Assembly: GCA_900316435.1 (NCBI GenBank)
Contig: ONCY01000039.1
Coordinates: 1 to 33,688 of the forward strand
Source of the DNA: an uncultured Eubacteriales bacterium
GTDB lineage: Bacteria; Bacillota; Clostridia; Oscillospirales; Acutalibacteraceae
Direction of reading: 5' to 3'
DNA: 33,688 bases
Shown: in pieces, positions 1 to 33,688 of the stretch
Numbering within the stretch: position 1 is the stretch's first letter
Layout of the letters: each line of letters starts with the position of its first letter
The notes under the pieces: model-generated
What the model saw: the letters and a program-made list of their open reading frames with translations, nothing else
What the model was told of the DNA's origin: nothing
The model's database searches: none
Position numbers and translations under genes: made by a program

Positions 1-952
1 CGCCGGTAAATTTTACTCCGGGATTCGCAGTAATAGATTTTACCTTTGCAGCAGATTCAATATATTCTTCATCTTTTGCTTGATTGGCTGTCCAATGCAC
101 GCCTTGGGCATTCTCATACTGCCATGTATTGCCGCTAAAGGATCCTGAAATAAGATGAAGCTCGCCGGTCGATTGGATAAATTCGTAAGCATTGGAAAGC
201 CACACATAGGTGGTTGTTTTTACAGGAGCAGCAATAACAGCATAATCGCTTGTAGTGCTGCCGGAAACAATTGTGCCATCCATACTTACCCATCCTTTTT
301 TGAGAATACCATTATTCAGTTTCATTATGCCTGTAATTCCGCTCTTAAAATTTTGGGAAATAGTCAGGTTTTTTAAATTTGTGCAGCCAGCAAACAATCC
401 TCCCTCGACTACTTTTAATTTGTTTGTGTTAAAGCTTGACAAATCCAAAGTTGTCAGACTTGGGCAATCATTGAACATATAATCCATATCGGTTACATTG
501 CTTGTATTGATGCCCGAGAGATTAAGGGTCGACAATGATTTATCATGATTGAACATTCTATTGGTTTTTGTCATGGCGCTTGTGTCAACATTGCTTAAAT
601 CAATAGTTACGCATTTTTCCAGCGGGCTTTTTGGGTATCCGCCAAACATTCTACTACAGTCCCCGGTAAATTTTACAACCTTAACGCCATTAACAGGCTC
701 AGCTGCGGTAATGGACAGTATGTTTTCAGGATTAATTGCGTTAACTGTCCATGTCTCATTGGATATCCACGCCGTGCCCGTAAAGTTACCCGATACAAGA
801 TGAAGCTCACCTGTTTCGAAATTAAACGTATAAACACCGCCGGTAGAGGTAGTGTATTCCGTCACCGCCGCCCCAACCGTAACCGGCGCAACGGCAAGCA
901 CTCCGCAGAGCATTATTAGCGCTAACAAAATACTGACCGATTTTTTGATCAT
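1..952 (-). CDS. Secreted BspA-like surface protein (DUF285-type repeats), partial
   Basis: Reading inward from an ATG at 952, the minus strand stays open to the window edge (about 317 residues; the C-terminus lies outside). AGGAGG precedes the start. Residues 1-28 are a signal peptide (MIKKS, hydrophobic core, cleavage near VGA). Residues about 110-200 carry the asparagine/serine-rich leucine-rich pattern of BspA/DUF285 proteins, with units such as SNVTDMDYMFNDC, LTTLDLSSFNT and FAGCTNLKNL. A second motif, TGELHLxSGxFxG, occurs near residues 47 and 262, followed each time by SITA...KFTG. The protein is therefore built from at least two modules about 215 residues apart. Such proteins are extracellular and often adhesive. 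A dockerin or anchor could sit in the missing part. The gene is monocistronic as far as can be seen: a terminator lies upstream and it has its own extended -10. Confidence 0.8.
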   Translation of the reverse strand, partial: MIKKSVSILLALIMLCGVLAVAPVTVGAAVTEYTTSTGGVYTFNFETGELHLVSGNFTGTAWISNETWTVNAINPENILSITAAEPVNGVKVVKFTGDCSRMFGGYPKSPLEKCVTIDLSNVDTSAMTKTNRMFNHDKSLSTLNLSGINTSNVTDMDYMFNDCPSLTTLDLSSFNTNKLKVVEGGLFAGCTNLKNLTISQNFKSGITGIMKLNNGILKKGWVSMDGTIVSGSTTSDYAVIAAPVKTTTYVWLSNAYEFIQSTGELHLISGSFSGNTWQYENAQGVHWTANQAKDEEYIESAAKVKSITANPGVKFTG

Positions 953-1046
953 AAATATTCCTCCTTGCAAACAAAAAAATTGTTAAGCCTATTAATTAAA
1001 TATACACAATAATTATTTATACTTATGCATATTTTGCTACAATTTT

Positions 1047-1055
1047 ATTATACCA
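1047..1055 (-). promoter_or_regulatory. Extended -10 promoter of the BspA-like gene
   Basis: On the minus strand the sequence reads TGGTATAAT, an extended -10 element, about 95 bp upstream of the ATG at 952. No good -35 box is seen. The AT-rich 953-1046 leader holds nothing else that I recognise. Confidence 0.5.
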
Positions 1056-1112
1056 CAAAAGGCTGCTTGTAGGGTATAAAAAATTTGCGCTGTTTTTTTA
1101 TACAAGGTGCAC

Positions 1113-1138
1113 AAAAGCGACAGCATTTCTGCCGTCGC
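1113..1138 (-). terminator. Intrinsic terminator of trpB
   Basis: The arms GCGACGGC and GCTGTCGC (one G-U pair, six-base loop) at 1117-1138 are followed on the minus strand by TTTT. The element separates trpB from the BspA-like gene. Confidence 0.7.
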
Positions 1139-1196
1139 CTTGTTTTGCTGTTATTCTGTTTTCTTAGAGATTGACTCAAACATTTACAGAGTACTT

Positions 1197-2573
1197 TTAT
1201 TCCTCAACCTCGGGTAAACTAGAGAGGCTCTCGGCAATTTCTTCGTCGGTGGGAATATAGTCAGACATCTCGCCGTTGTTGAACTTCTCGTAAGCAACCA
1301 TGTCGAAGTAACCCGTACCCGTAAGACCGAATACGATGGTCTTTTCCTCGCCTGTTTTCTTGCACTTAAGTGCCTCGTCCATTGCAACGCGGATAGCATG
1401 GCTTGACTCGGGAGCGGGAAGAATGCCCTCAACGCGCGCAAACTGCTCGGCAGCCTCAAATACTGCGGTCTGCTCAACCGAGGTAGCCTCCATAAGGCCG
1501 TCATCATAAAGCTGAGAGAGTGTGCTGCTCATGCCGTGATAGCGCAGGCCGCCCGCGTGGTTGGCCGATGGGATAAAGCCCGAGCCGAGGGTGTACATCT
1601 TTGCGAGCGGACATACCATGCCGGTGTCGCAGAAGTCGTATGCGTACTTGCCGCGGGTAAAGCTTGGGCAGGATTTGGGCTCAACAGCGATGATTCTGTA
1701 GTCAGCCTCGCCTCTGAGCTTTTCGCCCATAAAGGGAGAGATAAGTCCGCCCAGGTTGGAGCCGCCGCCTGCGCAGCCGATGATGATGTCGGGCTTTACT
1801 CCAAGCTTGTCAAGAGCTGTCTTTGTCTCAAGACCGATAACGCTCTGGTGGAGCAAAACCTGATTCAAAACGCTGCCCAAAACATAGCGGTAACCCTCGG
1901 TAGAGGTTGCTACCTCAACAGCCTCGGAAATAGCGCAGCCAAGGCTGCCTGTTGTGCCGGGATGGTCGGCAAGAATCTTTTTGCCGATATTTGTAGTCAT
2001 GCTGGGCGAAGGAGTAACCGACGCACCGTAGGTGCGCATAACCTCGCGGCGGAAGGGTTTCTGCTCATAAGAAACCTTAACCATGAACACCTTGCAGTCA
2101 AGGCCGAAGTAAGAGCATGCCATCGAAAGCGCCGTACCCCACTGACCGGCGCCTGTTTCGGTTGTAACGCCCTTTAAGCCCTGCTTTTTGGCATAGTAAG
2201 CCTGAGCGATGGCGGAGTTGAGTTTGTGGCTGCCGCTTGTGTTGTTGCCCTCAAACTTGTAGTAAATCTTTGCGGGGGTATCAAGAGCCTTTTCAAGGAA
2301 ATATGCTCTGATTAAGGGAGACGGACGGTACATTTTATAGAAGTCCTGGATCTCCTCGGGAATGTCGATATACGCGTCGGTGTTGTTAAGCTCCTGGGCG
2401 ATAAGCTCGTCGCAGAATACAGGAGCAAGCTCCTCGGCTGTCATGGGCTTGTGAGTGGCCGGGTTGAGCAGCGGAGCGGGCTTGTTTTTCATGTCGGCGC
2501 GCACATTATACCATTTTGTAGGGATTTCGCTTTCATCAAGATATGTTTTGTAGGGGATTTTGTTTTCTTTCAT
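1197..2573 (-). CDS. trpB: Tryptophan synthase beta chain, TrpB2 type
   Basis: This 458-residue PLP enzyme condenses indole with serine to give tryptophan. Its length, the long N-terminal extension and the sequence GNNTSGSHKLNSA (Schiff-base lysine K117) match the TrpB2 branch (TrpB-like, COG1350) rather than the shorter TrpB1 that pairs with TrpA. Other fold motifs visible are ETGAGQWG and the glycine-rich phosphate loop CAGGGSN. No trpA or other trp genes are nearby, so the enzyme probably acts alone to salvage indole, or works with a trp operon elsewhere. Expression is controlled by a T-box leader immediately upstream, which senses uncharged tRNA-Trp. An ATG at 2573 follows AAGGAGT. The family call is firm. 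The exact physiological role of TrpB2 is less certain. Confidence 0.93.
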   Translation of the reverse strand: MKENKIPYKTYLDESEIPTKWYNVRADMKNKPAPLLNPATHKPMTAEELAPVFCDELIAQELNNTDAYIDIPEEIQDFYKMYRPSPLIRAYFLEKALDTPAKIYYKFEGNNTSGSHKLNSAIAQAYYAKKQGLKGVTTETGAGQWGTALSMACSYFGLDCKVFMVKVSYEQKPFRREVMRTYGASVTPSPSMTTNIGKKILADHPGTTGSLGCAISEAVEVATSTEGYRYVLGSVLNQVLLHQSVIGLETKTALDKLGVKPDIIIGCAGGGSNLGGLISPFMGEKLRGEADYRIIAVEPKSCPSFTRGKYAYDFCDTGMVCPLAKMYTLGSGFIPSANHAGGLRYHGMSSTLSQLYDDGLMEATSVEQTAVFEAAEQFARVEGILPAPESSHAIRVAMDEALKCKKTGEEKTIVFGLTGTGYFDMVAYEKFNNGEMSDYIPTDEEIAESLSSLPEVEE

Positions 2574-2605
2574 AACTATTACTCCTTTATAAATTTTTAA
2601 TATAA

Positions 2606-2640
2606 ATAAAAAACCTGTCCCGGCCTATTGCCGGGACAGG
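2606..2640 (-). terminator. T-box regulated attenuator
   Basis: The perfect 11-bp stem CCTGTCCCGGC / GCCGGGACAGG is followed by a T run on the minus strand. The upstream CAGG of the T-box can pair with CCTG of the terminator arm, which gives the expected alternative antiterminator. Confidence 0.9.
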
Positions 2641-2874
2641 ATAAATCCTGCGGTGCCACCCTGCTTGACGTAAAATACGTCCTCTCAACGCGTACTGACA
2701 TACGCTGACCTTTGGTTACGGAAAGTCCTGTTCCGTCTTACATACTCCGCGCAAAGCGCGTTTCCGCTCGCCCTCGGAAGTCCATTCGGCTCTGTGTTCT
2801 CTGCCGCAATTTCACCGTCTGCGGCTCTCTTTAAGAGAAGTGGCACAGCCTACTCACTCTTCCTCATCGGTTTA
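2606..2874 (-). promoter_or_regulatory. T-box riboswitch, tRNA-Trp specific
   Basis: A leader of about 270 nt precedes trpB. The canonical T-box core reads AGGGTGGCACCGCAGG on the minus strand (about 2646-2661). The bulge TGGC (2658-2655) would pair with an acceptor end GCCA, as expected for tRNA-Trp with discriminator G73. In the Stem I region the sequence GAATGGAC places a UGG tryptophan specifier codon at 2784-2782. Downstream, the competing terminator hairpin and U run are present. Uncharged tRNA-Trp should stabilise the antiterminator and switch trpB on. Confidence 0.93.
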
Positions 2875-2879
2875 TATGC

Positions 2880-2908
2880 ATTATAACCCCATAAAAACCG
2901 TTTGTCAA
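2880..2908 (-). promoter_or_regulatory. Promoter of the T-box/trpB transcript
   Basis: A consensus vegetative promoter: TTGACA (2908-2903), a 17-bp spacer and TATAAT (2885-2880), just upstream of the T-box leader. Confidence 0.85.
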
Positions 2909-2960
2909 TAGTTTTTTAGATGTTTTTTTCAGCGTCTAAGCGCTATAAAAGATTAATGCA

Positions 2961-2989
2961 TTGCCATTCTCAGCGTAATATGTTATAAT
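2961..2989 (+). promoter_or_regulatory. Promoter of the walJ-like/rlmH unit
   Basis: TTGCCA, a 17-bp spacer and TATAAT lie 24 bp before the ATG at 3013. The promoter is back to back with the trpB promoter. Confidence 0.75.
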
Positions 2990-3012
2990 AAAAAAAATAC
3001 TTACGAGAGGAA

Positions 3013-3810
3013 ATGATGACATTGGCAAAGGCGGTTCCGCTGTTCAGCGGCAGTAAGGGCAACAGCTATTTTATCGGTTCGGGCGGCGAGGGCGTGCTGA
3101 TTGACGCAGGCAAAAACTGCAAGCAGATCGAGCTTGCCATGGCGCAAAACGGCGTTGACATGAACAGCGTGCGCGCTCTGTTTATCACTCACGAGCACAC
3201 CGACCACTGCTCTGCGGTAAGGGTGCTTGCCAAGAAATACCGCCTTGATGTTTACGCAAGCGAGGGTACTCTGCGCGCGCTTGAAATGAGCGGAAAGCTT
3301 GACCCTGCTACCAAAACCCATGTCATTGAAACTGAGGTTGCCCTCGGCGATATGCTGATAAGCCGCATAAACACACCCCACGACGCCGCCGAAAGCTGCT
3401 GTTATAGAGTTGTGGCTCCCGACGGAAAGTCGGCGCTTATAGCAACGGATATGGGCGTTATGACCGACGGAGTGCGCATGGCGGCGGCCGAGAGCGACTT
3501 TGTTGTGCTTGAATCGAACCACGACATCGAAATGCTTAAAACGGGACCGTACCCCTATCTGCTGAAAAAGCGCATACTGTCCGACAAGGGGCACCTTTCA
3601 AACGAGGCGTGCGCCGCCGAACTTGTTGAGCTTGTAAACTGCGGCACCCTTCGTCTTATGATGGGGCACCTTAGTGAACAGAACAACACCCCTTCCCTCG
3701 CGCTTAGGACGGCAGTCTGCGAGCTTGAACGCGCCGGAATGAAATACAACAACGACTTCACGCTGGACATAGCTCCCGCGATAACAACAGTAAAGAGCGT
3801 GATTTTTTAA
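3013..3810 (+). CDS. Metallo-beta-lactamase fold hydrolase, WalJ/YycJ type
   Basis: This 265-residue cytosolic metallo-beta-lactamase protein starts with the SGSxGNS signature (residues 12-18) seen in WalJ/YycJ proteins. It carries the metal-binding HxHxDH motif at 60-65 (HEHTDH), with later metal ligands probably in TPHD and TDMG. In Firmicutes this family is tied to the WalRK cell-wall regulon and has been suggested to act on DNA ends as a 5' exonuclease. No walRK genes are nearby. The gene overlaps rlmH by one base (TAATG), which implies translational coupling, and walJ-rlmH adjacency is common in Firmicutes. GAGAGG precedes the ATG. An in-frame ATG at 3016 is an equally plausible start. 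Confidence 0.88.
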   Translation: MMTLAKAVPLFSGSKGNSYFIGSGGEGVLIDAGKNCKQIELAMAQNGVDMNSVRALFITHEHTDHCSAVRVLAKKYRLDVYASEGTLRALEMSGKLDPATKTHVIETEVALGDMLISRINTPHDAAESCCYRVVAPDGKSALIATDMGVMTDGVRMAAAESDFVVLESNHDIEMLKTGPYPYLLKKRILSDKGHLSNEACAAELVELVNCGTLRLMMGHLSEQNNTPSLALRTAVCELERAGMKYNNDFTLDIAPAITTVKSVIF

Positions 3811-4295
3811 TGCTGAAGGTAAACATAATCTGCATAGGCAAAATAAAAGAAAAATACTTCACCGACGCAATTGCCGAATACTCAAAGAGGCTCGGCGCTT
3901 TCTGTAAGTTTCAGATTATTGAGCTTTCGGAAGAACGCATAAAAAGCAACGCGCCGAACCAAGCTAAGATCGACGAGGTGCTGCTTGCCGAGGGCAAAAG
4001 GATTCTTCAAAAGATCTCTCCCTCGGATTATGTTGCCGCGATGTGCATTGAGGGCAAGCTTATCTCCAGCGAGGAGCTTTCAAAAACGCTTGAAAATGCG
4101 GCGGTGATCGGCAAAAGCACGGTAAACTTCATTATCGGCGGCAGCTACGGCCTGAGCGATGAAGTCAAGAGCCGCGCGGATTTAAGGCTTTCGATGAGCC
4201 GCATGACATTCCCCCACCAGATGGCGAGGGTGATTTTATCCGAACAAATCTACCGCGCATTTGAAATCGCAACCAACGGAAAATACCACAAGTAG
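3810..4295 (+). CDS. rlmH: 23S rRNA pseudouridine1915 N3-methyltransferase
   Basis: This 161-residue SPOUT methyltransferase methylates pseudouridine 1915 in helix 69 of 23S rRNA. The length is typical. The knotted SAM-binding segment FIIGGSYGLSD lies at residues 107-117, and the conserved C-terminus includes the SMSRMTFPHQMARVILSEQ-like stretch and ends in GKYHK. Translation starts within the stop of the upstream MBL gene. No clear terminator follows. The next 268 bp hold two long direct repeats instead. Confidence 0.96.
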   Translation: MLKVNIICIGKIKEKYFTDAIAEYSKRLGAFCKFQIIELSEERIKSNAPNQAKIDEVLLAEGKRILQKISPSDYVAAMCIEGKLISSEELSKTLENAAVIGKSTVNFIIGGSYGLSDEVKSRADLRLSMSRMTFPHQMARVILSEQIYRAFEIATNGKYHK

Positions 4296-4303
4296 CCGCC
4301 ACG

Positions 4304-4318
4304 GGAACGTGACGTTCC
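4304..4318. repeat. 15-bp perfect palindrome before repeat copy 1
   Basis: GGAACGT-G-ACGTTCC: seven-base arms around a single base, 8 bp before direct-repeat copy 1. It may be a protein-binding site or a remnant of a mobile element end. Confidence 0.5.
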
Positions 4319-4326
4319 ATCCATCG

Positions 4327-4381
4327 CGCCTTTGGAAAACTTGTAATAATATAAAGGTTTCTGCAACGGCGCAACTTAACT
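4327..4381. repeat. 55-bp direct repeat, copy 1
   Basis: An identical 55-base block begins CGCCTTTGGAAAAC and ends GCGCAACTTAACT. The second copy begins exactly 120 bp downstream. Similarity continues with a few mismatches for about 14 bases (CGGAAG shared). No reading frame or RNA gene that I recognise lies inside. Confidence 0.95.
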
Positions 4382-4431
4382 CGCGGGTACGGAAGTTTTT
4401 TTATTGCAAATGTCTGATTCGCGTACTGCCC

Positions 4432-4446
4432 GTCGGCTCAGCCGAC
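4432..4446. repeat. 15-bp perfect palindrome before repeat copy 2
   Basis: GTCGGCT-C-AGCCGAC: the same 7-1-7 geometry as the palindrome at 4304-4318 but a different sequence. It directly abuts direct-repeat copy 2. Confidence 0.5.
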
Positions 4447-4501
4447 CGCCTTTGGAAAACTTGTAATAATATAAAGGTTTCTGCAACGGCGCAACTTAAC
4501 T
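4447..4501. repeat. 55-bp direct repeat, copy 2
   Basis: Base-for-base identical to 4327-4381. It ends 62 bp before the rqcH start. The repeats occupy most of the rlmH-rqcH gap. Confidence 0.95.
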
Positions 4502-4563
4502 TGCGTGAACGGAAGACGTAACAAAACTACAAACAAAAACCGTATATATATTTAGAGGAAACA

Positions 4564-6300
4564 ATGGCTTTAGACGGAATATTTTTACGACATATTAAAA
4601 ACGAAATAGAAAAAGAGGCGCTAGTAGCGCGGGTCAACCAGATTTACCAGCCCAACCGCGACGAGCTTGTGCTTGTTTTAAGAAAACGCGACGGCATGAA
4701 AAAGCTTCTGCTCTCGGCACGGGCTAATTCGCCGCGCGTTAATTTCTGCGTAAACACACCCGAAAACCCGGCTCAGCCGCCAATGTTCTGTATGCTTTTG
4801 CGCAAGCGTCTGGGCGGCAGCAAGCTTGTCGGCGTGCGTCAACTTGGCTGCGACCGCGTGCTGTTTCTCGATTTTGAGTGCATTAACGAGCTGGGCGACC
4901 TGGAAACCCTGACCGTCGTCTGCGAAATCATGGGTATGTACAGCAACATAATTGTAATTAACCGCGACACTGGCGTTATAATCGACGCGCTAAAGCGAGT
5001 GGACTTAACCGTAAGCAGCCGCCGCTTTGTGCTGCCGAATATCCGCTATGAGCTGCCCGACGCTCAGGAAAAACTTAATATTCTTGAATCTTCACCCGAA
5101 GAAATCGCACTTGCGGCGCAAAAGCTTCCGAGCGAAATGCCGCTGCCAAAGGCGCTTATGAGCGTTATTCAGGGTATATCGCCCATTGTGGCACGCGAGC
5201 TTGAGTTCAGAGTCGGCGAGGGCGCGACCAACCGCTTGCAGGGTGATTATTACTCAAAGCTTATTGAGGTGCTGACCGATTTCAAATCAAAAGCCGAAAG
5301 CTGCGAGGGCACTCCCTGCATAGTCTACCGTGAGGACGGCAGACCGATGGACTTCTCATTTATGCCTATAATGCAGTACGGAAGCTATGCGGATGTAAAG
5401 CAGACCGAAGGTTATTCCGCGACGGTCGACGAATTTTACGAGGAGCGCGACGCGCGCGAGAGAATGCGCGTTAAATCCCACAGCCTTAACAAGCTGCTTA
5501 GCAATCTGATTGATCGCACAGCTCGCAAAATAAACAAGCAGCGCACAGAGCTTGCTCAGTGCGGCAACCGCGAGCAGCTCAGGATTTACGGCGATTTGCT
5601 GCATGCCAACCTCTACCGCATTGAGCGCGGTGCTGCCGAAGTTGAGGTCGAAAACTTCTACGACGAGAACAATGCGATTGTAAAAATCAAACTTAACCCC
5701 GCGATTTCGCCTGCCGCAAACGCCCAGAAGTACTACAAGGATTACCAAAAGGCTAAAACCGCCGAAACGGTATTAACCGAGCAGATAGAAAAAAGCAAAG
5801 ATGAGCTTTCGTATCTTGAATCCGTAGCCGACAGCCTCAGCCGCGCAGAAACCGAGCGCGAGCTCAGCCAAATCCGCGAGGAGCTGACCGAGCAGGGCTA
5901 TCTTCGCCGTCCTAAAGGCAAGCAGCCAAAGCTGTCGCAGCTTCCGCCGAAGGAGTACACCTCCTCGGACGGCTTTACGATTCTTGTGGGCAGAAACAAC
6001 CGCCAAAACGACAAGCTCACCCTTAAAACCGCCGCAAAAACCGATGTATGGCTGCACACCAAGGACATTCACGGCTCGCATGTAATAATCCGCTGCGACG
6101 GCAAGCCCGCAACCGACACCGCGATTATTGAGGCGGCACGCCTGGCAGCATATCACAGCAAGGCAAGGGAAAGCACCAACGTTCCCGTAGACTACACTAT
6201 GGTAAAAAACGTAAGCAAGCCCGCGGGCGCGAAACCCGGAATGGTGATTTACGTTAAGAATAAAACGGTGTATGTTGATCCTTCAATTAATATAAAATAA
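4564..6300 (+). CDS. rqcH: Ribosome quality-control factor RqcH (NFACT family)
   Basis: This 578-residue protein is the bacterial counterpart of eukaryotic Rqc2/NEMF. It binds obstructed 50S subunits carrying peptidyl-tRNA and directs C-terminal alanine tailing. The domain order is NFACT-N (about 1-200), a helix-hairpin segment, a long coiled coil (about 300-430) and NFACT-R (about 455-560, with VWLHTKDIHGSHVII). The functional pair D97-R98 and the EIMG motif at 121-124 fall at the positions expected from the family. Older annotation calls such proteins fibronectin-binding (FbpA). The ATG at 4564 follows AGAGGAAAC. The gene ends convergently with the ubiquitin-dockerin gene, and the two share a hairpin terminator. 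Confidence 0.95.
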   Translation: MALDGIFLRHIKNEIEKEALVARVNQIYQPNRDELVLVLRKRDGMKKLLLSARANSPRVNFCVNTPENPAQPPMFCMLLRKRLGGSKLVGVRQLGCDRVLFLDFECINELGDLETLTVVCEIMGMYSNIIVINRDTGVIIDALKRVDLTVSSRRFVLPNIRYELPDAQEKLNILESSPEEIALAAQKLPSEMPLPKALMSVIQGISPIVARELEFRVGEGATNRLQGDYYSKLIEVLTDFKSKAESCEGTPCIVYREDGRPMDFSFMPIMQYGSYADVKQTEGYSATVDEFYEERDARERMRVKSHSLNKLLSNLIDRTARKINKQRTELAQCGNREQLRIYGDLLHANLYRIERGAAEVEVENFYDENNAIVKIKLNPAISPAANAQKYYKDYQKAKTAETVLTEQIEKSKDELSYLESVADSLSRAETERELSQIREELTEQGYLRRPKGKQPKLSQLPPKEYTSSDGFTILVGRNNRQNDKLTLKTAAKTDVWLHTKDIHGSHVIIRCDGKPATDTAIIEAARLAAYHSKARESTNVPVDYTMVKNVSKPAGAKPGMVIYVKNKTVYVDPSINIK

Positions 6301-6350
6301 AAAAGCAACGGACAGAAAGGTTCGCCAATCGGCACCCTTCTGTCCGTATT
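6298..6350. terminator. Bidirectional terminator between rqcH and the ubiquitin-dockerin gene
   Basis: ACGGACAGAA(A)GG at 6308-6320 pairs with CCTTCTGTCCGT at 6336-6347. A T-rich tract follows on the plus strand, and a six-T run follows on the minus strand. It ends both convergent units. Confidence 0.85.
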
Positions 6351-6353
6351 TTA

Positions 6354-6863
6354 TTAAGCCTCAGCTATATATCTTTGTATATTCAACACGTCGCGAATAT
6401 CAAGCTTGCCGTCGTTATTCGCGTCAGCTCGCTCCAGTCCGCTCTCTGAAATAACCGGCGAGCCGTCCTCTCTGAGAAATTCGGCAAAATACCGCTGCAA
6501 AAGCGTGATATCGTCGATCGTCACCTGTCCGTCGCCGTTGACGTCACCTTGGCGCAGCCTGAGCACCAAGTGCAGCGTACTCTCCTTTTGAATATTGTAG
6601 TCCGCAAGGGTGCGTCCGTCCTCAAGCTGCTTGCCCGCAAAAATCAGGCGCTGCTGATCGGGCGGGATTCCCTCTTTTCCCTGGATTTTTTGCTTGATGT
6701 TTTCAATGGTATCATTTGATTCAACCTCAAGCGTCACGGTTTTGCCCGTCAGAGTCCGCACAAAAATCTGCATTGCGGACACCTGAAATACAGACACGGC
6801 AATCAAACCGACCGCCATGCTGAGTGTGAGAAAAATTCCAACAAGTCTGCGAGTACGTTTCAT
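6354..6863 (-). CDS. Secreted ubiquitin-dockerin fusion protein
   Basis: This 169-residue protein has three parts. Residues 1-30 are a signal peptide (basic MKRTRR, hydrophobic core, VSA cleavage site). Residues 31-106 are a complete ubiquitin. Residues 107-169 are a type I dockerin with two calcium-binding repeats ([12 protein letters not shown] at 107-118, [12 protein letters not shown] at 147-158) and their F-helices. The ubiquitin differs from the human protein at nine positions (K6R, I13V, P19S, S20N, V26I, A28Q, D32G, S57A, G75Q), which is 67/76 identity. It keeps K11, K27, K29, K33, K48, K63 and the L8/I44/V70 surface patch. The usual C-terminal GG is QG, fused straight into the dockerin. 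A perfect Shine-Dalgarno, TAAGGAGG (6878-6871), lies 7 nt before the ATG. The gene starts 27 bp after gatB and appears to be the last gene of the gatCAB operon. It is probably exported and held on a cohesin scaffold. The function is unknown. Confidence 0.95.
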
Positions 6864-6890
6864 GCCGTGCCCTCCTTAGATTTTAATTTT

Positions 6891-8303
6891 TTAGCCGATA
6901 AGCTCCTTTATTTTAGCCTCGGCAGCCATCGCGTCCGCCTTTCCGCGGCTGTTTTTCATTACGTTGCCGACAAGCGCCTTAATCGCCTTTTCCTTGCCGT
7001 TTTTGAAGTCCTCAACAGCCTTGGGGTTGTCCTCAACAGCCGCCTTACAAAGCTCCAAAAGCGCGTTTTCGTCAATTCCGCCCATGTCGCTCTCGCTTAT
7101 GAACTCAAGCGCGCCCTTGCCGCTGTCAAGCATTTTTTCAAGCGTTGACTTGGCAAGATTGTTGCGGATTTTGCCGCTGTCAAGCAGCTTTACAAGCTCG
7201 TTGAGCTGTTCGGGCGAGGTCGCTACGTCAAAGATTTCCTTGTCTGCCTCGGTTTCAACTCTGCGGAAAATCTGGCCGATAATAAAGTTGCTTACGGTCT
7301 TGGGCGACTTAACGCCGTCGATAGCCTTGTCAAAATACTCGCTGATATTGCGATACTTTGTAAGCAGAGCCGCGTCCTTTTCAGGTATGTCGTAATCGTC
7401 GACATAGCGCTCGAGCTTATCGGCGGGCAGCTCGGGCATCTCAGCCTTAAGAGCCTCTACCTCATCGCGCAGAATATTGATCGTTACCAAGTCGGGGTCG
7501 CGGAAGTAGCGGTAATCGTGAGCGTCCTCTTTGCTGCGCATTGAGGAAGTTGTGCCGCTAGCGTCGTCAAAGCGCAGGGTCTCCTGAACCACCTTGCCGC
7601 CGCTTTCAATCAAATCGACCTGGCGCTCGTACTCGTATTCCATAGCGCGGGCGATGTTGGTGATTGAGTTCATGTTCTTGATTTCGGTACGCGTACCGAA
7701 CGCCTCAGTGCCCTCGGGGCGAACCGAGATATTAACGTCGCAGCGCATAGAGCCCTCCTGCATTTTGCAGTCGGAGATTCCGACCCAGCGCATTACCTGC
7801 TGCAGCTTTTCAACATATTCCTTAGCCTCGTCAATTGAGCGTATGTCGGGCTCGGAAACGATTTCAATAAGCGGAACGCCGCCGCGGTTGTAGTCGACGT
7901 AGGTGTCGCCGTGCTGATGGATAAGCTTTCCTGCGTCCTCCTCGATGTGGATGTGGTGGAGGCGGATCTTTCTGCCGTTTGAAAGCTCGATATAGCCGCC
8001 GATAATCAGCGGAGCGTAAAGCTGGCTTATCTGATAAGCCTTAGCCAAATCGGGATAGCAGTAGTTTTTTCTGTCCATTTTTGCGACCTCGGCGATTTTG
8101 CCGTGAACCGCAAGCCCTGCTTTGATTGCGAAGCGCACTACCTCGCGGTTGAGCACGGGCAGCGTACCCGGCAGGCCGATACATACAGGGCAGCAGTGGG
8201 TATTGGGCTCGCCGCCGAACTGAGTGGTGCAGCCGCAGAAAATCTTTGTCTTTGTAGATAACTCGATATGGGTCTCAAAACCCGAAACTAATTCGTATTT
8301 CAC
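6891..8303 (-). CDS. gatB: Aspartyl/glutamyl-tRNA amidotransferase subunit B
   Basis: GatB (470 residues) phosphorylates and transamidates Glu-tRNA-Gln or Asp-tRNA-Asn within GatCAB. The N-terminal cradle shows the family signatures ETHIELSTKTKIFCGC, the zinc-type cysteines in FCGC...CCPVC, and the conserved block DRKNYCYPDLAKAYQISQ. The C-terminal helical and YqeY-like tail ends in IKELIG. Translation starts at a GTG (8303-8301) that overlaps the gatA stop as GTGA, implying coupling. The length is normal and the frame is intact, unlike gatA. The ubiquitin-dockerin gene follows after 27 bp with no terminator. Confidence 0.97.
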   Translation of the reverse strand: MKYELVSGFETHIELSTKTKIFCGCTTQFGGEPNTHCCPVCIGLPGTLPVLNREVVRFAIKAGLAVHGKIAEVAKMDRKNYCYPDLAKAYQISQLYAPLIIGGYIELSNGRKIRLHHIHIEEDAGKLIHQHGDTYVDYNRGGVPLIEIVSEPDIRSIDEAKEYVEKLQQVMRWVGISDCKMQEGSMRCDVNISVRPEGTEAFGTRTEIKNMNSITNIARAMEYEYERQVDLIESGGKVVQETLRFDDASGTTSSMRSKEDAHDYRYFRDPDLVTINILRDEVEALKAEMPELPADKLERYVDDYDIPEKDAALLTKYRNISEYFDKAIDGVKSPKTVSNFIIGQIFRRVETEADKEIFDVATSPEQLNELVKLLDSGKIRNNLAKSTLEKMLDSGKGALEFISESDMGGIDENALLELCKAAVEDNPKAVEDFKNGKEKAIKALVGNVMKNSRGKADAMAAEAKIKELIG

Positions 8304-9717
8304 AGCTTAACACCCCACTTTGTATCAATGAATTTTTCGGGAGCCGCCTGCTGGTACTTGTAAGCGGCATTGAGGATCTGAGCCTCGCCGAAGCTTCTGC
8401 CGATAAGCTGCATACCTATGGGCATACCCTTTTGGTTAAAGCCGCAGGGGATCGACACGCCCGGAAGCCCAGCAATGTTTACGGGGACGGTGCAGATGTC
8501 GGTAAGATATGTTTCGATAGGGTCAGATGTTGCGTGTCCCTTTTCAAACGCTGTCATAGGAACCGTAGGAGCAAGTATAACGTCGCAGTTTTCAAACGCG
8601 TCGTTAAACGCCTTTATAATCGTTCCGCGCAGGTCGGTAGCCTTTTTGTAGTAAGCGTCGTAGTAGCCTGCCGAAAGCACATAGGTTCCGAGCAATATCC
8701 TGCGCTTCACCTCCTCGCCGAAGCCCTCGCTGCGGGTACGGCAGATCATGTCGTGTGTGCCGGTGTAATGCTCGGTTTTATAGCCGTAGCGGATACCGTC
8801 GTAACGTCCGAGGTTAGAAGATGCCTCGGCGCAGGCGATGATATAGTAAACGGGCAGAGCGAATTTAAGGATCGGCAAGTCAAAATAGACGATCTCGGCA
8901 CCTAAAGATTCATAAACCTTTGCCGCCTCAAGTACGGCTTCCTTAACGTCGTCACGCACACCGTCAAGGTATTCGCGCGCGATGCCGTCTCGCCGCCCTT
9001 TGCACCAAGGCAGGTTGAGTCGCGCTTATCGGGCTTTGAAATAGCGTCGAACACAATTGAAGCGTCCTCAACGCTCTTTGTGATGGGGCCTATCTGGTCG
9101 AGCGAGCTTGCGTAGGCAATCAGGCCGTAACGCGACACAGCGCCGTAGGTGGGCTTTAGTCCGACAACGCCGCAGAATGAAGCGGGCTGACGGATAGAGC
9201 CGCCCGTATCCGAGCCTAAGCCGTAAGCCGCTATATTGCCGCCCACAGCACTTGCAACGCCGCCCGAGCTACCGCCCGCGACGTGATTGATGTCAAAGGG
9301 GTTCATAGCGCCGCCGAAGTAAGAGTTCTCACACGATGAGCCCATTGCGAACTCGTCCATGTTGGTTTTGCCGAGCATAACAGCGTTCTGCTCTTTAAGA
9401 AGTTCCCAGACCGTAGCGTCGTAAATCGGCTTGTAGCCGGTGAGAATCTTTGAGCAGCAGGTGGTTTCGATGCCCTTGGTGGACATGTTGTCCTTGAGCG
9501 TCATGGGCACGCCCTCAAGCATGCCTATCTCCTGCCCCACGGCGATTTTTTTATCGACCGCTTCGGCAGCTATAAGCGCCTCGTCGGGTGTTACGCAGAC
9601 ATAAGCGTTGAGCTCGCCGTTTGATTTTTCGATTTCCTCAAGATAGCTTTTTGTCAGCTCCGCGCAGGAAACCTGCTTAGCCGTAAGCATATCGTGTATT
9701 TTAGCAATATATCCCAT
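8300..9717 (-). pseudogene. gatA: Glutamyl-tRNA amidotransferase subunit A, frameshifted
   Basis: GatA is the amidase that releases ammonia from glutamine for GatB. The upstream part (9717 to about 8987) holds the amidase core with the Ser-Ser-Lys triad region (DNMSTKG, AGGSSGG, GSDTGGSIRQP). The downstream part, from about 8986, continues in another frame with GIAREYLDG VRDDVKEAV and runs to the stop at 8302-8300. Between DSTCLGAKGGE and GIAREYL roughly a dozen residues normal for the family are absent, so a deletion of about 38-40 bp (not a multiple of three) explains the break. Read together, the parts give about 470 residues against the usual 485. I place the start at the ATG at 9717 (AGGTG upstream). 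A GTG at 9729 overlapping gatC is the alternative. The enzyme is normally essential, so an assembly error is a serious possibility. Confidence 0.88.
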
Positions 9718-9725
9718 AGCGCACC

Positions 9726-10004
9726 TCACTCCCTGTTCCTGACTAAAAAGTGGTCTTCCGCCTGTTCGGGCGCGTTTTTAAGTATTTCCGATGAGGGATA
9801 TGACGGAATGACCTCATCCTCGCGGAACACGTTTGACAGATTGTTGATGTTGTCAAAGCCCTCGGCGCTTGTCGGCGCGTTATTTATCGCGTCAGCAAAG
9901 TCGATGATTTCCTGCATAGACTTTGTAAGCCCGTCAAGCTCCTCCTCGGGAACAAACAGTTTTGAAAGCAGCGCAATGTTTTCTACGTCTTCTTTTGTTA
10001 CCAT
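9726..10004 (-). CDS. gatC: Aspartyl/glutamyl-tRNA amidotransferase subunit C
   Basis: This 92-residue GatC wraps around GatA and stabilises the GatCAB complex. The start MVTKEDVENIALLSKL and the central EEELDGLTKSMQEIIDF helix are typical. A conserved acidic tail region (VFREDEVIPS) follows. AAGGTG at 10016-10011 precedes the ATG. It is the first gene of the gatC-gatA-gatB-ubiquitin/dockerin unit, and a consensus-like promoter lies 43 bp upstream of its start. Confidence 0.95.
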   Translation of the reverse strand: MVTKEDVENIALLSKLFVPEEELDGLTKSMQEIIDFADAINNAPTSAEGFDNINNLSNVFREDEVIPSYPSSEILKNAPEQAEDHFLVRNRE

Positions 10005-10046
10005 AGCTTCACCTTCTAAAAGTAAATTTTATAAATTATCCATAAT

Positions 10047-10075
10047 ATTATACACTATTTTGGAAAAGGTTTCAA
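10047..10075 (-). promoter_or_regulatory. Promoter of the gatCAB operon
   Basis: TTGAAA (10075-10070), a 17-bp spacer and TATAAT (10052-10047). This is the only convincing promoter between the upstream terminator and the ubiquitin-dockerin gene, so it probably drives all four genes. Confidence 0.8.
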
Positions 10076-10093
10076 TAGAAAAATTGAAGATGA

Positions 10094-10133
10094 AAAAATA
10101 TCCCTATAGCCTGAATTTGTCAGGCTATAGGGA
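10094..10133 (-). terminator. Terminator downstream of the sigma-G-like gene
   Basis: A perfect 14-bp stem, TCCCTATAGCCTGA (10101-10114) with TCAGGCTATAGGGA (10120-10133), is followed on the minus strand by ATATTTTTTC. It insulates gatC from the upstream sigma gene. Confidence 0.9.
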
Positions 10134-10344
10134 TGATTTACAAAATCAGACGGAAACGTCAGTCGGCGCCGAAAAAAAGAATAACACTCTTTCAGGTTGG
10201 CCGCGTCCGCTGTATCAATGCCGTTAAAGGTCTTGAACAAAACATGAGAGTCTTGGTCGCGGTTAACAGAGCCGATAAACAGCTCCTTCAAATTGTTTAT
10301 ATCTACTTATATATTTTCGCAGCAAATAATTCAATTATTTATTA
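10134..10344. other. Gap between sigma-G-like gene and its terminator
   Basis: These 211 bp carry overlapping short frames on both strands. None has a convincing ribosome-binding site or recognisable product. One minus-strand frame (10055-10291) would need a TTG start and runs through the terminator hairpin. I see no gene here. Confidence 0.5.
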
Positions 10345-10827
10345 TTACATATTTTCCTTGATTGCGTCAAGGGCGCTTTTTTCGATTCGGCTTACCTGCG
10401 CCTGAGAAATCCCTATTTCCGAAGCGACCTCCATCTGCGTCTTCCCCTGAAAAAACCTGAGTGTAAGGATCCGCTTTTCGCGGTCGCTCAAATTTGAAAT
10501 AGCCTCTTTGAGCGCAAGCTCCTCAAGCCAGGTGCGGTCGTCGCTCTTGTCGCCGATCTGATCCATAACATAAACCGTGTCGCTGCCGTCGGAAAATACC
10601 GGTTCGTAAAGCGAAACAGGCTCAACAACAGCCTCAAGCGCAAGCACAACATTTTCTTTGGGAACGTCCATAAGCTTGGCTATCTCCTCAACCGAGGGCT
10701 CGCGGTTATTGCGGGAGGTAAGCTGCTCTTTGAGCTGCATTGCCCTGTAAGCAGTGTCCCTCATTGAGCGCGAAACGCGCACGGCATTGTTGTCGCGCAG
10801 GTACCTTCTTATCTCACCGATTATCAT
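10345..10827 (-). CDS. Sigma-G-like factor, N-terminally truncated
   Basis: The 160-residue product aligns with the second half of forespore sigma factor SigG. It starts at the family motif MIIGEIRRYLRDNN, then sigma region 3 (EPSVEEIAKLMDVP) and region 4 with FFQGKTQMEVASEIGISQAQVSRIEKSAL. SigG is normally about 260 residues, so roughly the first 100 (core-binding and most of the -10 recognition region 2) are missing. Just upstream, VVPM continues in frame. A further remnant, FSSY, is readable only if two bases are removed near 10843, and beyond that lies a stop codon and AT-rich DNA. No Shine-Dalgarno precedes the ATG. A consensus promoter sits directly in front, and a terminator follows. 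It could be a decaying sporulation gene or a regulator made only of regions 3-4. Decay is more likely. Confidence 0.8.
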   Translation of the reverse strand: MIIGEIRRYLRDNNAVRVSRSMRDTAYRAMQLKEQLTSRNNREPSVEEIAKLMDVPKENVVLALEAVVEPVSLYEPVFSDGSDTVYVMDQIGDKSDDRTWLEELALKEAISNLSDREKRILTLRFFQGKTQMEVASEIGISQAQVSRIEKSALDAIKENM

Positions 10828-10889
10828 CGGAACGACGTATATAACTCGAAAAAACTGGCTATTTTAATATTTTACATACTACATATTTC

Positions 10890-10917
10890 ATTATAATTGA
10901 ATTTTTCGGATTGTCAA
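10890..10917 (-). promoter_or_regulatory. Promoter before the truncated sigma gene
   Basis: TTGACA (10917-10912), a 16-bp spacer and TATAAT (10895-10890), pointing into the truncated sigma-G-like gene about 60 bp upstream of its ATG. The remaining gap to 11070 holds no gene that I can support. Confidence 0.75.
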
Positions 10918-11070
10918 TAGCAATTATTATTCCCCGGATTGATCAGGGAAATATCAGCGCTATTTTTTAATGCCCGTTTCGTATATACTGACAGCAATTA
11001 TTTCCGCTGTAATTATTACGAGAACATACAGGCAATTTAAGGAATAAACTTTGTTTGATATCTGAAAAGC

Positions 11071-11105
11071 ACAAGCGCGGGATTCTTAACGGAAACCGCG
11101 CTTGT
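11071..11105 (-). terminator. Terminator of the redox operon
   Basis: ACAAGCGCGG (11071-11080) pairs with CCGCGCTTGT (11096-11105). On the minus strand TGCTTTTC follows. It lies just after the aldo/keto reductase stop. Confidence 0.75.
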
Positions 11106-11124
11106 ATACTTTTGAATATGATAT

Positions 11125-11976
11125 TTAGTCTTCGATTTTAAATGCGTTCAGCAGGTAATCCTCTACGCCGTCGGCGTCGGGATCATGAGAGGTTTTGCCT
11201 GTATCGAGGGAGCGCATTTCATCCATTTCGCTTTGGGTAAGCGCAAAGTCAAATATATCAAGATTTGACTTTATGCGCTCGGGGTTAGTGGATTTCGGCA
11301 GAGTGATAAAGCCCTCCTGCGTTTCAAACCTCAGAATGATCTGCCCCGCGTTTTTGCCGTATTTTTCAGCGAGATATACGATAGTCGGGTGATTCAAAAG
11401 CTCTGCGTTGCCGTGGCCGAGCGGATACCAGCACTCTACCTTGACATCGTTTACGTCCATAATAGCTCTCATTTCCTTTTGCTGAGAGAATGGGTTGCAC
11501 TCGATCTGGTTGACTGACGGCATTGTCTTAAACTGCGGAACAAAAGTATTCCAGAGCTTCGGCGTCATGTTGCTCACGCCGATAGAACGGATTTTGCCCA
11601 CAGCTTTCGCTTCTTCGAGCGCCTTCCACGCGCCTGCAACATCACCGTAGGGCTGGTGGAGCAGATAGAGGTCGATATAGTCAAGACCGAGCTTTTTTAG
11701 CGAGCGTTCAATGCCCTTTTTCGCTCCCTCGTAACCGTACTGCGACAGCCACAGCTTTGAGGTTACGAAGATTTCTTCTCGCGGGATTCCGCTGTCACGG
11801 ACAGCCTTGCCGACTTCTTCCTCGTTAAAGTACGCTGTTGCCGTGTCGATATGTCTGTAGCCCGCGTCGAGCGCTTCACGCACTGCCTCATAGGTGCTGC
11901 CGTCGGCAGGGATCATAAATACGCCGAAGCCGATCGCGGGGATTTTTACGCCGTCATTTAGTGTTACGAATTCCAT
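11125..11976 (-). CDS. Aldo/keto reductase
   Basis: This 283-residue NADPH-dependent (beta/alpha)8-barrel reductase reduces aldehydes or ketones. The catalytic tetrad is visible as D44, Y49, K74 and H107 (HIDTATAY, TSKLW, LLHQPYGD). IGVSN and the cofactor segment LPKSTNPERIKSN are also present. The substrate cannot be inferred. The close relatives are the 2,5-diketogluconate-reductase/YtbE-like group. It is the last gene of the minus-strand redox cluster and overlaps the DUF4405 gene by 23 bp. A good GGAGG precedes the ATG. Confidence 0.92.
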   Translation of the reverse strand: MEFVTLNDGVKIPAIGFGVFMIPADGSTYEAVREALDAGYRHIDTATAYFNEEEVGKAVRDSGIPREEIFVTSKLWLSQYGYEGAKKGIERSLKKLGLDYIDLYLLHQPYGDVAGAWKALEEAKAVGKIRSIGVSNMTPKLWNTFVPQFKTMPSVNQIECNPFSQQKEMRAIMDVNDVKVECWYPLGHGNAELLNHPTIVYLAEKYGKNAGQIILRFETQEGFITLPKSTNPERIKSNLDIFDFALTQSEMDEMRSLDTGKTSHDPDADGVEDYLLNAFKIED

Positions 11977-12619
11977 TTTTACCTCCGATTAGTTTAGTCA
12001 ATTTAATAAACAGGTACCCAAGCGTCATGAACAGTATCATAACCGCCAGATAGTCAAGATAGTAGTACACAAACGGTTCGGAATGATCAAAGAACACAAA
12101 TACCACCTTGCCGAACAGAAAGTCATAAAACCCGCGCTTGTCAAAGGCATGAACGCCGTAAGCGGATATCAGCAGGAACACGGAAGCGACAGCGCATTTG
12201 ACAGGCTTTGGCTTAAGCTTTGAAATCATCATGCTTCCGTGGATCCCCGCGTGGAAGCTCAGAATCAGCAACCCCCAATAAGACGCGAGCATATGGATTT
12301 TGCGCATTTGGGAGCTGAGAGTGTGGATTCCCAAAAAGCGGAACACGTGTTTTGAAATAAACACTCCGCTGACCATCAGGTTCAGCATACCGATAATCAG
12401 GCAGAGGTTGATTATAAGCATAACAACGCGCCTGATATTGTATCTGCCCCTGAACAGCGACGAAAACCACTTTCTGTTGAGCACCATATGCACCGCGAAC
12501 AATACGCCGATGGATATTCCGATAATCTCATGATAAAACTCGCTGACGAGCGAATAGCCCATCAATATAGGGAGCACGAATATCAGAGCAAGGTCGATTC
12601 CCGTTTTGACCTTTTTCAT
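11954..12619 (-). CDS. DUF4405 membrane protein, cytochrome b-like
   Basis: This 221-residue protein has about five to six transmembrane helices and a topology and histidine pattern typical of DUF4405 proteins (VHMVLNRKW, IHMLASYWG, FHAGIHG). The spaced intramembrane histidines suggest heme b ligands, so it may carry electrons across the membrane. That is inference from the family pattern, not shown directly. It overlaps the flavodoxin gene upstream by four bases (ATGA) and the aldo/keto reductase downstream by 23 bp, so the genes are likely co-expressed. Confidence 0.75.
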   Translation of the reverse strand: MKKVKTGIDLALIFVLPILMGYSLVSEFYHEIIGISIGVLFAVHMVLNRKWFSSLFRGRYNIRRVVMLIINLCLIIGMLNLMVSGVFISKHVFRFLGIHTLSSQMRKIHMLASYWGLLILSFHAGIHGSMMISKLKPKPVKCAVASVFLLISAYGVHAFDKRGFYDFLFGKVVFVFFDHSEPFVYYYLDYLAVMILFMTLGYLFIKLTKLIGGKNGIRNTK

Positions 12620-13128
12620 AAGGCTTTCTTTGCCCAGCTTTCAACCTGCGATTTTGAAGAGGGAGCGCTGCCGCCGTGAACGGCAAGGCTTGCGCCGAGC
12701 TTAGCGCCTTTGCAGGCGTTCTTCATTGTCTTTGGAACACCGCCCAAGCCTGAGCCCTCGTGGGTGACTGCATAGTGCACGGTCTTGCCCGTGAAGTCAA
12801 GCCTTTCAAGCTGATTGTAAAGCGCCATCGGGTAAATTCCCCACCAGTTGGGGCCTACGACAAATATATTATCATAGTCAGATATATCATCAAGATACTC
12901 CTTTAATTCAGGTCGCGACTTTGTTCTGAGCTCAGCCTTCGCCTCCTCAATGCACACCATATAATCTTTGGAATACGGCTTGACGGTATCGACCTCAAAA
13001 ACATCTGCGCCAACCGCGTCTTTTATAAATTCCGAGATTACCTCGGCGTTGCCCCTCGCAAGGTTCTTGATTGAACCGTTTACATAATTCTGTCCGCGTC
13101 TGGAATAGTAGATTATCAGGTTTTTCAT
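12616..13128 (-). CDS. Flavodoxin family protein
   Basis: This 170-residue cytosolic flavodoxin-fold protein has the N-terminal FMN phosphate-loop region IIYYSRRGQNY, followed by GPNWWGIYP and a C-terminal THEGSGLGG segment contacting the isoalloxazine. This WWG type is close to the flavodoxins found beside aldo/keto reductases and carboxymuconolactone decarboxylases in clostridia. It probably shuttles electrons for a reductase in the same operon. AAGGAGG precedes the ATG. Confidence 0.88.
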   Translation of the reverse strand: MKNLIIYYSRRGQNYVNGSIKNLARGNAEVISEFIKDAVGADVFEVDTVKPYSKDYMVCIEEAKAELRTKSRPELKEYLDDISDYDNIFVVGPNWWGIYPMALYNQLERLDFTGKTVHYAVTHEGSGLGGVPKTMKNACKGAKLGASLAVHGGSAPSSKSQVESWAKKAL

Positions 13129-13138
13129 GTTGTCCTCC

Positions 13139-13507
13139 TTAGTAAGTCGAAGCCACGCTTCGTGTGATTTTCCATTGTCCGTCTGTCTTTTTCAAGCTGC
13201 ATTGCTGCTGTAAGTGCCAATAGTGTTTTCCGCCGCCGAATACCGCCGCCTGAACGTATGAACGGCCTACCGCAACGGCTGTATCGCCTGTTAACTCAAC
13301 GGATTCACTCTCGTGAACGGCTGAGTAGTAGTTAAGAGTGCCGTCCATTACCGCGTTGATAAACTCGCTTTTGCTCTGGCGCATACCCGTCATATGGACG
13401 AGCACATAGCTGTCGTCGAGAACATTCTCAAGCACATTTCTGTCCTTGTTGATCATCGCCGAACACATTTTTTCGTAGCATTGTTGTATTTGCTCTTTAT
13501 CCGTCAA
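13139..13507 (-). CDS. SnoaL/NTF2-like protein (DUF4440 type)
   Basis: This 122-residue single-domain protein has the cone-shaped NTF2-like pattern: an N-terminal helix with CYEKMCSAMINKD, then LDDSYVLVHMTG, and late strands VAVGRSYVQAAVFGG and WHLQQQCSLKK. The last segment ends WKITRSVASTY. Such proteins bind or process small ligands, and the ligand here is unknown. The start is a TTG at 13507 with GGAGTGA upstream, in the 3' end of the preceding flavodoxin gene. No ATG fits better. Confidence 0.75.
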   Translation of the reverse strand: MTDKEQIQQCYEKMCSAMINKDRNVLENVLDDSYVLVHMTGMRQSKSEFINAVMDGTLNYYSAVHESESVELTGDTAVAVGRSYVQAAVFGGGKHYWHLQQQCSLKKTDGQWKITRSVASTY

Positions 13508-13513
13508 ATTACT

Positions 13514-14200
13514 TCACTCCATTCCGTCTAGCCATTCCTTGACCTCCGATTTAACGCTGTCCTGATCGTTCTGAGCGTCGGTGCCCGTGATCGCGAGCAC
13601 TTCCATGACATCGGCGTTCGGAACAGCGGATTGGATCTTGCTCTGCGTGCCTGCGTCGGAGGAGCCCGCGTGTGTGCAGAATGGAACAATCGTCTTGCCT
13701 GAGAAATCATAGCTTTCGAGGAAGGTATAGCAAATCATCGGCATATCGCCCCACCAGATCGGATAGCCGAGATAAACGGTGCTGTAGCTGTCGAAATTCT
13801 GCACGGTATCCTTGATATCGGGACGGGCGTTGTCGTTCAGCTCGTCCTTAGCATAGTCGGTAAGCTCGCTGTAGGAGGTGGGATAGTTATCCTCCTTCGG
13901 CTTGATTTCAAAGCTGTCCGCGCCTGTCTGCTCGGCAATCATATCCGCGACGATCGCCGTGTTGCCCTTCTCGATCACACCTACGCCGTACTGTTCGCCT
14001 GTTCTCGAAAAATAAACAACAAGCGATTTACCCCCTGAAGCAGTGTTTGTGCTTTGATTACCGTTTTTTGTTTTCGACTCGGCTTTTGATGTTGTTGATT
14101 CGGCTGAGGTCGATTTTGAGGAGCCGTTACTTGCCGCCGAGCAGCCAGCAAAAGCGAATACAAGCGCAATAATCATAAAAACTGAAATAATCTTTTTCAT
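13514..14200 (-). CDS. Exported flavodoxin lipoprotein
   Basis: From the ATG at 14200 (AGGAT upstream) the protein is 228 residues. A lipoprotein signal ends in AFAGC (Cys20), followed by a Ser/Thr/Lys-rich linker to about residue 58. A flavodoxin domain then begins with SLVVYFSRTGEQYG and contains GYPIWWGDMP and CTHAGSSDAG. The protein is thus predicted to be tethered outside the membrane while carrying FMN, which is unusual for flavodoxins. A TTG at 14206 is an alternative start. Together with the DUF4405 protein and the cytosolic flavodoxin it suggests electron transfer across the membrane. Confidence 0.9.
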   Translation of the reverse strand: MKKIISVFMIIALVFAFAGCSAASNGSSKSTSAESTTSKAESKTKNGNQSTNTASGGKSLVVYFSRTGEQYGVGVIEKGNTAIVADMIAEQTGADSFEIKPKEDNYPTSYSELTDYAKDELNDNARPDIKDTVQNFDSYSTVYLGYPIWWGDMPMICYTFLESYDFSGKTIVPFCTHAGSSDAGTQSKIQSAVPNADVMEVLAITGTDAQNDQDSVKSEVKEWLDGME

Positions 14201-14215
14201 AGTCAATATCCTTTC

Positions 14216-15043
14216 TTACTGTGGTTTAAGAGGGCCGTAGAAGTAGCTTGCCGTAGCGCCGCCGTCGATCAGGAAGTCGGAGCCTGTTATAAATGCTCCT
14301 CTGCTGTCGAGCATAAGCTCGGCAAGGCTTGCAACCTCGTCGGCAGTTCCGGGACGACCTGCGGGGCATTTAGCGAACATATTCTTGTAGAAATCGCCGA
14401 GCGGTCCGTTGAATTCGTCGATTGCAAGCGGAGTTACAATGATACCGGGCGATATGGAATTGATGCGCGCGTTTCGTGCTCCCCATCTGACGGATTCATA
14501 CATCACACGCTTGACGTTGCAGCGTTTCGCAAGCTGATAGGCGTGGAGTGTGTCGCGGATATTTTCGGGCTGTAAGACCTCTAAATCAAGCAATCTTTCG
14601 GTCGGAGTCGTGGCAAGTTGTACGTCTATCTCCGCTCCTAACGCCGGCATACGATGACCTGACTGGCTCGAAATTGTCACGCCTGTACCGCCTTCTTTTA
14701 TAACCTTGCCGACTTCTTCCAGCAGCACCGCCGTGCCGTAAAGGTCGACCTTCAAGATAGTTTCAATCGGCGCCTGTGATGGCGATACGCCTGCCGCGTT
14801 GATGAGGTTAGCAATCTCGCCGTACTGCCGCGCCTGCGCTATAAGATTCAGAACCGACTCTCTCGACGACAAATCGCTCTCGACGAACACCGCGTCGAAT
14901 CCTGCCTCGTTCATTATCTTTGTGATTGTTTCTCCGTTGATTCTGTTTTTGTCGCCGATGACGAGCTTCTTCCCCATCAAAATCCTGCGCGCAATCGCCA
15001 TTCCGATCTGTCCCGCGCCTGTCAGAAGTACAACATCTTTCAT
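14216..15043 (-). CDS. Short-chain dehydrogenase/reductase
   Basis: This 275-residue Rossmann-fold oxidoreductase begins MKDVVLLTGAGQIG, the TGxGxIG dinucleotide motif. Further motifs are NAAG, a serine segment TISSQSGH and an inserted region before YQLAK (catalytic YxxxK). The C-terminal GADFLIDGG-type end reads TGSDFLIDGG. The insert of about 40 residues between the Ser and Tyr motifs is longer than in classical SDRs. The substrate is unknown. The ATG at 15043 has AGGAGG eight bases upstream. A GTG three codons earlier is less likely. Confidence 0.9.
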   Translation of the reverse strand: MKDVVLLTGAGQIGMAIARRILMGKKLVIGDKNRINGETITKIMNEAGFDAVFVESDLSSRESVLNLIAQARQYGEIANLINAAGVSPSQAPIETILKVDLYGTAVLLEEVGKVIKEGGTGVTISSQSGHRMPALGAEIDVQLATTPTERLLDLEVLQPENIRDTLHAYQLAKRCNVKRVMYESVRWGARNARINSISPGIIVTPLAIDEFNGPLGDFYKNMFAKCPAGRPGTADEVASLAELMLDSRGAFITGSDFLIDGGATASYFYGPLKPQ

Positions 15044-15073
15044 TTGGAACACCTCCTAAATCCTTCTGTTTAA

Positions 15074-15103
15074 AGTATAACAAAAACCTCCGCCTTCAAT
15101 CAA
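15074..15103 (-). promoter_or_regulatory. Possible promoter of the SDR-to-AKR unit
   Basis: TTGATT (15103-15098), an 18-bp spacer and TATACT (15079-15074) lie 31 bp before the SDR start, overlapping the upstream terminator. The spacing is slightly long, so this is tentative. Confidence 0.4.
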
Positions 15104-15120
15104 TCTTGAATGCAGAGGTT
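15085..15120 (-). terminator. Terminator after the membrane protein gene
   Basis: AACCTC...TTCAA pairs with TTGAA...GAGGTT, with two mismatched positions, and TTTTTG follows on the minus strand. It splits the lysR-membrane unit from the SDR unit. Confidence 0.7.
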
Positions 15121-15131
15121 ATCCATAAGTT

Positions 15132-15800
15132 TTACTTATCGTTATTCTTTCTTTTCAAAATCATCGAGAAGCCGAGCGCAAGCACAACCAAAAAAGCGAA
15201 CAATCCCATCGATCCCTCCATCAAATAACGGAAGTACGACTCACCGTTTCCGAACGTGGTTATCATCGAGCGCTGCAGCGAGAGCATGGAAGCGGTTGCG
15301 GACGCGAGAGAAATATTCCTTAGCGCTATCATCTGAGCCGACTTTTGTTTATGTGCCAGAACAACATTTCTGACCGCCAAAAACGCCAGTACAAAGGTAT
15401 AGGTCGCTATTGTGATCATCAATATTTGATCATACTTTACAGTGACGGAAGAATGGAAATTTATCGTTACGGAACCTGCCAAAATGACTGCAATAAAAAT
15501 AAGTCCCAATCCGATACAAACCGTCATCTTCCGTTCGATGTTTTTTCGGCTTCTTCCAAACACGGCAACGGAAAGGCGCAAAAGCCCGAGTATCAAATAA
15601 TAGGCAAACATCGTAAGGAACCAGAATGAGCTGTAAATATATGCCATAACTCCATACAGAATGCTGTAAAGTATATTGCAACCCATACTTAACAGCGCTA
15701 TTGTCATTGCACGAAAATGACTGTCGGAAAGAAATTTCTCGCCGACAGGTTTTGAGTTGATTTTGGTTTTCAGATTCTTAATCGGGTTCATATAAATCAC
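15132..15800 (-). CDS. Six-helix membrane protein of unknown function
   Basis: This 222-residue protein (219 from the ATG at 15791) has a short charged N-terminus followed by about six hydrophobic segments: two near residues 30-75, one near 92-112, one near 125-145, one near 158-175 and one near 195-213. It ends in a basic KRKNNDK tail that is probably cytoplasmic. I recognise no family motif. It begins 9 bp after the lysR stop and probably shares its transcript, so it may be a partner or target of that regulator. No strong Shine-Dalgarno is seen for either the GTG (15800) or ATG start. Confidence 0.7.
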   Translation of the reverse strand: MIYMNPIKNLKTKINSKPVGEKFLSDSHFRAMTIALLSMGCNILYSILYGVMAYIYSSFWFLTMFAYYLILGLLRLSVAVFGRSRKNIERKMTVCIGLGLIFIAVILAGSVTINFHSSVTVKYDQILMITIATYTFVLAFLAVRNVVLAHKQKSAQMIALRNISLASATASMLSLQRSMITTFGNGESYFRYLMEGSMGLFAFLVVLALGFSMILKRKNNDK

Positions 15801-15809
15801 ACAGAACAG

Positions 15810-16706
15810 TTATGTTTTAGAGCTTTCAAAACGCGCTTTTAGCATATCGGCAAACTCTTCAACGTAGAAGCCCGAGTTATCCTCTTTCCAGAAGGCGCAG
15901 TAATTTCGCGTCATGGGCTTGCCGCCGCGGTACAGCGGGATTCGGTGGATCCCCGAACCGAAGTAGCCTGAATTGCCCACGCCCTCGATCGGCATCACGC
16001 CCTGATTGGACACCACCATCATCCTCGCCCTTTGCAGATTGTCTGCAAAAAGGAACTCGCCTTTGAATCCGACGATGTCGCGGTAATAAATCTGCTCGGT
16101 TTTCTCCTGCCCCTTTGACGCGACAAGGATACACGGGGTGTTCTTTAAGTCGGAAATATCGATTTTGTCGAGCTTTGACAGCGGATTATGGGTTGACAGC
16201 TCAATGTAACAATTACTGCGAATCAGCTCAAAATTCACATACTCGTCCGAGAACGCACGGCGTTGGTCGTTTAGCACCAAATCGACCTTTCCGAAGCGCA
16301 GCTCGTCATACAATTCCTCGTGGTTGCCCTCGATCACATTGACGCTCACGTCGGGATATTTCGCGATAAAATCCGCCAGAGCGGAGTGAAATTCATCGCC
16401 GCCGTAGCATTTCAGATAACCGATATTGAGAACGGCGCTGTCCTTGTGGGCGATGCGGACGGTTTCTCTGCAAATCCTCTCAAGCTCCGAGGAAAACACA
16501 ACGGTTTTGTTGTAAAAATGCTCGCCTGCGGGCGTGAGCGTAAACTTACGGTTTTTGCGCTCAAAGAGCTTGACGCCAATCTCCTTTTCAAGCGACTGAA
16601 TCTGCTGCGAGATTGCCGACTGCGAGATATAGCAAGCCTCCGCAGCCTCGGTGAAGCTGCCTTTTTCAACTACTGTCTGAAAGTATTTTATCTGTCTGAG
16701 AAGCAT
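15810..16706 (-). CDS. LysR-family transcriptional regulator
   Basis: This 298-residue regulator has an N-terminal winged helix-turn-helix (GSFTEAAEACYISQSAISQQIQSLE spans about residues 16-40) followed by a periplasmic-binding-like effector domain. It probably controls the carboxymuconolactone decarboxylase/flavoprotein divergent region, where a T-N11-A palindrome typical of LysR sites is found (17601-17615). It lies in the same direction as, and downstream of, the decarboxylase gene and has its own promoter. The effector is unknown. Confidence 0.92.
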   Translation of the reverse strand: MLLRQIKYFQTVVEKGSFTEAAEACYISQSAISQQIQSLEKEIGVKLFERKNRKFTLTPAGEHFYNKTVVFSSELERICRETVRIAHKDSAVLNIGYLKCYGGDEFHSALADFIAKYPDVSVNVIEGNHEELYDELRFGKVDLVLNDQRRAFSDEYVNFELIRSNCYIELSTHNPLSKLDKIDISDLKNTPCILVASKGQEKTEQIYYRDIVGFKGEFLFADNLQRARMMVVSNQGVMPIEGVGNSGYFGSGIHRIPLYRGGKPMTRNYCAFWKEDNSGFYVEEFADMLKARFESSKT

Positions 16707-16735
16707 AGAACCAACCCTTATGATAATATACCTTT

Positions 16736-16764
16736 AGTATAGTTGAAAAACAAGAATTTGTAAA
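16736..16764 (-). promoter_or_regulatory. Promoter of lysR-type gene
   Basis: TTTACA (16764-16759), a 17-bp spacer and TATACT (16741-16736), 30 bp before the regulator ATG. The -35 lies at the end of the upstream coding region. Confidence 0.65.
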
Positions 16765-16765
16765 G

Positions 16766-17521
16766 CTATTCTGCGGCTTTGTTGATACAACTGAGCGCGT
16801 TCAGGCTTCGCGGATAGCCGATATACGGCAGGCACTGAGATACAACGCTGATTAAAAACTGCTTGTCGTTTCCTATGCGCATATTCGCCGACGCGTGAGC
16901 GGTGAGCTGGGGTTCACAGCCGCCCTGCGCTGAAATAAAGCAGAACGTAATCATCTCGCGCTGTCTGTAGTCAAGTCCCATGCGCGTGTAATAATCGCCG
17001 AAACAATTGTCTGTGAGCCACAAATTGATGTGGCGGCTTTCCTCGGGTCCCGATTGCCAGAAGTCGCGCATACCTTCGCCGAAGATATCCACCTGTGTCT
17101 GTGTGCCTGCCTCTCTGCGGTTTTCGGTTGTGGTTGTAGCCTGACCTTCGAGCGGAAGCGAGATTCCTTTCTCCTCAAAAATCTCGTTGACAGCTTTCAG
17201 AAACGGAAACACTCTGCCGATTCCGAGATAGGCTGTCGCCTGATAGACTGTTTCCTTGATTTCCACAGGCGTCACGCCGAAGTTCAGCGCGGCAGGAATC
17301 ATTTTCTTAAACTCGTCTATCCCCTGACAGCCGAGAAGCGTTGACAGAATCGCGAGAAGCCTCGTTTTGTCGTCGAGCTGCACGCCCTCCTGATTGATCA
17401 CCTCGTCAAAAGTAAAGTTGTCGAAACGCTCGATAAACTCCGGGTCGGTGCGCAAAAAATCCGATTGATATTCGGGAAACATTTTCTCGTGATATTCCCT
17501 TGCAAATTCCGTAATAGCCAT
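16766..17521 (-). CDS. Tandem carboxymuconolactone decarboxylase-family protein
   Basis: This 251-residue protein contains two CMD/AhpD-like helical domains. The first (about 40-115) reads TRLLAILSTLLGCQG and GVTPVEIKETVYQATAYLGI. The second (about 150-245) reads YRQREMITFCFISAQGGCEPQL and ends in the helices with GNDKQFLISVVSQCLPYIGYPRSLNAL. No clear AhpD CxxC redox motif is present, so a peroxidase role is doubtful. Such proteins commonly sit with flavodoxins and aldo/keto reductases under LysR control. GGAGG precedes the ATG. Confidence 0.88.
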   Translation of the reverse strand: MAITEFAREYHEKMFPEYQSDFLRTDPEFIERFDNFTFDEVINQEGVQLDDKTRLLAILSTLLGCQGIDEFKKMIPAALNFGVTPVEIKETVYQATAYLGIGRVFPFLKAVNEIFEEKGISLPLEGQATTTTENRREAGTQTQVDIFGEGMRDFWQSGPEESRHINLWLTDNCFGDYYTRMGLDYRQREMITFCFISAQGGCEPQLTAHASANMRIGNDKQFLISVVSQCLPYIGYPRSLNALSCINKAAE

Positions 17522-17550
17522 ATCATTACCTCCGTTTGGTTGTTAACTCT

Positions 17551-17579
17551 ATTTTATCAAAGCCGTCACGTTCAATCAA
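17551..17579 (-). promoter_or_regulatory. Promoter of the CMD gene
   Basis: TTGATT (17579-17574), a 17-bp spacer and TAAAAT (17556-17551), reading toward the decarboxylase gene. Confidence 0.65.
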
Positions 17580-17600
17580 TTTTGTTTATGGGGGTTAATG

Positions 17601-17615
17601 ATAAGTTTAACTTAT
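17601..17615. promoter_or_regulatory. Putative LysR-type operator
   Basis: The perfect palindrome ATAAGTT-T-AACTTAT contains a T-N11-A core. It is almost exactly midway between the two divergent -35 boxes (21 bp from each), the place where a LysR activator would sit. Confidence 0.65.
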
Positions 17616-17636
17616 ACTTGATAAATCATTTTTGAA

Positions 17637-17665
17637 TTGAAAAACCATTTTAAAGAATATATAAT
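17637..17665 (+). promoter_or_regulatory. Promoter of the iron-sulfur flavoprotein gene
   Basis: TTGAAA, a 17-bp spacer and TATAAT, 27 bp upstream of the ATG at 17693. Confidence 0.8.
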
Positions 17666-17692
17666 AATATCAATAAATTATCGGAGGTCACT

Positions 17693-18328
17693 ATGAAGGT
17701 AATACTTATTAACGGAAGTCCGAACAAAAACGGCTGTACATACACAGCCCTCGACGAAATAAAGAAAACGCTTAACGATGAAGGAATTGAAGCCGACTTC
17801 TTTTGGCTCGGCAAAAAGCCGATCGGCGGCTGTATCGGATGCTATCAGTGCGCGCAAAAGGGCAAGTGCGTATTTGACGACAATGTCAATGAATTTACCG
17901 CGCTCTCGCAAAATTACGACGGGTTTATCTTCGGATCGCCTGTTTTCTACGCAGGAATGAACGGAAGTTTGATGAGCTTTATGGACAGGGTGTTCTTCTC
18001 CGCCTCGCGGCAGGAGCCGCACCCGTTCCGCTATAAGCCTGCGGCGGCAGTAGTCAGCGCAAGGCGGGCAGGAACAACGTCTGCGCTCGACCAAATCAAC
18101 AAATACTTTCTTCACCAGCAAATGCCGATTGTCACCTCGCGCTACTGGAACATGGTACACGGCAACACGCCCGAGGAAGTCGCGCAAGATTTGGAAGGCT
18201 TGCAAATTATGCGCGTACTTGCACGCAACATGGTATGGTTGCTCCGACTCAGAGAGGCAGGCGAAAAGGCAGGAGTGCAGCTTCCCAAACAGGAAGAAAT
18301 CCGAATGGCTACAAACTTCATAAGATAA
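17693..18328 (+). CDS. Iron-sulfur flavoprotein / NADPH-dependent FMN reductase family
   Basis: This 211-residue flavodoxin-like reductase begins with the FMN phosphate loop INGSPNKNGCT (about 6-16). It carries C47-x2-C50-x2-C53-x5-C59, the compact cysteine motif of iron-sulfur flavoproteins that hold a [4Fe-4S] cluster. FGSPVFYAGMNG (about residue 80 onward) follows as the flavin-contact loop. It probably passes electrons between ferredoxin-type donors and a small acceptor. It is transcribed divergently from the CMD gene, across the presumed LysR operator. GGAGG precedes the ATG. Confidence 0.9.
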   Translation: MKVILINGSPNKNGCTYTALDEIKKTLNDEGIEADFFWLGKKPIGGCIGCYQCAQKGKCVFDDNVNEFTALSQNYDGFIFGSPVFYAGMNGSLMSFMDRVFFSASRQEPHPFRYKPAAAVVSARRAGTTSALDQINKYFLHQQMPIVTSRYWNMVHGNTPEEVAQDLEGLQIMRVLARNMVWLLRLREAGEKAGVQLPKQEEIRMATNFIR

Positions 18329-18353
18329 CAAATATTAGTTTGCTGTCTGCAAA

Positions 18354-18384
18354 AACCTCCGCTTGAATTTTCCAAGCGGAGGTT
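18354..18384. terminator. Bidirectional terminator after the flavoprotein gene
   Basis: A perfect 12-bp stem AACCTCCGCTTG / CAAGCGGAGGTT. TTTT follows nearby on the plus strand and TTTTT directly on the minus strand. Confidence 0.85.
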
Positions 18385-18389
18385 AAGTT

Positions 18390-18500
18390 TTATTTCATCA
18401 AATTCTTGCCTGCGTTCCAAGCCTTTCCTGCTTTTTCGCCGGCAAACCATAATGCGCTGCCGTTTTGTCCTGTGTATCTCAGAATGATTGTAATAAACAT
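18390..18500 (-). CDS. Possible 36-residue small protein
   Basis: A short frame downstream of the PatB-like gene begins MFITIILRYTGQNG and continues ALWFAGEKAGKAWNAGKNLMK, then TAA. The composition is protein-like (amphipathic, basic), and the frame ends at the terminator. No Shine-Dalgarno is visible, so it may be a remnant of a larger gene or chance. I do not recognise it. Confidence 0.3.
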   Translation of the reverse strand: MFITIILRYTGQNGSALWFAGEKAGKAWNAGKNLMK

Positions 18501-18519
18501 AACACACTAACGTGTATTA

Positions 18520-19730
18520 TTATAAAAACACAAATTTTTTCAGCCTGTCCATCGCTTCCATTACCAAAGAACGCGGCAACGCCAAATTCATTCGGATTCC
18601 CCATTCATCGTGGAACGGTGCGCCCTGCTGCCATGCTACACCCACATCCCAGCCTCTTTGAATCAACTCGTCAATGCCGATTCCGTGCTGCTTACAGTAT
18701 CCCTCACAGTGAAGGAACAACATGTAAGTTCCCTGCGGCTTTGAAGCCTCAACGCCGACAAAGTCATTTTGAATTATCTCATACGCATCATTGATATTTT
18801 CGGAGAGCACCTCGCACAGCTCGTCAACCCACAGATGTCCTTCGGGCTTGTACGCACCGATAAGTGCATGCATAGACAGCACGTTCATCGAGTTGTAGTG
18901 GCTCATATCCGACTGCCGGCGCATTCTGTCGCGGAGATAGCCGTCATATATAATATGATAGCTCCCAATCAGGCCTGCAAGATTAAAGGTCTTGCTGGGC
19001 GCGTAAACGGCGATTGTCCGATTGCGCGCGTCCTCGGAGATACTTTGAGTCGGAATATGCTTGTGTCCGTTCAGAAGAATATCCGACCAGATTTCATCAG
19101 AAATGACGACACACTGATTTTCGCGGAATATCTCCATAGCTTTTTCAAGCTCTTCCCTTTTCCACACCCTGCCGCAGGGATTGTGCGGACTGCAAAGAAT
19201 AACGAGGTGGATATGATTTTTTCTGATACGCCTGTCCATGTCCTCATAATCCATTCGCCACACGCCGTTTTCGTCCTTTTTAAGCGGACTCAGCTCAGCC
19301 TCACGTCCCGTATCTTCCAATACATGAGTAAAACCAATATAGGTGGGACTGTGCAGCAAGATCTTCTCTCCGGGTGTTGTAAACGCCTGAATTGCCGTAC
19401 TGACGCAGCCGAGCACGCCGTTCTCGTAACCGATGTACTTTCTTTTTAACTCCGTTACGCAGTTGCGCATTTTGTGCCAGTTGATGATTGAATCATAGTA
19501 TTCCTTTGTAGGAATATAGTAGCCGTAAGCAGGGTGTCCTGCTCTTTTGATTATTTCCAGCTCAATGGTAGGAACCGTTGCAAAATTCATATCCGCTACC
19601 CACATCGGAATAACCGAAAAGCCGTTCTTGGGCGCGGTAGGAACAGCCGCCCAATTTAAAGACGAGCCTATAGCGTCAACTGCCAGCGCTTACCGCTGCG
19701 ATCCATAATGGTAGTAAAATCATAAATCAT
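18520..19730 (-). pseudogene. patB: PatB/MalY-type aminotransferase (cystathionine C-S lyase), frameshifted near the start
   Basis: The family is a PLP fold-type I enzyme that cleaves cystathionine and similar thioethers to a thiol, pyruvate and ammonia. The body (19605-18520, 361 residues) has MWVADMNF, CSPHNPCGRVW, DEIWSDIL, the lysine motif APSKTFNLAGL and QGAPFHDEWGIRMNLALP. The expected N-terminus is also present but split. MIYDFTTIMDRSGK reads from an ATG at 19730, then ALAVDAIGSSLNW and PKNGFSVIPMW continue in another frame. The switch lies between 19694 and 19689 and fits a one-base loss. The full product would be about 403 residues, normal for PatB. An internal start at MWVADM would lack about 40 residues. 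It may be a sequencing error or a real mutation. Confidence 0.85.
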
Positions 19731-19765
19731 ATTTATATACCTCAGATTATTGCACATGATAGTCA

Positions 19766-19794
19766 AGTATATCAAATTGCAGCTTTTTTGTCTA
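19766..19794 (-). promoter_or_regulatory. Promoter of the PatB-like gene
   Basis: TAGACA (19794-19789), a 17-bp spacer and TATACT (19771-19766). The TAGACA -35 recurs in the promoter at 29765-29793. Upstream, 19833-19843 holds the 11-mer AATATCCTATA (plus strand), also found at that second promoter. Confidence 0.65.
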
Positions 19795-19861
19795 TGATTT
19801 AATAATAGCTTTTTTCTATATCCGGCTATTCAAATATCCTATAAGGAAGTGCAGAAAAAGC

Positions 19862-19893
19862 AAAAATGCCGAACGGTATTATCCATTCGGCAT
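19862..19893 (-). terminator. Terminator of the importer/oxidoreductase operon
   Basis: ATGCCGAA (19866-19873) pairs with TTCGGCAT (19886-19893). TTTTTG and a further T-rich tract follow on the minus strand. It lies 14 bp after the 34-residue ORF. Confidence 0.8.
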
Positions 19894-19906
19894 ATGCGTT
19901 TTCGCC

Positions 19907-20011
19907 TCAAGGAGCTTTGACAAATGCGGTAAACACATATGTTAAAGCTATATAAAGAGCGGTTACGGCAATAAAGTAGATTGAAATGCGGCTGGCAGCT
20001 CTATCTGTCAT
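19907..20011 (-). CDS. 34-residue membrane peptide, possible ECF S-component remnant
   Basis: The ATG lies two bases after the pyridoxal kinase stop (TGAAAATG). The frame encodes MTDRAASRISIYF followed by a hydrophobic helix (IAVTALYIALTYVFTAFV) and stops. The charged start plus ALYIALTYVFTAFV resembles the first helix of ECF-transporter S components such as vitamin B6 transporters, which often neighbour pdxK. Full S components are about 170-200 residues, so this would be a truncated copy or an independent small membrane protein. The gene is coupled to the kinase and followed by the operon terminator. Confidence 0.55.
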   Translation of the reverse strand: MTDRAASRISIYFIAVTALYIALTYVFTAFVKAP

Positions 20012-20013
20012 TT

Positions 20014-20841
20014 TCACTCAATCCTTTCTATCAGGTAAGGCAGCGCCCGTTCAAAATCAACGCCGTACCAATTTGAACCCGGTGTTTCCTTTGTGAGCCT
20101 GATACTTTCCGCCGTGAAATCTGCCGCTGCATTTACGCTGTCAAAAACTGATTTACCGCGAAGCAGCAAGCCCGTAAAAGCTGAACTGAAAATGTCGCCT
20201 GTTCCGTGATAAGACGCGTCAATTTTATCTTGAGTATAGAAGCTGAAATCCTCTGTTTTGCTGTCATAAATCAAAACACCGTATTTACCGTCAAAAGCCG
20301 CTCCTGTCAGAACAACGATTGAAGCGCCCTGCGCGGCGAGCTTTTTGACAACTTCTTTTGCAAACTGCTCGTCATAGCTTTCGCGGTAGGGCGTATCGGT
20401 CATCAGGCACGCTTCGGTAATGTTCGGCAAAACAATGTCCGCCTGCGCCGCGAGCCTCGCCATTTCCTTCGGAAAGCCGTCGTCAAAAGCCGGGTAAAGC
20501 TTGCCGTTGTCCGCCATAGCAGGATCAACTATCACAAAGTCGCTTTCGCGTTTCAGGCTGTTGATTAAAGTCATCACCTTATCGATCTGCTGTGCCGAGG
20601 CAAGATAGCCCGTGTAAAAAGCGTCAAAGGTGATATTTTCATCCTTCCAGTGCTTTGCGATAGGAAGGAGCTGATCGTCCAAATCCTTGCAGGTGAAATT
20701 CTTAAACATTGTATGAGTTGAAAGCACAGCAGTCGGCAAAATTGCCGCCTCAACACCTGTTGCCGAAATAATCGGGAGCGCCACGGTCAGAGAGCACTTT
20801 CCGACGCACGATATATCCTGAATTGTTAATATTCGTTTCAT
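20014..20841 (-). CDS. pdxK: Pyridoxal/pyridoxamine kinase
   Basis: This 275-residue ribokinase-fold enzyme phosphorylates vitamin B6 vitamers to PLP precursors. It begins KRILTIQDISCVGKCSL, typical of the PdxY/PdxK group. The anion-hole motif GTGD lies at 213-216 (SYHGTGDIFSS), with D216 the catalytic base. PDPAMADNGKLY-like DPAMAD and the LPN-TEA segment (LPNITEACLM) also fit. It follows the aminotransferase by 11 bp, so it may supply cofactor for that enzyme. It precedes the ECF-like stub by two bases. Confidence 0.92.
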   Translation of the reverse strand: MKRILTIQDISCVGKCSLTVALPIISATGVEAAILPTAVLSTHTMFKNFTCKDLDDQLLPIAKHWKDENITFDAFYTGYLASAQQIDKVMTLINSLKRESDFVIVDPAMADNGKLYPAFDDGFPKEMARLAAQADIVLPNITEACLMTDTPYRESYDEQFAKEVVKKLAAQGASIVVLTGAAFDGKYGVLIYDSKTEDFSFYTQDKIDASYHGTGDIFSSAFTGLLLRGKSVFDSVNAAADFTAESIRLTKETPGSNWYGVDFERALPYLIERIE

Positions 20842-20852
20842 TTACAAATACC

Positions 20853-22013
20853 TCATTTTTTTAGCTTATATATATCCGAAAGCCTGTTTAGAGCAACGTT
20901 TAGGGTATCGTTTTTCTTAGCAAAATGCAGGCGGATCAGGTGATTGACGTTTTCACGGAAAAAGCTTGAGCCGGGCACCGCGCCTACGCCTACCTTTTCG
21001 GCGAGCTTTTCGCAGAAATCAAGGTCGCTTTCATAGCCGAATTCAGAGATATCGAGCAGCACATAATATGCACCCTGAGGATTCGTGTGGGTGATCCCGA
21101 TATTGTCAAGCCCACTGAGGAACAAATCGCGTTTTTCGGTGTATTTTTCAGCGAGCTGTCTGTAATAATCGTCTCCGAATCGCAGTCCTGTAACCGCCGC
21201 CTCCTGCAAAGGTGCAGCCGCACCGACAGTCAGAAAATCATGTACCTTCTTCGCCACGTCAATAATATGCGGCGGTGCGATAATATAGCCCAAACGCCAA
21301 CCTGTGATGGAATAGGTTTTTGAAAGCGAGGAACAGGAGATCGTGCGCTCCCACATATTGGGCAGTGAAGCGAAATAGATGTGCTTGTGCGGCGCGTAAA
21401 CAATGTGCTCATAAACCTCGTCGGTGATCACAAACGCGTCGTATTTTTCGGCGAGGTCGGCAATGATTTTCAGCTCGTCATAGGTAAACACCTTGCCGCA
21501 GGGATTGGAGGGGTTGCAGAGAATCAGCGCCTTTGGCTTTTGTCTGAACGCCGCTTCAAGCTCGTTTGGGTCAAAGTTGAATTCGGGCGGATAGAGCGGA
21601 ACATAGATCGGTTCCGCCCCCGACAGGATCGTATCGGCGCCGTAGTTCTCATAAAACGGCGAGAACACTATCACCTTGTCGCCCGGATTGGCGACGGTCA
21701 TCATCGCCGCCATCATCGCCTCGGTGCTGCCGCAGGTGACGACGACGTTTTCGTTCGGGTCGATTTCAACGCCCATAAGCCGCGACTGCTTTTCAGCAAG
21801 CGCCTCACGGAAATTCTGCGCTCCCCATGTGATGGAATACTGGTGAAAATCTTCCCTTGTAACCTCGGCAAGACGGTCGAGCAGCTCTCGCGGCGGTTCA
21901 AAATCGGGAAAGCCCTGAGAGAGATTCACCGCGCCGTATTTATTTGAAATTCTCGTCATGCGGCGGATGACGGAATCTGTAAAGGTTTCGGTTCGTTTGG
22001 ATAGCTCGGGCAT
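20853..22013 (-). CDS. PLP aminotransferase, methionine/aromatic (YbdL-like) type
   Basis: This 386-residue class I aminotransferase has AVNLSQGFPDFEPP near residue 28, the start typical of methionine/glutamine-transaminase-K/kynurenine aminotransferase relatives. Other motifs are NPSNPCGKV, TDEVYEHIVY and the Schiff-base motif SLSKTYSITGWRLG with K232. It interconverts an amino acid and a 2-oxoacid. Within this operon the 2-oxoacid would be the substrate or product of the ferredoxin oxidoreductase. Aromatic amino acids or methionine are the likeliest substrates by family, and the sequence alone does not decide. Confidence 0.9.
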   Translation of the reverse strand: MPELSKRTETFTDSVIRRMTRISNKYGAVNLSQGFPDFEPPRELLDRLAEVTREDFHQYSITWGAQNFREALAEKQSRLMGVEIDPNENVVVTCGSTEAMMAAMMTVANPGDKVIVFSPFYENYGADTILSGAEPIYVPLYPPEFNFDPNELEAAFRQKPKALILCNPSNPCGKVFTYDELKIIADLAEKYDAFVITDEVYEHIVYAPHKHIYFASLPNMWERTISCSSLSKTYSITGWRLGYIIAPPHIIDVAKKVHDFLTVGAAAPLQEAAVTGLRFGDDYYRQLAEKYTEKRDLFLSGLDNIGITHTNPQGAYYVLLDISEFGYESDLDFCEKLAEKVGVGAVPGSSFFRENVNHLIRLHFAKKNDTLNVALNRLSDIYKLKK

Positions 22014-22067
22014 AAAAACTCCTCCGTATTATTTATTTGGGCTGTTTTATGCCCTATTATACACTAA

Positions 22068-23408
22068 TCAGATGACGTATTCAAGGTTGCGTTCGTCAAT
22101 AACGCGCTTTGACTTGTGCTCGGAGCGTGTGTCAAGTCCGCCGTCAGGATGAACGACAACTCTTGCGGGCTTAACGCCGATACGTGCTTTCAATGCCGCG
22201 GAAACCTCTGCGGCAACCTCCTCGTCGGTCTTGGGATTGTCGGTGTTCTTCTCGATTTCAACGGCGTACTTATTGGTGAAATCCCTCTCAAATATTCTGA
22301 TGAGGTATTCGCCCGTAATGCCGTCCTGCTCGCGGATTACCGCCTCGATGTCGCTCGGGAATACGTTGACCGCGGAGACGATGAACATGTCGTCCTTTCT
22401 GCCCAGAATGTGGATCCTGCCGTGAGTTCTGCCGCAGGAGCACTTGGTATTGTCGATACGTCCGATGTCGCCTGTGCGGAAACGGATAAGCGGACGCGCG
22501 TGCTTTCTGAGCGTTGTAAATACCAGCTCGCCGACCTGACCCGGCTCTAAAATTTCGCCTGTGTGGATGTCGATCGTTTCAACCAGAATATGGTTCTCAG
22601 CAATATGAAGTCCGTCCTTAGCCTCGCACATTGCGGCGCAGGCTCCGAAAATATCGGACAGTCCGTAGAAGTCGTAAACCTCCGCGCCCCAGATGTCCTC
22701 AATCGCCTTTCTGGTGGCGTCGATTGAACCGCCGAGTTCTCCCGCAACGATGATTTTCTTGATATTCAAATCCTTCTTGGGGTCAATGCCGCTCTTGAGC
22801 GCCTTTTCGCCGAGCTGCCACGCGTAGGAAGGCGAAGTCCAGATGACGGTCGGCTTGTAGGTTTTCAGGACGAACAGCAGACGTTCGCTCGGGAGCGTGC
22901 CGCCCCAGATGCAGAGCGCGCCGAGATTCTGCGCGCCGATAACATCGGGACCGCCTACATAGAGCGAAAAGTTGAGCGCATGAACATAGCGGTCGTTCGG
23001 GCGCATACCGATCTGCCAGAACCAACGGCTTTCAGTATCCTGAAACTCGTCAAAGTCCTTCTTGGTGAACGGGCTCATGGTGGGAACGCCCGTTGAACCG
23101 GATGAGGTGGAAATGAACACCACGTCCTCCTCGGGAACAGCCGCAAGCTCGCCTAAGAAGGAGCCTACGCCCTGCGTGTCGCGCTGGGTTTTCTTGTTGA
23201 TAAAGGGGAACTTCTGAATATCCTTGAGGGTTTTTATGTCCTCGGGCTTTACGCCTGCCTCGTCAAAGCTGCGCTTGTAATAGGGCGCGTTTTCGTAGGC
23301 AAATTTTACGATTTCCTTTAAGTCCGCAAGCTGTCTTTTTTCAAGCTCCTCACGGGGCAGGGTCTCAAGCTCCTCGTCCCAGAATTTATTATTTATATCT
23401 CTGCTCAT
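22068..23408 (-). CDS. Phenylacetate-CoA ligase-like enzyme
   Basis: This 446-residue adenylate-forming ligase is of the PaaK family. The ATP loop is SSGSTGVPT at 102-110, the adenylation motif YDFYGLSDIFG lies near residue 240, and FRTGDIGRID plus CSCGRTHGRIHILGR follow. The C-terminal lid ends in a KSKRVIDERN segment. It joins an arylacetate or similar acid to CoA using ATP, or runs in reverse to release the acid from CoA. Adjacency to a four-subunit 2-oxoacid:ferredoxin oxidoreductase indicates that the acyl-CoA is shared between the two enzymes. Confidence 0.92.
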   Translation of the reverse strand: MSRDINNKFWDEELETLPREELEKRQLADLKEIVKFAYENAPYYKRSFDEAGVKPEDIKTLKDIQKFPFINKKTQRDTQGVGSFLGELAAVPEEDVVFISTSSGSTGVPTMSPFTKKDFDEFQDTESRWFWQIGMRPNDRYVHALNFSLYVGGPDVIGAQNLGALCIWGGTLPSERLLFVLKTYKPTVIWTSPSYAWQLGEKALKSGIDPKKDLNIKKIIVAGELGGSIDATRKAIEDIWGAEVYDFYGLSDIFGACAAMCEAKDGLHIAENHILVETIDIHTGEILEPGQVGELVFTTLRKHARPLIRFRTGDIGRIDNTKCSCGRTHGRIHILGRKDDMFIVSAVNVFPSDIEAVIREQDGITGEYLIRIFERDFTNKYAVEIEKNTDNPKTDEEVAAEVSAALKARIGVKPARVVVHPDGGLDTRSEHKSKRVIDERNLEYVI

Positions 23409-23427
23409 TGCCGATTACTCCTTAAAC

Positions 23428-24315
23428 TCAATTAAAATTTTTATGAATGAACTCCCACTTTGCGTCGCGGGATTTTGTAATGACTTCAATATCCTCGTCG
23501 GTCAGATGCTTAAAACGGCTTTGCTTTCTAAGGTAGCTTTCAACACTTGAAAACTCCTTCGGCTGATGATTCAGCGTTAATTCGCCGTTTTCATACTCGG
23601 CGAGGTACCACAGGCCGCAGTCGACGACCTCCTTGGCGATTTCAACGGTTTCGTCCGTCTTAACACCCCAGCCCGTGGGACAGGGCGCGAGAATATGAAT
23701 GTACTTTGTACCTTTTATTTGCTTAGCCTTTTCCACCTTGCGGATAAAGTCGTTGAGATAGCCGACGCTCGCGGTGGCGGCATACGGGATCCCGTGGGCG
23801 GCGACGATTTCAAAAAGATTCTTTTTCGGTCTGAGGTTGCCGCGTATGTTTTTGCCCGCTGGCGTTGTTGTCGTCCTCGCGCCGAACGGAGTCAGCGAGC
23901 TTTTTTGAATACCCGTATTCATGTAGGCTTCGTTGTCGTAACAGATATAGAGAATATCGTCGTTACGGTCGATGGCACCCGAAAGCGCCTGCAAACCGAT
24001 ATCAGCCGTGCCTCCGTCGCCGGCAAAGCCTACCGCGTGAAAGTCGGTGATTCCCTGAGCCCTAAGCCCCGCTTCAACGCCTGTCAGCATGGAAGCTGTT
24101 CCGGCGAAGGTCGAGATGATTGCGTTGTTGCCGAAGCAAAGCTGCGGAAAGTTGAAGCCGACAGCCGACATACAGCCTGCCGGAAGAACGGCGACGGCGT
24201 TTTCTCCCAAAACCTTAAGCGCGATTCTCACCGCCAAGCTGCCTCCGCAGCCTGCGCATGCCTTGTGTCCGTAGAATAGCTCGGTTTCACTGAGCGTTTT
24301 TGCGTTAAGCGCCAT
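23428..24315 (-). CDS. 2-oxoacid:ferredoxin oxidoreductase, beta subunit
   Basis: This 295-residue TPP-binding subunit has CAGCGG near residue 20, cysteines of the beta-subunit cluster. GDGGTADIGLQAL is the TPP-Mg motif, with DNEAYMNTGIQKS downstream, typical of pyruvate/2-oxoisovalerate oxidoreductases. It carries out oxidative decarboxylation of a 2-oxoacid to acyl-CoA with ferredoxin, or the reverse reductive carboxylation. I chose the ATG at 24315 with GGTGG upstream, overlapping the alpha gene by 11 bp. A GTG at 24327 is the alternative. The substrate is not determined by motif. Confidence 0.92.
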   Translation of the reverse strand: MALNAKTLSETELFYGHKACAGCGGSLAVRIALKVLGENAVAVLPAGCMSAVGFNFPQLCFGNNAIISTFAGTASMLTGVEAGLRAQGITDFHAVGFAGDGGTADIGLQALSGAIDRNDDILYICYDNEAYMNTGIQKSSLTPFGARTTTTPAGKNIRGNLRPKKNLFEIVAAHGIPYAATASVGYLNDFIRKVEKAKQIKGTKYIHILAPCPTGWGVKTDETVEIAKEVVDCGLWYLAEYENGELTLNHQPKEFSSVESYLRKQSRFKHLTDEDIEVITKSRDAKWEFIHKNFN

Positions 24316-25477
24316 TTTCTTCACCACCGATCCCTAAAAATTTTACCGTTGACTGCTGATTCTCCAGCTCGTCAAAAATGGTTTTAATTTCTTCAAATGA
24401 AATATTCTTGCCGCCGAGACCGCCGATATAATTTGAGGTCGGAAGCTTTATTCCCGTCTTTTGCAGGGCTGAGTTGACGTTGGTATACACCGTGCCCTCA
24501 TTGCCGAAGGATATATCCTTTTCAAGCACCGCGACTGCCTTGGCGTTTTTTACGGCGTTCGCGATTTCCTCGTTCGGGAACGGGCGCAGATAGCGCAGTC
24601 TTAACAGCCCGACGCGTCTGCCCTCTGCCCTGAGCGCGTCAACTGCCTCACGGACAAGCCCCGAAATACTGCCGAGGGTAATGATAATATAATCCGCGTC
24701 ATCGGTTTGATAGCCTTCTGTCAGACCGCTGTAACGCCTGCCGAAAATTTCCGCAAAGCGTTCCTCGGCTTCATCAATGATTTTGGAAGCGTTCAGAATA
24801 CCGAGGTGCTCCTTGTACTTAAAAAACGTGTTGGTGTCGGGGCCTGCCGAAAACGCGAGATTGCGCGGATTTTGCAGGTCTAGCATGTTTTCCGTTTCAT
24901 ACTTGGGAAGGAAAGCATCAGCTTGTTCCTGCGTAGGAACGTCAGCCACCTCGTAGGTATGCGTGAGCACAAAGCCGTCGAGATTTGCCATAAACGGAGT
25001 GCTGACTTTGCTGTGCTCGGCGATGTAAAAGCTCATTAAAGCCAGGTCAAGCGCTTCCTGCGCATTGCCTGCATACGCCTGGATCCAACCGCTGTCGAGC
25101 TGTGAGAGCGAATCGCGCTGGTCGCCGTAGATGTTCCACGGAAGTGCGGTTGAACGGTTGGCGTTCATCATGACGATCGGGAACCTGCCGCCTGCCGCGT
25201 AGGGCAGGCATTCAGCCATATAGAGCAAGCCCTGAGATGATGTCGCGGTGAATGCTCTCGCGCCTACAGAGGAAGCGCCTATTGCGCAGGACAGTGCGGA
25301 ATGTTCTGATTCCACATGAATGAACTCAGCGTTCAGGCTTCCGTCCTCGACAAACTCGGAGAGCTTTTCGACCACTATCGTCTGCGGCGTTATCGGATAT
25401 GCGGAAATCACCTGCGGCCGCGCAAGGCGCACGCCGTATGCAAACGCCTCGTTGCCCGATAAGAACTTTTTAGCCAT
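24305..25477 (-). CDS. 2-oxoacid:ferredoxin oxidoreductase, alpha subunit
   Basis: This 390-residue subunit begins MAKKFLSGNEAFAYG and has the YPITPQT motif, the SEHSALSCAIGASSVGAR block and the domain II start GSISGLVREAVDALR. It forms the TPP pyrimidine side of the active site. The real start is the ATG at 25477, overlapping the ferredoxin-subunit stop by one base (TAATG). An upstream in-frame extension exists but overlaps coding sequence. The gene order gamma-delta-alpha-beta is that of thermophile POR/VOR operons. Confidence 0.93.
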   Translation of the reverse strand: MAKKFLSGNEAFAYGVRLARPQVISAYPITPQTIVVEKLSEFVEDGSLNAEFIHVESEHSALSCAIGASSVGARAFTATSSQGLLYMAECLPYAAGGRFPIVMMNANRSTALPWNIYGDQRDSLSQLDSGWIQAYAGNAQEALDLALMSFYIAEHSKVSTPFMANLDGFVLTHTYEVADVPTQEQADAFLPKYETENMLDLQNPRNLAFSAGPDTNTFFKYKEHLGILNASKIIDEAEERFAEIFGRRYSGLTEGYQTDDADYIIITLGSISGLVREAVDALRAEGRRVGLLRLRYLRPFPNEEIANAVKNAKAVAVLEKDISFGNEGTVYTNVNSALQKTGIKLPTSNYIGGLGGKNISFEEIKTIFDELENQQSTVKFLGIGGEENGA

Positions 25478-25767
25478 TACTTTTCCGCCTCCATTTTTAT
25501 AGCCCCGGGCTTGCAGATTTTTGAGCAAATGCCGCAGCCCTTGCAAAAGTCGTAATCTATATTGACCTTACTTCCCTCGCGGAAAATAACACCGTCGGGA
25601 CAATAAAGATAACAATTCAGACAGCCGACGCATTTTGTATTGTCAATCACGGGACGGACATTGCGCCAGCCCGCGTTCTTGGTGACAAGATACCCTGCCT
25701 CATAAGCGGTCGCTTCGGGAATATCGTCATAGGAAGTCGGAACAAAATCTCTCAGATAAGGCTTCAT
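25477..25767 (-). CDS. 2-oxoacid:ferredoxin oxidoreductase, delta (ferredoxin) subunit
   Basis: This 96-residue subunit has two [4Fe-4S] motifs, C46-x2-C49-x2-C52-x3-C56 (CVGCLNCYLYCP) and C75-x2-C78-x2-C81-x3-C85 (CKGCGICSKICK). The N-terminal part resembles PorD. It relays electrons from the TPP site to external ferredoxin. It overlaps the gamma gene by four bases (ATGA) and the alpha gene by one. Confidence 0.95.
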   Translation of the reverse strand: MKPYLRDFVPTSYDDIPEATAYEAGYLVTKNAGWRNVRPVIDNTKCVGCLNCYLYCPDGVIFREGSKVNIDYDFCKGCGICSKICKPGAIKMEAEK

Positions 25768-26285
25768 GCAACAACCTCCTCATATGCCGCTTTGACAGCG
25801 GCGATATTCTTTTCGTGCAGGCGGCGCGGCATTGATTGCCTGATTGCTTCGTTTATTTCATCAAGTGTTATTTCTCCCGAAACTGCCGCGAATGCGCCGA
25901 GCAGAATGGTGTTTGTAATAGGCAAGCCGAGAATTCGCTTGGCTATACTGTCGCCGTCAATGGTAATCACACGCGGGTCGTCAAACTTTTCCTTTGTATT
26001 TAAAAGTATTTTCCCGTCTTGGTTCAGCTCACGAAATGATTTTTCGTTGAAAAGCGTATCGTCAAGAAAAATACTGTAATTGGATTTTGTTATTTCGCTG
26101 CGATTGCCAATCGGCTTTCGGTCGAGCTTGGTGAACGCGCGAATGGGCGCGCCCCTGCGCTCGGGACCAAATGACGGAAACGCCAGCGCGTACGCCTTGT
26201 CCTTAAGCGAATACGCGTCGCCGAGCAGTCTGGCGGCGGTGAAGGCTCCCTGTCCTCCTCTGCCGTGCCATAAGATCTCTGTCAT
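25764..26285 (-). CDS. 2-oxoacid:ferredoxin oxidoreductase, gamma subunit
   Basis: This 173-residue subunit begins MTEILWHGRGGQGAFTAARLLG, the gamma-subunit glycine signature. SFGPERRGAPIRAF and an ILLGAFAAV segment follow. It completes a four-subunit enzyme with the three genes downstream. It begins 12 bp after the ABC permease stop with GGAGG upstream, so importer and enzyme are likely on one transcript. Confidence 0.95.
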   Translation of the reverse strand: MTEILWHGRGGQGAFTAARLLGDAYSLKDKAYALAFPSFGPERRGAPIRAFTKLDRKPIGNRSEITKSNYSIFLDDTLFNEKSFRELNQDGKILLNTKEKFDDPRVITIDGDSIAKRILGLPITNTILLGAFAAVSGEITLDEINEAIRQSMPRRLHEKNIAAVKAAYEEVVA

Positions 26286-26297
26286 TTTTGCGCCTCC

Positions 26298-27218
26298 TCA
26301 GTGCTTCCAGCGAAGCAGGAATTTTTGAATTTTATTGAAGCCGAACGAAATTACAACGATCACAATGCCGATAACTATCAGACCGACAAGTGTTCTTGTG
26401 TAGTCGCCGAAGTCGGAATAATTCTTGATATAATAGCCCAGTCCGCTGCGCGCTCCGATCATTTCGGCAGACGTCAGCAAAACGAATGAAACCGTAAGTC
26501 CCTGGTTGCAGCCGATGAAAATCTGCGGCAGAGATGCAGGCAGAATAACAGAAAACAGCATTGTAAAGCGGTTCACGTTGAGGACCCTTGCGGAATCGAG
26601 CGTCTTTTTATCGACGTTCATTACGCCACTCATGGTGCCTGCCAGTACAGGCCAGAAGGTCGCCAAAAAGATGACAAAAACCGATACCGAGCGGAAGGTC
26701 GGCAGCAGGGCGATTCCGTACGGAATGTACACAATAGGCGGAATAGCGCCCAAAAACTTTGCTATATATGTTGCTACGTTGCCCAGTCTTTCGCTTGACC
26801 CGAGCAGCAGCCCGATAGTGACTGCCGCAGCCGCCGCGAGCAGATAGCCCTGTAAAATGATTCCGACCGAGCTGAGAATGTTCTCGACGATTTTGTCGTA
26901 ATCCTCTATAAGCTGCCAAAAAACCTTTCCCGGCGGCGGAAACAGAGCAGGCTTGAGCAGATTGAATTTTGCCGTTGAAAGCGTCCACGCGATAAGCAAG
27001 CCGTAAATGAAGCTTACTATGTCAACAAAAAGCGTAAGACCGAGCGGCTTTTTTATTATCGCCGAAACAAGCAGCGTAAGCGCTTCAACTCCAACCGCAA
27101 ACCAGATTACATAAGAAGCGTAGGTGTTGGTCTTAAGCTTGTCGGGAATAAGCTGAATAAGCAGCAGGGCGATAAACAGAAAATGCACAGTTCTAAGGTA
27201 TCTTTTTCGGATACTCAT
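26298..27218 (-). CDS. ABC transporter permease, SsuC/TauC-like
   Basis: This 306-residue protein has about eight hydrophobic segments. The two N-terminal ones are an extension, and the BPD_transp_1 core follows with VGIILQGYLLAAAAAVTIGLLLG. The coupling-loop (EAA-like) region reads KTLDSARVLNVNRFTMLFSVILPAS, and the C-terminus carries GLGYYIKNYSDFGDYTRTLV. The type imports sulfonates, taurine, nitrate, aromatic or thiamine-like anions. It overlaps the ATPase gene by one base. Confidence 0.9.
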   Translation of the reverse strand: MSIRKRYLRTVHFLFIALLLIQLIPDKLKTNTYASYVIWFAVGVEALTLLVSAIIKKPLGLTLFVDIVSFIYGLLIAWTLSTAKFNLLKPALFPPPGKVFWQLIEDYDKIVENILSSVGIILQGYLLAAAAAVTIGLLLGSSERLGNVATYIAKFLGAIPPIVYIPYGIALLPTFRSVSVFVIFLATFWPVLAGTMSGVMNVDKKTLDSARVLNVNRFTMLFSVILPASLPQIFIGCNQGLTVSFVLLTSAEMIGARSGLGYYIKNYSDFGDYTRTLVGLIVIGIVIVVISFGFNKIQKFLLRWKH

Positions 27219-28030
27219 TACAAAACCACCTCGTCTCCGCCGATTTTATTTACGATGTCGCTGTAGAACATGGCGAGCAGCTTGTTGCGGAACTTGTTGT
27301 ACTCTTTTGTCTGAACAAGCTGTGCGCGGTTCCTTGGACGCTCAAAGGGAACGTTTATCTCCTGATATACCTGCCCGGGATGTGCAGTCATCATCACGAT
27401 TTTATCTGAGAGCAGAATCGCCTCGTCGATGTCGTGCGTAACAAATACAACGGTTTTCCGTGCGCTTGTGCCGTCGCCTTCCCACAGCTCAAGCAAAAGC
27501 TCCTGTAGGATAGTGCGGTTTTTTGCGTCGATCGCGCCGAAGGGCTCATCCATCAGCAGAATGTCGGTGTCCATGGCAAGCGCTCTGGCGATTGCTACGC
27601 GCTGCTGCATACCGCCCGAAAGCTGAGAAGGATACTTGTTCTTAAAATTCTCCAGCCCGACCTTTTCAAGAAACTCGTCGGCGATCTGAAGGCGCTCCGC
27701 CTTTGACGCCGATTTGTTTACCTGCTTTACGCCGAAGGCAACGTTTTTTCTGGCGGTCATCCACGGAAACAGCGAATAGTGCTGAAAAACAACTCCTCTG
27801 TCGGTACCCGTGCCCTTGATCGGCTCGCCGTTTATCAGGATTTCTCCCGCTGTAGGCGTATTGATACCTTCCAGAATGCTGAGAAGCGTGCTTTTGCCGC
27901 AGCCGCTTGAACCGATAACGCTTACAAACTCGCCGTCCTCGATCGAAAAGCTGACGTCCTTTAATGCGGTAAAGCTGTTCTTCTTCTCGGTGTAGTCAAC
28001 CGTTAAATTTTTTATTTCTATCTTACTCAT
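27218..28030 (-). CDS. ABC transporter ATPase, SsuB/TauB-like
   Basis: This 270-residue nucleotide-binding subunit has Walker A GSSGCGKST (40-48), a Q-loop in VVFQHYSLFPW, the signature LSGGMQQR (137-144), Walker B ILLMDEP (157-163) and the H-loop VTHDIDEA. The substrate class cannot be read from it. It starts 56 bp after the binding-protein gene. Confidence 0.95.
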   Translation of the reverse strand: MSKIEIKNLTVDYTEKKNSFTALKDVSFSIEDGEFVSVIGSSGCGKSTLLSILEGINTPTAGEILINGEPIKGTGTDRGVVFQHYSLFPWMTARKNVAFGVKQVNKSASKAERLQIADEFLEKVGLENFKNKYPSQLSGGMQQRVAIARALAMDTDILLMDEPFGAIDAKNRTILQELLLELWEGDGTSARKTVVFVTHDIDEAILLSDKIVMMTAHPGQVYQEINVPFERPRNRAQLVQTKEYNKFRNKLLAMFYSDIVNKIGGDEVVL

Positions 28031-28086
28031 AACTCTTCATCCCGTTCGGTGTTCAGGAAACAGCAAAGCGCTGTTCCCTTCTGTAT

Positions 28087-29193
28087 TTATTCGTATTTAT
28101 CGAAATGCTCCTGAAGTTCGGCATAAACCTTATCATCTGGGTTTTCCTTGATCAGACTTGCAAGAGCGTTTTTGTAAATGTCGGTGTTGTAGAGCTTATC
28201 AATATCGTAATCCTCGGTATAGCCAAGCTCAACAATGGATTTCTTAAGAGCTACCGTACCCTGTTTGTCGGGATCGGGAACAGATGTGCCGTAGCCGCCG
28301 TAAACCTCGGTATTAATTAAATTCTCTTCGATATCTATGTACTTCTTGATATCCTTAACGGTTTGCTCCTTGTTTTCCTGAGTGAACTTATACGCCTTTA
28401 TCAGAGCGCGCTCAAACGCGTTGTAGGAGTTGGGGTATTTGCTCAAAGCCTCGGTAGTGGCAACCTGACGGCAGCATGGCTGGTTTTCAAGGAGCTTTTC
28501 CTCGGAGCAGCGGTATACAATCTTGTACCCTTGGCTCTCGGCAAGCGATGTGTAGGGCGAGTAAGCCGAAGCCGCGTCGATCGAGTCATTTTGAAGCGCG
28601 TTATAAGCGTCCTTCTGGCTGTCAAAGTAAACGATGTTTACCTTATCGTCTCCCTCGCCGATCGCGATGCCTTTGTCCTTTAAAAGAATCTGAAGCTCTG
28701 CGTCCTGAACCGAGTTTTTGACGGAAGCTACGTTTCTGCCCTTGAGGATCGAAACATCCCAGTTTGACTTGCCCTCGACAAATTCGGGCTTGATTACATA
28801 GCCGTGTCCGTTTGTCATCTCGCCGCCAAAGATGGTGAGGTCGTGTCCCTTGCTCTGGAATGTAAGCGCGGGAACCGAACCGATGAATGCCACGTCAAGC
28901 TTTTCGGATTCAAGTCCGCTTGAAAGCTCGGCTGCCGATGAAAACTGAGTGAGCGTTACATCAAGACCTTCCTCATCAAAATAGCCCTCCTCTTTTGCTA
29001 CAAAACCGAGCAAATGAGCCGTGGAGTTGAGATGTCCGAGGTTGAAGCTTGTTTTTTCAAGTTTTGCATTATCCGATGACGATGCGTCTGAATCGCCTGA
29101 CTTTGACGATGAATCTGAGGATGTGTTACATCCGGCGAATGATGCTATTGCGATTGTGGCGGCGAAAAGAGCCGCGATGATTCTTTTTTTCAT
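28087..29193 (-). CDS. ABC substrate-binding lipoprotein, NMT1/SsuA-like
   Basis: This 368-residue lipoprotein has a lipobox SFAGC (Cys22), a Ser/Asp-rich linker to about 45, then a periplasmic-binding fold with LGHLNSTAHLLGFVAKEEGYFDEEGLDVTL, the opening strand of this family. FIGSVPAL and SAYSPYTSL line the expected ligand cleft. A vicinal cysteine pair lies at 240-241 in ENQPCCRQV, notable in an extracellular protein. Ligands for the family include sulfonates, nitrate, aromatic acids and thiamine precursors. A sulfur compound or an acid used by the downstream ligase is the best guess from context. Confidence 0.9.
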   Translation of the reverse strand: MKKRIIAALFAATIAIASFAGCNTSSDSSSKSGDSDASSSDNAKLEKTSFNLGHLNSTAHLLGFVAKEEGYFDEEGLDVTLTQFSSAAELSSGLESEKLDVAFIGSVPALTFQSKGHDLTIFGGEMTNGHGYVIKPEFVEGKSNWDVSILKGRNVASVKNSVQDAELQILLKDKGIAIGEGDDKVNIVYFDSQKDAYNALQNDSIDAASAYSPYTSLAESQGYKIVYRCSEEKLLENQPCCRQVATTEALSKYPNSYNAFERALIKAYKFTQENKEQTVKDIKKYIDIEENLINTEVYGGYGTSVPDPDKQGTVALKKSIVELGYTEDYDIDKLYNTDIYKNALASLIKENPDDKVYAELQEHFDKYE

Positions 29194-29220
29194 TTTCTAT
29201 AACCCTTTCATTATTGTGCT

Positions 29221-29454
29221 TTATAATAATTTACCCTCGCAGCAGTCGGGGACTTCGGAAGCGGTTGATTTATTGTGTGAGGTTTCCTTGTCCTTGCAGC
29301 AGTCGGGAACCGAGCTTTCCGAATTATCCTTTTCCTTGCAGCAGTCCGAGCTTTCGCTGCGGCTGCTTTCGTTTGATGCGCCTGACGACGAACATCCTGT
29401 AATGCTGAACGCCGTAACAAGCGCGATGATACAGACGATTAATACCTTTTTCAT
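29221..29454 (-). CDS. Small lipoprotein with three Asp-Cys-Cys repeats
   Basis: This 77-residue protein has a lipoprotein signal (MKKVLIVCII, hydrophobic core, SITGC with Cys21). The mature part is mostly Ser, Glu, Asp and Lys with three spaced motifs: SDCCKEK (38-39), PDCCKDK (52-53) and PDCCEGK (71-72). Vicinal cysteines flanked by acidic residues suggest binding of a soft metal or a thiol-reactive ligand outside the membrane. I know no named family for it. It precedes the substrate-binding protein gene, which also has a CC pair, by 27 bp, and follows the structured leader. GGGGAG precedes the ATG. Confidence 0.8.
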   Translation of the reverse strand: MKKVLIVCIIALVTAFSITGCSSSGASNESSRSESSDCCKEKDNSESSVPDCCKDKETSHNKSTASEVPDCCEGKLL

Positions 29455-29485
29455 TTGATTACTCCCCTATCGTGTTTTTAGGCAT

Positions 29486-29503
29486 AAAAGTGCCGGTGGG
29501 CAC
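29486..29503 (-). terminator. Terminator-like hairpin 2 in the leader
   Basis: The stem GTGCC-CACC-GGCAC is followed by TTTTATGCC on the minus strand. It is the second copy of the element at 29580-29599, 35 bp before the lipoprotein gene. Confidence 0.6.
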
Positions 29504-29507
29504 CGTT

Positions 29508-29558
29508 TCCCGCCTATTTCAACATGATTTCTGTTCTGCACGTTCATTAACGGCGGGA
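29508..29558 (-). other. Long-range stem in the leader
   Basis: TCCCGCC (29508-29514) can pair with GGCGGGA (29552-29558) across a 37-base loop between the two terminator-like hairpins. It supports a folded leader RNA. Confidence 0.4.
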
Positions 29559-29564
29559 TTCAAG

Positions 29565-29583
29565 TTTTATGCCGGGCATAAAA
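29565..29583. repeat. 19-bp perfect palindrome in the leader
   Basis: TTTTATGCC-G-GGCATAAAA, immediately after hairpin 1 in the direction of transcription. It may pair alternatively with GGCAC of the hairpin, or bind a protein dimer. Confidence 0.6.
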
Positions 29584-29599
29584 AAGTGCCGGTGGGCAC
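29580..29599 (-). terminator. Terminator-like hairpin 1 in the leader
   Basis: The stem GTGCC-CACC-GGCAC is followed by six T on the minus strand, 40 bp after the leader-peptide stop. Upstream GCCGG can pair instead with CCGGC of this hairpin, a possible antiterminator. Confidence 0.65.
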
Positions 29600-29638
29600 A
29601 CCCTCGCCGGCATTCTCGCTAAAACGCAGAATTGCCCT

Positions 29639-29734
29639 TCACATTCGGAGCGCGCAGCATGCCACAACGCAGAAGAATCCCTTTTGCATCGTACACATAA
29701 TTTGACTTGCACAACAGACTTTACGCATGGTCAT
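29639..29734 (-). CDS. Cysteine-rich leader peptide, 31 residues
   Basis: An ORF too short for usual gene calls begins MTMRKVCCAS and contains MC, FFC and ACC further on. Six of 31 residues are cysteine (7, 8, 14, 22, 26, 27), with two adjacent pairs. A strong Shine-Dalgarno (AAGGAGAG) lies about eight bases before the ATG at 29734, and a promoter lies 31 bp further upstream. Two terminator-like hairpins follow before the next gene. This is the layout of a translational attenuator in which cysteine codons would report Cys-tRNA supply. The alternative is a functional metal- or membrane-binding peptide. A second in-frame ATG lies at codon 3. Confidence 0.7.
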   Translation of the reverse strand: MTMRKVCCASQIMCTMQKGFFCVVACCALRM

Positions 29735-29764
29735 GGTGTTCTCTCCTTTCGTTTCAGTGAGCTT

Positions 29765-29793
29765 ATTATATCATTAATTATTGTATTTGTCTA
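29765..29793 (-). promoter_or_regulatory. Promoter of the leader peptide/importer operon
   Basis: TAGACA (29793-29788), a 17-bp spacer and TATAAT (29770-29765). The -35 box abuts the palindrome CCTATAGG and the 11-mer AATATCCTATA (29793-29803, plus strand). The latter also occurs upstream of the PatB-like promoter, so a shared regulator may bind here. Confidence 0.75.
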
Positions 29794-29822
29794 ATATCCT
29801 ATAGGTATAGTTGGTAATAGAT

Positions 29823-30602
29823 TCAACCTATAACCCTTAACGCATTTTTGTACGCGATTTTTTCAAATTCCTCTGAGGTAAGAGCGAGCCTTTGAAAAGC
29901 CTTCACCTCGGCTTCGGGGCTCCATAAAGGGAAATCCGTGCCGAACAAAATCCTGTCCGCGCCGTAGCCGCGAATGTATTTTGCGACCCTTTCGGGCGGC
30001 AGGAACATTGTGCAGCTTGAAATATCGAGGAGGCAATCGCTGTTTTTCAGCAACGCGAAAGCCTCGTCAAACAGCGACCAGCCGCCGAGGTGCGCGGCAA
30101 TAACGCGGAGCTTCGGGAAATTGTCGATCACATTTTTCAGGCGCCGCGGATGGGAATAGTCAAACCGCTTGTCGCCGCAGTGAACGATCAGCGTGCCTCT
30201 GCCCTGCAAATAATCGTACACCTCAAACAGCCGCCTGTCGTCTATATTGAAGCCCTGCGTATCGGGGTGCAGCTTAACGCCCAAAAGGCCTGATTGCAAA
30301 ATGTATTCCGTTTCTCCAAGCTTTTCCGCGCAGTCGGGGTGAAGCGTTCCAAAGCCGTGAAATTCGGCGTGAGCGTTCACCTCGTCACGGATAAAGGTAT
30401 TGATATGCCGCGCCTGTTCGGGTCTGGTTGCGACGGGCAGAAGGACAAATCCGTCAATGCCCGCCCTTTTGCCTTCTCTGAGTAAGGCTTCACTTGTACC
30501 TAAACAGGCAGGTGTAATACCGTAGAAATCTCCTGTGGCATCCGTCGCCTTTTCGGCGATTTTATCGGGATAAATGTGCGCGTGAAAATCGATGATCCGC
30601 AT
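29823..30602 (-). CDS. Amidohydrolase-family (COG2159) metal-dependent hydrolase
   Basis: This 259-residue TIM-barrel protein has HAH at residues 7-9 (metal ligands), GVKLHPDTQG, an IVHCGD histidine, AAHLGG and the catalytic aspartate in FGTDFPLW. Relatives hydrolyse or decarboxylate small cyclic or aromatic acids. The substrate is not evident. It is the last gene of the metK-luxS-mccB-mccA unit, 12 bp after the cysteine synthase-like gene. No terminator is seen before the next promoter, so some read-through is possible. Confidence 0.88.
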   Translation of the reverse strand: MRIIDFHAHIYPDKIAEKATDATGDFYGITPACLGTSEALLREGKRAGIDGFVLLPVATRPEQARHINTFIRDEVNAHAEFHGFGTLHPDCAEKLGETEYILQSGLLGVKLHPDTQGFNIDDRRLFEVYDYLQGRGTLIVHCGDKRFDYSHPRRLKNVIDNFPKLRVIAAHLGGWSLFDEAFALLKNSDCLLDISSCTMFLPPERVAKYIRGYGADRILFGTDFPLWSPEAEVKAFQRLALTSEEFEKIAYKNALRVIG

Positions 30603-30614
30603 GTTGAACGCCGC

Positions 30615-31526
30615 CTATTCATAAAGATGTTTGGTGAAATAACGGTCGCCGCGGTCGGGAAGAATGATGACGATATTGCCCCTTGCGCCACTGTTTATCA
30701 GCTTTTTCGCAGCCGCCAAAGCCGCGCCTGAGGAAGAACCGGCAAAGATCCCTTCCCTTGAGGCAAGCTCGCGCGCACCGTCAAATGCTTCGTCATCGTT
30801 CATTTTGACGACCTTATCGACAAGCGACATATCCATGGTGTCGGCGATAAAGTCGTTGCCGATACCCTCGATGTTGTAGTCGCCGTGCTCTCCACCGCCC
30901 ATAGTGGAGCCGACGGGGTCGGCGAGCACGCCGACGATTTGCTTATTTTTCTCTTTCAAAAATTTAACTACGCCCGAATAGGTGCCGCCGCTGCCGGCGC
31001 CCGCGACGAGGTAATCGATCTTACCGTTCAAGTCGTCATAAATTTCTTTTCCTGTCGTTTCATAATGCGCCTGAGGATTCGCCTGATTTTTGAACTGCTC
31101 GAGCGTCACCGCGCCGGGAATGGAGCGGCGTATTTCCTCAGCCTTGTCCCACGCGCCGAGCATTCCGCCCTCTCGGGGAGTGTTAATGATCTCCGCGCCG
31201 AGCGCGCGCAAAAGGGTCTGCTTTTCCTCGGAAAATTTTGTCGGGACGACAAAGATAATTTTATAACCCTTGTTCAGCGCGGCAAACGCGATTCCGAGAC
31301 CGGTATTTCCTGCTGTCGCCTCGACAATCGTGCCTCCCTTTTTGAGTATGCCGCGTTTTTCAGCGTCCTCAATCATGTATTTTCCGATTCTGTCCTTAAC
31401 GCTGCCGGACGGATTGTATAATTCTAATTTCGCATAAAGATTGGCGCCGTCGGGTAAACCAATATGATTTAGCTTTACAAGCGGTGTGTTACCTATAAGC
31501 TGCTTCATATCATTATAAAGTGCCAT
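30615..31526 (-). CDS. mccA: Cysteine synthase/cystathionine beta-synthase family (MccA-like)
   Basis: This 303-residue PLP fold-type II enzyme has NPSGSVKDR with the Schiff-base lysine K44, then TAGNTGLGIAFAAL and GAGSGGTYSG, the phosphate loop. In isolation it could be O-acetylserine sulfhydrylase (CysK). Its pairing with a cystathionine lyase gene and luxS, as in the Bacillus mccA-mccB operon, favours formation of cystathionine from homocysteine and serine or O-acetylserine. It begins two bases after the lyase stop. The call between CysK and MccA rests on context. Confidence 0.88.
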   Translation of the reverse strand: MALYNDMKQLIGNTPLVKLNHIGLPDGANLYAKLELYNPSGSVKDRIGKYMIEDAEKRGILKKGGTIVEATAGNTGLGIAFAALNKGYKIIFVVPTKFSEEKQTLLRALGAEIINTPREGGMLGAWDKAEEIRRSIPGAVTLEQFKNQANPQAHYETTGKEIYDDLNGKIDYLVAGAGSGGTYSGVVKFLKEKNKQIVGVLADPVGSTMGGGEHGDYNIEGIGNDFIADTMDMSLVDKVVKMNDDEAFDGARELASREGIFAGSSSGAALAAAKKLINSGARGNIVIILPDRGDRYFTKHLYE

Positions 31527-31528
31527 GA

Positions 31529-32686
31529 TTATTCCTCGCTTTCCGCAATCGCCTGCTCTAAATCGGCAAGAATATCGTCAATGCTTTCAATGCCGATGGA
31601 TAGTCTGATCAAGCCGTCGGTGATGCCGACCTTTTGCCGCACATCGTAAGGAATGGAGGCGTGCGTCATGCTTGCGGGATGGCATACAAGGCTCTCCACG
31701 CCGCCGAGACTTTCAGCAAGCGCAACAAGCTTTAACGCCTTGAAGAATTTTTTGATATTGTAGTTTTCGTAAAGCTCAAAGGAAATCATCGCGCCGCCGT
31801 TTTTCGCCTGACGCTTGTTGATTTCATAGCCCTGCGCTTTGGGCAGTCCGGGATAGTACACCTTCTTGACCGCCTTGTGGTTTTGCAGGAATTCCGCGGC
31901 TTTTTCGGCGTTTGCAACGTGTCGGTCAAGGCGCACGCCGAGGGTTTTGATTCCTCTGATAAGCAAAAAGCTGTCGAAGGGTCCCAGCACGCCGCCTGTT
32001 GAATTCTGGATAAAAGCAAGTCTTTGCTCCAGCTCGTCGTCGTTGACAACAACCAAGCCTGCAACCACGTCGCTGTGACCGCCGAGGTACTTTGTAGCGC
32101 TGTGAACGACAATATCAACACCCAGCTCAATCGGTCTTTGCAGGTACGGGGTCATAAAGGTGTTGTCGACAATCGAGAGAATGCCGTGCTTTTTCGCGAG
32201 CGCCGCTACTGCCGCGAGGTCTGTGATCGTCAGCAGCGGATTCGCCGGGCTTTCAACGAGAATCGCCTTGACGTCCGAGGTGATTTTACTCTCGAGCGCT
32301 GCTAAATCGGTAGTATCCTCGATCGAATAGCCGATATTGAAATGATTGAAAACCTTGTCGAGCACGCGGAATGTACCGCCGTAAACGTTGCTCGAAATCA
32401 GAACCTTATCGCCCGATTCAAACAAGCTGAGTACCGCCGTGATTGCTGCCATGCCCGAGCCGAAGGCAAAGCCTGCCTTGCCGTGCTCCAACTCAGCAAT
32501 CAACGCTTCCAATGCGGCACGGGTCGGATTGCCTGTGCGCGAATACTCCCACTTTGGCTCCTCGCCCAAGTCGGTCTGCTGATAGGTCGAGGTCTGATAG
32601 ATCGGAACGTTGACCGCTCCCGTATATGCGTCTGTGGATATTCCGCCGTGAATCAGGGCGGATTCGATATTTTTATAACTTGCCAT
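31529..32686 (-). CDS. mccB: Cystathionine gamma-lyase/synthase family (MccB-like)
   Basis: This 385-residue PLP fold-type I enzyme of the Cys/Met metabolism family has SRTGNPTR, the family's N-terminal tyrosine/arginine region, SGMAAI, and HSATKYLGGHSDVVAG with K199 as PLP lysine. LESLGGVE-like ESLGGVESL and the SIGIESIDDILADL end are typical. The gamma-lyase role (cystathionine to cysteine) fits next to the mccA-like gene and luxS. Cystathionine gamma-synthase is the alternative. It starts five bases after luxS. Confidence 0.93.
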   Translation of the reverse strand: MASYKNIESALIHGGISTDAYTGAVNVPIYQTSTYQQTDLGEEPKWEYSRTGNPTRAALEALIAELEHGKAGFAFGSGMAAITAVLSLFESGDKVLISSNVYGGTFRVLDKVFNHFNIGYSIEDTTDLAALESKITSDVKAILVESPANPLLTITDLAAVAALAKKHGILSIVDNTFMTPYLQRPIELGVDIVVHSATKYLGGHSDVVAGLVVVNDDELEQRLAFIQNSTGGVLGPFDSFLLIRGIKTLGVRLDRHVANAEKAAEFLQNHKAVKKVYYPGLPKAQGYEINKRQAKNGGAMISFELYENYNIKKFFKALKLVALAESLGGVESLVCHPASMTHASIPYDVRQKVGITDGLIRLSIGIESIDDILADLEQAIAESEE

Positions 32687-32691
32687 GATGA

Positions 32692-33153
32692 TTACTCCTT
32701 ATATTTTAGATCATTTTCATTCCAATTTTTCAGAACGGAGAGCATATCTCCTGCCGTTTTCTTTGCGCCGTCCAGATCATGCTCGGCATAGTTTCCGCAC
32801 TCCGCACGTTTGCTTCCCGGGATTTCGCCCTCAAAGTCTGAGATGAATTCAAGACTGTCGCGCACCAGACGGACAGCGCGTTCATGCGATATGCTATCCC
32901 TGACAAGCAGGTAAAAGCCTGTGCGGCATCCCATAGGACCGACATATACAACATCGTCCGATACTTCGCTGTTGCGCGCGTAGGTGGCAAACAAATGCTC
33001 AATGGTGTGAAGCTCGCCGTTGCCGAGATAATCTCCGCCGTTCGGCTTTTTCATTCTGACGTCGTATGTCACAACGTCTCCGTCAACACGCGAAAGGTAC
33101 ATTCCTTTTTCAAGCCTGTCGTGATTGACGGTAAAGCTCGCTATTGTTTTCAT
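32692..33153 (-). CDS. luxS: S-ribosylhomocysteine lyase
   Basis: This 153-residue LuxS converts S-ribosylhomocysteine to homocysteine plus the autoinducer-2 precursor. The metal site HTIEH gives H49, E52 and H53, the third ligand is C119 in ECGNY, and GCRTGFY contains the catalytic C76. The start is the ATG at 33153, overlapping the metK stop (TAATG). A longer upstream reading overlaps metK coding sequence and is not used. No MTA/SAH nucleosidase gene is visible in the window, though it is needed to make the substrate. Confidence 0.96.
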   Translation of the reverse strand: MKTIASFTVNHDRLEKGMYLSRVDGDVVTYDVRMKKPNGGDYLGNGELHTIEHLFATYARNSEVSDDVVYVGPMGCRTGFYLLVRDSISHERAVRLVRDSLEFISDFEGEIPGSKRAECGNYAEHDLDGAKKTAGDMLSVLKNWNENDLKYKE

Positions 33154-33688
33154 TACGCGACCCCCTTGGCGTATTTTTTCAGCACAGAAGCTAAATCCGT
33201 GCTCTCCCACGGTAAATCGAGGTCGTCTCTGCCGAAATGACCGTAGGAAGCGGTTTGCGCGTAAATGGGTCTTTGCAGATCAAATCTTTCAATTATTTTT
33301 GAAGGGCGCAAATCTACATGTCCTGTAATCAGCTCTGTCAGGGCTTCATCGGAAATCACACCCGTGTTAAAGGTGTTAATCAGTACCGACACAGGATAAG
33401 CGACTCCTATCGCGTATGCGATCTGCACCTCTGCTTTTTTGGCAAGACCTGCCGCAACAATGTTCTTCGCAAGGTATCTTGCGGCATATGCTCCCGAACG
33501 GTCAACCTTTGTGGGATCTTTTCCCGAAAAGGCTCCGCCTCCGTGAGCTGCGGCGCCGCCGTAGGTATCGACGATTATCTTTCTTCCCGTCAATCCGCTG
33601 TCGCCGACGGGACCGCCTATCACAAATCTTCCCGTAGGATTAACAAGGATCCTATAGTTTTTCCATTTTCGGTTACTCTGTATAACAG
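33153..33688 (-). CDS. metK: S-adenosylmethionine synthetase, C-terminal part
   Basis: About 178 codons of the C-terminal portion are present, and the N-terminal half lies beyond the window. The block [11 protein letters not shown], then [17 protein letters not shown] and the P-loop-like [16 protein letters not shown], are diagnostic of MetK. Reading is open to the edge. MetK makes SAM, the first step toward the homocysteine recycled by LuxS downstream. It is translationally coupled to luxS through TAATG. Confidence 0.97.

Follow-up and report, generated by a model that had tools for sequence, protein, structure and literature searches.

A bacterial gene joins a predicted export leader, a near-eukaryotic ubiquitin and a cellulosome-type dockerin in one reading frame, and its ubiquitin has lost the conjugation diglycine. 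The gene lies in what we call the window, the whole stretch of 33,688 nucleotides analyzed here, from an assembly of an uncultured Eubacteriales bacterium. It keeps its place in close relatives, its ubiquitin is under strong purifying selection, and the same head occurs on different modules in other bacteria. We propose, with a probability of roughly 0.4, that the product is a tethered, nonconjugable mimic of ubiquitin directed at eukaryotes, of which grazing protozoa are the probable targets. The leader would export the protein, with predicted cleavage directly before ubiquitin Met1; the dockerin would hang the nonconjugable ubiquitin on a cell-surface cohesin; and the displayed ubiquitin would act as a decoy or ligand for eukaryotic ubiquitin-binding proteins, most likely those of engulfing protozoa. 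If this is true, ubiquitin serves bacteria extracellularly, as a decoy or a signal open to all. Ubiquitin is a textbook eukaryotic protein, and here it forms a cross-phylum bacterial set with predicted export signals, kept near-eukaryotic by selection.

Architecture of the window gene and its possible tether

The open reading frame (P0001) encodes 169 residues at 6354-6863 on the minus strand, exactly where the initial annotation had placed it, and translation and Pfam searches recovered the leader, ubiquitin and two-repeat dockerin described there. Residues 1 to 30 (6774-6863, minus strand) form a hydrophobic leader, a predicted Sec signal peptide, which ends in VSA (the −3/−1 residues) and abuts ubiquitin Met1 with no gap. 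Residues 31 to 106 align without gaps to ubiquitin positions 1 to 76 (6546-6773, minus strand; PF00240, 109 bits, E = 1e-31, profile positions 1-72 of 72). Identity to the vertebrate sequence (cut from P0007) is 67/76 (88%), reproducing the count first given against human ubiquitin. The differences are K6R, I13V, P19S, S20N, V26I, A28Q, D32G, S57A and G75Q, and six of seven lysines are retained. The gene had been credited with a full 76-residue ubiquitin; all 76 positions do align, but the tail reads RLRQG (R74-Q75-G76) rather than RLRGG, with Q-G in place of the diglycine (6546-6551, minus strand). The diglycine is used in ubiquitin conjugation, and because it has been lost, the window ubiquitin should not be conjugable. 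The first dockerin loop follows directly, and the whole reading frame is free of cysteine.

The type I dockerin (Pfam Dockerin_1, 50.3 bits, E = 2.8e-13) occupies residues 106 to 166 (6366-6548, minus strand). Both of its loops, at 6510-6545 and 6390-6425 on the minus strand, read DxNxDGxxxxxD, which we take to be the calcium-loop motif of type I dockerins, so the two-repeat type I assignment stands. In a structure model built on a 14-sequence alignment, which we set aside, pLDDT was 71 to 88 at residues 31 to 90 (ubiquitin) and 41 to 53 in the dockerin.

The surroundings of the gene are bacterial. The Shine-Dalgarno sequence noted earlier, AAGGAGGG, lies upstream of the ATG at 6870-6877 (minus strand), and 27 bp before the ATG is a gatB-like gene (6891-8303, minus strand). 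An NFACT/RqcH-like gene (4564-6300, plus strand) converges on the reading frame, and between the two convergent genes is a terminator-like inverted repeat (6308-6347; 14-nt arms, 12-nt spacer), a similar repeat also being found 3′ of the gene in L035. The labels gatA-like, gatB-like, gatC-like and NFACT/RqcH-like are presumptive. The operon claimed at the outset is plausible from the short gap behind a same-strand gene, but it is spacing that suggests it, and the nearest upstream minus-strand promoter-like matches lie at 10047-10123, before the gatC-like gene. Judged by its neighbors, the window copy is probably chromosomal. The gatA-like gene consists of two overlapping open reading frames (8300-8959 and 8902-9729; region 8300-9729), which we read as a frameshift because the matching parts are in frame in L046; it is perhaps an assembly error. 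A further frame, truncated at the window edge (positions 2-970), has a predicted leader, and its product resembles a repeat-bearing surface protein.

What could hold the dockerin? The window's genome has one ubiquitin gene and 34 dockerin matches, 33 of them over the cut-off. The cohesin search suggested by the initial annotation yielded a 745-residue protein (C101) with two sound cohesins (45.4 bits) and a dockerin of its own. Another candidate, C156, is borderline (24.3 and 21.3 bits in two scans, cut-off 24.1), and a membrane-anchored cohesin on C58 (21 bits) was dropped, having no match in hmmscan. By these matches, the window dockerin would bind C101-type cohesins in a complex on the cell, so the dockerin tether proposed earlier, like the exported ubiquitin mimic, is supported as a prediction from sequence. 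UQ_con and UCH had no match in the window's genome or in the control genomes. Two ThiF-family matches over the cut-off lie in frames of 241 and 260 residues, presumably the size of bacterial ThiF/MoeB proteins.

Relatives in bacterial genomes, predicted phages and a plasmid

Six contigs, including that of the window, together supply the 20 sequences of the P0001 cluster, and the full architecture of leader, ubiquitin and dockerin recurs in seven further proteins (86-88% identical over residues 100 to 169). Six loci among the best 80 of 204 fetched from GTDB genomes (L035 to L040) encode short proteins with a leader, a ubiquitin and a dockerin-like end. In L035 and L046 the ubiquitin gene lies between the same gatB-like and NFACT-like genes as in the window; in L036 the NFACT-like gene adjoins it, and the upstream neighbor differs from the window's. 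Because the nearest relatives of the gene are in RUG records, which we take to be rumen assemblies, the bacterium likely comes from a ruminant gut. The L046 copy at the same locus (L046:10001-10400) lacks 110 bp relative to that of the window and has a frameshift within the ubiquitin; it is either a broken allele or an assembly collapse. Genes for a leader and a ubiquitin also occur in the named strains Ruminococcus albus 7, R. albus 8, KH2T6 and Cohnella phaseoli and in the complete genome IMCC26134.

The search proposed earlier for signal peptide, ubiquitin and dockerin together thus found further cases, but the dockerin fusion proved to be one variant of a wider leader-bearing set. A scan of GTDB genomes gave 204 coding stretches; we kept the best 80 and, with the window, had 81 loci. 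Inclusion required an ungapped ubiquitin with at least 50/76 identities, which 78 loci had (L046, frameshifted, and L097 and L114, partial, were dropped), and removal of three redundant loci left 75. By a hydrophobicity cut that we chose ourselves (9-mer mean of at least 1.8; 2.0 for the 99-locus set), 68 of the 75 nonredundant loci carry a hydrophobic leader. Small, signal-peptidase-like −3/−1 residues stand exactly before Met1 in 52 of these 68, and 12 of the remaining 16 have a short linker between leader and ubiquitin. RGG is retained in 8 of the 68, and identity to vertebrate ubiquitin across the set is 58 to 71 of 76. For the 65 unique leader-bearing ubiquitins, mean identity is 0.43 over residues 73 to 76 and 0.88 over residues 1 to 72, the latter an upper bound for the wider set because retrieval favored window-like sequences. 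The vertebrate residue is kept at positions 72 to 76 with frequencies of 0.94, 0.52, 0.58, 0.43 and 0.20.

To what is the ubiquitin joined? Pfam was run on 73 of 99 proteins, leaving out L115 to L135 (21 likely duplicates), L068, L081, L096, L099 and L112; the 99-locus set includes genomes that entered twice, from two collections, and the leader counts above therefore come from the 75 nonredundant loci. It found Dockerin_1 in 15, Autotransporter in 8, SLH in 5 and Por_Secre_tail in 3; more than half had none of these four, and further modules included MBG, GLUG and LRR, among others. Fusions to an autotransporter were found in Methylotenera, Hydrogenophilales and Akkermansiaceae genomes, to SLH in Cohnella phaseoli and another Bacillales, and to IPTL-CTERM in L088 (Brevundimonas), and a Fibrobacter ubiquitin protein has a weak T9SS-type tail (23.6 bits, cut-off 27). 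In NCBIfam scans of 14 proteins, the ubiquitin part matched rad23 alone, far below the cut-off.

The 73 loci with at least 18 residues before Met1, a count unfiltered for hydrophobicity, comprise 48 Bacillota, 9 Pseudomonadota, 5 Verrucomicrobiota, 2 each of Actinomycetota, Lentisphaerota and Fibrobacterota, 1 Bacteroidota, 1 Methanobacteriota (a MAG, doubtful) and 3 unassigned. Title patterns told the habitat for 38 of the best 80 of 204 loci: 35 ruminant, 2 other gut or feces and, among the remaining 43, one title that names a pond. PF00240 matches were present in 33/161 genomes of the window's genus (13/81 high-quality), 20/398 drawn from the family (15/287), 5/394 from the order (3/314) and 0/14 control genomes. 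The first figures count the window's own genome, and some of the matches are diverged ubiquitin-like domains, many inside long proteins. Diverged domains in long proteins of the same genus or family were seen at L136 to L141, L143, L150, L152 and L154. Across 21 diverged matches, a few of which may be non-kin, residues 41 to 72 are better kept (0.57) than residues 1 to 40 (0.38), as is also usual for eukaryotic ubiquitin-like domains. Another locus from the same family (L157, 3210 bp, genome G252) holds four tandem short open reading frames with double-glycine leaders, LSEEELELVIGG, each followed by a diverged ubiquitin-like domain; three match PF00240 and the fourth was assigned by eye. A C39-peptidase protein is encoded elsewhere in that genome, and the tandem frames may represent a second, bacteriocin-like export route for ubiquitin-like proteins.

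The head is also found on mobile elements. Five of eight IMG/VR loci encode a leader, a ubiquitin and an anchor, and the other three a ubiquitin without a leader. On predicted phage contigs, L173 to L175 carry ubiquitin with IPTL-CTERM (L173:2376-2765), near terminase, portal and major head genes in L173 and near a terminase gene in L174. L173 and L174 share a 2.7-kb stretch at 99.7% identity that includes the ubiquitin gene and diverge beyond it, and the terminases downstream of the shared stretch have different best PHROGs; a phage moron would leave such a shared-then-parting cassette. L179 and L180 encode ubiquitin with an autotransporter (63.5 bits). The L179 gene (L179:9471-11656), which includes a leader, has head genes on one side and a tape measure gene on the other and is flanked by 187-nt direct repeats that are 84% alike. 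The 50,697 INPHARED phage records gave no match. The mobilizable plasmid pRUMAL01 of R. albus 7 (NC_014824.1; L181:3998-4738) encodes a leader and ubiquitin in WP_013483628.1, annotated as "ubiquitin family protein," near genes for a dockerin protein and a phosphatidylinositol-phospholipase-C-domain protein and transposase-type genes.

Selection on the ubiquitin and the question of a donor

We estimated dN and dS by NG86. For the window compared with L036, where one flank is common to both, ubiquitin residues 1 to 72 gave a dS of 1.73 and a dN of 0.037. For the same pair, dN was 0.36 in the dockerin, where dS was saturated, 0.79 over 19 aligned codons of the leader and 0.12 in the NFACT-like neighbor at a dS of 1.17. 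Within the reading frame, the ubiquitin is about ten times more constrained than the dockerin, with synonymous sites near saturation. This combination of low dN and near-saturated dS indicates that the ubiquitin sequence hardly changed over a span in which synonymous positions were extensively replaced. For the pair of window and L035, dN was 0.024 for the ubiquitin, 0.080 for the tail and dockerin, 0.008 for the gatB-like gene and 0.044 for the NFACT-like gene, so at least one housekeeping gene, the gatB-like one, changes more slowly than the ubiquitin. Wherever dS was finite (55 pairs, 11 loci), ubiquitin dN/dS was at most 0.081.

Contrary to our expectation, the positions we took to form the I44 binding face were no better conserved than the exposed positions as a whole (weighted majority 0.86 versus 0.855; permutation P = 0.47), and exposed positions of helix 1 drift (0.61). 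The constraint is spread across the ubiquitin surface, not focused on the commonest reader site.

At least three of R6, V13, I26 and Q28 are present in 23/75 bacterial loci (from the window and the best 80 of 204) and in 0/461 eukaryotic or metagenomic repeats among the matches listed. Given this pattern among the sequences compared, and a gene location shared by close relatives, repeated new acquisitions would explain the near-constancy of the ubiquitin poorly. The 461 repeats (copies counted) come from the best 120 of each of two lists, a polyubiquitin-favoring comparison. S19 and A57 had been taken to hint at a plant or gut-protist donor; both residues do occur in Acanthamoeba repeats, the closest among the matches listed (67/72), but the tree points to no donor. 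It was built from 74 bacterial rows, an archaeal MAG being the source of one, and 103 of 132 eukaryotic or metagenomic rows, since repeats of a single protein bore one name and replaced each other. It has 137 of 174 inner branches open and 18 changes between bacterial and eukaryotic groups, and its 27-row all-bacterial group (Bacillota, Verrucomicrobiota and Lentisphaerota) has an SH-aLRT of only 91. A specific donor was thus not told by closest match or tree.

Readings of the exported ubiquitin and known systems

Strong selection on the ubiquitin head suggests that it has to engage a partner able to read ubiquitin. Were a stable fold all that mattered, the sequence would have drifted as other ubiquitin-like domains have, whereas the eukaryotic surface is largely retained, which points to a eukaryotic target; the conjugation tail would have been let go because a decoy on display has no use for it. 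Ubiquitin readers are known from eukaryotes, and protozoa that graze on bacteria live in both the rumen and fresh water, which is why we favor eukaryotes, and grazers in particular. Carriage by predicted phages and a plasmid is in keeping with a surface trait that alters external interactions. By analogy, BfUbb of Bacteroides fragilis would count on both sides: in the accessible parts of the two papers, it inhibits ubiquitination in vitro (PMC3352274), which favors a eukaryotic target, and acts on bacteria (PMC5705921), which does not. Several results count against a decoy: the null result for the I44 face (P = 0.47), a ubiquitin dN above that of the gatB-like gene (0.024 versus 0.008, window and L035), the patchiness of the family (PF00240 in 33/161 genus genomes), the one frameshifted copy and the bias of retrieval toward window-like sequences. 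The link with grazers is tentative too, as titles give a habitat for 38 of the 80 loci, 37 of them gut or feces and one a pond. Topology is a further difficulty, as readers are cytosolic and a phagosome-borne tethered ubiquitin faces the lumen, so that a route to the target is missing. A broader version, which we hold to be doubtful, takes the display of ubiquitin to be widespread among bacteria and mobile: an exported, tail-stripped head would be set on any lineage's anchor and would serve phages as a lysogenic-conversion gene, shielding their bacterial hosts from protozoal grazers through the grazers' ubiquitin readers.

Could the ubiquitin instead be a weapon against competing bacteria, as BfUbb is, kept near the cell by the dockerin? 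This is the main rival reading, possible if unlikely. BfUbb, which has a leader and a ubiquitin without diglycine, is the closest tested protein; in the accessible part of PMC5705921, it inhibits 13/40 B. fragilis strains and bovine ubiquitin is inactive in the same assay. Its killing would therefore depend on departures from the eukaryotic sequence, but the leader-bearing set stays at 58 to 71 of 76, retrieval having favored such sequences. The tandem ubiquitin-like frames in G252, a member of the same family with a C39 peptidase encoded elsewhere, do have a bacteriocin-type layout. Anchoring modules, however, suit display and not release, and the strong purifying selection on the window ubiquitin argues against the diversification that is usual for antagonistic toxins.

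We consider it quite unlikely that the ubiquitin is a structural or adhesive cap, either a compact protease-resistant tip or an adhesin for plant, mucus or biofilm polymers. Its occurrence on proteins with SLH, MBG, GLUG, LRR or SdrD modules, the presence of diverged ubiquitin-like domains within long proteins in this genus and the lack of extra constraint on the I44 face would all suit such a role, but a stable cap needs no near-identity to eukaryotic ubiquitin over residues 1 to 72 at near-saturated synonymous sites. A mimic aimed at the vertebrate host, acting for example on extracellular-ubiquitin signaling or immune tolerance, would agree with the ruminant titles of 35 of the best 80 of 204 loci, but it is very improbable given the same leader and head in Methylotenera, Hydrogenophilales, Cohnella and Verrucomicrobia genomes, which to our knowledge are not known as vertebrate symbionts. 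An artifact of chimeric assembly, a doubt raised at the outset, or of eukaryotic contamination is hardly credible: the source assembly does have 161 contigs and a contamination of 6.83%, and some leaderless loci of the best 80 of 204 (e.g., L068, L099 and L112) may be eukaryotic contamination, but the architecture recurs in other assemblies, with the same flanking genes in relatives, and the leader and ubiquitin recur in the named strains and complete genome listed above.

The kinship of idea with BfUbb suggested by the initial annotation is supported by a leader (predicted in the window protein) directly before Met1 and a missing diglycine in both proteins, and both belong to gut bacteria, likely so for the window (accessible parts of PMC3352274 and PMC5705921). 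As described there, BfUbb is a free 76-residue protein, 63% identical to human ubiquitin, with a C-terminal cysteine. The window protein, at 88% (67/76) and fused to a dockerin, shares the predicted leader before Met1 and the lack of diglycine, but neither the free 76-residue form nor the cysteine. Unlike BfUbb, it has kin joined to autotransporter, SLH and other modules and kin encoded by a plasmid and by predicted phages. In the accessible part of PMC5705921, cyst nematodes secrete a ubiquitin with a 12-residue extension, which is removed inside the plant; it has a secretion signal, as is predicted for the window protein, but it is eukaryotic, bears that extension and is not surface-tethered. 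The accessible part of PMC3482391 deals with peptidases related to ubiquitin and not with its export. The full-text matches listed, most subscription papers lying outside their scope, included no paper on the architecture or the family, which agrees with the earlier judgment that the architecture is undescribed; the window fusion represents a family that itself appears to be undescribed.

The plasmid-encoded WP_013483628.1 of R. albus 7 (pRUMAL01) resembles the window protein in its leader and ubiquitin head, its Ruminococcus origin and a nearby dockerin protein gene, but its C-terminal part has no Pfam match and no dockerin; no published function for it was found in the literature searched. 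R. albus 7, R. albus 8 and KH2T6 are test cases for the role of extracellular bacterial ubiquitin, a question that BfUbb leaves open. The word ubiquitin does not occur in the main text of three cellulosome papers (PMC2930009, PMC4081043 and PMC11557425). The window protein is like ruminococcal cellulosomal dockerin proteins in its leader, its C-terminal two-repeat type I dockerin and the cohesins in its genome, and unlike them in that it carries a ubiquitin and no enzyme or carbohydrate-binding module. It would thus add a nonenzyme passenger to cellulosome-type complexes.
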